Source: a bacterium
GTDB taxonomy: Bacteria > CLD3 > SB21
DNA length: 64,000 bases
Direction of reading: 5' to 3'
Assembly (NCBI GenBank): GCA_013360215.1
Contig: JABWCP010000006.1
Span: forward strand, 1-64,000
The notes under the pieces are model-generated. The model was not told the origin of the DNA. It did no database searches and saw only the letters and a program-made list of their open reading frames with translations. This document shows positions 1 to 64,000 of this stretch, in pieces. Both the position numbers and the translations under genes were made by a program. Every line of letters starts with the position of its first letter. Position 1 is the first letter of the stretch.

Positions 1-1
1 C

Positions 2-205
2 GGCCAGTATTTGAAAAAAGGGTCTCTGGTATGCGTGGAGGGTCCGATGAAAACACGTCGGTGGGATGACAAGAGCGGGGGTAAACATGCGTTGACGGAA
101 GTCGTCGCCGAAACGATGCAGATGCTGGGGCATAAGAACGCCAAGCCGTCGGAGTCGGAAGGTGTACAGGAAGAAATGGAAATTCTTGCCGAAGCCACCG
201 CATGA
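2..205 (+). CDS. ssb: Single-stranded DNA-binding protein, C-terminal part (5' end outside window)
   Basis: The reading frame is open at the window edge and begins [14 protein letters not shown], which matches almost residue for residue the [14 protein letters not shown] stretch of the complete SSB at 1473-1922. This is the second half of an OB-fold SSB that would coat single-stranded DNA during replication and repair. The visible part ends in EEMEILAEATA: it is acidic, but lacks the DDLPF-type tip that SSBs use to recruit partner proteins. With the second ssb just after recA, this gives two SSB paralogs around recA. The full length cannot be judged because the start lies outside the window. 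Confidence 0.85.
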   Translation, partial: GQYLKKGSLVCVEGPMKTRRWDDKSGGKHALTEVVAETMQMLGHKNAKPSESEGVQEEMEILAEATA

Positions 206-288
206 CATCCGTTTTGTGCACGCCAGAGCTTGTCGGTATCTATGAACCGGCAAGCTTTGACTGTACGATGTTTTGCACGGAATTTTAT

Positions 289-315
289 TTGCACGTAAAA
301 AAGCGTTTTTATACT
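289..315 (+). promoter_or_regulatory. Candidate recA promoter with repeated TTTGCACG motifs
   Basis: TTGCAC (289-294) and TATACT (310-315) resemble -35 and -10 boxes, although the 15-base spacer is short. TTTGCACG occurs at 272-279 and 288-295, and a related TTTGCGCACG at 315-324, so the boxes sit among three similar motifs. These could be operator half-sites, for example for a LexA-like repressor, but no canonical LexA box is visible. Confidence 0.35.
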
Positions 316-372
316 TTGCGCACGTAAATAACAAAGCACAACTACAGACACACACGAAACAAGGAGCTTAGG

Positions 373-1446
373 ATGGCAGACGAAATGGTATTGTCGGACA
401 AAGACAAAAAAGCCGCGTTGGACCGCACGCTGACAGACATTGTCAAAGAATACGGTAAGGGATCTATCATGAAACTGGGCGAGCGCACGGCCATGCAGGT
501 CGAGGTGTTTTCCACCGGTTCCATTTCGATCGATGCCGCACTGGGCGTCGGCGGTATTCCCCGCGGACGTATTACGGAAATTTACGGGCCGGAATCTTCC
601 GGTAAAACCACTCTGTCGCTGCATGTCATAGCCGAAGCGCAAAAAGTCGGCGGCGTGGCAGCATTTATCGACGCCGAGCACGCACTCGATGCGATATATG
701 CCAAGCGCCTTGGTGTGGATATTGATAATCTTTTGGTCTCTCAGCCCGATAACGGCGAACAAGCTCTGGAAATTACCGAACGTCTGGTTCGCAGCAATGC
801 CGTCGATGTGATCGTGATTGACTCCGTTGCCGCCCTTGTTCCCCGCAGTGAAATTGACGGCGAAATGGGCGATGCGACCATGGGTGTGCAGGCGCGCCTC
901 ATGAGCCAGGCCATGCGTAAACTGACCGGCGCGGTGAGCAAATCCAAAACCTGCGTTATTTTTATCAATCAGGTGCGCGATAAGATCGGCGTCATGTTCG
1001 GCAATCCCGAAACGACGACCGGCGGACGGGCCTTGAAGTTTTATACATCCATTCGTGTGGACATTCGTCGCATCGGACAGATCAAAGCCGGTGAAAATCT
1101 TGTCGGTAACCGCACCAAAGTCAAAGTGGTGAAAAACAAGCTGGCGCCGCCTTTCAAAGAAGTCGAAGTGGATCTGATGTATGGTACCGGCATATCGCGC
1201 GAAGGCGATTTGGTGGACCTGGCGTCCACGATGAATATCGTCCAAAAAAGCGGAACATGGTTTTCTTTTGAAGATGAAAAAATCGGCCAAGGCCGCGAAA
1301 ATGCGAAACAATATCTGACCGATAATCCGGTCATTTTGAAAAAAATCGAAACCCGCGTGCGTCAGGAATTGGGTATCGCACCGGCGGCGACGGAAAAAGA
1401 ATCGCCGAAGCCTGCGCCGACCGCATCCGAAAAAAAATCAAAATAA
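373..1446 (+). CDS. recA: Recombinase RecA
   Basis: A 357-residue RecA of normal length, the ATP-dependent strand-exchange protein of homologous recombination and the co-protease of the SOS response. It shows Walker A GPESSGKT at about residues 73-80, the Walker B stretch [10 protein letters not shown], the [20 protein letters not shown] region covering DNA-binding loop 2, and a C-terminal tail rich in Lys, Glu, Pro and Ala. The ATG at 373 follows an AAGGAG ribosome binding site. An ssb gene starts 26 bases after the stop, so the two are probably co-transcribed. The upstream region carries repeated TTTGCACG motifs that may be regulatory. Confidence 0.98.
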
Positions 1447-1472
1447 AACGATAGAAGAGTAAGGATATACTT

Positions 1473-1922
1473 ATGTCAAAAGGAACACTCAATAAAGTCA
1501 TCATCATCGGCCGTCTGGGCGGTGATCCGGAACTGCGATATACACCGAGCGGTGCGCCGGTTGCGACGTTTAATGTCGCTACCAACGAATCCTACAAAGA
1601 TAAAGAAGGTAAGCTGATCGAATCCACGGATTGGCATCGGATCGTGGCGTGGAATAAATTGGCCGAAATTTGCGGCCAATATCTTAAAAAAGGTTCGCTC
1701 GTTTACGTGGAAGGTAAGATCAAGACACGTTCGTATGACGACAAAGACGGTCAGAAAAAATATGTAACGGAAATTCGTGCCGATAACATGCAAATGCTGG
1801 GCGCTAAGATGGACGGAGGCCGCGGCGAAGCGTCGCTTCCGCATCCGGCCGATATGGGCGGAGGTATGGATCATGCCGCCGATGCGGGAGGCTCCTCGGG
1901 CAGTGATGATTTACCGTTTTAG
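1473..1922 (+). CDS. ssb: Single-stranded DNA-binding protein
   Basis: A complete 149-residue SSB. The N-terminal 110 residues form the OB fold ([21 protein letters not shown] near the start, then [12 protein letters not shown]). A Gly/Asp-rich flexible linker follows, and the chain ends in the canonical partner-binding tip DDLPF. It binds single-stranded DNA in replication, recombination and repair. It lies 26 bases downstream of recA with a plausible AGTAAGG ribosome binding site. A strong intrinsic terminator follows at 1948-1978. The fragment at the window start is a paralog that lacks this tip. Confidence 0.97.
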
Positions 1923-1947
1923 TTATACGCATAGGCCGTAGATATAC

Positions 1948-1978
1948 AAAGGCTGCACAGGTGGTGCAGCCTTTTTTT
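1948..1978 (+). terminator. Intrinsic terminator after recA-ssb
   Basis: GGCTGCAC (1951-1958) pairs with GTGCAGCC (1964-1971) around a 5-base loop, preceded by AAA and followed by a run of eight T. Confidence 0.9.
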
Positions 1979-2063
1979 TATGCATAAATTTTTTCGATCG
2001 GCAAAAAAAGGTTTTTTGTTTTAGGTTAATTCGTTTCAAAAATTCGGCACATCGTTTTTCCCG

Positions 2064-2091
2064 TTGCATTTCTTTTTTTTCGTTCTATCTT
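2064..2091 (+). promoter_or_regulatory. Candidate promoter of the lysine operon
   Basis: TTGCAT (2064-2069) and TATCTT (2086-2091) are separated by 16 bases and lie about 20 bases upstream of the riboswitch aptamer. This fits a transcription start near 2098. Nothing else is seen in the gene-free stretch from 1980 to 2063. Confidence 0.4.
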
Positions 2092-2110
2092 ACCAATGTA
2101 TCACATATTT

Positions 2111-2270
2111 CGGAAGAGGAGCGTCTACAAAAAAATTCATTGCGAGTGCATCCGGCACGCTAGAGCAGTGAATGGCGGTGATAGACGCCGAAACAACGGA
2201 TCTGGAAAATCGGTTGTTGGTTGCGGAGGTTAAACCCACGTGACTGTCATGATGCATGAAGCGCTTCCGG
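2111..2270 (+). ncRNA. Lysine riboswitch (L-box) aptamer
   Basis: The region before lysC carries the sequence hallmarks of the L-box family. The P1 stem CGGAAG (2111-2116) pairs perfectly with CTTCCG (2264-2269), with the conserved GAGGAGCG on the 5' side and GCGC on the 3' side. Inside are GACGCCGAAAC (2184-2194) and GTGACTGTCA (2240-2249), both recognisable L-box core segments. The length of about 160 bases is normal for the family. An intrinsic terminator with an alternative partner lies just downstream (2291-2366), so lysine would be expected to switch transcription off. Location directly before aspartate kinase fits. Confidence 0.88.
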
Positions 2271-2290
2271 AATTGACGTCGCGATCTGCA

Positions 2291-2366
2291 TTAAGGCCTT
2301 CCTTAAGCTCAATCCCGTACAATTCCCGTATCATGACTCTTCCTTACCGTTTGTAAGGAATTTTTT
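2291..2366 (+). terminator. Riboswitch expression platform with terminator
   Basis: TTCCTTAC (2340-2347) pairs with GTAAGGAA (2353-2360), followed by six T: a clear intrinsic terminator ending 24 bases before the lysC start. The 5' arm is duplicated upstream as TTCCTTA (2299-2305). That copy can pair either with TTAAGG (2291-2296) or, as an antiterminator, with TAAGGAA (2354-2360). This is the mutually exclusive pairing expected of a transcriptional riboswitch. Confidence 0.8.
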
Positions 2367-2390
2367 ATTTATAACCTGAGGAATGGAGTC

Positions 2391-3773
2391 ATGAACGATC
2401 TCATTATCGCCAAATTTGGCGGTACCAGTATGGGCACAGCCGAAGCGATGCGCCAAAGCGCGCGTATCGTTATTGCCGATAACCGCATACGTGTCGTCGT
2501 GGTGAGCGCCACATCCGGTACGACGAACGCGCTGCTCAAAGTATATCACGATCTATGCGCATGCGACACGGTGTCGGCGGATCAGGCGTTTAAAAAAATT
2601 GAAGACCGGCATCGCACGATGTGCCATGCACTGGAACTTGATTCTTCTGCAGTAGATGAATTGATCGTTGCCGCACAAAATCACATGTCGTTATTTTCTG
2701 CATCGGAAAATCGCGAAGTATGGCTCGATGCATGGCTTTCATTCGGTGAGCGCTTGGCCTCGCGTATATTTGGCAAAATGCTCTTTCATCTCAAAAATAA
2801 TGTCACGGAAGCCGATGCCCGATCATTTATTATTACCGATGAGGTGTTTGGCAAAGCCGAGCCGCAACCGGATCGTATAAAAACTGCGTGCCTGAAAAAA
2901 TTGCTCCCACTGTGCAGTGAACAGATTATTGTGACCCAAGGTTTTATCGGTGCAACGACCGACGGCCGTACGACCACACTGGGGCGCGGCGGTAGCGATT
3001 ATAGCGCGGCATTATTGGGAGAGGCGCTCTCGGCTAAAGAAGTTTTGATTTGGACGGACGTACCGGGGATTTTTACGATGGATCCCAATTTGGTGCCGGC
3101 TGCGCAAACTATTCCTAAAATCAGTTTTTCGGAAGCCGCTGAATTGGCCAATTTTGGCGCTAAAGTTTTACATCCGGCAACGCTGTGGCCCGCTATTCGC
3201 AAAGGCATTCATGTGTTTGTGGGTTCGACATTTGAACCCGAAGCCGGCGGAACGTGGATCGAACCGGATGTCAATGATAAGCCGTTGGTACGTGCCATCG
3301 CGATGCGCAAGCATCAGACGCTTATAACGGTGAGCAGTTTGCGCATGCTCAATACGCACGGTTTTCTTGCCAAAATGTTCGGCGTGCTGGCCGATCATAA
3401 ACTCAGCGTTGATCTTGTGACGACCAGCGAAGTCAGCGTGGCGCTTACGATAGACGGCACGAGCCTGGGTTCGTCCGGTGAAAAAATTTCCGAAAAACAA
3501 GAGTTGCTCCAGGATCTTCGCCGGTTTGCGGATGTCGCGATCGAGGAAAACCTGACGCTGATCGCACTGGTCGGAAACAATCTGCAACAAACACCCGGTA
3601 TTGCGGCGCGCACCTTTGACGCGATCGCCGGTCTTAATGTGCGTTTGATTTGTCAGGGTGCGAGTTCTTATAACATGTGCTTTCTGATGCATCAGTCGGA
3701 TGCGCCACAAGCCGTTAGCGCACTTCACCGTGCGTTTATCGAAAGTGAGGTCGTATGCCTAAAATCAGCCTGA
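2391..3773 (+). CDS. lysC: Aspartate kinase (lysine-sensitive type)
   Basis: A 460-residue aspartokinase that phosphorylates L-aspartate, the first step of the aspartate-family pathway. It opens with the kinase signature KFGGTSMG and the SATSGTTNALL segment. The TTLGRGGSDYSAALLG motif lies near residues 195-210, and FGAKVLHPATLWPA follows. The C-terminal part from about residue 300 holds two ACT-type regulatory segments, for which feedback by lysine is likely. It is a monofunctional enzyme without a homoserine dehydrogenase domain and resembles the AKIII/LysC branch. GAGGAATGGAG provides the ribosome binding site. It is first in the riboswitch-controlled operon, and its 3' end overlaps dapB by 19 bases. 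Confidence 0.96.
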   Translation: MNDLIIAKFGGTSMGTAEAMRQSARIVIADNRIRVVVVSATSGTTNALLKVYHDLCACDTVSADQAFKKIEDRHRTMCHALELDSSAVDELIVAAQNHMSLFSASENREVWLDAWLSFGERLASRIFGKMLFHLKNNVTEADARSFIITDEVFGKAEPQPDRIKTACLKKLLPLCSEQIIVTQGFIGATTDGRTTTLGRGGSDYSAALLGEALSAKEVLIWTDVPGIFTMDPNLVPAAQTIPKISFSEAAELANFGAKVLHPATLWPAIRKGIHVFVGSTFEPEAGGTWIEPDVNDKPLVRAIAMRKHQTLITVSSLRMLNTHGFLAKMFGVLADHKLSVDLVTTSEVSVALTIDGTSLGSSGEKISEKQELLQDLRRFADVAIEENLTLIALVGNNLQQTPGIAARTFDAIAGLNVRLICQGASSYNMCFLMHQSDAPQAVSALHRAFIESEVVCLKSA

Positions 3774-4450
3774 TCGGAAACGGGAAAACCGGCGGCGCCG
3801 TGGAACGCTTATTGCCTCCGGATGAAATCGCGGCGGTTTTTAATTCCAAAAATCCACCGACGGTTGAGGCGTTGAAAAATTCGGACGTGGCGATCGTTTT
3901 TGTGCCCGGTCATGTGTTGAATGACCTGGTACCGGTACTCATTCAGTCCGCCGTTCCCGTCGTGTGTGGCAGCACCGGATTTGAATGGACAATGGACGTG
4001 CGGCGCGCTGTAGAAAACAGCGGCGCCACTTGGATAACGGCGAGCAATTTTAGTATGGGTATGCAATGGATGTTTCGTATGGCGCGCGAATTCAGACGCC
4101 TTGAAAGCCAATGGGCCGGATCGGAAGCGGAGATATTTGAAGTGCATCACATACATAAAAAAGACAAACCCAGCGGCAGTGCGCTCAGTATCCGGCAGCA
4201 TTACGGAAAACAAATACCCATTCACAGCGATCGTACGGGTGACGTTGTCGGATTTCATTCGCTTGTGTTGGCTACCGCATCGGAAAAACTTATGCTCTCA
4301 CATCATGTCGAAGACCGATCCGTATTTGCGCGCGGTGCGATATGGACGGCCCAAAAGCTCATCGAAAAACGATCCCGGCCGCAGGATTATCCCAGCGGTA
4401 TTTTTCCTCTGGAAGATGTGTTTGAAACCTGGCTAAACGAAGGACAATAA
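3755..4450 (+). CDS. dapB: 4-hydroxy-tetrahydrodipicolinate reductase (short form)
   Basis: A 231-residue DapB, which reduces hydroxy-tetrahydrodipicolinate with NAD(P)H in lysine and DAP synthesis. The N-terminus is a Rossmann start, SLIGNGKTGGAVERLL. The family signature appears as EVHHIHKKDKPSGSA, with the catalytic His pair and Lys. It is shorter than the usual ~270-residue enzymes but keeps CGSTGF and the C-terminal FARGAIWTAQKL segment. Compact DapB proteins of this size are known in Bacteroidota relatives. It overlaps the end of lysC by 19 bases, which implies translational coupling, and dapA starts 3 bases after its stop. Confidence 0.92.
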   Translation: MPKISLIGNGKTGGAVERLLPPDEIAAVFNSKNPPTVEALKNSDVAIVFVPGHVLNDLVPVLIQSAVPVVCGSTGFEWTMDVRRAVENSGATWITASNFSMGMQWMFRMAREFRRLESQWAGSEAEIFEVHHIHKKDKPSGSALSIRQHYGKQIPIHSDRTGDVVGFHSLVLATASEKLMLSHHVEDRSVFARGAIWTAQKLIEKRSRPQDYPSGIFPLEDVFETWLNEGQ

Positions 4451-4453
4451 GCT

Positions 4454-5344
4454 ATGAAAAATCTGCAATCGGTTACACTATGGACAGCGATCGTGACGCC
4501 GTTTTTGGATAACGGAAAAATTGATTTTTTATCCTTTGAACGGTTATTACGTCGTCAAGAAGCCGCCGGAAACGGTGTGGTGATACTCGGAAGTACGGGC
4601 GAGGGCCTGGCGTTAAACGATGATGAAAAAAGGGAAGTGGTCCGCTTCACCGGAACTTGCAAACTCCATGTCCCGGTTATGGTCGGCGTCGGCGGATTCA
4701 ATTTGGACGCCACCCAGCGGTGGATTGAAGAGAATAATCAGCACGCATTTATCCATGCGTATTTATTGGTCACGCCGCTCTACGCGAAACCCGGTGCACG
4801 GGGCCAATGTAGTTGGTTTGCTGCGCTGCTCGAGGCCTCTCAAAAACCGTGTATGTTATACAATGTGCCATCCCGGACAGGCGTGAAGTTGCATACGTCC
4901 GTCCTGCGTGAACTTAAGGATCATTCGCGATTTTGGGCAGTGAAAGAGGCGAGCGGGAGCGTTACCGAATTTCAGGATTACCGTGAAGCCGCACCGGGTG
5001 TTGCATTCTTTAGCGGGGACGACGGCTTAACACCTTTTTTTGCATCGGCCGGAGCCATGGGGCTGGTCTCTGTGATGAGCAATGTGTGGCCGGAAGCGTC
5101 CGCCGAATTTGTTTACCGTTGTGTGAACCGCGATACCGGCGTATTATTACCGACATGGCGTACGGCTTCCGATGCGATGTTTTTGGCCAGTAATCCTGTA
5201 CCGGCTAAAGCTTTATTGCACGAATTAGGGTTGATCACTTCGGCGTATGTGCGACCGCCGCTTTCTATGGAAGATTTACCGGATCGAAATAAATTAATCA
5301 TGGCGGACAGTCTAGTGCAACGATGGATGGAGCAATACGGATGA
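4454..5344 (+). CDS. dapA: 4-hydroxy-tetrahydrodipicolinate synthase
   Basis: A 296-residue TIM-barrel aldolase that condenses pyruvate with aspartate semialdehyde. Visible hallmarks are GSTGEG at about residues 47-52, YNVPSRTG carrying the catalytic Tyr, VKEASG carrying the Schiff-base Lys, and FSGDDGLT. It lies fourth from the end of the tightly packed lysine operon. Its TGA stop overlaps the next ATG (ATGA at 5341-5344). Overall family assignment is secure; within this family only the operon shows that the substrate is the lysine-pathway one. Confidence 0.94.
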   Translation: MKNLQSVTLWTAIVTPFLDNGKIDFLSFERLLRRQEAAGNGVVILGSTGEGLALNDDEKREVVRFTGTCKLHVPVMVGVGGFNLDATQRWIEENNQHAFIHAYLLVTPLYAKPGARGQCSWFAALLEASQKPCMLYNVPSRTGVKLHTSVLRELKDHSRFWAVKEASGSVTEFQDYREAAPGVAFFSGDDGLTPFFASAGAMGLVSVMSNVWPEASAEFVYRCVNRDTGVLLPTWRTASDAMFLASNPVPAKALLHELGLITSAYVRPPLSMEDLPDRNKLIMADSLVQRWMEQYG

Positions 5345-6105
5345 AAAACGATTGGAAAAAAATATTAGAACAACTGGAGCGCGGAGAGATACGGGCCGCG
5401 ACGTATGATAACGGTTTTTGGCGGGCTAATGTTGCCGTCAAAGAAGCCATACTATCCGCTTTTCGCGAAGGTAAACTGATCGCCATGAATCGTCCCACCT
5501 ACGGACGCTATGGCGGATTTGTGGATAAAGATTCGATGATTCCCCGAAGCTTTCAGCCGAAACAAAAAATAAGACTCGTGCCCGGCGGTTCATCCGTACG
5601 ACGCGGCGCTTATGTGGCACCCGGTGTTGTGATTATGCCGCCGTCGTATATCAATGTCGGCGCATATATAGACGAACAAACGATGGTGGACAGTCATGTG
5701 TTGGTCGGTTCGTGTGCGCAGGTCGGAAAACGTGTACATCTGAGTGCCGGTGTACAAATCGGCGGCGTATTGGAGCCGGTCGGCAGCGCTCCCGTGGTGA
5801 TCGAAGACGATGCCTTTGTGGGTGCGGACGCGGTGATCGTAGAGGGTATATGTGTCGGTACCGGAGCCGTGATCGCACCCGGTGTGGTCCTTTCGCGCGG
5901 TGTCACGGTGTACGACGCCGTACATGAAAAAGAATTGGGACGTGGCGCCAGAATTCCCGATTTGGCCGTCGTCGTACCCGGTACGCGCCCGCTGGCATCG
6001 ACCTGGGCCAAAGAACGCGGTCTCGCAACGGCTTGTGCGATCATCGTCAAATACCGCGATGCGAAAAGCAACGCCGCGTTACAACTGGAAGAGGCGTTGC
6101 GATGA
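5341..6105 (+). CDS. dapD: 2,3,4,5-tetrahydropyridine-2,6-dicarboxylate N-succinyltransferase
   Basis: A left-handed beta-helix acyltransferase of 254 residues. Hexapeptide repeats run from about residue 80 to 195, including YIDEQTMVDSHVLVGSCAQVG and GVQIGGVLEP, which are hallmark DapD stretches. It transfers succinyl from succinyl-CoA to tetrahydrodipicolinate, so the operon encodes the succinylase branch. The start at 5341 was chosen because its ATG overlaps the dapA stop; an in-frame ATG at 5323 lies inside dapA. The N-terminus carries the helical segment found in succinyl-type enzymes. Neither the aminotransferase (dapC) nor the classical desuccinylase (dapE) lies next to it. Confidence 0.93.
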   Translation: MKNDWKKILEQLERGEIRAATYDNGFWRANVAVKEAILSAFREGKLIAMNRPTYGRYGGFVDKDSMIPRSFQPKQKIRLVPGGSSVRRGAYVAPGVVIMPPSYINVGAYIDEQTMVDSHVLVGSCAQVGKRVHLSAGVQIGGVLEPVGSAPVVIEDDAFVGADAVIVEGICVGTGAVIAPGVVLSRGVTVYDAVHEKELGRGARIPDLAVVVPGTRPLASTWAKERGLATACAIIVKYRDAKSNAALQLEEALR

Positions 6106-7307
6106 AGGCATTGACGGCGCATCACCTTACACTGTTACAAGAGGCCGCCGACCGGGTGCGAAAACCTTTTTTTGCCTACGATCTGGATGGTTTACGATCG
6201 CATGCTATGACGTTACGCTCGGAAGGCGTTCGCCTGTGGTACGCTTGTAAAGCCAATCCGCTTTCGGCCATTCTGCGAACAATGGGTGCGTGTTCTTTTT
6301 CGGCGGACGCCGCCAGCCTCGGCGAATTACGGCAAATCCTAAGATATTCGGGCATCGCACCAAAAAACATATTACTTACCGGCCCGGCTAAAGACGAAGC
6401 CTTCGTCACGGAAGCGTTAAATGCCGGCGTTTGTACGATCATCGTAGAGAGCGTGCACCAACTTGAAATGCTGCAGCAGCTTGCATCAACGACCCACAAG
6501 CCTATTCAGGTTCTTCTTCGCCTTCAATTAGACTGGGACGAAAAGAGCGCGAGCGTGCTTGGAGGCAGCGCCATCACCCCGTTTGGATTACCGCCAGAGG
6601 TTTGGCAATCGGTGTCGTGGAAATCGTTTCCTCATTGCAATGTGTTAGGTTGTCATGTTTTCCAATGGAGCAATATTGGCGACATAGAAAAACTCAATTT
6701 TTTTTGGCATCGTATTGCCGTCGAATCTAAGCGCTTGATGCAACATATCGGCAAACCTTTGGAGGTGCTTGACCTTGGGGGTGGACTCGGCGTACCGTAT
6801 CATGCCGATGCGCGCGAATTGCGATGGATTGAAGTGGATGACGCGTTGCAAAAAATTCGCAAGCAATATGAAATACCTTCGATTTGGTTAGAACTCGGAC
6901 GTTATGCCGTAGGCGGTTTCGGAAATTATCTTACACGTGTGATGGATCGTAAGCAGGTACGCGGCACGGAGCTTCTGATTTTAGAAGGCGGTGTCAATCA
7001 CATCGCCCGTCCGGCCCTCACGCATGCCTCGTTTCCTGTACACACTCTGAAGCCTTCGTCTGCGAAAACCCAATCTTTCAAACTGCACGGCCCCTTATGT
7101 ACGGCCTTGGATGATCTGGGTTTGCATGATTTGCCTGAAGATATACAACGCGGCGATTGGCTTGTGTTTCGCCAATGCGGTGCATACGGCTTTACGGAAA
7201 GTATGCCGTACTTTTTGTGCCACGATATTCCTGCAGAGATCATTATAGAAAACAATCAATACGCCGTGGTGCGCGAAAGCGTGCCGGCTGAAAATTGGCT
7301 GAAGTAA
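6102..7307 (+). CDS. lysA: LysA-like PLP-dependent decarboxylase (fold type III)
   Basis: A 401-residue alanine-racemase-fold decarboxylase, by context diaminopimelate decarboxylase, the last step to lysine. PLP lysine lies in WYACKANP (about residue 50), the phosphate-binding glycines in DLGGGLGVPY, and the C-terminal active-site stretch is QCGAYGFTESMPYF. The cysteine motif reads GPLCTALD rather than the usual CESxD of DapDC. I associate that form with decarboxylases that act on modified or N-acylated substrates, so the exact substrate is uncertain. The start at 6102 overlaps the dapD stop (ATGA). An upstream in-frame ATG at 6033 lies inside dapD and is unlikely. The next gene starts 1 base after its stop. 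Confidence 0.85.
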   Translation: MKALTAHHLTLLQEAADRVRKPFFAYDLDGLRSHAMTLRSEGVRLWYACKANPLSAILRTMGACSFSADAASLGELRQILRYSGIAPKNILLTGPAKDEAFVTEALNAGVCTIIVESVHQLEMLQQLASTTHKPIQVLLRLQLDWDEKSASVLGGSAITPFGLPPEVWQSVSWKSFPHCNVLGCHVFQWSNIGDIEKLNFFWHRIAVESKRLMQHIGKPLEVLDLGGGLGVPYHADARELRWIEVDDALQKIRKQYEIPSIWLELGRYAVGGFGNYLTRVMDRKQVRGTELLILEGGVNHIARPALTHASFPVHTLKPSSAKTQSFKLHGPLCTALDDLGLHDLPEDIQRGDWLVFRQCGAYGFTESMPYFLCHDIPAEIIIENNQYAVVRESVPAENWLK

Positions 7308-7308
7308 A

Positions 7309-8415
7309 ATGAAAAACTATACGCACACCACGATACCGGTACGGACTTTGGCATCAGGTCAAATTCTGAATATAGATGTCTTTCGTTTTGAAGGTGATCC
7401 GTCTGTGCCGTCGGCATATATACAATCCGGCATGCACGGTGCGGAATTACAAGGTACCGCCGTGATTGATTTTTTAATTCGTTTTTTTACAGATCACCCG
7501 CCCAAAGGCACGGTGACACTTGTCCCGGCGGCCAACCCTTATGCACTAAATAATAAAACCGGAGAATATACGCAGGGAAGATTTGATCCGACGTATGGCG
7601 ATAATTGGAATCGCCTTTATTGGGATGCTTTGAATAATGAAGACGGCATAGACATAGAAAACTTGGTTAAAACCATTCGCAGCGATGCACAAAATAGTAT
7701 TCAAAAAATTTTACGACATGAGCTGACCCGTAAACTGGAACAGCAACTGCAGAAGCCGCTTACGGAAATGGGTTATGGCCGCAAACTGGCGTTGACTTTA
7801 CAACGTATGGCTGTCGAGGCGGATAGTGTGCTTGACCTTCATTGCGCTTCGCATTCGGTACGCCATGTGTATGCGCCGGAGTATGCGCGTCAAACCGTGA
7901 GGTATTTGAATATTCCGTATGTTTTATTTATTCCCAATCTTTTTGCCGGTGCAATGGATGAAGCGGTATTTTGCCCTTGGTGGACATTAAGTCAAAAGCT
8001 AAGTGTGCCGTGCCCCGTTGAAGCCTATACGATCGAACTCGGCAATCAGGAAGCTTACTCCGCAAAAGATGCGCGCGGCGATGCGATGGGTATTATTAAT
8101 TATTTAGTGCACAGGGGAACATGCGACCCGATAAAACCAAAAGGCCGTGATAGCGCGGAGTCCCTATTCGCATGCCGTTTACAAGACTATAAAACTATCT
8201 ATAGCCCGACCGGAGGATTGTGTGAATTTAGTACGGTTACCGGTGGGATCGTTCCGGCACAGGAGCCGCTGGCGGTTATACTCACTAAAGCGGGGAATGA
8301 AAAAATATCGGTGGCATTACCCTATGATTGTATTCCGATCGTGCAATATTCATCCGCGGCTTTGCATCAAGGGGTCGAATTGCTCAAAGTATTTTCGAAA
8401 TGGGAAGTAATGTGA
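7309..8415 (+). CDS. AstE/AspA-type zinc deacylase (M14 family)
   Basis: A 368-residue member of the succinylglutamate desuccinylase/aspartoacylase branch of M14 metallohydrolases. Zinc ligands are seen in SGMHGAELQG (His and Glu near residues 43-46) and in LDLHCAS (third His), and the likely catalytic Glu in YTIELG. The C-terminal part, with YSPTGGLCEF, forms the small beta domain typical of this branch. It starts 1 base after the lysA-like stop and ends the operon. Because dapD makes an N-succinylated intermediate and dapE is not here, I infer this enzyme may remove the succinyl group. That role is not shown by sequence alone. Confidence 0.8.
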   Translation: MKNYTHTTIPVRTLASGQILNIDVFRFEGDPSVPSAYIQSGMHGAELQGTAVIDFLIRFFTDHPPKGTVTLVPAANPYALNNKTGEYTQGRFDPTYGDNWNRLYWDALNNEDGIDIENLVKTIRSDAQNSIQKILRHELTRKLEQQLQKPLTEMGYGRKLALTLQRMAVEADSVLDLHCASHSVRHVYAPEYARQTVRYLNIPYVLFIPNLFAGAMDEAVFCPWWTLSQKLSVPCPVEAYTIELGNQEAYSAKDARGDAMGIINYLVHRGTCDPIKPKGRDSAESLFACRLQDYKTIYSPTGGLCEFSTVTGGIVPAQEPLAVILTKAGNEKISVALPYDCIPIVQYSSAALHQGVELLKVFSKWEVM

Positions 8416-8433
8416 ATTCGGGCAACAATAAAA

Positions 8434-8483
8434 ATCCCTCATGAAACAAGGATGATTGGCATGCCTTGATACCGATGAGGGAT
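8434..8483. terminator. Inverted repeat between convergent genes
   Basis: ATCCCTCAT (8434-8442) pairs with ATGAGGGAT (8475-8483). Inside, CAAGG (8447-8451) pairs with CCTTG (8464-8468). The hairpin sits between the lysine operon and rny, which converge, and probably terminates both; the flanking T runs are weak. Confidence 0.55.
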
Positions 8484-8509
8484 ATAATCTTTTAAATTGT
8501 CAGAGAATA

Positions 8510-10072
8510 CTATTTTGCAATATCCACGGCACGGTATTCGCGAATCACCGTGATTTTGATCTGTCCGGGATATTCCATTTCGGTTTCGATACGTTGTGCG
8601 ATATCGTCGGCCGTTTGAATAGCGCGGTTATCGTCGAGTGTCGCATAATCAACCATCACACGTATTTCCCGCCCGGCCTGAACGACAAACGCTTCGCGTA
8701 CGCCGTTGAAGCTCATCGCAATTTGTTCCAATTTATTGAGGCGCTTCAGATAATTATTCAGCACTTCTTTTTGTGCGCCCGGACGTTCTTTGCTCAGCAT
8801 ATTCGCCGTGTACAAAATCACGTTGATAGGGTGGGCGATCATCGGGTCGTCATGATGAAATAAAATGGCATTTTGAACGACGGCGTTTTCACCGAATTTA
8901 CGTGCCAATTCGGCGCCCACGACGGCATGCGGTTGATCGGAGCGGTCGGCGGCAAATCCGATATCATGCAGTATCGCAGCGCGTTTGGCAAGTTGTGCGT
9001 CAAAACCTAATTCGGATGCGATCATACCGGCAATGGCGGCCGTTTCCATACTATGTTGCAGGAGATTCTGTCCGTACTGATGACGGTATTTGAGTTTGCC
9101 GAGCAGTTTGACTATTTCGACATGGGCGCCGTGTATACCGACTTCAAAAAGCGCCTGTTCTCCGGTATTCATGATATGTTCATCGAAATCCCGTCTGGCT
9201 TTTTCGTACACATCTTCGATACGACCCGGATGAATACGTCCGTCCGTGATCAGTGCTTCCAACGTTTTTCGTGCGATTTCACGACGGATCGGATCAAATC
9301 CCGAAATCATGATCGTATTGGGCGTATCGTCAATCATGATCTCGCAACCCGTAATGGATTCGAAGGCACGGATATTACGCCCTTCACGCCCGATGATACG
9401 GCCTTTCATTTCATTACTCGGCAGTTTAAATGCAGTAACCGTGCTTTCAGTCACGTGATGCATGGCCGTACGTTGTACGGCTTGCAACATGATATTTTTG
9501 ATCTGATCTTTGGCCTGTATTTGCGCTTGTTCTTTGATATTGCGAATGGATTTGGCCGCATCTTCTTTGGCCTTTTCCAGCATATTGGCCATCAGCACCT
9601 GTTTGGCCTCTTCCGTCGTCATGCGTGCGATGGTTTCCAGTTTATCGTTCTGGTTTTTGATCATCGCTTCAAGTTGTTCGGTTTTTTTGGTGACTTCTTG
9701 AAGTTTTGTCTGCACTTGTTGTTGTTTCTGATCGACGTCTTTTTCTTTACGCGTCAGCAAATCTCCTTTTTGCTCTACGGCACGTTCGCGCTTGAGTAAT
9801 TCATCTTGCTGGTTTTTGATCTGAATGCGCGTGCTTTTGGTTTGCTCGTCAAACTCATGGCGTTTTTTATACCATTCATCGCTGACTTCGATGAGCTTTT
9901 CTTTTTTGAGATTTTCCGCATCGGACTGGGCCGTTTTGCGAATTTGCTGGGCTTCTTCATCGGCTTCGCGAATGCGTTTGGCTACGGCGATTTTAGTCGC
10001 GTACACTTGCCCAAAAAGAAAGGCCGCTACGGCGGATACCAGCGCTGCTAAAATAAAAATAGCAATTTCCAT
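8510..10072 (-). CDS. rny: Ribonuclease Y
   Basis: A 520-residue membrane-anchored endoribonuclease that initiates mRNA decay. The order is classic: a transmembrane helix at residues 3-22, a long charged coiled coil to about residue 195, a KH domain with GREGRN, and an HD domain with AAILHDIG and FHHDDP motifs. The chain ends RAVDIAK, as in many RNase Y proteins. It is the last gene of the pheT, coiled-coil, zapA, rny series. A strong terminator (10103-10150) lies between it and zapA. Expression therefore needs read-through or a start within the short leader. Ribosome binding site ACGGAG. Confidence 0.96.
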   Translation of the reverse strand: MEIAIFILAALVSAVAAFLFGQVYATKIAVAKRIREADEEAQQIRKTAQSDAENLKKEKLIEVSDEWYKKRHEFDEQTKSTRIQIKNQQDELLKRERAVEQKGDLLTRKEKDVDQKQQQVQTKLQEVTKKTEQLEAMIKNQNDKLETIARMTTEEAKQVLMANMLEKAKEDAAKSIRNIKEQAQIQAKDQIKNIMLQAVQRTAMHHVTESTVTAFKLPSNEMKGRIIGREGRNIRAFESITGCEIMIDDTPNTIMISGFDPIRREIARKTLEALITDGRIHPGRIEDVYEKARRDFDEHIMNTGEQALFEVGIHGAHVEIVKLLGKLKYRHQYGQNLLQHSMETAAIAGMIASELGFDAQLAKRAAILHDIGFAADRSDQPHAVVGAELARKFGENAVVQNAILFHHDDPMIAHPINVILYTANMLSKERPGAQKEVLNNYLKRLNKLEQIAMSFNGVREAFVVQAGREIRVMVDYATLDDNRAIQTADDIAQRIETEMEYPGQIKITVIREYRAVDIAK

Positions 10073-10102
10073 GATTGTCTTGATCTAACTCCGTTGATCT
10101 AT

Positions 10103-10150
10103 AAAAAAACCCTGTGACCTTCGGGCGCTGTGCGCCAAAGGACAACAGGG
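10103..10150 (-). terminator. Intrinsic terminator between zapA and rny
   Basis: On the minus strand CCCTGT (10150-10145 region) pairs with ACAGGG (10115-10110 region). An inner stem CCTTTGGCGC/GCGCCCGAAGG follows, and then seven T (10109-10103). It is a strong hairpin placed only 30 bases before the rny start, so rny is either partly uncoupled from zapA or read through. Confidence 0.85.
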
Positions 10151-10169
10151 GATAATGTCAGAGTGAAGA

Positions 10170-10529
10170 CTATTTCTGCGAAAAAAGATTGATTTCTTCG
10201 GCAGCCGATTGTTCGTTAGCCTCAGGTGTCAGGTCCAGCGTTTCGGGCAGGGGGGCCTGCGTCAGCATGTCCAGCATTTTCTGAGCCTTGTTTTCCATCG
10301 TTTCAATCGTCTTCGTTTGATCGGCGCTGGTTTTGAAAAACTCGTCCGTAATATTCAGCGCCGCAAGGATCGCCACTTTGAGCGGGGATTTGATCGCACC
10401 GCTTTTGTTGATCTCTTTCATCTTTTGGTCTACATAATCGGCAATTGCGCGAATGTGATCGGCGTTATCATCGCCTTTGATCACATATTCGCTGCCGTAG
10501 ATGTTGACTTTGACGGAACTCTTATCCAC
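10170..10529 (-). CDS. zapA: Cell division protein ZapA
   Basis: A 119-residue ZapA, which bundles FtsZ filaments at mid-cell. The N-terminal globular part shows VKVNIYGSEYVIKGDDNADHI, then IADYVDQKMKEI, and VAILAALNITDEFF, all characteristic. A helical tail follows that would form the coiled-coil dimer. The C-terminal 25 residues are acidic and low in complexity. It lies 13 bases after the preceding coiled-coil gene and is followed by a strong terminator. Confidence 0.92.
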   Translation of the reverse strand: MDKSSVKVNIYGSEYVIKGDDNADHIRAIADYVDQKMKEINKSGAIKSPLKVAILAALNITDEFFKTSADQTKTIETMENKAQKMLDMLTQAPLPETLDLTPEANEQSAAEEINLFSQK

Positions 10530-10542
10530 TGTTATCGCAAAA

Positions 10543-10989
10543 TTAAATAATTTTTTCCAACTCGTTTATTTTATTCAAAACACTTTCTAATTGCACCCGC
10601 ATGCGCGTTCTGAATTCGGGATCCAGCATCGCTTTAGGTTCAGAACGTATTTCCACGGTCTGTGCCGGGGACTCACTGCCGCGTTTTAGTTCATCGGCCT
10701 CACGGCGAAGGGCGTTATACGCATCCTGCAATTCCTGATACGCCGCATCTTTGGTCTTGATCAGGTTTTGTTGCCGCCGGACGATTTTTTCTTTGTCGTC
10801 GAGTTCACGCTGTTTTTCGGCAACGGCTTCCGTCACCTGATGGTCCGCTTGCTGCGTGATCTCCTGCAAACGTCCGATCTCCGCATACGCATCATGCAGA
10901 TCCTGTAGCAATTTTTTTAACCGGATTTCCACCAAATCAAGGGAGCCGGCACTGCGTGTACGTGAATGTTTTTCGGATGCTCGCGCCAA
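10543..10989 (-). CDS. Coiled-coil protein, possibly ZapB-like division factor
   Basis: A 148-residue, highly charged and mainly coiled-coil protein. Residues 20-105 form a continuous heptad-rich helix (for example LKKLLQDLHDAYAEIGRLQ), then a short linker and a second helix ending in LNKINELEKII. It has no signal peptide or membrane segment. It lies between pheT (15 bases upstream) and zapA (13 bases downstream). Small coiled-coil genes beside zapA are often division factors, so a ZapB-like role is plausible but unproven. The TTG start at 10989 has only a weak ribosome binding site. Confidence 0.6.
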   Translation of the reverse strand: MARASEKHSRTRSAGSLDLVEIRLKKLLQDLHDAYAEIGRLQEITQQADHQVTEAVAEKQRELDDKEKIVRRQQNLIKTKDAAYQELQDAYNALRREADELKRGSESPAQTVEIRSEPKAMLDPEFRTRMRVQLESVLNKINELEKII

Positions 10990-11004
10990 TTTTGTTATTA
11001 CCTG

Positions 11005-13413
11005 TTATCGCAGTTTTGCGCCAAATTGATTTTCGACATACGCGATGATGGATTGCATCGTCGCATCGATCTCATCCTCCGTCAGAGTACGTTCGACGGA
11101 TTCGAATCGCAACGCAAACGCGAGGCTTTTTTGACCTTGTGTTACCTGATTGCCGTGATACACATCAAATACTTCCAAGTTGGTCAAATGCGCACCGGCC
11201 TTGGACCGTATGGCATTCTGTATCACGCCGGCCTGCATTTTTTCATCCACGATCAAGGCCAAGTCGCGGCGAATAAATGGAAATCTGGAAATCAGATCAA
11301 ATGTTTTTCTGAATTTTCCGATACGTCGTAAAACATCGTAATCTATTTCGAAAGCCCAAACGGTCGTGTCAATATCCAATGCCCGTAAGACCGCATTCTG
11401 TATACGTCCAAAGCGACCAAGTGTTAATACCTGAGAATCCGAAGCAAGACAGGATATGGAAACCGAATTGGGCGCAAATACGAAAGAATGATAAGGATTA
11501 TACTGTAGCGAATCAAGCCAAAACTTCCCCATAATCCGATCGACAATGCCCTTAAGATCATAATAATCTACGGCACGGGGTTTGGTTGCCCAGTGGGTAG
11601 GGGCGCTTTGGCCGACGATACAACCGGCCAATACGTTACGTTCCGCCGGCAGTGGATCGCCCTCGTTGCGGTACGTCCGCCCGATTTCATAGATCTGCAT
11701 GCTGTCGTTTTTACGAAATAGATTACCGCGTACGACTTCCAGCAAACTCGGCAGCATGGAAATGCGCATGACGGACATGTCTTCGCTGATGGGGTTCATC
11801 AGGCGCACAAAATACTTTTCACCCTCCGGTTCGACGGCCATCTGCGATGACGGATGTACCATGGCATTGGTATATACTTCCGATAAACCGGCTTCACGTA
11901 AAGCGGCGCGGGTTTGGTGCATCATTTTTTCGCCGGAAGGCGGTTCGTGATGATAGTGTCCGTAGGCGCCGGTACTGGGACGGATGCGATCAAAACCGTA
12001 AATGCGGGCCACTTCATCAATCAGATTTTCCTCGATTTCGATATCTACGCGATGCGATGGCGCGGTGACGATAAATGAACCGTCGCCGTTATTGATGACG
12101 CCAAAGCCAAGGCGCGTAAGAATATCCGCGATATCGTTGTCGGGGATTTCTTGACCGATAAGGCGCGTAACCGATGCCGAGCGCAATGTGATCACCGCCG
12201 GTTTGGTTATTGAAAAGTTAACATCCAATACACCGGCGAGAATTTCGCCCCCGGCCAGTTCATGCATCAGTTGTGCGGCGCGCTGGATGGCGTAGATCAC
12301 GCCTTCGGGGTTGATGCCCCGGCCAAAACGATTGGATGCTTCCGACATGATGCCGAGATGTTTGGATGAGCGGCGAATTCGTTTTCCGTCAAAATGGGCC
12401 GATTCGAGGAGAACATTTTTGGTCGAATCCGAAATTTCCGAATTTTTTCCGCCCATGATACCGCCGATAGCGATCATTTTTTCGCCGTCGCAGATCATCA
12501 CTGTTTCATCATTGAGTGTGTGCGACTTATCATCCAGCGTTTGAAACGTATCGCCTTTGCGGGATTTACGCACGATGATTTTGTGGCCGGCCAGATGATC
12601 GTAGTCGAAAGCGTGCAGCGGTTGGCCGCATTCCAGCATGACAAAATTGGTAATGTCCACGATGTTGTTGATCGAACGAATACCTACGGCTTCGAGTCGT
12701 TTGACCAGCCAATCCGGCGAGGGGCCGATCGTGACGTTGCGTATGACGCGGCCGGCATAGCGTGTGCAGCCTTCGCGATCTTCGATAGCGATAGACGCAT
12801 GCGCTTCGGCTTTTTCCGAGGATTCGATGACACGCACGTCGGGCATACGGATGGTCGTATTTTCGATCATGGCGATCTCGCGTGCCATGCCGAGCATATG
12901 GAGGCAATCGGGACGATTGCTGGTCACATCAATATCCAGTACGACTTCGCCGCTTCCGATAAACGCAGCAAACGATTGACCTAAGGTATGCGGCGTTGTA
13001 GAATCAAGTTCCCAAATGCCGGGCGACTTGCCGGTTTCAAATCCCAATTCGCTTTTGGAGCAAATCATACCGCAGGATTCTTCGCCGCGAATTTTTGCTT
13101 TTTTGATTTCAAAATTTCCCGGCATCATCGTGCCGATCGTAGCGATGGGGGCCAATTGGCCGGCTTTGACGTTGGGCGCTCCGCAGACGATGTTCAGTAT
13201 GTCCGTGCCGACATCTACCTTGGTGAGAGACAGTTTATCGGCATTGGGATGCTTGGTTACTTCGAGCACTTTACCGAGGACCACACCTTTGAAAGGATCA
13301 TTTTCCAAAATGGCTTCGACATTAAGTCCATTCATCGTAAGACGATGGGCCAGCTCTTGCGGGGACAACTTGATATCAACATAATCCTTGATCCAAGTCA
13401 GGGAAATCTTCAT
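11005..13413 (-). CDS. pheT: Phenylalanine--tRNA ligase beta subunit
   Basis: An 802-residue PheT of full length. The domains run in the usual order: the first B1 half, the EMAP-like tRNA-binding domain (GKVLEVTKHPNADKLSLTKVDVG, residues 47-69), B3/B4 editing domain, B5, the synthetase-like core, and the C-terminal FDX-ACB domain (PFIRRDLALIVDE). It pairs with PheS to charge tRNA-Phe. PheS is not next to it: the upstream neighbour is a divergent PPK2 gene, although pheS and pheT are often adjacent. A good promoter lies upstream (13459-13487), and CGGAG precedes the ATG. Confidence 0.97.
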   Translation of the reverse strand: MKISLTWIKDYVDIKLSPQELAHRLTMNGLNVEAILENDPFKGVVLGKVLEVTKHPNADKLSLTKVDVGTDILNIVCGAPNVKAGQLAPIATIGTMMPGNFEIKKAKIRGEESCGMICSKSELGFETGKSPGIWELDSTTPHTLGQSFAAFIGSGEVVLDIDVTSNRPDCLHMLGMAREIAMIENTTIRMPDVRVIESSEKAEAHASIAIEDREGCTRYAGRVIRNVTIGPSPDWLVKRLEAVGIRSINNIVDITNFVMLECGQPLHAFDYDHLAGHKIIVRKSRKGDTFQTLDDKSHTLNDETVMICDGEKMIAIGGIMGGKNSEISDSTKNVLLESAHFDGKRIRRSSKHLGIMSEASNRFGRGINPEGVIYAIQRAAQLMHELAGGEILAGVLDVNFSITKPAVITLRSASVTRLIGQEIPDNDIADILTRLGFGVINNGDGSFIVTAPSHRVDIEIEENLIDEVARIYGFDRIRPSTGAYGHYHHEPPSGEKMMHQTRAALREAGLSEVYTNAMVHPSSQMAVEPEGEKYFVRLMNPISEDMSVMRISMLPSLLEVVRGNLFRKNDSMQIYEIGRTYRNEGDPLPAERNVLAGCIVGQSAPTHWATKPRAVDYYDLKGIVDRIMGKFWLDSLQYNPYHSFVFAPNSVSISCLASDSQVLTLGRFGRIQNAVLRALDIDTTVWAFEIDYDVLRRIGKFRKTFDLISRFPFIRRDLALIVDEKMQAGVIQNAIRSKAGAHLTNLEVFDVYHGNQVTQGQKSLAFALRFESVERTLTEDEIDATMQSIIAYVENQFGAKLR

Positions 13414-13458
13414 GAAAACTCCGTATATTGAAACGTGATCGTATATTTGCGTAGTGCA

Positions 13459-13487
13459 AGAATATGACCTAAATGTATTTTAATCAA
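13459..13487 (-). promoter_or_regulatory. Candidate promoter of pheT
   Basis: On the minus strand TTGATT (13487-13482) and TATTCT (13464-13459) are spaced by exactly 17 bases. Each matches its sigma-70 consensus at four of six positions. They lie about 45 bases upstream of the pheT ATG. Confidence 0.45.
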
Positions 13488-13512
13488 GGGTTTTTAACCT
13501 GAGGAGCGTGTC

Positions 13513-14316
13513 ATGATCAAGAAATTTATGGTGCCCGAAGATAAAAAAATTTCACTCAAGGACTATGATCCGGATGAAACCCTCGGTTACGAAAACGATG
13601 ATTCCGTCAAGGAAGAGTTTAAAAAGCTCAATCTGAAGATGATTGATCTGCAAGAACTCTTATATGCCGAAAAAGAAAAATCACTTCTGATCATATTGCA
13701 GGCCATGGATGCCGGCGGTAAAGATGGTACGATCAAACACGTGATGCGCGGACTCAATCCGCAAAGTTGCGTGGTGCATAGCTTCAAAGGCCCGAGCGAA
13801 GAAGAACGTTCGCATGATTTTTTATGGCGTATTCACCAAAAAGTGCCGGCGAAGGGGTATGTATGTATTTTTAACCGGTCGCATTACGAAGATGTGCTTG
13901 TGACGCGCGTTCACGGATGGATCAATGATAAAACAGCAAAACAGCGGTTTAATCAAATCAACGAATTTGAAGAGTTGCAGGCGGAAAACGGTGTCACGAT
14001 CATCAAATTCTTTCTGCATATTTCCAAAGAAGAGCAGCGCAAGCGTCTCCAGGAACGGTTGGACGATAAATCCAAACATTGGAAGTTTTCAGCCAACGAT
14101 CTCAAAGAACGTGCGATGTGGGGACAATACATGGATGCATTCGAAGATGTATTTAACCACACCAGTAAAAAACATGCGCCGTGGTATGTGATTCCTTCCA
14201 ATAAAAAATGGTTTCGTAATTTGGCTACGGCCAATATACTGGTAGATACGCTCAAATCCCTTGATATGAAGTATCCCAAACCCAAGCAGGATTTTTCAAA
14301 TCTTGTGATCGAATAA
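13513..14316 (+). CDS. Polyphosphate:nucleotide phosphotransferase, PPK2 family
   Basis: A 267-residue one-domain PPK2, which moves phosphate between polyphosphate and nucleotides. Walker A is AMDAGGKDG (about residues 63-71) and the Walker B/lid region is FNRSHYEDVLVTRVHG. It also has the helical lid segment with KRLQERLDDKSKHWKFS. The length and the pattern YVIPSNKKWFRNL are usual for this family. The sequence suggests the class I/III group, but the nucleotide it prefers cannot be read directly. GAGGAGCG precedes the ATG. A strong hairpin follows the stop. Confidence 0.92.
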   Translation: MIKKFMVPEDKKISLKDYDPDETLGYENDDSVKEEFKKLNLKMIDLQELLYAEKEKSLLIILQAMDAGGKDGTIKHVMRGLNPQSCVVHSFKGPSEEERSHDFLWRIHQKVPAKGYVCIFNRSHYEDVLVTRVHGWINDKTAKQRFNQINEFEELQAENGVTIIKFFLHISKEEQRKRLQERLDDKSKHWKFSANDLKERAMWGQYMDAFEDVFNHTSKKHAPWYVIPSNKKWFRNLATANILVDTLKSLDMKYPKPKQDFSNLVIE

Positions 14317-14335
14317 AATTAGTTTGATTTTTTTT

Positions 14336-14368
14336 CACAAATCCCCGGCCATAAACCGGGGATTTGTG
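14336..14368 (+). terminator. Hairpin terminator after the PPK2 gene
   Basis: CACAAATCCCCGG (14336-14348) pairs perfectly with CCGGGGATTTGTG (14356-14368) around a 7-base loop. The T tail after it is short, so terminator strength rests on the 13-bp stem. Confidence 0.6.
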
Positions 14369-14382
14369 TTATAAAATATTCC

Positions 14383-14414
14383 GTTGATCTATCGCAACGG
14401 ATAGTGTAACTTTG
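14383..14414 (+). promoter_or_regulatory. Candidate Bacteroidota-type promoter of the transketolase
   Basis: TAACTTTG (14407-14414) matches the TAnnTTTG -7 element known from Bacteroidota. GTTG (14383-14386) lies 20 bases upstream at the place of the TTTG -33 element, with one mismatch. Confidence 0.35.
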
Positions 14415-14452
14415 GGGCGTCCTTTCAATCATACCTTTGGGAGAAAAACTTC

Positions 14453-16603
14453 ATGGCTCCGAATACCCTTGAATCGCTGTGTATTAATACCATTCGTACA
14501 CTGTCTATGGATGCGGTACAGCAGGCCAATTCCGGCCATCCCGGAACACCGATGGCTCTGGCGCCGATCGCGTTTACGCTGTATGATAAATTTATGAAAC
14601 ACAATCCGGGCAATCCGCATTGGCCCAACCGGGATCGTTTTATTTTATCGGCAGGGCATGCATCCATGCTGCTTTACAGTACACTGCACATCAACGGGTA
14701 TGGTATTTCGCTGGACGATATCAAACAGTTTAGACAACTGCATTCCAAGTGTGCGGGGCATCCCGAATACGGTCTGGCTCCGGGCATCGAAACGACAACG
14801 GGGCCTTTGGGAACGGGCGTGGCGAATTCGGTCGGTTTTGCCATCGCTGAAAAATGGTTGGCGCAATATTTCAATCGCCCCGGCCATGAAATTTTGAATT
14901 ACAGCATTTTTGCCGTGGCCGGTGACGGATGTATGATGGAAGGCATTTCCGGCGAAGCCGCATCGCTGGCAGGCCACCTCGGATTGGATAATCTCATTTG
15001 GATCTATGATAACAATAAAATTACGATCGAAGGTTCGACATCGCTGGCGTTCAGCGAAGATGTGATGAAACGTTTTGAAGCGTACGGTTGGTTTGTGCAA
15101 CATATCACCGATGCCAATGATACCAACGCGTTATCGTCCGCCATCGAGCGCGCTCAGCAAACCAAAGGTAAACCGTCGTTTATCATGGTGGATAGTCACA
15201 TCGGATACGGTGCACCGCACAAACAGGATTCGCACTCGGCACACGGTGAACCGCTCGGCGAAGAGGAGATTAAAGCGACGAAACAGGTTTACGGTTGGGA
15301 TCCCGAAAAAAAATTCTTTGTGCCGGATGACGTAAAAGCATACAGCCAATTTGCCGTAGAAAAAGGTTCGCAACACGAGCAGGAATGGCAGAAAAAATTT
15401 GAAGTTTACCGCACTGCGTTTCCGGATCTGGCCAAACAATTTGAGTTAATTCAGAAACGGGAATTACCCGAAGGTTGGGATGCCGATCTGCCGGTATTTC
15501 CGGTCGACGCCAAAGGCGTTGCGGGGCGTGATGCCGGAGGTCAGTTGATCAATGCCTTAGCGGCCAAAATACCCTGGCTTGTCGGTGGCGCCGCGGATCT
15601 TGCTCCCTCTACGAAAACTCTGATCAAAGGCGCAAAAAGTTTTAGTCGTGACAATCGCGACGGTCGAAATTTTCACTTTGGTATTCGTGAACATGCCATG
15701 GGCGCTATCGTCAACGGCATGACACTCAGCGGGTTGCATGCGTACGGTTCGGGTTTTCTGATTTTTTCGGATTATATGCGACCCACATTTCGGTTGGCGG
15801 CGCTGATGCAACAGCCGTCGTTGTTTGTTTTCACGCATGACAGTATCGGTGTCGGTGAAGACGGCCCGACCCACCAACCGATCGAACAAGTCGGCTCGTT
15901 GCGCGCTATTCCTAATCTTGAGGTGATCCGCCCGGCGGATGCCAATGAGGTGGCGGAAGCATGGAAATATATGATGCGACTTAAGGATAAACCGGCGGCT
16001 CTGATTTTGACACGCCAGGCTTTACCGACGATGGATCGCACTAAATACGCGCCGGCTTCCGGTGCGCAACGCGGCGGATACATTTTAGCCGACTGCAAAG
16101 GTAAACCGGATATCATTCTGATCGGTACGGGTTCCGAGGTACAACTGTGTATCGGGGCCTATGAAAAACTGACGGCGGAGGGTTATAAATGCCGCGTGGT
16201 GAGCCTGCCGTGCTGGAGTTTATTTGAACGTCAAGGCAAGGCGTACTGGGAAAAAGTACTGCCGAGCGATGTGCGTTGCCGCATAGCCGTTGAGGCCGCA
16301 GCCAGCTTCGGATGGCGGCGTTATACGGGTATCGAAGCCGATGGCGGTATCATCGCCATGCGCAGTTTTGGCGAATCCGCTCCGATCAAAGCGTTGTTAG
16401 AAGAGTTCGGTTTTACTACGGAAGCGGTGGTGAAACTAGCCAAACAGAAACTGAAACAATTTGGGAAAGCCGCGCCTAAAAAAACAGTAAGCGCTAAAAA
16501 CAAACCTGCTAAAAAAGCCAAGAGCAAGCCGAAGTCTAAAAGCACGAACAAAAAAACGGTATCAAAGAAGAAGCAAACAAGCGGAAAAAGGAAACGCAAA
16601 TAA
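14453..16603 (+). CDS. tkt: Transketolase with a lysine-rich C-terminal tail
   Basis: A 716-residue transketolase, the thiamine-diphosphate enzyme that moves two-carbon units in the pentose phosphate pathway. The ThDP motif is GDGCMMEGISGEAASLAGHL followed by YDNNKITIEG. The pyrimidine-binding domain has FGIREHAMGAI, with the usual Glu. The fold ends near residue 670, after which a 45-residue tail holds 19 Lys, 2 Arg and no acidic residue (KNKPAKKAKSKPKSKS and so on), like histone-H1-type DNA-binding tails. The tail is in frame, has normal codon use and ends just before a terminator. The catalytic call is secure; the tail's job is unknown. Confidence 0.96.
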   Translation: MAPNTLESLCINTIRTLSMDAVQQANSGHPGTPMALAPIAFTLYDKFMKHNPGNPHWPNRDRFILSAGHASMLLYSTLHINGYGISLDDIKQFRQLHSKCAGHPEYGLAPGIETTTGPLGTGVANSVGFAIAEKWLAQYFNRPGHEILNYSIFAVAGDGCMMEGISGEAASLAGHLGLDNLIWIYDNNKITIEGSTSLAFSEDVMKRFEAYGWFVQHITDANDTNALSSAIERAQQTKGKPSFIMVDSHIGYGAPHKQDSHSAHGEPLGEEEIKATKQVYGWDPEKKFFVPDDVKAYSQFAVEKGSQHEQEWQKKFEVYRTAFPDLAKQFELIQKRELPEGWDADLPVFPVDAKGVAGRDAGGQLINALAAKIPWLVGGAADLAPSTKTLIKGAKSFSRDNRDGRNFHFGIREHAMGAIVNGMTLSGLHAYGSGFLIFSDYMRPTFRLAALMQQPSLFVFTHDSIGVGEDGPTHQPIEQVGSLRAIPNLEVIRPADANEVAEAWKYMMRLKDKPAALILTRQALPTMDRTKYAPASGAQRGGYILADCKGKPDIILIGTGSEVQLCIGAYEKLTAEGYKCRVVSLPCWSLFERQGKAYWEKVLPSDVRCRIAVEAAASFGWRRYTGIEADGGIIAMRSFGESAPIKALLEEFGFTTEAVVKLAKQKLKQFGKAAPKKTVSAKNKPAKKAKSKPKSKSTNKKTVSKKKQTSGKRKRK

Positions 16604-16622
16604 ACGATTACATTCGTATAAC

Positions 16623-16658
16623 AAAAAAGGCTTCGGTGTTTAACCGAAGCCTTTTTTT
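16623..16658. terminator. Bidirectional intrinsic terminator
   Basis: GGCTTCGGT (16629-16637) pairs with ACCGAAGCC (16643-16651), with six A before and seven T after. It can serve the transketolase on plus and the convergent E1 gene on minus. Confidence 0.92.
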
Positions 16659-16675
16659 ATGTCCGCGAAAAATTC

Positions 16676-18721
16676 TCAATAGGCCATGATGTTTTCGATA
16701 GCATGGGCGATTTTGGCTTCATCCACCAGCACCGCGGCTTCCAGAATACGTGAGAAGGGGATCGGGCAATCCGCACTGCATACGCGCGTCACCGGGGCGT
16801 CAAGATATTCAAAACATTCCTGAGTTATGCGCGCTGCGATTTCACCGCTAAATCCGCCGGTAGCCTGATTTTCGGTCACGACTAAAACGCGATTGGTTTT
16901 TTGAACCGAGCGTTTGATCGTTTCCATATCCAGCGGTACGATGGAGCGGATGTCGATCACTTCAGCATGGATACCTTTATCGGCCATTTTTCCGGCAGCA
17001 CGCAAAGACCAATGTACGGGTGTTCCGTAGGTAACGATGGTTACATCCTGGCCTTCACGACGCACGCGGGCTTTGCCAAACGGTACAAAATGATTTTCAT
17101 CCGTTTTGGGGCTTTGCGCAAAAATCTGATTGTACAAAAATTTAGGCTCGAGGAAAAAAGTAATACCGCGGGAGCGAATGGCGGTACGCAAAAGTCCTGC
17201 CGCATCATCGGCAAAAGACGGTACAACGACACGCACGCCCGGAAGATTAGCCATTATGCCCTCCACAGTTTGTGAGTGGTAGAGGCCGCCGCCGATATAT
17301 CCGCCGCTGGCGAGGCGAATTACGATATTGGGGCAGTTTTGACCATTGCTGCGATAGTATTCATGGCTCGTTTCGACGATTTGCTCCATCGCAGGCCACA
17401 CATAGTCTGCAAACTGAGCGGCTTCGATCACGACGCGCACATTATCATGCCAACGCGAAAATCCGTTGGCCGTGCCGACGATAAAATCTTCGGCAATCGG
17501 CGCATTAAATACGCGCCCGCGTCCGAATTCCTGTTGCATGCCTTTGGTCGCATTAAATACACCGCCTTTATCTTTGGAAGCGACGTCTTGTCCCCACAAA
17601 AACGTATCGGGATTATGTCGAAATTCTTCGTGAAATACGCGGTTCATCGCCTGTAGTATTTTTTCGGTAGGTTCGCCGTCCGGTGTAGGCGTTTCTTCGA
17701 CCTGAATCGGTTCGGGTGTCACAAAATCCATGGCGGTCGCGGGATCGGGAGTAGGCGCGGCTTCCGCTTTGGCAGCCGCTTCATCGACGATGTTTTTATT
17801 ATCATTTTCGATCGCCGTAATTTCGTCTTCGCTAAAAATGCGCTCTTCGACTAAAAAGGAACGGAATTTATGCAAAGGATCTAACTTTTGCATGTCGGCT
17901 AATTCTTCCGGCGAACGGTATAATTCATGACGATCGCTATTGGAGTGCGAATTCATACGAACACAATCGGCATGCACGATGGCCGGACCTTCACCGGAAC
18001 GCACGTACGCGATGGCTTCGTCCATGGCGCGACGGCTGTCAAAAAAATCTTTGCCGTCGCAATTGAAAATTTTCAAGTTTTTGAGGCCTCTGAAATTTTC
18101 CGATACGACGTAGTTGGCTGTTTGTTCTTCGGTGGGAACCGAAATGCCGTAGTGATTGTTTTGAATAATAAATATCACCGGTAACTGTTCACGCGAAGCG
18201 CCGTTCATGGCTTCATACACGTAGCCTTCCGAGGACGAAGAGTCGCCGAAGCTGGCAAAAGCGATCGCGTCGGATTTATAATACTTGATCGCACGCGCGA
18301 CACCGACCGCATGCAGCGTGTGATTGGAAACGCAGGATGAAACGTTTTCGATCTGAATTTCCGGTTTCGCAAAGTGGTTGGACATATGGCGTCCGCCGCT
18401 GGCCACATCATCTTTGCGGCTGAGACCGTTGAGCATGATTTCATAAGGGGAAATGCCGGCGGCAAGGCATGTCAATTGATCGCGGTAGTAGGGGAAAAGA
18501 AAATCTTTGTTGGCGCGAAAGGAAAGGCCGAGGGCGAGCTGAATGCCTTCGTGTCCGCCGCACATCGCGAGGTAAGACCAACCTTTGGATTGGCGGATAA
18601 ATATGGAAGCCTGATTATCGATCAGGCGACTCATATGCGCCAGAGTGTACCATTGTTTAAGAGTGTCGCGTTTGATTTCGGGACGTTTGGCTCCCGATTT
18701 GGATGATGCAACAGCTTCCAA
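16676..18721 (-). CDS. 2-oxoacid dehydrogenase E1, fused alpha and beta subunits
   Basis: The E1 component of a branched-chain 2-oxoacid or pyruvate-type dehydrogenase, with both subunits in one chain. The alpha part (about residues 1-315) has the ThDP region FGDSSSSEGYVYEAMN, then IIQNNHYGISVPTEEQ. An acidic, Pro/Ala-rich linker follows (AEAAPTPDP and neighbours). The beta part has NAPIAEDFIVGTANGFS, IEAAQFADYVWPAMEQI, and the C-terminal transketolase-like domain with VTENQATGGFSGEIA. The frame is open to a TTG at 18814, but a good promoter sits exactly there. I therefore prefer the TTG at 18721, which follows CGGAGAG. E2 and E3 genes are not nearby; the substrate is uncertain. Confidence 0.9.
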   Translation of the reverse strand: MEAVASSKSGAKRPEIKRDTLKQWYTLAHMSRLIDNQASIFIRQSKGWSYLAMCGGHEGIQLALGLSFRANKDFLFPYYRDQLTCLAAGISPYEIMLNGLSRKDDVASGGRHMSNHFAKPEIQIENVSSCVSNHTLHAVGVARAIKYYKSDAIAFASFGDSSSSEGYVYEAMNGASREQLPVIFIIQNNHYGISVPTEEQTANYVVSENFRGLKNLKIFNCDGKDFFDSRRAMDEAIAYVRSGEGPAIVHADCVRMNSHSNSDRHELYRSPEELADMQKLDPLHKFRSFLVEERIFSEDEITAIENDNKNIVDEAAAKAEAAPTPDPATAMDFVTPEPIQVEETPTPDGEPTEKILQAMNRVFHEEFRHNPDTFLWGQDVASKDKGGVFNATKGMQQEFGRGRVFNAPIAEDFIVGTANGFSRWHDNVRVVIEAAQFADYVWPAMEQIVETSHEYYRSNGQNCPNIVIRLASGGYIGGGLYHSQTVEGIMANLPGVRVVVPSFADDAAGLLRTAIRSRGITFFLEPKFLYNQIFAQSPKTDENHFVPFGKARVRREGQDVTIVTYGTPVHWSLRAAGKMADKGIHAEVIDIRSIVPLDMETIKRSVQKTNRVLVVTENQATGGFSGEIAARITQECFEYLDAPVTRVCSADCPIPFSRILEAAVLVDEAKIAHAIENIMAY

Positions 18722-18785
18722 AATGTCTCTCCGTTTTTGGTGAAACCTATGTTTTAACAACTCTGTTTTTTTCAATAAACGCGGC

Positions 18786-18814
18786 ACTATAGTGAAAAAA
18801 TCAAAGCGATTCAA
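18786..18814 (-). promoter_or_regulatory. Candidate promoter of the E1 gene
   Basis: On the minus strand TTGAAT (18814-18809) and TATAGT (18791-18786) are spaced by exactly 17 bases. TATAGT matches the -10 consensus at five of six. It overlaps the first codons of the longest reading frame, which argues for the downstream start at 18721. Confidence 0.5.
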
Positions 18815-18877
18815 GCAAATTGTTGGGTCAACGATTTAACCAAAATGGTTAGGTGAGGCAACAAAAGTCAGCGTGAA

Positions 18878-19558
18878 CTATTCTTCAAGAATGTATTCGA
18901 AGGTGAGAAACGAAGTGACGATAATGGTGACATCAAAACCGAGGAGAATCTTAATCCAATCGAAGGCTCCGGACAAAGGTTCCCCACGGAGTAAAACGGC
19001 TGTGGCTTCGACGGCTGCAATAATCATGGGTATGGTAACCGGGAACAAAAGCACCGGCAAGAGCACCTCACGCATGCGGGTATTCAGTGCTACGGCGGAA
19101 AAAACCGTACCCGTACCGATAAAGCCAAGCGTGCCGAGTATGCTGATCAGGAGTAATCCCGGGAGTTGTTCCCATATATTGACATTAAAGAAGAGTACAA
19201 ACACCGGTATGATAAACAGTTCAACGGTAAACATAAACATCGCGCCGGAGAGCAATTTACCCAGATAAATGGCGCCTTTATCAACGGGCACCATGATAAG
19301 CGCCTGCATATTGCCGTTATCGTTTTCCGATGCGAAAGCGCGGTTAAGTCCCAAAGTGCCGGCAAATGTAAAGGCGACCCACAGCATGCCGGCGCCAATC
19401 TCCTGTATTTCCTGAGAACCCGGGCTGACAGTAAAATTGAACACCACCAACACGAGAATACCAAACACCAGCATGGCACTGAATGATTCTTTAGTGCGCT
19501 TTTCGGTAAGGAAGTCCTTCTCGAAGATGGTCCAAACGATGCGGAGAAAGGCGTTCAT
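18878..19558 (-). CDS. ccmB: CcmB-type cytochrome c maturation permease
   Basis: A 226-residue integral membrane protein with six predicted hydrophobic spans. It opens IVWTIFEKDFLTEKRTKESFSAMLVFG and has GLNRAFASENDNGNMQALIM, both characteristic of CcmB, the membrane subunit of the CcmAB ABC complex in cytochrome c maturation (system I). No ccmA, ccmC or ccmE lies beside it, so it is isolated from its expected partners within this window. The E1 gene lies downstream on the same strand and has its own promoter candidate. No strong ribosome binding site is seen before the ATG. Confidence 0.88.
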   Translation of the reverse strand: MNAFLRIVWTIFEKDFLTEKRTKESFSAMLVFGILVLVVFNFTVSPGSQEIQEIGAGMLWVAFTFAGTLGLNRAFASENDNGNMQALIMVPVDKGAIYLGKLLSGAMFMFTVELFIIPVFVLFFNVNIWEQLPGLLLISILGTLGFIGTGTVFSAVALNTRMREVLLPVLLFPVTIPMIIAAVEATAVLLRGEPLSGAFDWIKILLGFDVTIIVTSFLTFEYILEE

Positions 19559-19592
19559 GTGTTCTTAAGTTAGTATCGTAGCCTAAAACAAC

Positions 19593-19614
19593 AACACCAG
19601 CTTGCGCTGGTGTT
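19593..19614 (-). terminator. Hairpin after tRNA-Pro
   Basis: AACACCAGC (19593-19601) pairs with GCTGGTGTT (19606-19614) around a TTGC loop. On the minus strand it is followed by the T-rich stretch GTTGTTTT, which suits a tRNA terminator. Confidence 0.5.
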
Positions 19615-19665
19615 AAAAAATTTGTTTTATTTCGACATAAAATCCATGTGTTGCGATATGTATCG

Positions 19666-19740
19666 TCGGGGTGGGGAGATTCGAACTCCCGACCTCTTGG
19701 TCCCGAACCAAGCACGCTAACCGGGCTGCGCTACACCCCG
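19666..19740 (-). tRNA. tRNA-Pro (anticodon CGG)
   Basis: The minus strand folds as a full cloverleaf. The acceptor CGGGGTG pairs with CACCCCG, the D stem is GCGC/GCGT, the anticodon stem CTTGG/CCAAG encloses TTCGGGA with anticodon CGG, and the T stem GGGAG/CTCCC encloses TTCGAAT. The discriminator base is A and CCA is not encoded. It reads the proline codon CCG. An open frame across it (19491-19715) is a translation shadow. Confidence 0.97.
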
Positions 19741-19820
19741 AACATAAAACAATGCCCTGATACAACAAGGCGGGGCAATCATGCTAAAAAAAAAACTTAA
19801 ATGCAACAAGTTTTTAGCAG

Positions 19821-20066
19821 CTATGCCACTTCGATCTGATACTGTTCGATGACAAGATTGGCCAAAAGTTTCTGACACATCGTATCGGCCTGACGTGCCG
19901 CGTCTTCTTTTGAAGAGGCTTCCATTTTTATTTCGATATACCGGCCGAGCCGAACGTCATCTATTCCGTTAAAACCGAGAGTTTCAAGCGAAGACATGAC
20001 AACTTTGCCCTGGGGATCCAGGACTCCCGCTTTAGGCGTAACTTTTATTTTGATCGTACACAGCAT
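19821..20066 (-). CDS. purS: Phosphoribosylformylglycinamidine synthase subunit PurS
   Basis: An 81-residue PurS, the small bridging subunit of the three-part FGAM synthase (PurS, PurQ, PurL) in purine synthesis. It opens with IKIKVTPKAGVLDPQGKVV and contains LGFNGIDDVRLGRYIEI, both diagnostic, and its length is typical. The genes for PurQ and PurL are not adjacent; it lies between an M61 peptidase gene (21 bases upstream) and tRNA-Pro. Confidence 0.93.
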   Translation of the reverse strand: MLCTIKIKVTPKAGVLDPQGKVVMSSLETLGFNGIDDVRLGRYIEIKMEASSKEDAARQADTMCQKLLANLVIEQYQIEVA

Positions 20067-20087
20067 GTTGGATTTCCTGTTTATTTT

Positions 20088-21809
20088 TTATGGTGATGAT
20101 AAAATGCTTTGGCGAATGCGTAATTGTTTTTCCGTCGGAGCGGCGATTTCTTTAATGCTCACCGTCGGTTTTTGGGAAGCGACGATGGTTCCTTTGAGTG
20201 CTATAGGTTTTCCGTTGCGTTGAACCATGAGGCGTACCGATTCGCCCACGCTGAGCGATTCGAGCGCCTCGATGCGAGTCCGAATACCGTCCATCGTCGT
20301 AGGTAACGTTTGTTCCTGAATAGACGTGACAATATCTCCGGATTGCAAGCCCAATGCAAAAGCGGTTGAATTTTCAGACACCGATTGGACAACTAATTTT
20401 CCACCGGCACTTACATCCCAAAACCAACCGTGGGCCGGTGTATAGATGATATCATAGGCCAACCCCGCTTTTTCCAAAATCTCCCGCACCGGCAAAGGTT
20501 TCCCGCCGGCAATGTAGTGCGAATAAAACGAAGTAAAATCAACACCGGTGAACTGTTTGATGGTCATGATGAGCGTTTTGTCATCATAGGGTTTGTCTTT
20601 TTTTCCGAAGGCACGATGCATGCGCACCATCAGACTATCCATCGAAACCGCGTTATCCGTTCGATCGCGCATCTCAATATCCATAAGCCATGCCGTCAGC
20701 GAACCCTGTGTGTACATAGCCGGGGCAACGCCGATCTCCGATGCGTTCCGGCTGAGCGTCTCTAGATTGGCCGAAGGATTTTCAGCGGCAATATCGCGAA
20801 ACGTATTATAAAAAACTTTTTTCGATAAAAGCCCTGTACGCATCAGCGTAAGCTGCGCATAATATTCAGTAACGCCTTCGATAAACCAAAGGTTCTGTAT
20901 TCGTAGCGGTGCTTGATAGTTGATGATATGTAGTTCTTTGGGATGAAAACGTTCCGGATTCCAACGATGGAAAAATTCATGAGCCAGTACGCGAATCAGG
21001 TACGATGAACGCAAATTGCGCTGACTCGCGAAAGGCGGTAAGTAATACGATGACGCACGCGTGCTTTCCAAAGCACCGTACCGGCTGCCCGCTGCAAAAA
21101 AATTATATAAAAAATAATACGCTTCACTCGGACGATCGTCAAATAAGCGATTTTGGTAACGTATAATGGTTTTGGCAAGATTCAAAAGCGTGTCGGTTTT
21201 TATGTCCGTTTCGCTATTGATGACAAAATGATAATCCGTGCTATCCAGTGTAAAACGGAAAGCTTCGATAGGCCATGTACCCAAAAGCGCCGGCGCATCC
21301 ACCAGTTCATCGTAAGAACGCGCCGCATAACGGAAGTCGGAAATGCGTGACAGTGGCGTCCATACGCGCCAACCACAGGGAAGCTGAAACTCGACTTGAC
21401 AGGCTTCCGTTTGATAACCCTTGATGTAGCCAAATACGCTCGGACCATTATAAAAAAATGTCGAACGATCCATAGAGTTCAATGTGGTCGGTAATACAGG
21501 CACACTGTCTTCGGGGATGTCATGAATGCGGTAGGTGATGCGTGCGAGTTGGCGTGCGTTTTTGACAAACCATTCGTTATTATTGAGGCGTGAAACAGAT
21601 ATTTCTTTTCCTTTTATGTCCCAAGCTTGCACACTGTCAACCCAACGCCCGTAGTCCACGATACGATAGTTTCCGGGTGACCATGCCGGCATACAAAACG
21701 TTGCCGATTTGAGTTTGATTCCGGTGAGCGTGAGCGTGACGTAACCTTGATCGGAGGACGGACGGGGAATATCAAGCCGATACTGAAAGCGGGGCGTTTG
21801 AGCCGTCAA
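20088..21809 (-). CDS. M61-family aminopeptidase with PDZ domain
   Basis: A glycyl-aminopeptidase-like M61 metallopeptidase of 573 residues from the TTG at 21809. The zinc motif is VLAHEFFHRW (about residue 278), with the downstream Glu in WFIEGVTEYYAQL. A C-terminal PDZ domain (residues 455-545) has VVQSVSENSTAFALGLQSGDIV. Immediately upstream in frame the codons read IRIIFIFISAGLLTAQ, a good signal peptide core. The only start for it would be a CTG at 21848, seven bases after an AGGGG ribosome binding site. That start seems likely and would make this a periplasmic or secreted enzyme. It follows the glycogen-synthase-like gene closely. Confidence 0.9.
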   Translation of the reverse strand: MTAQTPRFQYRLDIPRPSSDQGYVTLTLTGIKLKSATFCMPAWSPGNYRIVDYGRWVDSVQAWDIKGKEISVSRLNNNEWFVKNARQLARITYRIHDIPEDSVPVLPTTLNSMDRSTFFYNGPSVFGYIKGYQTEACQVEFQLPCGWRVWTPLSRISDFRYAARSYDELVDAPALLGTWPIEAFRFTLDSTDYHFVINSETDIKTDTLLNLAKTIIRYQNRLFDDRPSEAYYFLYNFFAAGSRYGALESTRASSYYLPPFASQRNLRSSYLIRVLAHEFFHRWNPERFHPKELHIINYQAPLRIQNLWFIEGVTEYYAQLTLMRTGLLSKKVFYNTFRDIAAENPSANLETLSRNASEIGVAPAMYTQGSLTAWLMDIEMRDRTDNAVSMDSLMVRMHRAFGKKDKPYDDKTLIMTIKQFTGVDFTSFYSHYIAGGKPLPVREILEKAGLAYDIIYTPAHGWFWDVSAGGKLVVQSVSENSTAFALGLQSGDIVTSIQEQTLPTTMDGIRTRIEALESLSVGESVRLMVQRNGKPIALKGTIVASQKPTVSIKEIAAPTEKQLRIRQSILSSP

Positions 21810-21859
21810 TAGTCCGGCGCTAATGAATATAAAAATAATTCGTATCAGAACGCCGCCCC

Positions 21860-23329
21860 TTACTTCAATTTAGCCAGCGCTTTTTCGTACAGCTTGATCA
21901 TAGAACTCGCGCTGAGTGCCCAGTTCGCATCGGATTTCATCGCATGACGAACAAGATGATCCCAGCCGTTTTTGTCCGTTTCGTAATAGGAAACGGCGGC
22001 GGCTATTTTTTTGACCATATCCTTTTCGTCGGAGTAAATAATCGCGTTACCGGATGTGCTTTTTTCTTTGGTCGGGGTAAAACGATCACTGATGATACAT
22101 TCTTCGCGAATTACGGGTATGCCGCCGTAACGAATGCCGTTCATAAAATAGATTTCGGCGAAGTCATCCGAAGGAGGTATATACAACATATCGGCTACGG
22201 CAAAAAAATTGTGCCGGAACTGCTCTTCGGGATCCTGCATCGTAAAAAAAGTGTGGTTTGGATTTTTGGTAATCAACGGTTTTAAAGATGAGACGGACGA
22301 AATCGAATCGTTGGCCAAAATGAACAGTTGCAACTTCACATCTTTGACAGCTTTGAGAAATTGAGACAGCGCTTTATGCTGCGAAGCTAAATCCTCTACC
22401 AGAATACCAAAAATCGGGTGTGCCGGATCAAATCCTGTACGTTTATCATCTAAAAAACCTTCGCGGTTGGTGACTTTTCGCTCAAGTTTTTCCGCTGAAT
22501 AGGATTTATATAAGGTATTATTATTGACCGGACTCCAATAATTGTGCTCTCCGCCAAAATAAGACTCCTGCACCATTTTGGCCGATGCCAAAATAGCCTC
22601 CACATCGTTGGCCGGTTTGGTGATGGTCTTCAGATGTTTATGCGTCATCGGTATCGTGACGGCATCGGAATGCATGATAGCTGTTTTGAGAAAACTGAAT
22701 TTGCTTTTGTGAAAGCATTTTTCTTTTTCGATGATGTGCGCCTGGCCGAAGGCCTTGTCAAAAACGGATTTGTCAAACAAAGCGGGTTCTTCCGTGTTAA
22801 TAACGGAAAATGTAATGATCGTTTTTTTGAAAAAATTATTTTGCTTCTGCTCTTCGCGGATCATGGCGGGCAAAAGGCCGGACTGCCAATCTATACAGTG
22901 TACGATATCCGGCTGCCATCCCAGAGTTTTTAAGGTTTCGATAGCCGTGCGGGCCAACAAAATAAAACGTTCATCGTTGTCTTTATAATATTCGCCCGTG
23001 CGTTTATCACGGTAGAGATCGGAGCGTTTGTAGTATTTTTCTTGTTCGGCAAAATATATCTGCGTTTTGGTTTCCGGAATGAAGCCCGATTTGACGGACA
23101 CCGGCAGATCGCCGTTATACATTTTTACGGGAATGTCTTTCATCCGAATAATATCGCGGATGATGTGTTTTCGCTCATTGATCAGACTGTATTTGGGCAT
23201 AAGTACGCGCACTTCATGTCCCATAGATTGCAATTGTGCAGGCAACCCGGCCGCAAATTCGGCTACGCGTCCGTCACGGGCAAAAGGGTAAACCGCCGGT
23301 GCTACAAAAAAAATTTTGGATTTTTTCAT
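21860..23329 (-). CDS. Divergent glycogen-synthase-like GT5 protein
   Basis: A 489-residue two-domain protein with clear GT5 (GlgA) ancestry: MPKYSLINERKH, DNDERFILLARTAIETLKTLGWQPDIVHC, and IRYGGIPVIRE. The N-terminal KxGGL loop that binds the sugar nucleotide reads RDGRVAEF, and the usual FEPCGLTQ catalytic stretch reads DDFAEIYFMN. It resembles the divergent starch-synthase-domain proteins common in Bacteroidota rather than classical GlgA. It may be inactive, regulatory, or use a different donor. It starts 17 bases after galT on the same strand, so both probably form a sugar-metabolism operon with the M61 gene downstream. Confidence 0.75.
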   Translation of the reverse strand: MKKSKIFFVAPAVYPFARDGRVAEFAAGLPAQLQSMGHEVRVLMPKYSLINERKHIIRDIIRMKDIPVKMYNGDLPVSVKSGFIPETKTQIYFAEQEKYYKRSDLYRDKRTGEYYKDNDERFILLARTAIETLKTLGWQPDIVHCIDWQSGLLPAMIREEQKQNNFFKKTIITFSVINTEEPALFDKSVFDKAFGQAHIIEKEKCFHKSKFSFLKTAIMHSDAVTIPMTHKHLKTITKPANDVEAILASAKMVQESYFGGEHNYWSPVNNNTLYKSYSAEKLERKVTNREGFLDDKRTGFDPAHPIFGILVEDLASQHKALSQFLKAVKDVKLQLFILANDSISSVSSLKPLITKNPNHTFFTMQDPEEQFRHNFFAVADMLYIPPSDDFAEIYFMNGIRYGGIPVIREECIISDRFTPTKEKSTSGNAIIYSDEKDMVKKIAAAVSYYETDKNGWDHLVRHAMKSDANWALSASSMIKLYEKALAKLK

Positions 23330-23346
23330 ATCCTAAACAAACTCCA

Positions 23347-24345
23347 TTAAAGTCGAACTTGTCGTAAATACGTCGCCGCATTTTCCGGCGCCGTAGGGTT
23401 AATAAAAAAACCGGAGCCCCATTCAAATCCGGCCACACGCGTCAACTTAGGAATAATCTCGATATGCCAATGGTACGCGTGATCGGGGACATAGGTATTG
23501 AGAGGCGCCGTATGCAATACAAAATTATAAGGCGGATGGTTCAACGCTTTCCGAAGGCGCATCAGTGTTTCCTGAAAAACCGAAGCCAAAGCGTTAATCT
23601 TTTCGTCATTCATATCTTCAAAACGCACTTCATGAGTTGCCGGTAAAATCCATGTTTCAAACGGAAAACGTGCCGCAAAAGGTTCCAAAGTGATGAAACC
23701 GTCGCGGTCTAATACAATGCGTCGATTATCTTTGCGATCATCATTTAAAATACCGCAAAATACGCACTGGTTATGAGTTTGATGAAAGTCTTGCGAGCCG
23801 CGCAATTCTTCCTCGACAGTTTTGGGTACGACCGGTGTTGCGATAAGCTGCGAATGCGTATGCTCCACCGTAGCTCCGGCGGGCGCACCTTGATTTTTAA
23901 AGATGAGCGCATATTTCAAACGCGTATCATTGCGCAGGTCGCGGATACGGTCACGATAAGCGCGGATAACATTGGTAAAATCCGGTGCGCTCATTTCTTC
24001 CAGCGTACACTGGTGCTGAGGCGATTCGATGATCACTTCATGGGCACCTAAACCGTCCATAAATTCGTAAAAACCATTATGCCGGTGGCTCTCCTGACCT
24101 TCTACCATCAGCGCAGGAAATTTATTAGGCACTACACGCAGAGACCAACCGGGTTGATCTTTCATAGTTCCTTCGTGACGAAAAGCCATAATTTCGCTTG
24201 GCGTTAAATGTTCGTTACCGGCACAAAAAGGGCAACTTGTGGTTAATTGCGACGGCGTCTCTGCAAAATCTGACGGACGCTTCCCGCGTTCCTCAGAGAT
24301 GATGACCCAACGATTGACGATCGGATCTTTACGTAGTTCAGACAT
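23347..24345 (-). CDS. galT: Galactose-1-phosphate uridylyltransferase
   Basis: A 332-residue HIT-superfamily enzyme of the Leloir pathway that swaps UMP between UDP-glucose and galactose-1-phosphate. The N-terminal zinc site shows CPFCAGNE and a second CVFCG pair lies near residue 195. The active-site motif reads VEHTHSQLIATP, with the nucleophilic His region of the form HxHxQ. The C-terminal HAYHWHIEIIPKL is typical of the GalT fold. The first residues, LRKDPIVNRWVIISEERGKRPSDF, match the family start. It leads a minus-strand series with the glycogen-synthase-like gene. It may also act on other hexose phosphates. Confidence 0.93.
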   Translation of the reverse strand: MSELRKDPIVNRWVIISEERGKRPSDFAETPSQLTTSCPFCAGNEHLTPSEIMAFRHEGTMKDQPGWSLRVVPNKFPALMVEGQESHRHNGFYEFMDGLGAHEVIIESPQHQCTLEEMSAPDFTNVIRAYRDRIRDLRNDTRLKYALIFKNQGAPAGATVEHTHSQLIATPVVPKTVEEELRGSQDFHQTHNQCVFCGILNDDRKDNRRIVLDRDGFITLEPFAARFPFETWILPATHEVRFEDMNDEKINALASVFQETLMRLRKALNHPPYNFVLHTAPLNTYVPDHAYHWHIEIIPKLTRVAGFEWGSGFFINPTAPENAATYLRQVRL

Positions 24346-24594
24346 AATGCGTTCTGAGAAACATGGAGTATGCCGTGATATATCTCAAAACCGAAATCGC
24401 AATGTCAGTCACAATATTATTATTCAATCGGTGCAGTTTAATTGTTGTAATTTATGAATTTTTTGTAAAAAAGACAAATGGAAAACTAAGTAAAATTACA
24501 TAAACAAAAAACTTGCGCATGGAAGCAAATTGGATTAAGTTGAAATCAATTGCAAAAAAACCAAACCGTCAGATTCTAAAGAGGATTTCCGCAC

Positions 24595-25269
24595 ATGGAG
24601 GGTATTCAAACTACGGTCAAGTTCGCCGGTCCTGGCGATAGCGTCGCTGTTATAAAGGTCGGAGGGTACATTGATACGACGACGTCATCCGAACTGGAAC
24701 GTACGCTAGGCTCTTTGCTCAAAAAGAACCAACACCGTATTGTGGTAGATCTTGGCGATGTGGATTATATCAGTTCCGCAGGCTGGGGTATTTTTATTTC
24801 TGAAATCAAGGGTATCAAAGAAAATAGCGGCGATCTTAAGCTAGTTCGCATGATCCCCGAAGTGTATGAAGTTTTTGAATTACTCGAGTTTCATTATATT
24901 CTCAAAGCGTACGATACGCTGGACGAAGCCGTGGATGCCTTTGTCAAAGAGTCCGGCGGATCCATGTCGGCTAAACCGAAAGACAGCACTCAAACTATGC
25001 AAGCGGCATCGGTTGCCAAACCCGTAACCGCGGCGCCTGTTACTAAACAGGCTTCGAAACCGGCCGACGAGGCGGAAGACGAAGAAGATAATACACCGGC
25101 CACAACCCAAGGCGACGAAACCCCGGATGAATATCTTGCACGTGCGGTGCGTCAATATCCGACCTTGAGCGCTTGGCAGTTGAAAAAAGTACTTATGACC
25201 TCCGATTTCGGTTTTACCAATATGGGTTGGTTTGAAATTAGAAAAAAAATGAAGTCCGTTCGCCGGTAA
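24595..25269 (+). CDS. STAS-domain protein with an unknown C-terminal module
   Basis: A 224-residue protein. Residues 5-110 are a STAS (anti-sigma-antagonist) domain: VIKVGGYIDTTTSSELERTL, then IVVDLGDVDYISSAGWGIF, with Ser-Ser in the phosphorylation loop. A Thr/Ala/acidic linker follows (about residues 115-175). The last 45 residues (DEYLARAVRQYPTLSAWQLKK and on to KKMKSVRR) look like a compact basic helical module that I do not recognise. STAS proteins act in partner-switching signalling. No anti-sigma kinase or phosphatase is adjacent. It is followed 8 bases later by the M1 peptidase gene. GAGGA precedes the ATG. Confidence 0.85.
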   Translation: MEGIQTTVKFAGPGDSVAVIKVGGYIDTTTSSELERTLGSLLKKNQHRIVVDLGDVDYISSAGWGIFISEIKGIKENSGDLKLVRMIPEVYEVFELLEFHYILKAYDTLDEAVDAFVKESGGSMSAKPKDSTQTMQAASVAKPVTAAPVTKQASKPADEAEDEEDNTPATTQGDETPDEYLARAVRQYPTLSAWQLKKVLMTSDFGFTNMGWFEIRKKMKSVRR

Positions 25270-25277
25270 ATATTTTT

Positions 25278-28200
25278 ATGCATATTTTGTATTTGAAAAG
25301 TCTCCCGATCCGTTCGCGAGGCTTTTTTATTTTAGGGGTAGTATTTTTTTTCGCCTCACAAACCGCGCGGAGTATAGGCCAGTCCTATCTTCCGCGATGG
25401 CAACAAAAAATACATTATGTAATGGATGTTGATCTCGTCCCGGCGACCGGCATGCTTACCGGCCGACAAAAAATTATCTATACCAATAATTCGCCCGATA
25501 CACTGCACGCTTTGCATATGAATCTCTATGTTAATGCATTCCGCAAAAACAGCCGTATGCATCGTTACCACGAGGAGCGGGATAAATATTACGGCGGCAG
25601 TCTGATCTCGTATGTACCGGAGGCCTATCTGGGTTATAGCAAAGTACAAAATATTCGGGACGAACTTGGTCGCCTCTTATCACAACGTGAAGACGATACG
25701 TTACTGGAAATAACTTTAGCGGAGGCTATTCCACCGGGCGGTGTTTGTACGCTGACGCTGGATTTTGAGGTGAAAATTCCCGCACAAATTCGGCGCATGG
25801 GTCGTTTCAACCGGGAAGGCGTGAGCTTTTCCATAGCTCAGTGGTACCCCAAGTTGTGCGTTTATGATCATCGCGGATGGCATAAGAATTATTATCTTGC
25901 TCGTGAATTTTTTGGTGAATTTGCCACGTGGGACGTCAGCATCACCTTGCCCGCACACTACATCGTCGGCGCCAGCGGCCATCTGACCAATGCCGATAAC
26001 ATCTATGCTATGATGATGAGCGAACCCGAAAGCACTTCAATGGATCGCGTTTTACCGTCAAACGGCAACCAGGATTCCATACCGGAGGGGGTCGAGTCCT
26101 TGCAACGCAACCTCGCTGAAATTACGCGACAACAGTCGGTGACAGTGCCAAACCGCACATGGCGCTACCATGCAGAGGATATACATGACTTTGCTTTTGC
26201 TGCCGATCCCGACTATAAAGTGGAAATGTTTGATCATCGGGGCGTGCGTGTCAATTTATTGTGTCTGCCTGATGTCGAACAACGATGGGCTCCTATGAAG
26301 GAATGGGTAACGAAGATTATTGATTACATGGAAGCGCATGTTGGACGTTACCCGTATCCGGAGCTGACCGTTGCGCAGGCCGGCGACGGGGGGATGGAAT
26401 ATCCAAATATTGTTTTTATTACCGGACGCCGAGGAAATTTTAGCCTTGCCAGTGTCACGGCACACGAATTGATTCACAATTGGTTTTATGGTTTGCTGGC
26501 TAACGATGAGACACATGAGGCCTGGTTTGATGAGGGCATCACGTCTTATTATACGACGCGTCTTATGGAGCATTTATTTGGCCGGTATGCCAATAGGGAA
26601 TACGAAACCGAATTTCAAAAAAAATGGTTTCCTCGCGAGGATGCGCGCATCGCTACATTTACCGGTTGGGCGCATTGGGTAAAGCAGGGTTACGAGGAGC
26701 CCGTGTTGACGCATTCGGACTACTTCAAAAGCGATCCGTCGTACTCTATGGCAACGTATTACAAAGGTCAGATTTTTATGAATGCGCTCGAATATCGCTA
26801 CGGGCGTGAACGCCTTGACAGTCTCATGCGTGATTTTTTTGAAGTATACCAAAAGCATCATACGCTGACTGACGATTTTAAGCGTTTTCTCGAGTATAAA
26901 ACCGGTGAGAAATTAGATTCGTTATTTGATCAATGGCTCAATACAATAGAATATTGCGACTACGGCATAGCGCACATCACTAATTCAAAAAACGCTGCCG
27001 GTCAAAATCAGGTAAAAGTCAAATTAGTTCGTCGCGGCGCAATCACAATGCCTGTGGATTTGTATTTGAAACTGACCGACGGAAGCTGGACCGGCGTGCG
27101 CATTCCGGCGCGCCACGATGACCCGAATAAGCCGGGGTTGAAACGATGGACCGAATGGCCCGCATCCGATCCGACGTATACGTTGACGATGATAACTGAT
27201 TTGCCGGTGGACCGCGCTGAAATTGATACATCCGGACGGCTGCCGGATATCTTTCGGATGAACAATCGCAGTGGTTTCCTCCCGAAAACAGAGTGGCACT
27301 GGCAGCGTCCGCTGGGTATTTTACCGACGGCAGATACGTACGTGATCGAACATCGGCCGTCTTTGTGGTACAATCAGACGGATGCCGCCCGCATCGGTTG
27401 GAAAATGAGAGGCAAATGGGCCACCGATGAACACCAAATAAAAGCAGGGGTATACGCAGGCACCCGAAGCAGGACTATTGATTATGAAATAACATATAGT
27501 ACGCCGATGTATAGCATAGGCAGGCAAGTTTTTGTTGACATGGCTTCATACAAACTTGACGGCGTGTTTCAGAATGAATTATCGTTTCGTAAGAAGTGGT
27601 TCGGCGGTGCTTACGAACGTCCTCCGTATTATGACGTTTCATTAGGTCTTCGTACGTCGCGTCGTTTTAATTCGACGTATCTGAATCCGGGAGTATTTTG
27701 GGAAAAAGGGGACGTCCATGTTTTGACGGCGTCTTTACAATGGCAGCCACAAATCTTTGACAGTCCTCGTCTGAAAATGACCGTCGAAACTTCGACTTTC
27801 GCCTCGGATTATACATTTACCAAAGCCGATTTGACATATTACAAGCCTTGGGTACTAAAACGAAATGTGGCTACGCTGGAAAGTCGAATCTTTGCAGGAT
27901 TAGCTGACGGAAACGTGCCTTTGCAAGATCAGTTTTATCTGGCCGGCGCTTCGCCACGCCAAATGTTTGTTAATCCTTGGTACCGATCGGGAGGTACGCT
28001 GCCTGAAAAAGGCTGGCGTGATGCATCCGGTCAAAGGCATATCTATTACGACGGTCAAGGCAGTATGGCCGGATATGCGGATAGTAATGCGTTGGGTATG
28101 CATATTATTGCGATTAATCTGGATTTGAAACTGACTAACCCTCTAAAACCATTAATTAAAAAAGAAATTTTATTTATTACTCAATTTGAACCGATGCTGT

Positions 28201-28439
28201 TTTTTGACGCCGGCGGTGTATCCGGTAAAAGCGGAAAGCGGAGGCATTCTATACCCTCACTGGTTTTTGATGCAGGTTGTGGATTTCGGTATCTGCCCGC
28301 GTTTATTCCTTCGTGGATGGGTAATTATGCGATTAAAGCCGAATTTCCTCTATGGGTCAGCGATCCTTCGCTGGCCGGGCAGTCCGGCAAATCATGGGCT
28401 TTCCGTTGGTTGATAGGTTTCGAAAATGCGATTCGCTAA
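25278..28439 (+). CDS. M1-family metallopeptidase with a C-terminal Omp85-like barrel
   Basis: A 1053-residue secreted protein with an N-terminal signal sequence (GFFILGVVFFFAS). The beta-sandwich and thermolysin-like parts of an M1 aminopeptidase occupy about residues 40-560. HELIHNW at residue 396 and EAWFDEGITSYY supply the zinc ligands, with the GGMEYPN-type substrate motif seen as GGMEYPNIV. From about residue 690 to the end the chain has alternating beta-strand patterns and the Omp85 marks VPLQDQFYLAGASPRQMF, MLFFDAGGV and DAGCGFRYLP. This suggests an outer-membrane barrel carrying the peptidase. The last residue is Arg rather than Phe. It lies 8 bases after the STAS gene. Confidence 0.85.
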   Translation: MHILYLKSLPIRSRGFFILGVVFFFASQTARSIGQSYLPRWQQKIHYVMDVDLVPATGMLTGRQKIIYTNNSPDTLHALHMNLYVNAFRKNSRMHRYHEERDKYYGGSLISYVPEAYLGYSKVQNIRDELGRLLSQREDDTLLEITLAEAIPPGGVCTLTLDFEVKIPAQIRRMGRFNREGVSFSIAQWYPKLCVYDHRGWHKNYYLAREFFGEFATWDVSITLPAHYIVGASGHLTNADNIYAMMMSEPESTSMDRVLPSNGNQDSIPEGVESLQRNLAEITRQQSVTVPNRTWRYHAEDIHDFAFAADPDYKVEMFDHRGVRVNLLCLPDVEQRWAPMKEWVTKIIDYMEAHVGRYPYPELTVAQAGDGGMEYPNIVFITGRRGNFSLASVTAHELIHNWFYGLLANDETHEAWFDEGITSYYTTRLMEHLFGRYANREYETEFQKKWFPREDARIATFTGWAHWVKQGYEEPVLTHSDYFKSDPSYSMATYYKGQIFMNALEYRYGRERLDSLMRDFFEVYQKHHTLTDDFKRFLEYKTGEKLDSLFDQWLNTIEYCDYGIAHITNSKNAAGQNQVKVKLVRRGAITMPVDLYLKLTDGSWTGVRIPARHDDPNKPGLKRWTEWPASDPTYTLTMITDLPVDRAEIDTSGRLPDIFRMNNRSGFLPKTEWHWQRPLGILPTADTYVIEHRPSLWYNQTDAARIGWKMRGKWATDEHQIKAGVYAGTRSRTIDYEITYSTPMYSIGRQVFVDMASYKLDGVFQNELSFRKKWFGGAYERPPYYDVSLGLRTSRRFNSTYLNPGVFWEKGDVHVLTASLQWQPQIFDSPRLKMTVETSTFASDYTFTKADLTYYKPWVLKRNVATLESRIFAGLADGNVPLQDQFYLAGASPRQMFVNPWYRSGGTLPEKGWRDASGQRHIYYDGQGSMAGYADSNALGMHIIAINLDLKLTNPLKPLIKKEILFITQFEPMLFFDAGGVSGKSGKRRHSIPSLVFDAGCGFRYLPAFIPSWMGNYAIKAEFPLWVSDPSLAGQSGKSWAFRWLIGFENAIR

Positions 28440-28471
28440 AACGTCGCTTATTTAAAAAAGAGGGGATATGT

Positions 28472-28675
28472 ATGGCTCAACACGTAAAAACTCCGTTTAA
28501 AATACTTGTGATAAAGACACTGATGATCGTATGGCAAAAAAAAATTGCCATACGCTATTGGTGCAGAACTTGTAACAAAAAGCATGATGACATCATACGA
28601 TATGGCGAAAAATACCCTAAATTTTCATGTTCGGCCTGCGGTAGCAATAATATCATTGACCTAAAGTATGAATAA
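28472..28675 (+). CDS. Small zinc-ribbon protein
   Basis: A 67-residue basic protein. The N-terminal half is a hydrophobic/basic helix (KTPFKILVIKTLMIVWQKK). The C-terminal half has two Cys pairs, CRTCNKKH and CSACGSNN, spaced as a zinc ribbon. The start at 28472 follows GAGGGG. It lies 32 bases after the M1 gene. The function is unknown; RNA or protein binding is possible. No close family is recognised. Confidence 0.6.
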   Translation: MAQHVKTPFKILVIKTLMIVWQKKIAIRYWCRTCNKKHDDIIRYGEKYPKFSCSACGSNNIIDLKYE

Positions 28676-28694
28676 ACAAAAATTCTTATTTTAT

Positions 28695-28723
28695 TTGACA
28701 AAATCCGTTGAAATACGTACTAT
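28695..28723 (+). promoter_or_regulatory. Promoter of the lipoprotein-LysM pair
   Basis: A perfect -35 box TTGACA (28695-28700) is followed after exactly 17 bases by TACTAT (28718-28723). A start near 28730 would give a leader of about 60 bases before the coiled-coil lipoprotein gene. Confidence 0.6.
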
Positions 28724-28789
28724 ACCCATAGAGCCTTAAAATCTATATTATTTTAGTACTTATAAATCCTATACGAAGGAGAACTCACT

Positions 28790-29062
28790 ATGTTGAAATC
28801 GAAGGCGTTGTTGGTGGCCGGTCTTTTTGCGCTGCTGACTATGGCGAGCTGCAAAAGCTACGCGACGCGCGAAGAATTACAGCAGTTAGATGACAACAAA
28901 GCCAAGACCAAGTCCATGGAAAACAAAGTTGTCGAGCTGACGAATGAAAAGAAACGCGTCGAACAGGAAGTGCAAACCAAAAAACAAAAATTAGAACAGG
29001 CCAAAAAAGAAAAATCTGAAGTATTGAAGCGCCTGGAAGAAATTGAAAAGAATAATAAGTAA
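28790..29062 (+). CDS. Small coiled-coil lipoprotein
   Basis: A 90-residue protein with a lipoprotein signal peptide ending in the lipobox MASC (Cys at residue 21). Nearly everything after the lipobox is a charged coiled coil (KVVELTNEKKRVEQEVQTKK). It resembles in design, but not in evident homology, Lpp-like or Pal-associated envelope spacers. It has a consensus promoter and a strong AAGGAG ribosome binding site, so it may be abundant. The double-LysM gene follows 25 bases later, which suggests that both act at the peptidoglycan layer. Confidence 0.8.
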   Translation: MLKSKALLVAGLFALLTMASCKSYATREELQQLDDNKAKTKSMENKVVELTNEKKRVEQEVQTKKQKLEQAKKEKSEVLKRLEEIEKNNK

Positions 29063-29087
29063 CGAAGACCGAGGAGACCTTACCAAA

Positions 29088-29960
29088 ATGAAAATCAAAT
29101 CCTTATTGGCGCTCGGCCTTTCGATCCTGATCACAGGCGCAACCGTACAAGCGCAAGATGAAGTCAAGATGGAAAAAGCCGATTGGGCTGCTCAAGTTGC
29201 TGCGCAACAACAACAGCAAGCCGCTCAACAGCGCACGATTGACAGCTTGAATAAAGCTATCAACGGTGTCAAAGAAGAAGGCACCAAAGTAGACCAAGAG
29301 ACCGAGCAAGTTTGGCAGGAAATTTATGCTGCCCTTGGTACGGATAAAGCCGGTGTTGAAGCGTACAAAAAACAGATCGCTGATCTTGAAGCCAAAGTTG
29401 CTGACCAATCAAAGCTGAGCGACGAAGCGTTGAGCAAACCTGAAAAACAAAAAGAACTCGAAGCACTCAAGGCCGAGACCATGGCGCTTAAAAAAGACAA
29501 GCGCTATGCATTGACGGAAACATATAACAAAGTCAATGATCTCAATAGCCGTGTGGACCAGGTGATCAGCCGTGGAAAAAACTATACGCCGCCCAAACCG
29601 CGTCATGATAGCTATAGCGTTGTCATGGGTGATTATTTGTGGCGCATCTCCGGTAAAAAGGAAGTGTATTCCGATCCGTTCCAATGGGTAAAAATTTACT
29701 CTGCTAACCGCGAACAGATCAAAAACCCGGATTTGATCTATGCCAATCAGACGTTTATCATTCCGCGTTCCGAAGAAGCCAATGAATACTGGGTACAACG
29801 CGGTGATAATCTGAAGTCGATCGCTCAATCACGTCTCGGTAATCCGTCCGACTGGTGGAAGATCTATAACGCGAATAAAAACGTTATTGATAACATCAAT
29901 AAAGGCGCTGATACCAAAGTGATCTATCCGCACACGATCCTGATCATTCCTAAGAACTAA
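29088..29960 (+). CDS. Secreted coiled-coil protein with two LysM domains
   Basis: A 290-residue protein with a signal peptide (LLALGLSILITGATVQAQ). A Gln/Ala-rich coiled-coil region follows (to about residue 165). Two LysM peptidoglycan-binding repeats lie at the C-terminus: SYSVVMGDYLWRISGKKE ending in NQTFIIPR, and YWVQRGDNLKSIAQSRLG ending in HTILIIPKN. It probably holds the periplasmic side of the envelope to the cell wall. An in-frame start at 29043 lies inside the lipoprotein gene. The ATG at 29088, 12 bases after GAGGAG, is preferred. A terminator follows. Confidence 0.88.
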   Translation: MKIKSLLALGLSILITGATVQAQDEVKMEKADWAAQVAAQQQQQAAQQRTIDSLNKAINGVKEEGTKVDQETEQVWQEIYAALGTDKAGVEAYKKQIADLEAKVADQSKLSDEALSKPEKQKELEALKAETMALKKDKRYALTETYNKVNDLNSRVDQVISRGKNYTPPKPRHDSYSVVMGDYLWRISGKKEVYSDPFQWVKIYSANREQIKNPDLIYANQTFIIPRSEEANEYWVQRGDNLKSIAQSRLGNPSDWWKIYNANKNVIDNINKGADTKVIYPHTILIIPKN

Positions 29961-29996
29961 TGTCTGGCGAATGACACGCGTGTCAAAACTGTAAAC

Positions 29997-30032
29997 AAAA
30001 AGCTCCCGGATGAATGCATTCGGGAGCTTTTT
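29997..30032 (+). terminator. Intrinsic terminator after the LysM gene
   Basis: AAAAAGCTCCCG (29997-30008) pairs with CGGGAGCTTTTT (30021-30032) around a partly paired 12-base loop. The T run follows at once. It separates the LysM gene from phoH. Confidence 0.9.
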
Positions 30033-30050
30033 CTTTGTTAAGGAGTTATT

Positions 30051-31082
30051 TTGCCTCATACCGAAGAACGTAGTATCAAAATCAAAGGAATCAGTCCGCT
30101 GGTTCTTTTGGGGCCCAATGATATCAACCTGAAAATACTTGAGCGTGCTTATACTGCACGTATCGTAGTGCGCGGTGAAAATATAACACTCCGCGGCGAT
30201 GCGAGCGAAGTTCACCAGTTGGAAGAGATTTTTACGGAATTGATCTTTTTGGCCAATAAAAAATCGCGCCTCGATTCGGTGGATGTGGAAACGGTGATAC
30301 GTCTCGTAAAAACCGGCCGGGATGAGCATTCGAGCGAATCGGAGGGTGTTATCACGCATAAAAATCTAAATGCCGTCGTATTGTTTACTCATAAAGGTTT
30401 TATCGAGGCCAAGTCGGATATACAAAAATCGTATATCCGTGAAGCGCGGCAAAACGACATTATTTTTGCAATCGGGCCCGCCGGTACGGGCAAAACCTAT
30501 CTTGCTGTGGCGATTGCGGTAGCGGCATTAAAGAATAAAGAAGTGGACCGTATTGTGCTATCGCGTCCGGCCGTTGAAACGGGGGAAAGCCTCGGATTTT
30601 TGCCCGGTGATATGCATGAAAAAATAGATCCGTATTTACGGCCACTGTACGACGCGTTGCACGACATGATACCTTCGAACAAACTTCAAGATTATATGGC
30701 GCATCATGTCATCGAAATCGTACCGCTGGCCTATATGCGGGGACGCACACTCAGCAATGCCTTTGTGATTTTAGATGAAGCGCAGAATACCACGCCGACA
30801 CAAATGAAAATGTTTCTCACACGACTTGGCGCGAATGCCCGTGCCATTGTGACCGGCGACATCTCACAGAGCGATCTTCCGCGCGGTATGATGTCGGGAT
30901 TGCGCGAAGTGAAAGAAATTCTAACAGGTATCGAAGGTATTTCGTTCGTTTATTTTGACAAAAATGATGTCGTGCGTCACAAACTTGTACGTGATATAAT
31001 AAATGCGTATGATGCTTATGATGATGAACAGACCGGCGCGATACATCGAAAAAATTTATCCATCAAATCGAGTAACGAATAG
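30051..31082 (+). CDS. phoH: PhoH-family ATPase
   Basis: A 343-residue PhoH-like protein. An N-terminal KH-like region (residues 10-90) precedes the P-loop ATPase domain with Walker A GPAGTGKT (about residues 143-150), then SRPAVETGESLGFLPGD and the Walker B FVILDEAQNTTP, and TGDISQSDLP. The family is linked to RNA metabolism and ribosome assembly; in many genomes it lies beside ybeY, but no ybeY is seen here. The start is TTG at 30051, supported by AAGGAG 8 bases upstream. The gene starts just after the LysM terminator. Confidence 0.93.
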   Translation: MPHTEERSIKIKGISPLVLLGPNDINLKILERAYTARIVVRGENITLRGDASEVHQLEEIFTELIFLANKKSRLDSVDVETVIRLVKTGRDEHSSESEGVITHKNLNAVVLFTHKGFIEAKSDIQKSYIREARQNDIIFAIGPAGTGKTYLAVAIAVAALKNKEVDRIVLSRPAVETGESLGFLPGDMHEKIDPYLRPLYDALHDMIPSNKLQDYMAHHVIEIVPLAYMRGRTLSNAFVILDEAQNTTPTQMKMFLTRLGANARAIVTGDISQSDLPRGMMSGLREVKEILTGIEGISFVYFDKNDVVRHKLVRDIINAYDAYDDEQTGAIHRKNLSIKSSNE

Positions 31083-31157
31083 AGAACATCGATCGCTTGA
31101 AAAAGCGTATTAGTTTGTTAAATCAATATCTTATATAAAGCAATCAGGAGTGTATAT

Positions 31158-32333
31158 ATGAAAGAAGTAGTCATAGTCAGCGCGGTGCGTACCCCGATCG
31201 GTTCATTTCAAGGGGCGCTGAGTGAAATCGTCGCTACCAAATTAGGCGCGATAGCCGTAGCCGAGGCGGTTAAGCGTGCGGGTATCAAACCGACCGACGT
31301 GGATGAAGTCATCATGGGCAATGTACTCACCGCCGGTGAAGGACAGGCTCCGGCGCGTCAAGCCGCGCTGTTTGCCGGTCTGCCTGAAAGCGTAACGTGT
31401 ATGACGATCAACAAAGTGTGCGGTTCGGGTCTTAAGGCCGTGATGCTTGCCACACAAGCTATACAATGCGGCGATGCGGATGTCGTGGTGGCCGGTGGAA
31501 TGGAAAGCATGAGTAACATTCCGTACATATTGGAAAAAGCCCGCACAGGCTATCGTATGGGCCATGGCCAGCTCGTGGACGCCATGATCAAAGACGGTTT
31601 ATGGGACGTGTATAATAATTTTCATATGGGTAGTGCGGCCGAGTTATGTGCAAAAGAATGCAATATTCCGCGGGACGCACAGGATGCCTTTGCTAAAACA
31701 AGTTATGAACGCGCGCAGAAATCCATCAAAGAAGGTGTATTTAAAGATGAAATCGTAGGCGTCACCGTGACCTCCAAAAAAGGCGACGTTGTGATTGCCG
31801 ATGACGAAGAACCCGGAAAAGCAAATTTTGAAAAAATGCTGACACTCAAACCTGCATTTCAAAAAGACGGCACGATCACGGCAGCCAATGCCTCCAAGAT
31901 CAATGACGGTGCTGCGGCATTGGTCGTGATGTCCCGCGAAAAAGCGGATAAACTCGGACTCAAGCCGTTGGTACGTATCGTGGCGCAAGCTTCATCGGCC
32001 CGTAAACCCGAATGGTTTACGACCGCGCCGATCGATGCCATCGGTAAGGTTTTGCAAAAAGCCAATCAGAAAATCGAAGATATTGACCTCTTTGAGATCA
32101 ATGAAGCGTTTGCCGTAGTAAGTATGGCTGCTGCGAATCAACTAAATATTCCTTCGGAAAAACTCAATGTCCATGGCGGTGCCATTGCGCTTGGCCACCC
32201 CATTGGCGCCAGCGGTGCGCGTATCTTGACCACGCTAATCCACGCGATGCAGCGTCACAACAAGAAGCGCGGTATGGCGGCGATATGCATCGGCGGCGGC
32301 GAAGCCAGTGCATTGATCGTAGAGCGAATCTGA
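31158..32333 (+). CDS. Acetyl-CoA C-acetyltransferase (thiolase)
   Basis: A 391-residue thiolase. The nucleophilic Cys lies in [11 protein letters not shown] (about residue 88). The second and third motifs are NEAFAVVSM and [16 protein letters not shown], and [10 protein letters not shown] supplies the C-terminal Cys. This matches the biosynthetic AtoB/ThlA/PhaA type, which joins two acetyl-CoA or splits acetoacetyl-CoA. It stands between phoH and a reductase gene and is followed by a terminator, so it seems to be monocistronic. A second, longer thiolase is at 52805-54091. Confidence 0.94.
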
Positions 32334-32360
32334 TTTGAATAACCTTTGTTCTTTTATGCA

Positions 32361-32409
32361 AGACACAGAATAGCGGTATGACGAATCTCATACATTCTGT
32401 GTCTTTTTT
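32361..32409 (+). terminator. Intrinsic terminator after the thiolase gene
   Basis: AGACACAGAAT (32361-32371) pairs with ATTCTGTGTCT (32394-32404), followed by a run of six T. The loop is long (22 bases). Confidence 0.75.
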
Positions 32410-32454
32410 ATTTTTATATTGCGCCGCTGTTTTTATCAACTTACGAGGTATTTT

Positions 32455-33840
32455 ATGTCCATATTAGGTACTGCAGAAAATCCGCTTCGTGTGGCGGTTA
32501 TCGGTTCCGGTCCATCCGGTTTTTATGCGGCGGATCATCTTTTAAAACAAAAAGATGTAATCGTAAAAATTGACATGTACGACCGGCTTCCCACGCCTTA
32601 TGGGCTTGTTCGCGGTGGTGTGGCACCGGACCATCAAAAAATCAAATCGGTCACCAAAGTGTATGAGAAAACGGCGGCGCATCCGATGTTTTCTTTTTAT
32701 GGAAATGTGGAGCTGGGACGCGATATAACACGTCAGGAATTGAAGGCGCGTTATCATGCTTTGATTTATGCCGTAGGTGCACAAAGTGATCGCCGCATGG
32801 GCATTCCCGGGGAAGACTTGAACGGCAGTCATCCGGCTACGGACTTTGTAGCCTGGTATAATGGCCATCCGGATTATCGCGATCTGTCATTTGATCTTTC
32901 CCAAGAGCGCGTTGCTATTATCGGAAACGGAAATGTTGCGGTGGATGTGGCGCGTATTTTAGCCAGCAGTATTGAAGAGCTGAACAAAACCGATATCGCG
33001 GATCATGCACTAACCGCCTTGCAAAAAAGCAATGTAAAAGAAATATACATGATCGGTCGCCGCGGCCCGGCGCAAGCTGCATTTACAAATGCGGAGATCA
33101 AAGAGCTGGGGGAATTGGAAGAATGTGCGATCACTATTCCGGGTACGGAGAGTGCTCTGGACGAAGTATCCAAAAAAAACTTGGAGGCGCATCCGGATTC
33201 CGGTGTTTCCAAAAATCTTGAAATTATGAAGGATTATCTGGATAAAACGACCGACGGTAAAAGAAAAAAAATGGTGCTTCGATTTTTATGGTCACCTGTC
33301 GAACTTAAAGGGCGGGATGGTGTAGCGGACATCGTTTTACAAAAAAATATCTTAGTGCAAGATGCCGATGGCAACATCAAAGCCAAGGGAACGGAAGTTC
33401 AAGAAACGATTCCTGTCGGTTTGGTATTTCGTTCGATCGGTTATAAAGGCGTTGCGCTCAAAGATGTTCCTTTTGACGAAAAGAAAGGTATCATACCGAA
33501 TGCACATGGCCGGGTAACCGAATTAAATGGTACCGTCATTGTGGGTGAATACACGGCGGGATGGATCAAACGCGGCCCATCCGGAGTAATCGGTACTAAT
33601 AAACCGGACGCGCTGGAATCGGTGAATATGCTTTTGGAGGATGTGAAGTCCGGTCATATTCATCCCATTGATCAAACTGTATCTACCGCAGAATGGCTTC
33701 AATCGAAGGAAATTCGTTTTGTAACATTTGCCGATTGGTTAAAAATCGATAAAGCCGAAACAGAAAAAGGAATTGCTTCCGGAAGACCGCGCATCAAATT
33801 TACACGCATTGAAGATATGCTTCATATTGCCGGCGTATGA
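32455..33840 (+). CDS. FprA-type ferredoxin/adrenodoxin-NADP+ reductase
   Basis: A 461-residue FAD and NADP(H)-binding reductase. The FAD motif VAVIGSGPSGFYAADHLL lies at the N-terminus, the NADP motif IIGNGNVAVDVARIL near residue 155, and the C-terminal FAD contact as TAGWIKRGPSGVIGTNKPDA. This is the adrenodoxin-reductase/FprA family, which passes electrons between NADPH and a ferredoxin. The start was moved from 32419 to ATG 32455, which follows ACGAGG. Its stop overlaps the start of the solute-binding protein gene by four bases (ATGA). Ferredoxin partner is not encoded nearby. Confidence 0.92.
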   Translation: MSILGTAENPLRVAVIGSGPSGFYAADHLLKQKDVIVKIDMYDRLPTPYGLVRGGVAPDHQKIKSVTKVYEKTAAHPMFSFYGNVELGRDITRQELKARYHALIYAVGAQSDRRMGIPGEDLNGSHPATDFVAWYNGHPDYRDLSFDLSQERVAIIGNGNVAVDVARILASSIEELNKTDIADHALTALQKSNVKEIYMIGRRGPAQAAFTNAEIKELGELEECAITIPGTESALDEVSKKNLEAHPDSGVSKNLEIMKDYLDKTTDGKRKKMVLRFLWSPVELKGRDGVADIVLQKNILVQDADGNIKAKGTEVQETIPVGLVFRSIGYKGVALKDVPFDEKKGIIPNAHGRVTELNGTVIVGEYTAGWIKRGPSGVIGTNKPDALESVNMLLEDVKSGHIHPIDQTVSTAEWLQSKEIRFVTFADWLKIDKAETEKGIASGRPRIKFTRIEDMLHIAGV

Positions 33841-35486
33841 TGATTAAAACCATAGCGGTTTGTTTCATATCGGGCTTTCTCTTGAGTTGTGTTCCAGCGC
33901 AGCAAGAGGAGCGTATAACTGTCGCTGTGCGCGCCGAGCCGGATGCTGTCAATCCCGTCACACACGCTTCGGCTTTTTCCAGAATTGTTTGTACCGGTAT
34001 TTTGCCGCGTTTGTTGGAGTCGGAATGGGATTCACTGCAAGGTCGTGTCGTGTACAAACCGTTTCTCGCTAAATCGTATTCTTTCTCCGACGATCGCCGT
34101 GTTTTGACTTACCACTTACGATCCGATTTTTTTTGGGAGGACGGCGAACGTGTGACGGCGCATGACATTCGCTTTACGTTTCAAATGATCGCCCATCCGG
34201 ATGTAGCCAGCACAAAAAAAGAACATATACAGTATCTGACGGATGCCCTGGGATCCGTGGACCGATCGGTCATCGCGCTCAATGATAGTACGATCGAATT
34301 TCATTTTACTCGTGCCTATCCGCTACAGATTTTTGATACCAATCTTCAACCCGGATTTTTGCCCTTTCACATTTTAAAAGATGTTAAACCCTCCGAGTTG
34401 CGGCGGCACACTATCAACACCATGCCGTTATCCGGAAGTTATTACGACATAACCATCTGGAAAAAACAAGACTATATCGTGCTGGAACGCAACACGCGTA
34501 GTCCGTATCAGGCCGCTTCCCGCCAAATCGTGTTTCGTATTATTCCCGAATATACTACGCGGTTGACTGCTCTTAAAACGGGTGATGTGGATGTGATGTA
34601 TCCGATTATGCCGCAAGACGTGGCGGATTTACGCAAAACCAATCCGGAACTGCGTATTGAGGCGATGCGTTCGCGATATTATGATTATGTCGGATGGCAA
34701 AATATAGATCAGCATATATATCATGCATCGTCCGGTAAAACTATTCAACCGCATCCGTTGTTTGGTTCAAAATACGTACGCCGGGCATTGACGATGGCGA
34801 TTCACCGTCAGGAAATCGTAGATGGGTTTATGGGGGAATTTGGGCGTGTGGCGATCACACCGATTTCACCGGTCTTTCGTTGGGCTGCCAATGATACGTT
34901 GAGTCCGCTGCCTTATGAACCCGAAGAATCGAAGCGTCTTTTAGCCCAGGAAGGTTGGATTGATCGTGACGGCGACGGCATCGTAGAAAAAAACGGCAGA
35001 GCTTTTTCATTTGAACTATACTACGATGCGGGTAACGACCGGCGCCAATTTGCGGCGCTTATTGTACAGCGTGATCTAAAAAAAATTGGCATCCGCTGCG
35101 ATGTACGAACAGCCGAAACAAATGTGTTTTATGATGACGAGTTGAATAAAAAATACGACGCTTTTATCTCCGGCATCGGCGTGCCGCTTATGATTGATCC
35201 GACAAGCGAGTGGAGTTCGGATTTGAAAAAAAATCCGTATAACGATATTTCATATCAAAATCCCAACGTAGATGCTTTGATTGAGGCCGGCAAGCGCGTA
35301 AACAATCCCGAAGAGGCAGCGCCGATGTGGCGTGCTTTGCAGGCGATCCTGCACGAGGATCAGCCGGCGACTTTTTTATATTGGCGTGATGAATTAGTAG
35401 GGTATAATCAAAAAATAAAAAATTCGCGCACCAGTCTGCTGGGGGAAATCGACAAATTCTGGTTGTGGGAAAAAGTTACGAATTAA
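33837..35486 (+). CDS. Peptide-type ABC transporter substrate-binding lipoprotein
   Basis: A 549-residue solute-binding protein of family 5 (DppA/OppA type). The signal peptide ends in lipobox LLSC (Cys about residue 17), so it is membrane-anchored. Family marks are HASAFSRIVCTGILPRLLE, LTYHLRSDFFWEDGERVTAHDI, and RRALTMAIHRQEIVDGFMG. It should bind oligopeptides or similar solutes. No permease or ATPase gene follows; the next gene on this strand is far away, so it may share a transporter encoded elsewhere. It overlaps fprA by four bases, an odd pair that implies coupling but no obvious shared function. Confidence 0.92.
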   Translation: MMIKTIAVCFISGFLLSCVPAQQEERITVAVRAEPDAVNPVTHASAFSRIVCTGILPRLLESEWDSLQGRVVYKPFLAKSYSFSDDRRVLTYHLRSDFFWEDGERVTAHDIRFTFQMIAHPDVASTKKEHIQYLTDALGSVDRSVIALNDSTIEFHFTRAYPLQIFDTNLQPGFLPFHILKDVKPSELRRHTINTMPLSGSYYDITIWKKQDYIVLERNTRSPYQAASRQIVFRIIPEYTTRLTALKTGDVDVMYPIMPQDVADLRKTNPELRIEAMRSRYYDYVGWQNIDQHIYHASSGKTIQPHPLFGSKYVRRALTMAIHRQEIVDGFMGEFGRVAITPISPVFRWAANDTLSPLPYEPEESKRLLAQEGWIDRDGDGIVEKNGRAFSFELYYDAGNDRRQFAALIVQRDLKKIGIRCDVRTAETNVFYDDELNKKYDAFISGIGVPLMIDPTSEWSSDLKKNPYNDISYQNPNVDALIEAGKRVNNPEEAAPMWRALQAILHEDQPATFLYWRDELVGYNQKIKNSRTSLLGEIDKFWLWEKVTN

Positions 35487-35758
35487 CGAACGGCAACCAG
35501 ATTATACAGCAAAGCCACACCGGACGATAGAAAAGCCGTTATATTGATCCACCACGCGGCTTGGTTCAACCAACGTGCGGAGGATTCGTTTTCATTCGGT
35601 AATTTCTTCGCAATCCGGTTAGCCGAAAACCATAAAATCATTCCTGCCATACCGACCGGCAAAACAAATAAAGCCATCAGATATTGCCATATCCATCCGG
35701 TCATCAAAAAGAATAATCCGCAAAGAATAGACAATACGCGAAAAATAGGGACGATCAT
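35483..35758 (-). CDS. Small membrane protein, unknown function
   Basis: A 91-residue hydrophobic protein with three predicted transmembrane segments (RVLSILCGLFFLMTG, YLMALFVLPVGMAGMILWF and INITAFLSSGVALLYNLV). I do not recognise a family. The ATG at 35758 overlaps the metH stop (ATGA), suggesting coupling to metH; an alternative start lies at 35773. Its end overlaps the convergent solute-binding protein gene by four bases. Confidence 0.65.
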   Translation of the reverse strand: MIVPIFRVLSILCGLFFLMTGWIWQYLMALFVLPVGMAGMILWFSANRIAKKLPNENESSARWLNQAAWWINITAFLSSGVALLYNLVAVR

Positions 35759-37581
35759 GCGGCGGGCTCCCATTTGCGTTCATCAAATATGAGTTGGCGT
35801 GCAAGTTCACGTTCATGCGGATCAATCTTGTACAAGGGCATGATTTTTTGCGCATTGACGATAGCCATATCCAGGCCTGCTTCGATAGCGTAGTGAAGGA
35901 ATACGGAATTGATCACATGGCGCGCCTGCGGCGAAAGACCGAAAGAAATATTGCTCACGCCGAGTAAGGTTTTACAGCCGGGGTAGGTTTGTTTGATCAA
36001 ACGGATCGCCTCGATCGTTTCAATTCCGGCTTTACGAAATTCTTCATCACCGGAGCCCAGCGTAAAAGTCAGTGTGTCGAAAATAAGATCTTCATCCCGC
36101 ATGCCGTATTTTTCGACGGCTATGGTTCGAATGCGTCGGGCAATGGCTAACTTACGTTCACGCGTTTTGGCCATACCGTCTTCGTCTATTGTCAACGCGA
36201 CGACGGCCGCTCCGTAGCGTTTGCACAGACTCAAAACCTTGTCCGTACGTTCTTCGCCGTCTTCGAGATTGATCGAGTTGACGATGGCCCGACCTCCGAG
36301 CATTTGCAAGGCACGCTCAATCACAGGGACTTCGGTCGAGTCAATCATAATGGGAATTGAAATCTGGGTATTGAAGCGCCGAATGGTTTCCTCCATATCA
36401 CGCACTTCGTTGCGACCCACATACGCCACGCACACATCAAGCACGTGAGCGCCTTCGCGGGTCTGTTCTTTTCCCATGGAAACCATTTCATCGTAATTTT
36501 CGGCGATCAGGAGCTCACGGAATTTTTTGGAGCCATTGGCATTTGTGCGCTCTCCGATGAGTAAAGGCGCGGGTTCGACATGCATCGGCGAACTCATATA
36601 AATGGAAGCAACGGACGGCGTATAATTCCATGTACGCTTTAATGGATTGAGGCGTGCAGCCGCTTCGGCGAGAGGTTTGATATGCGCCGGTGTAGTACCG
36701 CAACAACCACCCACGACGTTGACACCGAAATCTTTAGAAAAATGCATCAACCATTTGACTAAATCATCCGGCGATAGGTGATAATGCGCTTTACCGCCGA
36801 TGTTTTCCGGTATGCCGGCATTGGGCATACAAAAAACATGTTTGGGTGAATTATGACACAGAAAACGAATATTGTCGGACATTTCCTGAGGCCCGGTTGC
36901 ACAATTCATACCCACGACATCGACGATGTCATACGGCTCTAGCGTAGTCAAGGCCGCGCTGATTTCGGTTCCCATAAGCATCGTGCCCGTAGTTTCTACC
37001 GTAACGGAAACAATGACGGGTAGTTTTCTTTTTCGCTCACGGAACAGGTCTTGTGCAGCGCACAGGGCGATCTTGGTTTGTAGGATATCCTGACAGGTTT
37101 CAATGCAAAACAGATCGGCGCCGCCATCCATTAAGCCGGCCAACTGTTCATAAAACGATGCGCGCATGGTTTCAAAATCAATATGACTGAGCGAGGGTAG
37201 TTTGGTTGTCGGTCCTACGGAACCGGCCACGAAACGCGGTTTGTCGGGAGTAGAAAAATCCAGCGCACATTTTTTAGCTAACGCGGCGCCCAACTTGCTC
37301 AATTCGTAAGCGCGATCCTGAAGATCGTATTCGGCCAAAACAATGGATGAGGAACCAAACGTATCTGTTTCGATGACATCGGCACCGGCCTCAAGAAAAT
37401 CCACGTGTACTTTTTCCATAGCGGAAGGTCTGGAAATGAGCAGATATTCATTGCATCCGTTATAAGCTTCGCCGCCAAAATCATCGGCCGTGAGATTCTG
37501 GGTTTGCAGATTGGTTCCGGTGGCGCCGTCAAATACGATAATTTTTTCGTTTAGCAGTTCGGTGAATGATTTCACAAGCAA
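35755..37581 (-). CDS. metH: Methionine synthase, homocysteine and folate modules only
   Basis: A 608-residue protein with the first two modules of cobalamin-dependent methionine synthase. The homocysteine S-methyltransferase barrel (residues 1-325) has FDGATGTNLQ and zinc cysteines in GMNCATGP and GGCCGTTP (about residue 291). The pterin-binding barrel (345-600) has IGERTNANGSKKF and IMIDSTEVPVIERALQ. The chain stops there, without the cobalamin-binding (DxHxxG) or reactivation modules, and the next gene does not supply them. They must be encoded elsewhere or the enzyme differs. A GTG at 37575 after AAAGG is a better start than the TTG at 37581. It lies downstream of ahcY, across a terminator. 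Confidence 0.9.
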   Translation of the reverse strand: MLVKSFTELLNEKIIVFDGATGTNLQTQNLTADDFGGEAYNGCNEYLLISRPSAMEKVHVDFLEAGADVIETDTFGSSSIVLAEYDLQDRAYELSKLGAALAKKCALDFSTPDKPRFVAGSVGPTTKLPSLSHIDFETMRASFYEQLAGLMDGGADLFCIETCQDILQTKIALCAAQDLFRERKRKLPVIVSVTVETTGTMLMGTEISAALTTLEPYDIVDVVGMNCATGPQEMSDNIRFLCHNSPKHVFCMPNAGIPENIGGKAHYHLSPDDLVKWLMHFSKDFGVNVVGGCCGTTPAHIKPLAEAAARLNPLKRTWNYTPSVASIYMSSPMHVEPAPLLIGERTNANGSKKFRELLIAENYDEMVSMGKEQTREGAHVLDVCVAYVGRNEVRDMEETIRRFNTQISIPIMIDSTEVPVIERALQMLGGRAIVNSINLEDGEERTDKVLSLCKRYGAAVVALTIDEDGMAKTRERKLAIARRIRTIAVEKYGMRDEDLIFDTLTFTLGSGDEEFRKAGIETIEAIRLIKQTYPGCKTLLGVSNISFGLSPQARHVINSVFLHYAIEAGLDMAIVNAQKIMPLYKIDPHERELARQLIFDERKWEPAA

Positions 37582-37596
37582 CCTTTGGGATAATAT

Positions 37597-37627
37597 AAAA
37601 AAAGCGATCCTAAACTCTTAGGATCGC
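37597..37627 (-). terminator. Intrinsic terminator between ahcY and metH
   Basis: GCGATCCTAA (37604-37613) and TTAGGATCGC (37618-37627) form a perfect 10-bp stem with a 4-base loop. Seven T follow on the minus strand. It ends only 15 bases upstream of metH, which leaves almost no room for a separate metH promoter. Confidence 0.9.
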
Positions 37628-37656
37628 TCAATGATCATCAGAGTCGTGCGTAATTA

Positions 37657-38985
37657 TTAATAACGATACATCTCAGGTTTGTACGGCCCTTTGACGTCCA
37701 CGCCAATGTATTCGGCCTGTTCGCTGGTCAATTCGTCCAGCTCAACGCCGATTTTTTCGAGGTGCAAACGTGCTACCATTTCGTCCAGATGTTTGGGCAA
37801 AGTATACACTTTGTTTTCGTACTTCGCACTGTTATTCCACAATTCGATTTGCGCCAGCGTTTGATTGGTAAACGAATTAGACATCACAAACGAAGGGTGA
37901 CCCATAGCGCAGCCGAGGTTTACCAGACGTCCTTCGGCAAGAACGATGATCTCTTTGCCGTCCACGGTATATTTATCAACCTGCGGTTTGATCGTGTCCA
38001 TGGTGTGGCCATAGTTCTTATTGAGCCAAGCCATATCAATTTCCGTGTCGAAGTGGCCGATATTGCAAAGCACGGCTTTATCTTTCATAGCGCGGAAATG
38101 GCGATCAGTCACGATGCGGCAGTTGCCGGTTGCGGTAACGATAATATCGGCTTCTTTGATGGCTGTATCCATTTTTTTGACTTCATAACCTTCCATCGCC
38201 GCTTGCAGTGCGCAGATCGGATCGATTTCCGTAACGATCACACGGCACTTGGCATCGCGGAGGGATTCGGCCGAGCCTTTGCCCACATCGCCAAAACCGG
38301 CAACGACAGCGACTTTACCGGCTAACATCAGATCGGTAGCGCGGCGAATGGCATCCACAAGCGATTCACGGCAACCGTATTTGTTATCAAATTTTGATTT
38401 GGTAACGGAATCGTTGATGTTGATCGCCGGAAGGGGAAGCGTGCCTTTTTTGACGCGCTCATAAAGACGATGAACGCCGGTTGTGGTTTCTTCGGAGATA
38501 CCGCGTACGCCTTTGGCCAATGACGGATATTTATCCAGGACCATATTGGTAAGATCACCGCCGTCATCAAGGATCATATTGAGTGGTTGGCGATCTTTAC
38601 CGAAAAACAATGTTTGTTCAATACACCAGTCAAATTCTTCGGCATTCATACCTTTCCAGGCGTAGACAGGAATACCTGCGGCGGCTATGGCGGCGGCGGC
38701 ATGATCTTGTGTTGAAAAAATATTACAGGATGACCAGGTGACGTCAGCGCCGAGTTCGACCAAGGTTTCGATCAAAACGGCGGTTTGAATCGTCATGTGA
38801 AGACAGCCGGCGATACGCGCGCCTTTGAGCGGCTTGGTAACGCCATATTTGGCACGCAACGCCATAAGTCCCGGCATTTCGGCTTCGGCGAGTTTGATTT
38901 CTTTGCGGCCCCACTCGGCAAGACTCATATCCTTAACTTTGTAAGGAACGTAGGCCGGCACATTCAATTTTTCGGCAACAGACAT
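37657..38985 (-). CDS. ahcY: S-adenosyl-L-homocysteine hydrolase
   Basis: A 442-residue AhcY, which splits SAH to adenosine and homocysteine in the methyl cycle. It shows [31 protein letters not shown], the NAD-binding [16 protein letters not shown], and the C-terminal KPEMYRY. Its product homocysteine is the substrate of the metH product downstream, so the two form a methyl-cycle pair on one strand, though with a terminator between them. The leader (38986-39066) has only a weak AGTTTCAA/TTGAAACT hairpin and no recognisable SAH riboswitch. AAGGAG precedes the ATG. Confidence 0.97.
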
Positions 38986-39066
38986 TGTAGACTCCTTATT
39001 TTATCGCTAACAAAGTTTCAATTTTTTTTGAAACTATAATCGAAATGCTTTATAAAAGCAAACGAA

Positions 39067-39549
39067 TTATTTGTCTTCGTCCGGTAAATTTTCCGACAAA
39101 GCGTCCGCGGCATCTTCGGCCCAGTTTTGAAATTTTTTCCGATCTTCTTTCGTCCAGCGGGCGTCCCCGTGAGTGATCAGATAAATCGGCATCGGCATCT
39201 TTTCGCTACGCACCTCGCCGGCCATTTCATTTAATTTTTCAACCTGACGATGGGCGTTGTATTTTTTCCAGTCGGAAAAATTCAAATGGCGGCGCCCTTC
39301 ATTGACATCGTGTGCGACCAGCCAGGAGATCGGCGCTATTTCGCTGTACCACGGCCAAACGGTTTCATGCGAATGGCAATCGTTGCAAGCGGTCTTCATC
39401 ATGGTTTTGATATCGTCCGGAATGGTGACATGTTTTTCGAGCGTACGTTCCGGATCAATGGGAGGATTGGTACGTTCGGGGCGAATAAACTGTATGGCGA
39501 TAAAAAGAACCGGTAAACCGATAGCCAACCATTTTAAGACACGCTTCAT
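39067..39549 (-). CDS. Haem-binding-domain protein, membrane-anchored
   Basis: A 160-residue protein with one N-terminal membrane segment (WLAIGLPVLFIAIQFI) and a periplasmic part with one CxxCH site, CNDCHSHETVWPWYS. It matches the small 'haem-binding domain' family common in Bacteroidota and relatives (CxxCHS, then WPWY, and a C-terminal MP[IM] stretch). It probably carries one c-type haem; its redox partner is unknown. A ccmB gene for haem attachment is present at 18878-19558. It lies about 80 bases upstream of ahcY on the same strand. Confidence 0.85.
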   Translation of the reverse strand: MKRVLKWLAIGLPVLFIAIQFIRPERTNPPIDPERTLEKHVTIPDDIKTMMKTACNDCHSHETVWPWYSEIAPISWLVAHDVNEGRRHLNFSDWKKYNAHRQVEKLNEMAGEVRSEKMPMPIYLITHGDARWTKEDRKKFQNWAEDAADALSENLPDEDK

Positions 39550-39602
39550 AGATTATCCTTTCTTCTACATCTAAAATACAACGGAGGAAAATATTGTTTT
39601 GG

Positions 39603-39633
39603 TTTGTTATTTTCCATTGAATTTCTACATTTC
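39603..39633 (+). promoter_or_regulatory. Candidate Bacteroidota-type promoter of the M2 peptidase
   Basis: TTTG (39603-39606) and TACATTTC (39626-39633) are 19 bases apart. They match the TTTG / TAnnTTTG pattern with one mismatch. Confidence 0.3.
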
Positions 39634-39674
39634 GAAGATTCAGTTATGATTTATAACGATTACCGGAGAATGTC

Positions 39675-41447
39675 ATGAAACGATTTTTTATAACTGCTTT
39701 TTTGTTTACTTCGCTGTTGTCTTGCGGTAAGACGTTGCAGGAAGAAGCGGATGCTTTTTTGAAATCTTATAATCAAGAGTATCAGGCGGTTTATTATGAA
39801 GCCAGCAAAGCCCAATGGAAAGCACTCACGGACATCAATGCCGTAAACGACAGTTTGAGTGTTGTAGCCAATAAAAAATATGCTGCGTTTGCAGGCAGCA
39901 AAGACATCATTCAGAAAGTACGGTTTTTCAGAGAACACCGTTCGGAACTCAATGACATAACGATACGTCAGCTTGATAAAATATGGCTGGACGCGTCGCA
40001 TCAACCCGGTACCATGCCTGATGTAGTGGACCAACTGATCAAAGCCAATACGGAAGCGACCAGTGCATTGTATAGCTACCAGTTTACGGTTAACGGCAAA
40101 CCTTATTCAGCGAATGACATTGATCGTGCGTTGCGCAATTCTTCCGATCTCAAGGAACGCGAGGCGGTTTGGACCGCGTCCAAAGAAGTCGGAAAAATCG
40201 AACGTGACCATCTTGCCCGACTGCAGGAGCTGCGTAATAAAGTAGCACGCGAAATGAAGTACAGTTCATTTTTTGATCTGGAAGCGCACGATTATGGAAT
40301 GTCATCGGACGAAGTGATCCAACTGATGGATCAATTTTCAGAAGATCTGAAACCTCTGTATAGAGAACTGCATACGTATATACGCTACGAATTAGCCAAA
40401 AAGTATAATCAACCCGTTCCGGAGTATCTTCCGGCGCACTGGCTGCCCAATCGTTGGGCACAAAATTGGCCGGGATTAGTTCCGGGATTGCAGGGTGAAG
40501 GGGATATACCCGGAAAATCCAAAGAATGGGTCGTTGAGCAAGCTGAGAAATTTTACATGAGCATGGGGTTTGAAAAGCTGAACGATAATTTTTATAAAAA
40601 TTCTGATTTGTATCCTGCCGATGCCGCAAGCGGACGAAAAAAGAATACCCATGCGTCGGCATGGCACCTGAATCTGGATCAGGATTACCGTTCGCTGATG
40701 AGTGTCGAACCCAATATGGAATGGTTTAAAACGACGCATCATGAGCTCGGGCATATTTATTACTACATCGCTTATACCAATCCTGAAGTGCCGCTTACCT
40801 TGCGTGCCGGAGCTAATCGTGCGTACCATGAAGCGATGGGTGACCTGATGGCTGTGGCTGCATCGCAAGAGGCTTATTTAGCCAGTTTAGGTTTATTTGA
40901 TAAAACTAAGACGCCCGATGCGATCAAACTTTTGCTCAACAGCGCTTTATCCAATAGTTCGATCGTTTTTCTGCCATTTGCTGCGGGTACGATGACGCAT
41001 TTTGAATACGAACTGTACGAAAAAAATCTTCCCAAAGAAGAATTTAATAAGACATGGTGGGCACTAGCCAAAAAATATCAAGGTATAGTTCCACCGAAAG
41101 AGCGTGGTGCCGAATATTGTGATGCGGCTACCAAAACGCACATCATTGACGATCCGGCGCAGTATTATGATTACGCCATTTCGTGTGTTTTGAAATTCCA
41201 AATGCATGACCATATTGCCAAGCAGATACTCAAGCAAGATCCGGCCAATTGCAATTATTACGGAAGCAAAGAAGCCGGTGAGTTTATTCGCTCGATTATG
41301 CGTCCGGGCGCGAGCAAAGATTGGCGTCAAGTTTTGAAAGAAAAAACGGGTCAGGACTTGTCTGCAAAAGCCATGTTGGATTATTACGGCCCGCTTTATG
41401 ACTGGCTGCTCCAACAGAATAAGGGAAGAAAGAAAGCCGAGTTTTGA
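39675..41447 (+). CDS. M2-family peptidyl-dipeptidase (ACE-like) lipoprotein
   Basis: A 590-residue metallopeptidase. The signal peptide ends in lipobox LLSC (Cys about residue 16). The zinc motif is TTHHELGHIYYY (about residue 354), with the third ligand region in RAYHEAMGDLMAVAAS. Further family marks are PAHWLPNRWAQNWPGLVPG and the C-terminal RPGASKDWRQVLKEKTGQDLS-like segment, as in angiotensin-converting-enzyme relatives. It should remove dipeptides from peptide C-termini at the outer or inner membrane face. It is preceded by ACCGGAG and stands alone; only a short repeat tract follows. Confidence 0.94.
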   Translation: MKRFFITAFLFTSLLSCGKTLQEEADAFLKSYNQEYQAVYYEASKAQWKALTDINAVNDSLSVVANKKYAAFAGSKDIIQKVRFFREHRSELNDITIRQLDKIWLDASHQPGTMPDVVDQLIKANTEATSALYSYQFTVNGKPYSANDIDRALRNSSDLKEREAVWTASKEVGKIERDHLARLQELRNKVAREMKYSSFFDLEAHDYGMSSDEVIQLMDQFSEDLKPLYRELHTYIRYELAKKYNQPVPEYLPAHWLPNRWAQNWPGLVPGLQGEGDIPGKSKEWVVEQAEKFYMSMGFEKLNDNFYKNSDLYPADAASGRKKNTHASAWHLNLDQDYRSLMSVEPNMEWFKTTHHELGHIYYYIAYTNPEVPLTLRAGANRAYHEAMGDLMAVAASQEAYLASLGLFDKTKTPDAIKLLLNSALSNSSIVFLPFAAGTMTHFEYELYEKNLPKEEFNKTWWALAKKYQGIVPPKERGAEYCDAATKTHIIDDPAQYYDYAISCVLKFQMHDHIAKQILKQDPANCNYYGSKEAGEFIRSIMRPGASKDWRQVLKEKTGQDLSAKAMLDYYGPLYDWLLQQNKGRKKAEF

Positions 41448-41471
41448 GGAAAAATGAGAGTTATGAATGCA

Positions 41472-41498
41472 GAGTTTAGAGTTTAGAATTTTAGATTT
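41472..41498. repeat. Degenerate GAGTTTA tandem repeat
   Basis: Three to four imperfect copies of a 7-8 base unit (GAGTTTA, GAGTTTA, GAATTTTA, GATTTG) occur between the M2 peptidase and thioesterase genes. The tract is short and noncoding. Confidence 0.45.
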
Positions 41499-41565
41499 GC
41501 GATTAGACGATTGTATGCGAATCATTTGCATAAAACGTTTGAACAACGTGAGGGTTGTTTAGTTG

Positions 41566-42024
41566 ATGATAAAAGAGATTGCTGAATTGAGAGGTTATCC
41601 GGTGATTTATTCGACGCCGGTGGCATGGGGCGAAATGGATGCGCTGGGGCATGTCAATAACATCATGTACTTTCGTTATTTTGAAAGTGCGCGCTCCGAT
41701 TATTTCCAACGCATCGGTGTATGGGATCATGCTCGGGAACACGGTATCGGCGTCATTCTACATTCGACGCAGTGCCGCTTTAAACGGCCTCTGACTTATC
41801 CGGATCAGATTCACGTAGGCGCTGCGACGGTCGAGGTGATGGCCGATCGTTTTCGCATGAAATATGCCGTGTGGAGTGAAACGCAACAGGCCATCGTGGC
41901 CGAAGGCGAAGGATTGATCGTCGTGTATGATTATAATCAAAATCAGAAATGTCCAATGCCATCGTGGATGCGCGATGCGATGGCTGACTTAGAAAAAAAG
42001 GCGAGTCAGCCGACAAATTTGTAA
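41566..42024 (+). CDS. Acyl-CoA thioesterase (4HBT/hotdog family)
   Basis: A 152-residue hotdog-fold thioesterase. The catalytic region WGEMDALGHVNNIMYFRYFESAR carries the Asp and the HVNN pattern of the 4-hydroxybenzoyl-CoA thioesterase/YbgC-FadM branch. The C-terminal half shows VEVMADRFRMKYAVWSE. It hydrolyses acyl-CoA; the preferred chain is unknown. ATG 41566 follows a TTG at 41563; no strong ribosome binding site is present. Its 3' end overlaps the convergent response regulator gene by 19 bases. Confidence 0.88.
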   Translation: MIKEIAELRGYPVIYSTPVAWGEMDALGHVNNIMYFRYFESARSDYFQRIGVWDHAREHGIGVILHSTQCRFKRPLTYPDQIHVGAATVEVMADRFRMKYAVWSETQQAIVAEGEGLIVVYDYNQNQKCPMPSWMRDAMADLEKKASQPTNL

Positions 42025-42692
42025 CCTAGACGGTGGACGGTGATAAAATATTGAGGCCGTTTGGGATTGGGCTCTAATTTTTGACGTAACCACGCCATGT
42101 GTACATCCACCGTGCGTGTTGTGATGTCTTCGCCATAATTCCAAACGTTCTCAAGTAATTCATCCCGGGACAAAGTCGCATTGCGATGCTCGATCATATA
42201 GCGTAACAATCGAAATTCCTGCGCTGAGAGCTCCACTGTTTTTTTATGGACGCGTACTTCGGCTTTTCGAAAATCCACCTCAATATTGTTGAAACTGTAA
42301 TTGTCCGACGCCTCCATGCGATTGGCCGGTTCACTACGTCGCAATAGCGCTTCGATACGTGCCGTGAGTTCGCTCATATCAAAAGGTTTCGTCAGATAAT
42401 CATCGGCACCGAGTTTGAGTCCGATCACTTTATCGGTCGTCTGGCTTTTGGCGGTCAACATCAATATAGGCGTACGATCGCCGTCGCCGCGTAAATCGCG
42501 GCACACGTCCAAACCTGAACTTTGCGGCAGCATCACATCCATTAAAATAATATCATAACGATTCTTTCGGGCTTTGCTCAAAGCGATGGTGCCGTTTTCA
42601 GCGATGTCCACGGCGAATCCTTCACGCCGTAAGCGATCCGACAAAGTTATAATTAAACCGGGTTCGTCCTCGACCAGTAATAATTTTTTCAC
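42006..42692 (-). CDS. OmpR-family response regulator
   Basis: A 228-residue response regulator. The receiver domain has DEP near residue 10, the phosphoacceptor Asp in IILMDVMLPQSSG (about residue 52) and the Lys in LTKPFD (about residue 103). The C-terminal winged helix (residues 130-228) shows LSAQEFRLLRYMIEH, RDELLENVWNYG and TVDVHMAWLRQKLEPNP. It overlaps the sensor kinase gene by four bases, so the two are a cognate pair. It lies on the opposite strand from an envelope/ABC operon that starts 167 bases from the kinase gene and is a likely target. Confidence 0.95.
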   Translation of the reverse strand: MKKLLLVEDEPGLIITLSDRLRREGFAVDIAENGTIALSKARKNRYDIILMDVMLPQSSGLDVCRDLRGDGDRTPILMLTAKSQTTDKVIGLKLGADDYLTKPFDMSELTARIEALLRRSEPANRMEASDNYSFNNIEVDFRKAEVRVHKKTVELSAQEFRLLRYMIEHRNATLSRDELLENVWNYGEDITTRTVDVHMAWLRQKLEPNPKRPQYFITVHRLGYKFVG

Positions 42693-44470
42693 GTTCCCTC
42701 CGGAAGAAAAACACTAAACGTACTTCCTTTACCGGGTTCGCTCTCAACACGGATAGTGCCGCTATGCAATGCGACATATCGTTCCACAATGCTGAGCCCG
42801 AGGCCATTGCCGTGAATCTGTGCATCGCGTACTCCGGACGCTCTGAAGAAAGGTTCAAAAATGTGAGGTATATCTTTTTTATCAATGCCAATACCACGGT
42901 CGGTTATATCGGTGCGAATATACGGCGATTCATCGGTCAACGTGATACGTATCGGTGCATTGGCGCGATTGTACTTGATCGCATTGGCGATCAGATTGTT
43001 AAATATCGTTTGTAAAGCTTCATGATTACCTTTAATCGTGTTATGCGTCGTTTGACGGTTTTCGAAATGAATCGGGGTGTCATTGGGAAATGAGGCGATG
43101 CATTTTGTGATAATTATGGATAAATCCAAACGCTCCATTTTTAATGAATTTTTATCGGTGATGATACCTGAAAAATCCAAAATCTGATCTACCATGTCCG
43201 ATAGGCGTTTGCTTTCACCACGTATCAACTCGCCATAACGCCGCACATCATTGGCATCGGTTACGATCGCATCGGAAAGATTTTCACCGGCTGATCGGAT
43301 AACGGCAAGCGGCGTTTTAAGTTCATGTGAAACTCCGGCAACAAATTCCAATTGCTGATTCGCTAATATCCGTTCCTTTCGTTGTGCGATCAAAAGAATA
43401 ACGAGTCCTGCGGCCATGATAAGCAGAACGCCTGCGCTAATAAAAAGGTTTCGCCATCGTACGATTTTGACGGCATTTTCCAATGAGCCTTCACGATGTA
43501 TGACCCGTAACGTGCAACCTGACGTCTTGATGTCGGCATGCAACCGCGTTACGATCGAATCCATGATCGGATTAAATGCGCCGTTTGACGTACGTTCGCT
43601 TGTTTCAATGGATTGCGTTACGGTCAGGGTTTTCATGGTCGTTTTATCACGGGTGCCTTTGACGCGAACCATAAACATATCTTGAGTGCGAATACGGGCA
43701 ATCTCAGCGCTGATATCCGATTTTGACCAATGTGCGATCGGTAAATTAGGATTGGATTTGTAAAAAAATTCAGATTGGTCATCATTGATAACAGCGATAT
43801 CTACGTCATTTTCGAATGATGGGCCAAAGTGAATACCTGCTAAACTATCCATCCATGATTTGACCGCATTCGTATCCAAAAGAACAGCTATGATTTCCTC
43901 AGCCGGTTGCTCCCACGGCAGGCTTAGCATTTTGCGCATCGGATTGACAGTCACGATGATATATGGGTAGTCGGCAAGGAGGTGGCCTTGCATGATAATC
44001 AGATTGTTTTTTTCCTTACCGGTCGAGCGCATAGCACGCATCCGCTGTAATTTGAGAACGATGGGGTTTGACAGTGTGTCGGAAACCCGATGAAGTTCGG
44101 GTTTTGCCGAATCCAACAAAAAAACCTCAGGTGTGTTATTTTCAGACATACGACCGTAAAAAACTGATCGAATCAGATCCTGACGCACAGCACCGGTTTG
44201 CCATTTATTGACGGTACTTTGCAGGATATTGGGCAACTGTTCAGGTTGATCAAAGTCCACTCGAAAAAGATATTCATGTAGACGCGATATTTCACTGTCA
44301 AAATCCGATGCCATACGCGTAGCGCTGATATGGAGATTACTCCGCATGCGCGTCAATTCGCCTTCGCTCAGTCGCCCCAGCCAAATATACTGCATTGTTC
44401 CGATACTGATCAGCGCTATGGTAAGCAGCGCGATAATCCATCCCGGGTGTAATCGTTTTGATTTTGCCAT
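42689..44470 (-). CDS. Sensor histidine kinase
   Basis: A 593-residue membrane kinase. A first membrane helix (residues 9-30) and a second near residue 345-365 enclose a periplasmic sensor region of about 310 residues that I do not recognise. Cytoplasmic HisKA follows: FVAGVSHELKTPLAVIRSAG with the phospho-His. The ATPase domain has NLIANAIKYN, DRGIGIDKKDI and GNGLGLSIVERYVALHSG. It pairs with the OmpR-type regulator whose start overlaps its stop by four bases. What it senses is unknown; the envelope cluster next door suggests an envelope signal. Confidence 0.93.
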   Translation of the reverse strand: MAKSKRLHPGWIIALLTIALISIGTMQYIWLGRLSEGELTRMRSNLHISATRMASDFDSEISRLHEYLFRVDFDQPEQLPNILQSTVNKWQTGAVRQDLIRSVFYGRMSENNTPEVFLLDSAKPELHRVSDTLSNPIVLKLQRMRAMRSTGKEKNNLIIMQGHLLADYPYIIVTVNPMRKMLSLPWEQPAEEIIAVLLDTNAVKSWMDSLAGIHFGPSFENDVDIAVINDDQSEFFYKSNPNLPIAHWSKSDISAEIARIRTQDMFMVRVKGTRDKTTMKTLTVTQSIETSERTSNGAFNPIMDSIVTRLHADIKTSGCTLRVIHREGSLENAVKIVRWRNLFISAGVLLIMAAGLVILLIAQRKERILANQQLEFVAGVSHELKTPLAVIRSAGENLSDAIVTDANDVRRYGELIRGESKRLSDMVDQILDFSGIITDKNSLKMERLDLSIIITKCIASFPNDTPIHFENRQTTHNTIKGNHEALQTIFNNLIANAIKYNRANAPIRITLTDESPYIRTDITDRGIGIDKKDIPHIFEPFFRASGVRDAQIHGNGLGLSIVERYVALHSGTIRVESEPGKGSTFSVFLPEGT

Positions 44471-44541
44471 AGTGAAAAATAGGCATTCGAACAGCGGTCT
44501 TCAATCGAAATGTGTGCTGCGATTCACATTTTACATAGTTT

Positions 44542-44571
44542 ACAACTCTTTTACGCCGGCTTAACAACTCT
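44542..44571. promoter_or_regulatory. Direct repeat ACAACTCT, candidate regulator site
   Basis: ACAACTCT occurs at 44542-44549 and again at 44564-44571, 22 bases apart (about two helical turns), in the intergenic region between the kinase gene and the divergent envelope operon. Direct repeats of this spacing suit an OmpR-family dimer. TATAAA (44613-44618) lies downstream before the first gene of the operon. Confidence 0.3.
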
Positions 44572-44636
44572 AGTTCTAAAATCAAGTATCATTAGCGTAA
44601 TTCATCATCGTCTATAAAACTTGGAAGGAACGCAGT

Positions 44637-45071
44637 ATGAAAAAAATAATCCTCATCTTAGGTATGGCCCTGCTCGGTGTCGGAGGAAATGCATTCGCGC
44701 AAGGTATTCGCTATATGGCTACGGGTCCTGTGCAGCCGGTGGATGAAGTCGGGGTTATATTTGCAGAAAAAGAGAACGGTTTGATTGCCGATTTGATTTT
44801 TCCTGAACACGCATTACCCAAAGGTTATAAACCTCAAGGGATTGAAAAAAATGATGTGTTGGTGATGGTTAACGGGGTTTCGGTAAAAACCGCAAACGAG
44901 TTGAAAGCGGCTTACGATAAAGTCAAAGTCGGTGATACGATCAAACTCGGGCTAAAACGCGGGGATGAAAAAATGATTGCCAGTTTTGCCAAAATAGATC
45001 CCGAGCATTTACCAAAACGTAAAATGATCAAACGTACGCCGGACGGAAAAGAAATAGAGGAAACCAAATAA
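44637..45071 (+). CDS. Secreted PDZ-domain protein
   Basis: A 144-residue protein with a signal peptide (ILILGMALLGVGGNAFAQ). A single PDZ domain follows (about residues 45-122), with EKNDVLVMVNGVSVKTANELKAAYDKVKVGDTIK-type order. It has no protease domain, so it probably binds the C-termini of exported proteins or of its neighbours. The tail is basic. It is the first gene of the operon, preceded by GGAAGGA, and its stop overlaps the next start by one base. Confidence 0.85.
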   Translation: MKKIILILGMALLGVGGNAFAQGIRYMATGPVQPVDEVGVIFAEKENGLIADLIFPEHALPKGYKPQGIEKNDVLVMVNGVSVKTANELKAAYDKVKVGDTIKLGLKRGDEKMIASFAKIDPEHLPKRKMIKRTPDGKEIEETK

Positions 45072-46561
45072 TGTTAAGGTGGTTTTCTTTTACAGTTCTA
45101 TTCTTTTGCAGTACGGATTTTAGTTTGGTAGCGCAGTATAATGCATTTAACCAGCGTGATGATAAATATCCGCTGTTGGGATTAAAACGCGCCAAAGAGG
45201 TTTATGAATCGGAGAAAGCCGAATACGAACGCGTTAAACAATTGTTTGATAAACAACTGGCTTCACCCGCGGAACTGGAACGGGCCCGGCGTTCACTGGC
45301 CGATGTTGAGGTGAACTATCAGCAATCGCTGTTGGCGGTGCTGTTTGAACAGCAATTTATCACGGTGTCACGCGCGGTTAAATATCAGGACAAACGCGGA
45401 CAGAAGCGTGTTCGTGTCGAACTGATGAACACCTCCGGCGGTGAGGCGGAATTTCGTAAGTTGATTTCCATGGAAGACGAGCTATTTCGTTCCTTACAAC
45501 CGGACCACATTAATAATATCTACGTCTCCGTAACGAACACGGAAGGTGCGATCATCAGTCAACCGTACGAATCCAAAGTCAACGAATTGATCTACGGACA
45601 GCCCGTGACACTGGATTTTGTAATGTTGCAAGATTTGGATGTGGTGAGCGTGAATATTATTTATGGTAACGGTGCATCGCGCAGCATGCGGATTTTTTTA
45701 CAAAAAGACGCCACGGAAAATAAAGTATTATTCCAATCCGAGCAGTTTTCACAGGAAGCAGATCTCGGGAGCAATGCCACATTTGATCTTACGTTGGAGT
45801 TATTCAGCGGCACGGATAATACGTTTAAGCTGGAAGTATTGAACCTCCCGCCGGAACTGACGCGTTATTTTCTTGATGCGGCAACCAATGCTAAACTCAG
45901 CCAGTTAAAGTTTACCGAATCGGCGCGTACCCGTAAGGCATCGCTCCGCGTTTTTCTGCCGGATCGTCCTACCGAACAAGTCCAAATCGAAAAAACGATT
46001 CCGTTTTATGTATTAGCGATACCGCAGGAAAAGCAGGCACTCATCCAAACGCAACGCGATAAGGTGTGGTCCCAACAAGAGATCGAATCGCTCAACGCAG
46101 GCTATCTCCGGCTGGAACTCATCGTCAAAGGCAATGCACGTTTATTGGTCAAAGCGCCCAAGTTGTATTATGCCACGACAGAATCCGAGCCTGTAGAAGC
46201 ATCACTTGAAATTCGCAACGACGGTTCACGCCGCCTTGATAACATCAAGTTTGAAGTGGATCTGCCCTTGGAATGGAAGAAGGAAATACAATCGCTGATG
46301 ATTCCTTCGATCCATGTAAACGAAGAGTCGGTTGTGCGATTTAAGTTTTATCCGCCGGAACACGTGGCCGTCGGTAAATACGAAGTGCGCATCCGAACTT
46401 CATCCGTCTCCGATAATCAACCGGTCAATGCCGAGGATAAGGTAATTACTATTGATATTCAGGCGGGAAGTAATGTTTTGGGCACGATGGCGCTGATCGT
46501 TCTGATTCTAAGCATTATCGGTGGAATAGTTTGGTTCGGCATTAAACTCACACGTAAATAG
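45071..46561 (+). CDS. Secreted protein with MFP-like hairpin and NEW3-like domains
   Basis: A 496-residue protein with an N-terminal signal peptide (FTVLFFCSTDFSLVAQ) and a C-terminal membrane helix (GTMALIVLILSIIGGIVWFGI). Residues 35-85 form a helical hairpin (KQLFDKQLASPAELERARRS) like those of membrane fusion proteins of efflux systems. The rest is beta-rich, with an alpha-galactosidase-NEW3-like domain near residues 370-460 (VEASLEIRNDGSRRLDNIKFEVDLP). It is probably anchored in the inner membrane with its bulk in the periplasm and works with the ABC genes that follow. I do not recognise a full-length family. Confidence 0.65.
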   Translation: MLRWFSFTVLFFCSTDFSLVAQYNAFNQRDDKYPLLGLKRAKEVYESEKAEYERVKQLFDKQLASPAELERARRSLADVEVNYQQSLLAVLFEQQFITVSRAVKYQDKRGQKRVRVELMNTSGGEAEFRKLISMEDELFRSLQPDHINNIYVSVTNTEGAIISQPYESKVNELIYGQPVTLDFVMLQDLDVVSVNIIYGNGASRSMRIFLQKDATENKVLFQSEQFSQEADLGSNATFDLTLELFSGTDNTFKLEVLNLPPELTRYFLDAATNAKLSQLKFTESARTRKASLRVFLPDRPTEQVQIEKTIPFYVLAIPQEKQALIQTQRDKVWSQQEIESLNAGYLRLELIVKGNARLLVKAPKLYYATTESEPVEASLEIRNDGSRRLDNIKFEVDLPLEWKKEIQSLMIPSIHVNEESVVRFKFYPPEHVAVGKYEVRIRTSSVSDNQPVNAEDKVITIDIQAGSNVLGTMALIVLILSIIGGIVWFGIKLTRK

Positions 46562-46569
46562 AGGTATTT

Positions 46570-47319
46570 ATGACAGTACACAATCAACCCATTTTAGAAG
46601 CGGCACAATTGACCAAACGTTATGACGATGGTGCTTTAGCGCTTAACGGTATTTCGTTTCAGGTTCATCCCGGTGAAATATATGCGATGCTTGGAGGGAA
46701 CGGCGCCGGTAAAACGACGACAATTAATATTTTTTTCAATTTCATCACCCCGACATCCGGCGAGGCCAGAGTCAAAGGAATCATCACACATCAGGAACCT
46801 TTAAGGGCCAAAGAACAAATGGCTTTTGTGTCGGAGAATGTGATGCTCTATCCTAATTTTACAGCGATGGAGAATCTTGAGTTTTTTGCAAAGCTGGGCG
46901 GTCGCGCAGACATAACCGAATCGGAAATGGCAGCCACGTTATCACGTGTCGGACTACAAAGCGAAGCGATGAACAAAAAAGTCCGAACCTTTTCCAAAGG
47001 CATGCGGCAAAAATGCGGTATAGCCATCGCTATTATCAAAAAAGCTCCGGCCATTATTTTGGATGAACCTACATCGGGTTTGGATCCCAAGGCGGGGTAT
47101 GAATTTAACCGATTACTGATCGAACTAAAACAAGAGGGTAAAGCGATCCTTATGTCCACTCATGATATTTTCAGGGCTAAGGAAGTGGCCGATCATATCG
47201 GAATTATGAACCGCGGCTCAATCGTGATGCAAAAAAACCGCGATGAATTAGCGCACGAAGATTTAGAGAAACTCTACATTGAATATATGGCGGGTTACAT
47301 GGAACCGGTAGCCGTATAG
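46570..47319 (+). CDS. ABC transporter ATP-binding protein
   Basis: A 249-residue ATPase of the ABC-2 export type. Walker A is GGNGAGKTTT, the signature is FSKGMRQKCGIA, and Walker B is AIILDEPTSGLDP, followed by the switch His in STHD. The FSKGM form of the signature is normal for DrrA/CcmA/NatA-like exporters. It starts 8 bases after the NEW3-like gene. Two permease genes of the same operon follow after a serine hydrolase gene, so it most likely drives both. Confidence 0.95.
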   Translation: MTVHNQPILEAAQLTKRYDDGALALNGISFQVHPGEIYAMLGGNGAGKTTTINIFFNFITPTSGEARVKGIITHQEPLRAKEQMAFVSENVMLYPNFTAMENLEFFAKLGGRADITESEMAATLSRVGLQSEAMNKKVRTFSKGMRQKCGIAIAIIKKAPAIILDEPTSGLDPKAGYEFNRLLIELKQEGKAILMSTHDIFRAKEVADHIGIMNRGSIVMQKNRDELAHEDLEKLYIEYMAGYMEPVAV

Positions 47320-47342
47320 CATTAAACATTAGTAAGGTGGTT

Positions 47343-48725
47343 ATGAAAAAAATATGTTGCATAGTCTGGTTCATTAGTTCTATTGCTACGGCCCAATCGC
47401 GTGATGCACAAGTAAGCGAGTTAGATTCATTGATACAATCAGCTTTACGAGACGGGTTTCATGGATTGGTGTGGGTTGAAAGCAACGACAAGCCGATCTA
47501 CTACAAAGGTTTTGGTTTTGCTAACGAAAGTAATAACCAAAAATTTGACAGTACGGTTTTTGTACAAATCGGTTCTACGGTCAAAGATTTTACGCGTGTT
47601 GCGATTTATCAACTAGTCGAAAAAAGAAAGTTATCTCTCAACGATCCGCTGTCCAAATATATGCCCGGCCTCGCAGGAGAAAAGAATAAGATTACCGTTC
47701 AGCACTTATTGAATCATACCGCCGGCTTTCCTATGGGCATCAAATTTGATGCGGAGCCGCTGACGAAAGAAGAAATGGTAGAACATATCAGAGGTCTAAA
47801 TTTACTCTCAAGCCCGGGAGTGCACGAAAAATATTCTAACTTAGGTTATTCATGCCTTGCTTATGTCATAGAAAAAATAAGCGGTCGTTCATTTGATGCC
47901 TATGTGGACGAGTATATTCTGAAACCTTTAGGCATGCATCATACCGGCACATATCGCCCTAATTTTGATCGTAATAAAATAGCTCATGGATACCGTCAAC
48001 ATGCGGATATCGGTATTATTTTGGATATGCCGCATGATCAAGACGGGCACCTATGGAGTTTACGAGGGAACGGTGGTTATTTATCTACGTTTCGAGATAT
48101 GAAATTTTTTTTTGATTCATTTGAAACGGACAAATTATTAAGTACGCCGGCATTTCGCATGGCCGTTTATGACTCCAAACAGCCTACGGTGCTGGCCGGA
48201 TCAGATATGATTTCGTTCTATGGGTTTGCCAATTTTCCCGGTATCAAAGCGCGGCTCATGATTGCCAGTAATCATGATAATTACATGGGGCATCAATTGT
48301 TAGAATCCATTGAGGGATATTTACGCAACGGTAAAAACCCTATGGGAAAAGTTATCAAAACCGTTGAGGTAGATAGCCCCGGCGAGAGTGCAGAGGTTTT
48401 TGATTTACCCAAAGAGGGTGCGGGATTGACGATCCGACGATATGTTGAGGCTTTCAATAGCGGTAACGCGAATACGATGAAAGCGTTTTTTGAAAATTAT
48501 GCCAAAAGCGGAGACGGTTTTACTCCGATGGAACGACGTTTGCAAAATTATAATCGGTTGTTTTCGGATTTAGGTGTTATAACCGTGAGTTCATTTCAAA
48601 CACGTGCGGATGGTTCCTGGGAAGTGCATGTGGGCTCGGCGAAAGCGAAAGCAATTTTTAATTTTCAAATCGAAACTAAAGCGCCTTGGCGTTTTGAAGC
48701 TTTACAGATCGAATTAGGCGATTAG
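47343..48725 (+). CDS. Secreted serine hydrolase of the beta-lactamase/DD-peptidase fold
   Basis: A 460-residue protein with a short signal peptide (ICCIVWFISSIATAQS). The serine beta-lactamase class C-type domain shows the nucleophile in QIGSTVKDF (Ser about residue 78, SxxK) and the YSN motif (about residue 163), followed by GYSCLAYVIEKISGR. The C-terminal 110 residues form an extra domain, perhaps of the SnoaL/NTF2 type. It may act as an esterase or peptidase on envelope material. The start at 47343 follows AAGG; an in-frame GTG lies at 47337. It sits between the ATPase and permease genes of one operon, an unusual place for such an enzyme. Confidence 0.85.
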   Translation: MKKICCIVWFISSIATAQSRDAQVSELDSLIQSALRDGFHGLVWVESNDKPIYYKGFGFANESNNQKFDSTVFVQIGSTVKDFTRVAIYQLVEKRKLSLNDPLSKYMPGLAGEKNKITVQHLLNHTAGFPMGIKFDAEPLTKEEMVEHIRGLNLLSSPGVHEKYSNLGYSCLAYVIEKISGRSFDAYVDEYILKPLGMHHTGTYRPNFDRNKIAHGYRQHADIGIILDMPHDQDGHLWSLRGNGGYLSTFRDMKFFFDSFETDKLLSTPAFRMAVYDSKQPTVLAGSDMISFYGFANFPGIKARLMIASNHDNYMGHQLLESIEGYLRNGKNPMGKVIKTVEVDSPGESAEVFDLPKEGAGLTIRRYVEAFNSGNANTMKAFFENYAKSGDGFTPMERRLQNYNRLFSDLGVITVSSFQTRADGSWEVHVGSAKAKAIFNFQIETKAPWRFEALQIELGD

Positions 48726-48750
48726 TTTCACAAATTAAATATAAAACTAT

Positions 48751-50163
48751 ATGTTTACGTTACTGCTGAAAAAAGAAATACGCGATATTTTAAACTCACC
48801 CAAGTTTTCCGTGCTTTTCGGGATGGGATCGTTGCTCATCTTGTTGGCGTTTTATATGGGTGCGCGCAATTATCAAGTTCTGCAAAGTCAATACGAAAGC
48901 GCGGTGCGAGAAAATTTACGCCAATTGGAAGGCGTGACAGATTGGTCGCGCGTCGAACCACAAATACATCTACCACCTTCGCCGTTAGCCAGTCTTATAT
49001 CCGGTGTGAGCAACGATATCGGTCGCTCAGTACAAGTGCAGGCCGGTGCCGCCGAATTGATACCGGATCATACGCGTTATGGCGAAGATCCCGTTTACGC
49101 GGCATTCCGTTTACTGGATTTGGAGTTTGTATTTCAACTGATTCTATCATTAGTGGCGATACTACTGGCTTATAATGCTGTTAACGGCGAACGCGAGCAG
49201 GGTACGCTCAAACTGATGATGGCGCATGCCGTGCCCAAAGATAAAGTGATTTTTGCTAAACTTGTCGGCAGCTTTACCGCAACGGCTCTGCCTTTGCTGG
49301 TTCCTATATTGATCGGCTGCGGTATATTGATGGTGATGAATGTACCGCTGACCGGAGCGGAGTGGCTGCGCCTGATGCTGATCGTATGTTCAGGAATGTT
49401 GTATTATTTCGTTTTTCTTAGTGTTTCTATCTTGGTTTCCTCGCTGACAGCCCGATCGGCTCATGCGTTTCTTGCGCTTTTGATTATCTGGATTTTTACC
49501 GTGCTGATCGTACCGCGTACGGCCGTGCTCTTAGCGGGTCGGGCGATCGAAGTGCCGTCCGTGGATGAAATCAACTCACAAAAGTTTCGTCATCAATCGC
49601 AGCTCTTTAATGAACATTTTCAAAAAATCGGCGAATTTAAACCAAATTCAAACGATCCTGAAAAAGCAATGAATGAATTTAACGAATTTATGGACAAAGC
49701 GCGCGCTGATCGGGAAAAGAAGGTCGTCGAATTTAATGAACGATTAAATGAAGACCGCGATAACCGGCAAAAAATACAACAGCAGTGGGCTTTTGCCTTG
49801 GGACGTATTTCACCGGCGACGTCGTTTTCGCTCGCCGCCATGCAATTGGCGGGGACATCTTCGGAACTTCGTAATCGTTTTGAAGAGTCCGTCAAATCGT
49901 ATAAACAGACATTCAAACAATTTGTTTTTGAAAAAACGGGAAAAGCTCCGGGTGGCCATATGATGATGATTCGTATCGGTGATTCGTCTGAAGAAAAACC
50001 GAAGCCTATCAATCCTTACGATTTACCGCAGTTTGTGATGCCATCGTTGACTTTTTCAGAAATAATCAATGCCGCTTTGCCGGATATGGCCATTTTGATC
50101 GTCATCAATATGCTCATATTTGCGGCTACCACAGCTGCATTTCTTCGTTACGACGTACGATAA
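48751..50163 (+). CDS. ABC-2 type permease (first of two paralogs)
   Basis: A 470-residue membrane protein. An N-terminal helix (about residues 20-40) is followed by a periplasmic stretch, a group of five hydrophobic helices (about 125-275, including LILSLVAILLAYNAVNGEREQGTLKLMMAH), a long charged coiled-coil insert, and a final helix. The NGEREQGTLKLMM stretch is typical of ABC-2 permeases with a large soluble insert. It ends FLRYDVR, exactly as does the next gene's product. It should form an exporter with the ATPase at 46570-47319. The substrate is unknown. Confidence 0.88.
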   Translation: MFTLLLKKEIRDILNSPKFSVLFGMGSLLILLAFYMGARNYQVLQSQYESAVRENLRQLEGVTDWSRVEPQIHLPPSPLASLISGVSNDIGRSVQVQAGAAELIPDHTRYGEDPVYAAFRLLDLEFVFQLILSLVAILLAYNAVNGEREQGTLKLMMAHAVPKDKVIFAKLVGSFTATALPLLVPILIGCGILMVMNVPLTGAEWLRLMLIVCSGMLYYFVFLSVSILVSSLTARSAHAFLALLIIWIFTVLIVPRTAVLLAGRAIEVPSVDEINSQKFRHQSQLFNEHFQKIGEFKPNSNDPEKAMNEFNEFMDKARADREKKVVEFNERLNEDRDNRQKIQQQWAFALGRISPATSFSLAAMQLAGTSSELRNRFEESVKSYKQTFKQFVFEKTGKAPGGHMMMIRIGDSSEEKPKPINPYDLPQFVMPSLTFSEIINAALPDMAILIVINMLIFAATTAAFLRYDVR

Positions 50164-50175
50164 AAGGAGAAACCC

Positions 50176-51639
50176 ATGTTATCGCTATTGATCATCAAAG
50201 AATTTAAAAACATACTGCAAAGCCCTAAATTTTTAGCCACATTTATATCGTGTACGCTATTGATCATCCTCAGTGTGTGGGTCGGTATCCGTGAATACAA
50301 GCTGGCCGTGAAAGATTACGAAACAGGCATAGCGCTTAACCGGCAAGATTTGAGTGAACAAACCAATTGGATGAATGTAGGTAATCGGGTATATCGCAAA
50401 CCGGATCCTATGCAGATATGGACATTTGGAGTCCATTACGATATTGGACGCGTCGCGCATGTCAACACATGGGATTCACCCGAACTGCGCAGCAGCATTT
50501 ATTCCCGCGATCTCGTGTATGCCGTATTTCGGTTTTTGGATTTCAATTTTATAGTCGTAGTGGTGTTATCGTTATTTGCTATCGTATTTACATACGATGC
50601 GGTAAGCGGTGAAAAAGAAAGCGGTATGCTAAAGCTTACGTTTTCCAACGGTGTCCCTAAATCCACATACATCGTTGCAAAAATCATCGGCTCATGGGCG
50701 GGTTTGGGAATTCCATTGATCGTGCCGATGCTGCTATCATTTTTGATGGCGATATTATTGCAAATACCTCTCACACCCGATCACTATGCTCGTTTAGGCG
50801 GTTTATTTTTGTCGGGTGCGCTCTACTTTACTTTTTTTATAATTTTGGGAATTCTGATCTCATCATGGACTTCGCACTCGACCGCATCGTTTCTCACTTT
50901 ACTTGTTTTATGGGTTACGATCACCTTTGTCGTGCCGCGCCTCGGTGTTATGCTATCGGGGCAGGTTTTACCGGTGCCCACAGCCGCCGAAGTGGATAGC
51001 CAAATCGAAGGTTTTTCCAAGTCGCAATTTGAAACATTGCGCCAAAACCTTTCGGAAACCTGGATGAAACGCAATAATGACGTGCAGCAACAACCGGAAT
51101 CCGAGCGACAGATGTACCGCGATAAGATGGAGTGGACATGGCTGGAAGAAGATCAAAATGCCCGCAAGTCCGTACAGGAAAACATTGAAAGTTTTACACG
51201 CAAAGTACATGAAGAACTGGATAACCGAAAACGCGAGCAAATCGAACTGGGTTTGATCTTTGCGCGCTGGTCGCCGGCTTCGTTATTTCAGCTCGCGGCA
51301 ATGCGTTTTTCGCAGACCGATATTTTTCTGAAAGAGCGTTACGACGGCGCGATACGTACCTATCAAAAAGATTTTTCCGATGTTGTGGAAAAAAAACGCC
51401 GAGAAAATAGAGCCGAAGGACTGCGTATCGAAGTGGATAGCGATCGCGGATTTCGCGTGCAAACACCGGATTTGAAAAAAACGATTGATGTGCGATCCAT
51501 CCCGGAATTTACACATCCAGCCGTTTCCGCCGGGCATGCATGGCGGTTATCGGTTTGGGATATTGTACTCCTCGCCGTGATAACAGGATTTGCCTTTTTG
51601 GGAGCGTTGGTGCGATTTCTGCGCTACGATGTACGCTAA
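50176..51639 (+). CDS. ABC-2 type permease (second of two paralogs)
   Basis: A 487-residue paralog of the preceding permease, with the same plan: an N-terminal helix (FLATFISCTLLIILSVWVG), a periplasmic part, a group of helices with VSGEKESGMLKLTFSNGVPKS, a coiled-coil insert rich in Arg and Glu, and a last helix ending in FLRYDVR. It starts 12 bases after the first permease with an AAAGGAG ribosome binding site. The two probably form a heterodimeric exporter. It is the last gene of the operon and converges on the ThiF/MoeB-like gene, with four bases between them and no visible terminator. Confidence 0.88.
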   Translation: MLSLLIIKEFKNILQSPKFLATFISCTLLIILSVWVGIREYKLAVKDYETGIALNRQDLSEQTNWMNVGNRVYRKPDPMQIWTFGVHYDIGRVAHVNTWDSPELRSSIYSRDLVYAVFRFLDFNFIVVVVLSLFAIVFTYDAVSGEKESGMLKLTFSNGVPKSTYIVAKIIGSWAGLGIPLIVPMLLSFLMAILLQIPLTPDHYARLGGLFLSGALYFTFFIILGILISSWTSHSTASFLTLLVLWVTITFVVPRLGVMLSGQVLPVPTAAEVDSQIEGFSKSQFETLRQNLSETWMKRNNDVQQQPESERQMYRDKMEWTWLEEDQNARKSVQENIESFTRKVHEELDNRKREQIELGLIFARWSPASLFQLAAMRFSQTDIFLKERYDGAIRTYQKDFSDVVEKKRRENRAEGLRIEVDSDRGFRVQTPDLKKTIDVRSIPEFTHPAVSAGHAWRLSVWDIVLLAVITGFAFLGALVRFLRYDVR

Positions 51640-51643
51640 TACG

Positions 51644-52792
51644 TCAATATTTAGCCAATGAAGGATCTACGGTTTCCGCGTAAGCGATGATACCGCCGCG
51701 AAGATTGATGAGATTATCAAAGCCCAGCGTGCGCAGTTGCGCGATGGCCTTGGCGCTGCGTCCGCCCATTTTGCAATGAACCACGACCGGTTTGTTTGGG
51801 GCGATGCGGGCAGATTCTTGCATAATCTGTGCAAGAGGTATTAATGTGCCGCCGAGATTGCATATGTCGTATTCAAATGACTCGCGCACATCAATGAGTT
51901 GAAAATCTTTTCCGGTATCTATCCAATGTTTGAGTTCGGTCGGTGAAATTTCTCCGGCAGTTTGTTTTTCGGGTTCGGAAATTCCGCAAAAAACTTCATA
52001 GTCTATCAATGCGGTGATGGTCGGTTGCAGGCCATTGATCGGATTGACCGGATCGCGCTTAAATTTCATAGTTCGTGATTCAAACGTCAACGCATTCCAC
52101 AGAAAAAGTTTTCCGCTAAGCGGCGCTCCGATACCGGTGATAACTTTGATGGCTTCGCTTGCTTGCATGCTGCCAATAATGCCCGGCAAAACACCGAGGA
52201 CACCGCCTTCAGCGCAACTGGGAACCATACCTGGCGGCGGCGGGGTGGGAAAAAGATCGCGATAGTTTGGTCCGAGCGTACCGGAAGGATCTGTATAATG
52301 AAAAACCGAAACCTGGCCTTCGAATTGAAATATTGATGCGTAGATCAGCGGTTTATTCAGTAATACACAGGCGTCATTGACCAAATACCGTGTTTGAAAG
52401 TTATCGCTTCCGTCGGCGATAATGTCGTAAGATCGTATGATGTCCATCGCATTGGCTGAAGTGAGTTTTTCGCGATGTGTATTAAAATGCACAAACGGGT
52501 TGAGCTGCTTCAAACGTTGCGCGGCCGTATCGGCTTTGGGTTTACCGACATCATCCACGGTATATAGGACTTGCCTTTGGAGATTACTTGCATCAACTGT
52601 GTCAAAATCAACAATACCGATAGTTCCTACGCCGGCGGCTGTAAGATAAAGCAAACAGGGTGCGCCGAGGCCTCCTGCACCGATGACCAATACTTTGGCT
52701 GATTTGAGTTTTTGTTGCCCTTCAAGGCCAAATTCTTTGAGAATAAGATGACGATTGTAGCGTGCTAATTCTTCAGTGGTCAATCCGTGCAT
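51644..52792 (-). CDS. ThiF/MoeB-type adenylyltransferase fused to rhodanese
   Basis: A 382-residue two-domain protein. The E1-like adenylating domain (residues 1-250) has VLVIGAGGLGAPCLLYL, the ATP-binding DxxxxxNLQRQ stretch, and the active Cys in PSCAEGGVLGVLPG. The rhodanese domain (275-382) has the sulfur-carrying Cys in HCKMGGRS (about residue 339). Such proteins activate a small sulfur carrier (ThiS, MoaD or similar). The four Cys that hold structural zinc in MoeB are missing: the first pair reads NYRD (about residue 177) and the second is within RDPVNP. The cognate carrier protein is not encoded nearby. Confidence 0.92.
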   Translation of the reverse strand: MHGLTTEELARYNRHLILKEFGLEGQQKLKSAKVLVIGAGGLGAPCLLYLTAAGVGTIGIVDFDTVDASNLQRQVLYTVDDVGKPKADTAAQRLKQLNPFVHFNTHREKLTSANAMDIIRSYDIIADGSDNFQTRYLVNDACVLLNKPLIYASIFQFEGQVSVFHYTDPSGTLGPNYRDLFPTPPPPGMVPSCAEGGVLGVLPGIIGSMQASEAIKVITGIGAPLSGKLFLWNALTFESRTMKFKRDPVNPINGLQPTITALIDYEVFCGISEPEKQTAGEISPTELKHWIDTGKDFQLIDVRESFEYDICNLGGTLIPLAQIMQESARIAPNKPVVVHCKMGGRSAKAIAQLRTLGFDNLINLRGGIIAYAETVDPSLAKY

Positions 52793-52804
52793 ACGATACG
52801 CCGC

Positions 52805-54091
52805 CTAACTATGTTCGACGATCATCGCACCGCCTTGACCGCCACCGATGCATAACGTAGCTAAACCGAACTGAAGATTTTTTCGCTTAAGCTCTTTGAG
52901 TACGGTCAAAACAAGCCGCGTTGCGGATGAACCTACGGGGTGACCAAGTGCAATAGCACCGCCATTGACGTTGAGGATTTGGCGATCAATTTCACCAACC
53001 GCTTCGGTTAGTCCCAATTTTTCTTCGGCAAATTTTTTGGAAGCAAAACAACGTTCATTGGCGATCACCTGCGCGGCGAAAGCTTCATTCATCTCAATAC
53101 GTTGTATATCCTTCATGGAGAGGCCGGCTTTTTTGAGCGCGACGGGTGTGGCGTATACCGGGCCGAGTCCCATGCGTTCCGGATCAAGACCTGCGAAGCC
53201 GAAACCGCGAATGGAGCCGAGCGGTGTATATCCTAACGCTTTAGCTTTTTCTTCCGACATGACGAGAACAAACGCCGCGCCATCGGTGATTTGGCTGGAA
53301 TTGCCGGCTGTTACGGTGCCATATTTTTTATCAAACGCCGGGCGAAGTTTGCCCAGCGCTTCCATAGTCTGATTTTTTCGAATGCCGTTATCTTCGTCAG
53401 CGATTTTTTTAAAATCAGGCGGTAAATACACCGGCATGATTTCTTCTTTGAGAATACCGTTGTCCGTTGCTGTCATGGCGCGTTGATGACTCAGGAGCGC
53501 CAGTTCGTCCTGCTCTTTGCGGGTAATGCCGTATTCTTTGGCTAATACTTCGGCGGTTTCGCCCATATTAAGTCCGCAAAATCCGTCGGTAAGCCCCAAG
53601 AGAAGTCCTATCACAGGTTTGAAATCACCGGGGCGAAACGAGGCCATGGCGCCGATTCGTGCCGGCATAGAACGGGCTTGCATCATCGCGGCAAATTTAT
53701 TGGTCGCACGTTCCGAAAAAAGCAAAGGTACCTTAGTCATGGATTCGACTCCGCCGGCAATGATGACATCGGCTTCACCGGCGATAATCCGTAGATAGGC
53801 ATCGGCAATAGATTGCATACCGCTGGCGCAATTGCGCCCGACGGTAAAGGAAGGTACGTGTTTGGGGACTCCCGCCTCCAGCGCGATGATACGGGCGACA
53901 TTGGTGGCTTCGGGCGGATTGCCGATATTGCCGACAATGACTTCGTCCACGAGTTTACAGTCAAGATTGGTGCGCGCCATCAGTTCACGCATCGCCAGTT
54001 TCCCGAGATCAACCGCCGACATTTTATTGAAAAGCGTTCCGGCTTTTATGTATGGCGTTCGCACGCCGTCAACGATAACAACCTTTTTCAT
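52805..54091 (-). CDS. Acetyl-CoA acyltransferase (FadI/FadA-type thiolase)
   Basis: A 428-residue thiolase, longer than the one at 31158-32333 and closest in look to FadI-type beta-oxidation thiolases. The nucleophile lies in VGRNCASGMQS (about residue 87). Later motifs are [30 protein letters not shown] and CIGGGQGGAMI. It probably catalyses the last step of fatty acid beta-oxidation, cleaving 3-ketoacyl-CoA. No multifunctional beta-oxidation gene is adjacent. It lies 12 bases upstream of the ThiF/MoeB-like gene and 8 bases after the ClpX-like gene, all on the minus strand. Confidence 0.93.
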   Translation of the reverse strand: MKKVVIVDGVRTPYIKAGTLFNKMSAVDLGKLAMRELMARTNLDCKLVDEVIVGNIGNPPEATNVARIIALEAGVPKHVPSFTVGRNCASGMQSIADAYLRIIAGEADVIIAGGVESMTKVPLLFSERATNKFAAMMQARSMPARIGAMASFRPGDFKPVIGLLLGLTDGFCGLNMGETAEVLAKEYGITRKEQDELALLSHQRAMTATDNGILKEEIMPVYLPPDFKKIADEDNGIRKNQTMEALGKLRPAFDKKYGTVTAGNSSQITDGAAFVLVMSEEKAKALGYTPLGSIRGFGFAGLDPERMGLGPVYATPVALKKAGLSMKDIQRIEMNEAFAAQVIANERCFASKKFAEEKLGLTEAVGEIDRQILNVNGGAIALGHPVGSSATRLVLTVLKELKRKNLQFGLATLCIGGGQGGAMIVEHS

Positions 54092-54098
54092 ATACGAC

Positions 54099-55601
54099 TC
54101 ATTTGTTGGAATACGATTTTTTAATCAGTTCGTCCAAATATTTTCTGGGATCATCAAAAACTTCGGGCGTTACAAGAAAATGTGTTTTACCGGCCAATTT
54201 TAATCCGTATTCGTAATCTTTAAAAAGCTCTGCAGCGATCGCCCGGAACGAGCGTTTTTCAGTTTGTGATCGCTGAGCGATTTTTTGAATGGCCACATCG
54301 GAAAATTCAAAAATAATGCCGTGCGTCGTGAGATACTGCTGTTGAAATTCTTTCATCGAAGAATAGGTGAGCAGCTTGTTGAGTTCGGCTTGCGGCTGCA
54401 AAACGACGTCTTTGGTGACGCGAAATTTACGAATGTTCGTGGACGGTAATTTCTTTTCAAATTTGATCAATACGTTTTCTAAAATATTGACTAAGCCGCG
54501 CGCGCCTGTTTTTTGGACAAACGCACGTTCTGCAAAAATGTGCAATGCGTCGTCATCAAATTCGACTTCGATACCGTAAGCGGCAAAATCGCGCTTTTTG
54601 CTGAGGATCACGCTGCTGTTGGGGTTTTTTAGAATATTAAATAGCGCGTCAACCGTAAGTTCGTTGAGTACGGCGATGACGGGCAGGCGTCCTACAAATT
54701 CCGATTCGAATCCGTATTCGACGAGGTCTTCTGTTTTTACGCGTTTCATCAGTTCGCCGCGCGAGAGTTTAGAAATGCCTTCCTGATCCGAGCCGAAGCC
54801 GATGCGTACTTGATTGATGCGCTTGCGGATGTTTTCTTCGATGCCGCCGAAAGCGCCGCTCATTACGAATAGGATGTTTTTTGTGTTTACTTTTTTACGC
54901 TGCACTTTGCCGGTGCGTTGGGCTTCCATCGCGGCTTCCATTTGGGCGGCCATGTCATGCGGTACGCGCAGATCCACTTCGGATTCTTCCATAAGTTTCA
55001 AAAGGTTCCGCTGAACGCCGGTACGGGATACATCAATACCGCGGTTGTTTTGTGCCGAAGCGATTTTGTCTATTTCGTCAAGATAGATAATACCGTATTC
55101 GGCGCTTTTGATATCGCCGTCGGCTTCACGTACAAGATCGCGCACGAGGTCTTCAACATCGCCCCCGACATAGCCGGTTTCGGAAAACTTGGTGGCATCG
55201 CCTTTGACGAAAGGTACACCGATTTTTTTTGCAATCAGTTTGACGATGTACGTTTTACCCACACCCGTAGGGCCGATGAGAAGAACATTGCTTTTGATGT
55301 TACCTACAAGTTTTTGTTCATCCGTGAGCGTGTCTTCCAGTTTCATACGGTTGTAGTGCGTGGCGATCTTGGTGGCGATGACTTCGATCGCTTCTTCCTG
55401 GCATTCGACGAACTGGTTGAGGTATTCTTCCAATTCCTCAGGCTTCAGGTCAAAATTGGTCTTTTCACCGGATTTCAGCGTTGAACCCTGATTTTTCGTG
55501 CCTGCACTGTCTTGTTCCGGATCGGCCGTACCGTATTTTTCTTTTAAAAATTCTTCAAACTCTTTTTTGAATTGTTCCGAATTGGTCTGCGACGAAATAT
55601 T
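54099..55601 (-). CDS. ClpX-like AAA+ ATPase without zinc domain
   Basis: A 500-residue AAA+ unfoldase close to ClpX. Walker A is GPTGVGKTYIV (about residue 110), the pore loop sits in SETGYVGGDVEDLV, Walker B is GIIYLDEIDKIAS, and an IGFG motif (VRIGFGSDQ) resembles the ClpP-docking loop. The N-terminal four-Cys zinc-binding domain of ClpX is absent; an acidic, low-complexity stretch of about 80 residues stands instead. The C-terminal part is longer than in ClpX. The start at ATG 55601 has AAAGGA upstream; an in-frame start at 55637 is less likely. It may serve a special substrate set, or work with another peptidase. No clpP lies next to it. Confidence 0.85.
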   Translation of the reverse strand, partial: NISSQTNSEQFKKEFEEFLKEKYGTADPEQDSAGTKNQGSTLKSGEKTNFDLKPEELEEYLNQFVECQEEAIEVIATKIATHYNRMKLEDTLTDEQKLVGNIKSNVLLIGPTGVGKTYIVKLIAKKIGVPFVKGDATKFSETGYVGGDVEDLVRDLVREADGDIKSAEYGIIYLDEIDKIASAQNNRGIDVSRTGVQRNLLKLMEESEVDLRVPHDMAAQMEAAMEAQRTGKVQRKKVNTKNILFVMSGAFGGIEENIRKRINQVRIGFGSDQEGISKLSRGELMKRVKTEDLVEYGFESEFVGRLPVIAVLNELTVDALFNILKNPNSSVILSKKRDFAAYGIEVEFDDDALHIFAERAFVQKTGARGLVNILENVLIKFEKKLPSTNIRKFRVTKDVVLQPQAELNKLLTYSSMKEFQQQYLTTHGIIFEFSDVAIQKIAQRSQTEKRSFRAIAAELFKDYEYGLKLAGKTHFLVTPEVFDDPRKYLDELIKKSYSNK

Positions 55602-55789
55602 CATCGTTGGTGTTTTCCTTTGGTTGATTCTTAGCATAACGAAACAAGTCGTGACTTATTTCATCAATGCTGGATCAACTTACTGGGATTCCTGATGAAA
55701 TTCAAGCGATTAGCTATGTTGCGTGGGCTCTACCGCCCGTCGCATTTTTCGTACTAAGACACCGTATGAAAAACACCAAAGTTGTTGAG

Positions 55790-56272
55790 CTATTCTGCAC
55801 GATCAATCCGGCAAATGTAGCATCCGGCTTCCGCATTGCGCGCATGGAGGTATGCGACATCTGTATGTTTTTCAAAAATGTCGCTGATCATTTGATCTAC
55901 ATCGCGATCTCCGACAAGACGGGTGTATACCATACGCTGATCATCGGAATAACCAATGAGGGTTAATGGAAAGTGCTTTTTATCGGCTTTGATTTCCGGA
56001 GGAAATCGGTGTATATCTTCATAGGGCGTTACGGATTCGGCATGAATAAATACAGGGCCGGGCTGGTTGAAGGCGTTATCCACTTCAAACGGAGAATGCG
56101 AAAAAAGCAAACGTCTGTCCGTACCGGGCCTGAAGGGTTTCAGCGAAACGCGGCACGGGCCGTAGCCGGTCGCAATTTGTTCGACGACGGCGTGACCTTG
56201 ATCGTCCATTCGGTCGGTGCGAATGCGTTCTGCTAAGTTTAACGGCAGTGGAACGATTTTGAATTTAGTCAT
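55790..56272 (-). CDS. DUF1203-like protein
   Basis: A 160-residue soluble protein. It contains GYGPCRVSLKPFRPG, LLFSHSPFE, PGPVFIHAE and a C-terminal region with ARNAEAGCYICRI, an arrangement I associate with the DUF1203 family of unknown function. It has no signal peptide. ATG 56272 follows a strong AAAGGAG; the longer frame to 56380 lacks such a site. It lies about 190 bases from the ClpX-like gene. Divergent amidohydrolase genes lie upstream. Confidence 0.75.
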   Translation of the reverse strand: MTKFKIVPLPLNLAERIRTDRMDDQGHAVVEQIATGYGPCRVSLKPFRPGTDRRLLFSHSPFEVDNAFNQPGPVFIHAESVTPYEDIHRFPPEIKADKKHFPLTLIGYSDDQRMVYTRLVGDRDVDQMISDIFEKHTDVAYLHARNAEAGCYICRIDRAE

Positions 56273-56369
56273 ACAAATCTCCTTTAAAATTTGTTTTATG
56301 CTGAATGATAAATAGTTCATGACGTCCAAACGACCCGATTCTTGCTCTTGTTGTAGGCTTTTGTTGAAA

Positions 56370-56404
56370 TTTGCTTTCATTACTTAGAAACCTTTGTATA
56401 TTTG
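56370..56404 (+). promoter_or_regulatory. Candidate Bacteroidota-type promoter of the amidohydrolase pair
   Basis: TTTG (56370-56373) and TATATTTG (56397-56404), an exact TAnnTTTG, lie 23 bases apart. That is the upper end of the usual spacing for the Bacteroidota -33/-7 promoter. Confidence 0.4.
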
Positions 56405-56478
56405 TCGCCGTATATCGTCTGTCCCAATATTTCATTTCGTCAGAATGTATTTCTTTTACCATAACCCAGTGAGGTGTG

Positions 56479-59400
56479 ATGAAACGATTTCTATGTTTTG
56501 CAATGTGCGGTTTGTTGTGCTTTACGTTGAAAAATGTTTCTGCGCAGCAAACATGGCCGGTCGAGGGTCTGCATGATAAAACGCCCTCGATTCATGCGTT
56601 TGTCGGTGCTACAATTATTCCCGGGCCCGGACAAAAAATTGATAGCGGCACGATCGTCATTCGCGACGGTGTCATTGAAGCGATCGGTAAATCCGTTAAT
56701 ATTCCGCGTGAGGCCGTCATCCATGATCTCAAGGGAATGTGGATTTATCCGGGGTTGATTGACGCTTACGCCGGTTACGGGATCGCACCGCCGGCAAAAG
56801 AGAAGGGGAGCGACGGTCCGCAACCTTACACATCCAAAAAAGGCGCTTACAGCTGGAATCAAGCCGTTAAACCGGAATTTGAAGCGGCGCGGGAATTTAC
56901 CATAGATGCCAAACGTGCGGGCGAATTACGTGCGTTGGGATTTACGACCGTTCATGCCAGACCGCTGGACGGTATTGTGCGCGGCACCGGAGCGATTGTC
57001 AATTTGGGCGAGTCTTCGGCCGCCGAAGAAATTTTAAGTCGTCAGGCGACGGCCAATTTTTCATTTGATAAAGGTGTTTCTACACAAGATTATCCGAGTT
57101 CACTGATCGGTACGATCGCGCTGATCCGGCAAACATTTTACGATGCATCGTGGTATGGCAAAGCGATGAATTCCAAAAACCGTCCGGATGTGAATATTTC
57201 TCTTGAAGCGCTCAATACACAATTTTCAGCTAAACTGCCTTTGATTTTTGAAGTAGCGAATACGCAGGACATTTTTCGGGTGATGCAGATCGGTAAAGAG
57301 TTTGGACAAACGTTCATTATCAAATCCGCAGGATATGAATACGAACGCATCGAAGCGCTCAAACAAAACGGCGTATCATTGATCGTACCGGTCAATTTTC
57401 CTTCAGCGTATGATGTCGAAGATCCAGACGATGCGCGCAATGTCTCCTTAGCCCAGATGAAAAAATGGGAATGGGCTCCGGCCAATCCCGGCGCATTGGC
57501 CAAGGCGGGTATCTCCTTCGCATTGACTTCGGCTGGTTTGCAGGACAACAAATCATTTTGGTCCAACATTCATAAATCTATTGCGATGGGATTACCGGCG
57601 GATAAAGCACTGGAGGCCCTGACAACGCGGCCGGCCAAAATGCTCGGTATAGACGCACAGGTTGGCACGCTGGAAAAAGGAAAATTGGCTAATCTGGTAA
57701 TCGCTTCCGGCAATTTATTTGAAAAAAATACGACGATCACCCAATCCTGGATCAAAGGACGCTCGTATGAAGTCAATCGCGTACCGGCGATAGATCCGCG
57801 CGGCGTATGGAATCTCCAAGGGGATCTCAAAGCATACGTCCTGATGATCAATGGTACGCTTTCAAAGTTGAGCGGTAATTTTATGTACCGCGATTCGCAA
57901 AACGTAGAAGTAACTCCTTCGGTTAACGGGGATATGCTGTCCATCCAGTTTCGTGGAGATTCGATCGGCGAGCCCGGGCTTGTTCGTTTGAAGGCGCTGC
58001 TTATCAACGGACGTCTGTCCGGTACCGGAGAATTTCCTTCAGGTAAGACGATGAGCTGGTCCGGAACGTTGTTCAAATCGTTTGAACCGAAGGCGGAAGA
58101 TAATTCGATCAAGCCGGATTCGTCCGTATTATCACCGATCAGCTTTCCCAATATGGCTTTCGGTTTGAAAGAAATTCCCGTACAACAAACCGTATTAATC
58201 CGAAACGCTACGGTGTGGACTAATACGTCGAAAGGGATTTTAAAAGAAACCGATGTGTTGTTTGAAAAAGGTAAAATCAAACAAGTCGGAAAAAATCTTT
58301 CGGCGCCAGCGGGTGCATGGATCGTTGATGGGACGGGCAAACATGTGACGACGGGTATTATCGATGAACACTCGCACATTGCGGTGAGCCGTGGCGTCAA
58401 TGAAGGTACGCAATCGGTGAGTTCGGAAGTGCGCATCGGCGATGCCTTGGATGCCGAGGATTCGGATATATATCGCCAATTGGCCGGCGGGGTCACATCG
58501 TCGCACCTTTTGCACGGCTCCGCTAATGCGATCGGCGGACAGACACAATTGATCAAATTACGTTGGGGTGCCGCGGCTGAAGAATTAAAATTTCCAAACT
58601 GGCCCGGCTTTATCAAGTTTGCTCTCGGTGAAAATGTCAAACAGTCCAATTGGGGTGATAATTTTACGACGCGGTATCCGCAAACCCGCATGGGCGTTGA
58701 GCAAATCATCCGTGATGCGTTTCAGGCGGCAAAAGAATACAAATCGACGTGGGAAAGTTATCAGAAATCCGGCGGAGAAAAATCCGGAAAAGTTGCTCCG
58801 CGCCGCGATCTGGAGCTTGATGCCCTGGTCGAAATTCTCGACGGGAAACGTCATATCACATGCCATTCTTACGTCCAATCGGAAATTACGATGCTGATGC
58901 GCGTAGCCGAAGAAATGGGTTTTCGCGTCAATACGTTTACGCATATTCTCGAAGGTTACAAAGTAGCCGATAAGATGAAAAAACATGGCGCGGCGGGTTC
59001 TACGTTTGCTGATTGGTGGGCATACAAATATGAGGTAATTGATGCGATACCGCATAATCCTGGGCTCATGCACCAGGAAGGCGTTACCGTGGGTATCAAT
59101 TCCGATGACGCCGAAATGGCGCGGCGACTCAATCAGGAAGCGGCCAAATCGGTAAAATATGCCGGCGTTTCAGAAGAAGATGCGTGGAAATTTGTAACGC
59201 TCAATCCGGCAAAAATGCTGCGCGTGGATGATCGTGTGGGCAGCTTGGATAACGGCAAAGATGCGGATATCGTAGTATGGAATAATAACCCGCTTTCGAT
59301 TTATGCCGTGCCGGAAAAAACTTTTGTAGACGGGCGTTTATATTTTGATAAAGAAACGGATGTCCGTTTGCAAAACGAAGTGGATCAGGAACGCAGCCGG

Positions 59401-59499
59401 TTAATACAAAAAATGATCGCGGATAAAAAAGGCGGCACCCCGGCCGTAAAACCCATACCGCAGAAGAAAATTCGTTACCACTGTGTCGGTGAGGAATAG
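56479..59499 (+). CDS. Secreted double amidohydrolase
   Basis: A 1006-residue exported protein (signal peptide FLCFAMCGLLCFTLKNVSAQQ) with two amidohydrolase-fold halves. The N-terminal half (to about residue 425) ends with the expected TRPAKMLGIDAQVGTLEKGK segment. Where the HxH metal motif should be it reads GLIDAYAGYG (about residue 94), so it probably lacks activity. The C-terminal half has the full motif GIIDEHSHIAVSRG (His about 631 and 633), a later ITCHSYVQSEI, the metal Asp in GINSDDAEMARR, and NPAKMLRVDDRVGSLDNGK. The halves are joined by a beta-rich stretch. Its substrate is unknown. The next gene starts 9 bases later. Confidence 0.88.
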   Translation: MKRFLCFAMCGLLCFTLKNVSAQQTWPVEGLHDKTPSIHAFVGATIIPGPGQKIDSGTIVIRDGVIEAIGKSVNIPREAVIHDLKGMWIYPGLIDAYAGYGIAPPAKEKGSDGPQPYTSKKGAYSWNQAVKPEFEAAREFTIDAKRAGELRALGFTTVHARPLDGIVRGTGAIVNLGESSAAEEILSRQATANFSFDKGVSTQDYPSSLIGTIALIRQTFYDASWYGKAMNSKNRPDVNISLEALNTQFSAKLPLIFEVANTQDIFRVMQIGKEFGQTFIIKSAGYEYERIEALKQNGVSLIVPVNFPSAYDVEDPDDARNVSLAQMKKWEWAPANPGALAKAGISFALTSAGLQDNKSFWSNIHKSIAMGLPADKALEALTTRPAKMLGIDAQVGTLEKGKLANLVIASGNLFEKNTTITQSWIKGRSYEVNRVPAIDPRGVWNLQGDLKAYVLMINGTLSKLSGNFMYRDSQNVEVTPSVNGDMLSIQFRGDSIGEPGLVRLKALLINGRLSGTGEFPSGKTMSWSGTLFKSFEPKAEDNSIKPDSSVLSPISFPNMAFGLKEIPVQQTVLIRNATVWTNTSKGILKETDVLFEKGKIKQVGKNLSAPAGAWIVDGTGKHVTTGIIDEHSHIAVSRGVNEGTQSVSSEVRIGDALDAEDSDIYRQLAGGVTSSHLLHGSANAIGGQTQLIKLRWGAAAEELKFPNWPGFIKFALGENVKQSNWGDNFTTRYPQTRMGVEQIIRDAFQAAKEYKSTWESYQKSGGEKSGKVAPRRDLELDALVEILDGKRHITCHSYVQSEITMLMRVAEEMGFRVNTFTHILEGYKVADKMKKHGAAGSTFADWWAYKYEVIDAIPHNPGLMHQEGVTVGINSDDAEMARRLNQEAAKSVKYAGVSEEDAWKFVTLNPAKMLRVDDRVGSLDNGKDADIVVWNNNPLSIYAVPEKTFVDGRLYFDKETDVRLQNEVDQERSRLIQKMIADKKGGTPAVKPIPQKKIRYHCVGEE

Positions 59500-59508
59500 G
59501 AGAAAAAT

Positions 59509-60828
59509 ATGAAAAAATCAGGAACGCATTTGAAAAAAATATATATGATGGCCACATGGATCATGGTGGTGTTCACTTCCGTCGCACAGGCTCAGGATTT
59601 GCCGACGCCCGCATCATCCCAAAAGCAGCCGATTCTGTTACGCAATGGTCGCGTACATGTCGGTGATGGGCGTGTGCTGGAAAAAACGGACATCCTTCTG
59701 GATAACGGTAAAATCATCGAAATTGGCCCTGGGCTTAGCAAACCTTCCACCGCACGTGAGGTGGACGCAACGGGAAAAGAAATTTATCCCGGGTTGATTG
59801 CCTGCTATAGCACGCTCGGTTTGTCGGAGATCGAAGCGGCACGCCCGACGCGTGATGATCGGGAAGTCGGTTCGATCAATCCCAATGCGCGCGCATTGAT
59901 AGCGTTTAACACCGATTCCCGTGTTATTCCTACCGTGCGCTCCAATGGCGTGCTTCTGGCGCAAATCACGCCGCAGGGAGGCACGTTGTCGGGAACGGCT
60001 TCCGTCGTTCAGCTGGATGCATGGAACTATGAAGACGCGGTGGTTTCTGCGGACAATGGTTTGATCGTGCAGTGGCCGTCTATGTCGATCTCCAGTAGTA
60101 TATTTGCGCCGCCGGCCGATGTTCAAAAGAAAAACTCGGAAAAAGCATTAAACGAGCTATTCAAAGCTTTTGAGGATGCGTATGCGTATTTTACAGCTAA
60201 AAAAACCGGTAATTCTGCCGCGCTTGATTTAAAATGGGAGTCTGTGATTCCTGTTTTTGAAAAGAAAAGACGGGTATTCATTCGTGCCAATGATGCTAAA
60301 CAAATTCAGGCGGCCGTGGCACTTTTGAAGAAATACGATATACTCGGCGCGATTATCGGCGGTTATGATAGTTGGCGCGTCGCACCGCTCTTGAAAGAGC
60401 ATAATATACCAGTTATCATCACGGATACGCATGCGATACCCGGGCGTGAAGATGAAGACTACGATCTGCGTTACAAACTGCCCAAACTCTTGCTGGATGC
60501 CGGTGTTACATTTGCCATTACCATAGACGGCAGTTGGCAACAGCGGAATTTGGCGTTTCAAGCCGGATCGGGCGTGGCTTTTGGTTTGTCTAAAGAAGAA
60601 GCGTTGACGGCTATCACTAAGTCACCGGCCGAAATTTTAGGTATAAATGATCGTATGGGTACTATAGAAAAAGGTAAAGATGCGACCTTGATCGTGGTAA
60701 GCGGTGATATTATGGACATGCGTACATCTATAGTAGAGCAGGCATTTATACAAGGCCGGGATATTGATCTTGGTAATAAACAAACCGATCTGTATCAACG
60801 GTTTAAGAAAAAGTATGATCAAAACTGA
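59509..60828 (+). CDS. Secreted amidohydrolase-fold protein, degenerate metal site
   Basis: A 439-residue protein with a signal peptide (MMATWIMVVFTSVAQAQ) and an amidohydrolase-like plan: RNGRVHVGDGRVLEKTDILL at the front and SPAEILGINDRMGTIEKGKDA at the back. The metal-binding HxH is missing (GLIACYSTLG at about residue 97), as in the N-terminal half of its neighbour; an Asp remains in TIDGSW. It is likely to be a non-catalytic partner or scaffold of the preceding protein, whose gene ends 9 bases upstream. A good terminator follows. Confidence 0.85.
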   Translation: MKKSGTHLKKIYMMATWIMVVFTSVAQAQDLPTPASSQKQPILLRNGRVHVGDGRVLEKTDILLDNGKIIEIGPGLSKPSTAREVDATGKEIYPGLIACYSTLGLSEIEAARPTRDDREVGSINPNARALIAFNTDSRVIPTVRSNGVLLAQITPQGGTLSGTASVVQLDAWNYEDAVVSADNGLIVQWPSMSISSSIFAPPADVQKKNSEKALNELFKAFEDAYAYFTAKKTGNSAALDLKWESVIPVFEKKRRVFIRANDAKQIQAAVALLKKYDILGAIIGGYDSWRVAPLLKEHNIPVIITDTHAIPGREDEDYDLRYKLPKLLLDAGVTFAITIDGSWQQRNLAFQAGSGVAFGLSKEEALTAITKSPAEILGINDRMGTIEKGKDATLIVVSGDIMDMRTSIVEQAFIQGRDIDLGNKQTDLYQRFKKKYDQN

Positions 60829-60861
60829 ATATCTTGATAACAGGAGATCATTTTAATCATT

Positions 60862-60888
60862 GAAAGCGGGCCAAAGCCCGCTTTTTTT
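60862..60888 (+). terminator. Intrinsic terminator after the amidohydrolase pair
   Basis: AGCGGGC (60865-60871) pairs with GCCCGCT (60876-60882) around a 4-base loop, followed by a T run. Confidence 0.9.
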
Positions 60889-60890
60889 AT

Positions 60891-61210
60891 AAAAAGCCTG
60901 GCTTGTAATATTTTAGTTCAAATTGGTTTCAAAAGCCACGTTATCAAGTTGATGATGGGATGTAACTATCAAATTAATTTTATCCATTGGCGAGGATGGC
61001 TTTTTCATAAGGCGATTCATTTTGCTTCACAGAGCGAAACAGGGGACAAATACCCGGGATATCATTCACATGAAAATAGGGTTTGAATTGTCGAATATGG
61101 CCATGAGTTTTAGAATACAGATACGAACAAGCGAAAATTTTGGTAATTCAAATTGAAAGTTGAACTTAGGTATTGAACTTTGGGCTATCAGATGATTTCG
61201 AAATTATTTG
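60891..61210. other. Gene-free stretch of about 320 bases
   Basis: No convincing coding frame, RNA gene or strong hairpin is seen here. The region is A+T-rich with a few related words (TTCAAATTG, TTTGAATTG, ATTCAAATTGAAAG) that may be chance. It separates two converging transcripts. Confidence 0.5.
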
Positions 61211-63673
61211 TCAGTATTTTTTCTTTTTTCTTAATCTTCCGATGAAAGGGGATACGATAATAATCGCGAAAGGAATGAACAAAAAAGCGATAAACTCATA
61301 CGGCACGCGGTGCAAGGGAATTGTCTCAGGGTTGCCCCAGAGCATGAGCCCCGCCCAGTAATAAGGCGATTGTTTCAGTTCATACGCCTCATTGATATAT
61401 TTTAGTTTCGCTTGCCGTAGCGCTTCTGCACGCGTAAGTCCGGATGCAATACCTTCATAAAATGCACTCATAATCATGGCTGTTGCTTCGTCATCAATAT
61501 CCCAAGCGGACATGATCAGGCTGTATGCACCAGCATACGCAAAAGCTTGATTGAAACCCATGAGCCCTTCGCCGGCGACGGGTTTGCCCAAGCCGGTGCG
61601 GCAGGCGCTTAAAACGACAAGGTCAGCATCAATACGAAAGTCATAGATGTCATACATTTTAAGAGAACTGTGATCCGAAAAAAAAATTTGTGAATACATC
61701 GGTTCGATATCGGATACGACAGCGTGAGTAGCGAAATCTATGATTTTATAATTAGCGATATGGGATATTATTTCATTTACTGAAAGATGGTTAACCCAAT
61801 ATCGGCTTTTATCAAATGTGTTTGAGCTGCTAATCATCTGTTTTTCAGTGTAAGGCAGATCACTTCGTAGTGAAGATGAAGCAAATGCAAATCCAGCATA
61901 GTGGCGAGGTGCGTTTGAAAAACGACGAACGCGATCTAACCAAAAACTGGCTGATATGGCGTAAACTATAGGATAATGTCGAAGCAAAATATCGTTAGGT
62001 TTATCTGATGAAAGTAACAATTCAAAGGGCAAACGGGTTAATGGCCCGTCTGGGACAACGATGAGTGTTTTATTTTTATCAAGAATGTCTTCAAAAGGGT
62101 GAATCAACGCATTGTATAATTTTCTGCTCGCCACTTCGTCCGTGGTTTGATTTGTACAGACAGTTTCAGCCCATCGGATTAAACTATCTTTACGGATTCC
62201 TGAAATATTTATTTTCATCGTATCGCCAGTAATAAAAAACGAAATCAACGAATCTTCACAGAGGCCGTACTCTATTAGTTGGTAGGACTGACCCAATGCG
62301 TCCTTTAAAGCGTTCGAGGATTGATTTGTATTTTCAAATGGTGATTTCGCAGAATCCTCCAAAAAAAGTAAAGAGTCTAACAGGTGAACTCGTTCGGTAT
62401 CCCATATGCGGGCCTCATGCAGAGCTATGGGATGATTTTGATATTGGCCAAAGATATTTCGAATGCGTCGATCAATTGAAGATAAACTGTCTGATAAAGC
62501 TTTCAGTGATCTATTACCGCTAAGTCGGAGCAGTTTGGATGAGTACAGTGATTTAGTATTTTCAATGAGGTTAAATGCGACTTGAGTTTTTCCTTGTCTG
62601 GCATAAAAACGCGCGGCATGTAGATAAGCAGGGACGATATTTTTAGAAATAGCAACAATGGAGATACCTTTATTTAATTCAGCCTTTTTAGTAGCTAACA
62701 TGATAGAGCGACGGTACAAGCTGTCGGCTTCTTCTATTTTAGATTGTGATTCGGCCACTCTAGCTAATCCGGAACAAGCCGTCCAGTTTTCCATTAATAA
62801 ATTCAATGCAGTTTTATAAGAAACAGAGGCTTTATCCCATTTGCCGATACGTTCATAATAGTATCCCAATTCGCTGTACACGACATCTGCTTCGCTTTTC
62901 AACGTTTTTATTTCTTCAACGGATCGTAGTTGATTCTTTATTGCTTCTTCGTATTTGTTTTGTTTGTAATACAATTCAGCGATGCCCGAATAAGCGCTTA
63001 ATTTACGATCATTTGGCTGAATATGGAGCTTAGAACTCATTGCCAAAACTCGATTAAAATACTCTTCCGATTTTCGAAACTCATTAGTTTCTCTGAAAAT
63101 TCTTCCCATCTGAAGGTAGGTCGAGCTTAATTCATACTCATCATGTAGTCGCTCAAAAAAAATATTACATGAATCAAAACAAGCTAGTGCTTCGCGGTAA
63201 TTACCAAGATGAAAATTGACTAATCCTAATCGGTTAAGTGTAGAGTAATACGGATGCGGTTTCTTTTTAAACACGGAATCAGCGCGTGCAATTTTAATTG
63301 CCTCATGTAGGAGTAGTAGAGAAGAGGAATATTCGTTGAGCATCAGTTTGTAGTGCGCTTCAAAAGATAAAGCATAAACCAGCCAATCAGGATAATGTGT
63401 ATTTAAAAATATCTGTTGAGACTTACGGGTAGGATCAATCGCAGAAGCATAGTCGTTAATATTTTGATAAAACACTCCTATCCGAAGATATTCAATACCG
63501 CAACGCATAGAGTCAGTTCGGTTGCTCAATGATGAAATCAAACTATCCAAAACATGCAACGCACCGCGTGGGTTGCTTTCATTCAGCATTTTTTGGATTG
63601 GCTTGAAATCTTGTGATGAAGCTTTTGTGAATACAACCAAACAATACATCACAAAATAAAGGAACTTAATCAT
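61211..63673 (-). CDS. Secreted TPR-CHAT protein with membrane anchor
   Basis: An 820-residue protein. An N-terminal signal peptide (FLYFVMYCLVVFTKASS) is followed by about ten TPR-like helical repeats up to residue 400, including YSTLNRLGLVNFHLGNYREA and AYSGIAELYYKQNKYEEAIK. A CHAT (caspase-like) domain occupies about residues 500-790, with the His in IDFATHAV (about residue 645) and the Cys in LSACRTGLG (about residue 687). A C-terminal membrane helix (FIAFLFIPFAIIIVSPFIG) and a Lys/Arg tail end the chain. CHAT proteases cut specific partners on a signal. The signal peptide suggests a periplasmic location, unlike the cytoplasmic CHAT effectors of defence systems. The gene is divergent from a secreted protein at 63751. 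Confidence 0.88.
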   Translation of the reverse strand: MIKFLYFVMYCLVVFTKASSQDFKPIQKMLNESNPRGALHVLDSLISSLSNRTDSMRCGIEYLRIGVFYQNINDYASAIDPTRKSQQIFLNTHYPDWLVYALSFEAHYKLMLNEYSSSLLLLHEAIKIARADSVFKKKPHPYYSTLNRLGLVNFHLGNYREALACFDSCNIFFERLHDEYELSSTYLQMGRIFRETNEFRKSEEYFNRVLAMSSKLHIQPNDRKLSAYSGIAELYYKQNKYEEAIKNQLRSVEEIKTLKSEADVVYSELGYYYERIGKWDKASVSYKTALNLLMENWTACSGLARVAESQSKIEEADSLYRRSIMLATKKAELNKGISIVAISKNIVPAYLHAARFYARQGKTQVAFNLIENTKSLYSSKLLRLSGNRSLKALSDSLSSIDRRIRNIFGQYQNHPIALHEARIWDTERVHLLDSLLFLEDSAKSPFENTNQSSNALKDALGQSYQLIEYGLCEDSLISFFITGDTMKINISGIRKDSLIRWAETVCTNQTTDEVASRKLYNALIHPFEDILDKNKTLIVVPDGPLTRLPFELLLSSDKPNDILLRHYPIVYAISASFWLDRVRRFSNAPRHYAGFAFASSSLRSDLPYTEKQMISSSNTFDKSRYWVNHLSVNEIISHIANYKIIDFATHAVVSDIEPMYSQIFFSDHSSLKMYDIYDFRIDADLVVLSACRTGLGKPVAGEGLMGFNQAFAYAGAYSLIMSAWDIDDEATAMIMSAFYEGIASGLTRAEALRQAKLKYINEAYELKQSPYYWAGLMLWGNPETIPLHRVPYEFIAFLFIPFAIIIVSPFIGRLRKKKKY

Positions 63674-63750
63674 AAGGAATGGCGTTTAATGTAGAAGTCT
63701 CTCTCAATTTAATTTATCGTCCTACCCATCTCAAAAAGAGGAGTGTTTGT

Positions 63751-64000
63751 ATGAAAAAGATCGCTCTCTGCGTTTCAGGCACTTTTACGCTTGCAATTAT
63801 TTATGCTTTGTACGGTATTTTAGGGCCAGTTAACACAACTGACACCAATGATTCGGGCACAGCTATTCCACCGACCGGAGGAGGTAATGATGTTCAAATA
63901 TCCAATAGGCCGATCAGTGATCCTAATTCCTACCTATCCATAACTTTACCAAAAAACATTATTGCCGACATTTCTATCAATGTAATTAACAATGGTGACG
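63751..64000 (+). CDS. Secreted or membrane-anchored protein, partial (3' end outside window)
   Basis: An open frame of 83 codons to the window edge. ATG 63751 follows a good GAGGAG site 8 bases upstream. The chain begins with a Lys-Lys start and a hydrophobic segment (VSGTFTLAIIYALYGIL), then a Thr/Asp/Pro-rich stretch (DTNDSGTAIPPTGGG) and a beta-like region (SYLSITLPKNIIADISINV). No family is recognised from this part. It is transcribed divergently from the TPR-CHAT gene, with 77 bases between them, so the two may be functionally linked. Confidence 0.7.
   Translation, partial: MKKIALCVSGTFTLAIIYALYGILGPVNTTDTNDSGTAIPPTGGGNDVQISNRPISDPNSYLSITLPKNIIADISINVINNGD

Follow-up and report, generated by a model that had tools for sequence, protein, structure and literature searches.

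In the window, the whole stretch of 64,000 nucleotides that was analysed, a single gene on the forward strand encodes a protein of 1053 residues in which an M1 peptidase is followed by a predicted Omp85-type outer-membrane barrel. The features at this locus are listed below with the evidence on which each was placed; A4 is an alignment of 15 full-length homologues.

24595-25269, + strand: gene for a STAS-domain protein (PF01740, E 2.9e-17), ending 8 bp upstream of the fusion
25278-28439, + strand: M1 peptidase-Omp85-type barrel fusion, 1053 aa (ORF, co-linear homologues)
25278-25385, + strand: putative signal peptide, residues 1-36 (translation by eye; model helix 16-36)
25404-25982, + strand: M1 N-terminal beta domain, residues 43-235 (model strands; fold match beginning at residue 40-43)
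26145-26948, + strand: M1 catalytic domain, residues 290-557 (PF01433 on 367-553; model)
26388-26405, + strand: GGMEYP, GxMEN-like, residues 371-376 with E374 (M-E invariant in A4)
26463-26477, + strand: zinc motif HELIH, residues 396-400 (translation; A4; HExxH in 67/70 copies)
26532-26534, + strand: third zinc ligand E419, in DEG (invariant in A4)
26757-26759, + strand: Y494, the expected catalytic Tyr (invariant in A4)
26955-27227, + strand: beta domain C-terminal to the catalytic one, residues 560-650, with no helical domain after it (model; fold matches)
27339-28436, + strand: predicted 16-stranded Omp85-type barrel, residues 688-1053 (models, fold searches, hhalign)
27912-28100, + strand: loop 6, a long loop joining strands 11 and 12, residues 879-941 (model, motif table)
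28200-28220, + strand: FFDAGGV on strand 13, residues 975-981 (translation, model)

The N-terminal part of the protein was recognized as an M1 peptidase. Pfam placed PF01433 on residues 367-553 (E 1.8e-18; 67.4 bits against a cut-off of 27.7), the top fold match of the unit was the M1 aminopeptidase 1z1w (Z 32.6), and the solved structures closest by sequence were the Colwellia cold-active aminopeptidase and LTA4H. The zinc ligands and the catalytic Tyr of M1 enzymes are complete (HELIH at 396-400, E419 and Y494), while the exopeptidase motif GxMEN reads GGMEYP, with the Glu kept and the Asn replaced by Tyr. With these catalytic residues, the unit is probably active as a zinc aminopeptidase. 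According to the fold matches and the model, the M1 fold ends at about residue 655 in a beta domain; after it, the model secondary structure lacks the helical C-terminal domain that LTA4H- or PepN-type enzymes have, and the first barrel strand follows about 38 residues later, across a linker that holds the residues D657, N662 and N663, all invariant in A4.

The HExxH motif was kept in 67 of the 70 fusion copies read, a number in which L043 and L054 are apparently one gene counted twice. The zinc site was lost and the barrel retained in the remaining three, namely L113 (RLVAQ), L133 (REIAR) and L134, which had no detectable M1 match. These are possible pseudopeptidase versions, and they suggest some importance of the barrel even where catalysis is lost.

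The full-length AlphaFold2 model, built on A4, had a mean pLDDT of 76.6. Because the fold search with this whole model listed almost only M1 enzymes, the barrel was folded separately from alignment A5, which comprises residues 660-1053 and 28 relatives. The resulting model showed 16 long strands (pLDDT 87.7, pTM 0.86), and in the AlphaFold2 models the barrel strands span residues 688-1051. All 50 matches listed by Foldseek for the barrel model were BamA, TamA or SAM-complex chains (best E 5.2e-10), and all 50 rows listed by VIA-align were likewise Omp85 proteins, BamA, TamA or Sam50, with a Z of 21.0 over 299 residues and an rmsd of 4.1 to BamA 8bnz_A. In the model FFDAGGV sits on strand 13, and strands 11 and 12 are joined by the long loop that holds the RGY position, an arrangement that matches the BamA layout. 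Loop 6 opens with VPLQDQFYLAGASPRQMF (880-897) and closes with MAGY (930-933) in the RGY/RGF position, and GFRYLP occupies residues 1002-1007 of the ORF translation.

Sequence profiles were less sensitive to this barrel. For the window C-terminus, Pfam gave no Omp85 match even at E 10, NCBIfam recognized nothing and PHROGs returned no match; PF01103 was found at E 0.01 or better in three of the 29 family barrels (best 4.8e-8), the window barrel not being one of them. Direct alignment of A5 with an Omp85-barrel alignment by hhalign gave 96.7% and E 4.1e-10, a value from a single comparison and not a database E-value. The family profile A3 weakly found other proteins in the phylum of G017 (E 6.5e-9 to 1e-5), and when five of these barrel candidates were searched with Pfam, PF01103 was above the cut-off in L063, L064, L065 and L067, with L069 having weak ShlB and POTRA matches only. 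The structure model, the PF01103 matches in three of 29 relatives, the A3 profile matches and the hhalign comparison together outweigh the missing Pfam match, and we conclude that the C-terminus of the fusion is, as modelled, an Omp85-type barrel. The sequence-only reading had proposed this architecture from the ORF at 25278-28439 and its motifs VPLQDQFYLAGASPRQMF, FFDAGGV and GFRYLP, all of which are in the translation. Its M1 peptidase was supported by PF01433 and by the intact catalytic residues, with the signal peptide remaining putative, and the structure prediction that it called for at the C-terminus returned the barrel. The Omp85 profile search, which it had also named as a check, held for a few relatives and failed for the window protein itself.

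The stretch between signal peptide and barrel consists of the M1 unit in the model and the fold match, and no POTRA profile matched the fusion at E 1 in Pfam. Pfam, searched to E 1, returned neither the patatin domain of PlpD (type Vd) nor PF00149 of the Omp85 'Metallo' proteins, which is the calcineurin-like phosphoesterase family.

Comparison of loop 6 across the family showed variation at the (V/I)RG(F/Y) site, where the window protein has MAGY. Arg-Gly is found there in 44 of 71 aligned family segments, and the arginine is lost in the window protein's own clade. The spacing from FYLAG to RGY has a median of 36 residues across the family, and most copies conserve an RSRGTLP-like stretch within the loop. 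The FYLAG and RGY positions are adjacent in Omp85 proteins of the POTRA type, for example L063 and L064, and the WD40-type L067 carries a loop 6 insertion of comparable size.

The fusion recurs widely, as was shown by searching other genomes for it, a check that the sequence-only reading had proposed for related genomes. Full-length relatives with 50-53% identity were found in four other genomes of the window's family, and more distant ones, at 37% and 29% identity, in two distant genomes. Within the window's phylum, the barrel ends a frame of 1044-1081 aa in five of nine genomes; 33 of 132 genomes in the phylum of G017 had a match at E 1e-20 or better, and the fusion is carried by 18 of 40 in the phylum of G212. 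The match reached the barrel in 20 of the 386 genomes of a broad sample, from 12 family-level groups, and among the carriers known by name are MAG contigs of KSB1, Zixibacteria, 'Bacteroidetes', Flavobacteriales and Balneolales. A scan of genome contigs with the single protein found no relatives, which were found with alignment A2. The M1 profile was followed by the barrel profile in one frame at 21 of 24 loci; of the three exceptions, L081 and L083 are fragments. M1 relatives without the barrel also occur, for example L002, L015 and L016; the best M1 tree needs two changes for the fusion, and a single clade was not rejected (AU p 0.128). The lack of a Pfam match at the window C-terminus would fit an artefact, a chance fusion or misassembly without any barrel, but dozens of co-linear copies in unrelated genomes rule this out, and a confident barrel model whose fold matches Omp85 proteins only also stands against it, so that its probability is negligible.

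Gene-context analysis showed that the STAS-domain gene, probably co-transcribed with the fusion, also adjoins it in L009, L036 and L037; in the neighbourhoods compared, neither L012 nor the other phyla had it next to the fusion. Across phyla, no partner gene was common to fusion loci outside the window's own family, and promoter and terminator scans gave no more matches than shuffled sequences. A small zinc-ribbon-like ORF (28469-28675, +) comes straight after the fusion, and a related ORF follows the fusion in L012. Other genes in the window include an M61 glycyl aminopeptidase with a PDZ domain (20088-21809, -), a second zinc peptidase 5 kb from the fusion; an SBP_bac_5 family solute-binding protein (33837-35486, +) 5 kb downstream, within a stretch that is syntenic in the window's family and from a protein family that includes oligopeptide-binding proteins; and a TPR and CHAT protein (61211-63673, -) with a caspase-like protease architecture. 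Elsewhere the window genome has nine PF01103 places, eight of them above the cut-off, which is in keeping with a diderm. One 1043-aa Omp85 frame of this genome (G000:C2:74644-75153) may have an architecture like that of L067.

To place the fusion among known systems, we compared it with both parent families. Like LTA4H, the Colwellia cold aminopeptidase, ERAP1 and the two-domain Deinococcus M1, it has the N-terminal beta and catalytic domains and the HExxH...E, GxME and Tyr residues; unlike them, it has a membrane barrel instead of the helical C-terminal domain, and GGMEYP for GxMEN. It resembles BamA, TamA and Sam50 in its 16 strands, in loop 6 between strands 11 and 12, in FxDxG on strand 13 and in its fold (Z 19-21), but sequence identity to them is about 10-14%, no POTRA was detected, the M1 unit is in the POTRA position and loop 6 has a long insertion before the RGY position. 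In the predicted structure, therefore, the barrel replaces the canonical helical domain of M1 enzymes, and the M1 unit replaces the POTRA domains of Omp85 proteins.

Among enzyme-bearing Omp85 proteins, PlpD and the other patatin-like members likewise combine, in a single chain, an N-terminal enzyme domain with an Omp85 barrel at the C-terminus; their enzyme is a patatin lipase and not an M1 peptidase, and PlpD has POTRA, which was not found in the fusion. The enzyme domain of PlpD is periplasmic only (PMC11116518). The WD40-like Omp85 proteins (Heinz & Lithgow; L067) share the large extramembrane N-terminus without POTRA and a similar loop 6 insertion, but carry a beta-propeller and a different peptidase fold family member, not M1. 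In L067:2-3070, and also in L066, Peptidase_MA_2, a PD40/WD40 propeller and an Omp85 barrel are combined, which is a second peptidase-like/Omp85 architecture. The Omp85 'Metallo' group (Heinz & Lithgow 2014) is named as a metalloprotease-Omp85 fusion, yet its domain is PF00149, not M1; the group is called metalloproteases in PMC4104836 and the label is repeated in PMC11116518. Ten Omp85 subfamilies are distinguished in Heinz & Lithgow 2014 (PMC4104836), and the M1-barrel fusion is not among them. Our literature search, with most subscription journals outside its reach, found no description of an M1-Omp85 protein, and the sequence-only reading likewise knew of none. The fusion thus looks like an overlooked subfamily of outer-membrane proteins, and public databases probably list many of its members already, named as M1 proteins.

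Tethering of the peptidase at the outer membrane would follow from an architecture of signal peptide, M1 peptidase and Omp85-type barrel. On balance, we consider it probable that the protein is a zinc aminopeptidase anchored in the outer membrane, its enzyme part facing the periplasm. The signal peptide would export the protein and the 16-stranded barrel would insert into the outer membrane, leaving the M1 catalytic unit beneath the barrel in the periplasm, in the usual place of POTRA. There the enzyme would trim N-terminal residues of peptides at the inner face of the outer membrane, either peptides taken up or products of protein turnover, and the fusion would work without a dedicated partner protein. 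The activity, its periplasmic location, its substrates and its independence of a partner are what we infer, and they agree with the retained M1 residues, the Omp85-type barrel and the lack of a conserved partner gene outside the window's family. Both ends of Omp85 barrels face the periplasm. This topology, together with the exclusively periplasmic enzyme of PlpD, makes the periplasmic anchored aminopeptidase the best reading, and tethering at the inner face appears likelier than surface display or transport coupling. PlpD is the closest described enzyme-Omp85 fusion, but its enzyme domain is not homologous to M1, and the comparison is one of analogy. The three of 70 zinc-less copies that keep the barrel count against an anchored aminopeptidase, as the barrel may serve some separate function.

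Surface display, in which the barrel would carry its own M1 domain across the outer membrane to digest external peptides, appears unlikely. An enzyme N-terminal to an Omp85 barrel is the layout for which autotransport was first proposed, type Vd autotransport once having been suggested for PlpD (PMC11116518), and the linker, at about 38 residues, might have the length needed to pass through the pore; PlpD, however, proved to be periplasmic, and the invariant D657, N662 and N663 suggest a structured junction. It is rather improbable that the barrel opens for peptides that the peptidase trims at its inner mouth on entry or exit: Omp85 relatives do translocate polypeptides (PMC4104836) and the copies read always pair the M1 unit with the barrel, but gene neighbourhoods show no sign of an energy source or partner, and PMC4104836 describes barrels of the BamA and TamA type as closed towards the outside. 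We gave similarly little weight to an undescribed Omp85 subfamily in which M1 replaces POTRA and trimming is coupled to passage across the outer membrane, so that gate and protease would form one chain. A role in outer-membrane protein biogenesis or quality control, as a BAM/TAM-like factor that would bind or clear stalled proteins through its M1 unit, would fit a barrel fold nearest to BamA, TamA and Sam50, a binding function in the three possible pseudopeptidase copies, and the action of E. coli periplasmic zinc proteases on stalled OMPs (PMC13067283). No POTRA domain was found, however, and the genome has nine other Omp85 places. M1 enzymes, moreover, target free N-termini and typically not large stalled proteins, and we regard such a role as improbable.

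We regard the M1-barrel fusion as a further enzyme-bearing form of Omp85 proteins. These proteins are known mainly as insertases and translocases, and PlpD showed that the scaffold can bear an enzyme. A second enzyme-bearing subfamily, this time with a protease, present in many phyla and mostly retaining its zinc site, would turn enzyme anchoring by Omp85 barrels into a general theme. The fusion also offers a testable case of whether barrels of this kind have any transport function, and genes now likely named after their M1 domain only would gain a predicted location.
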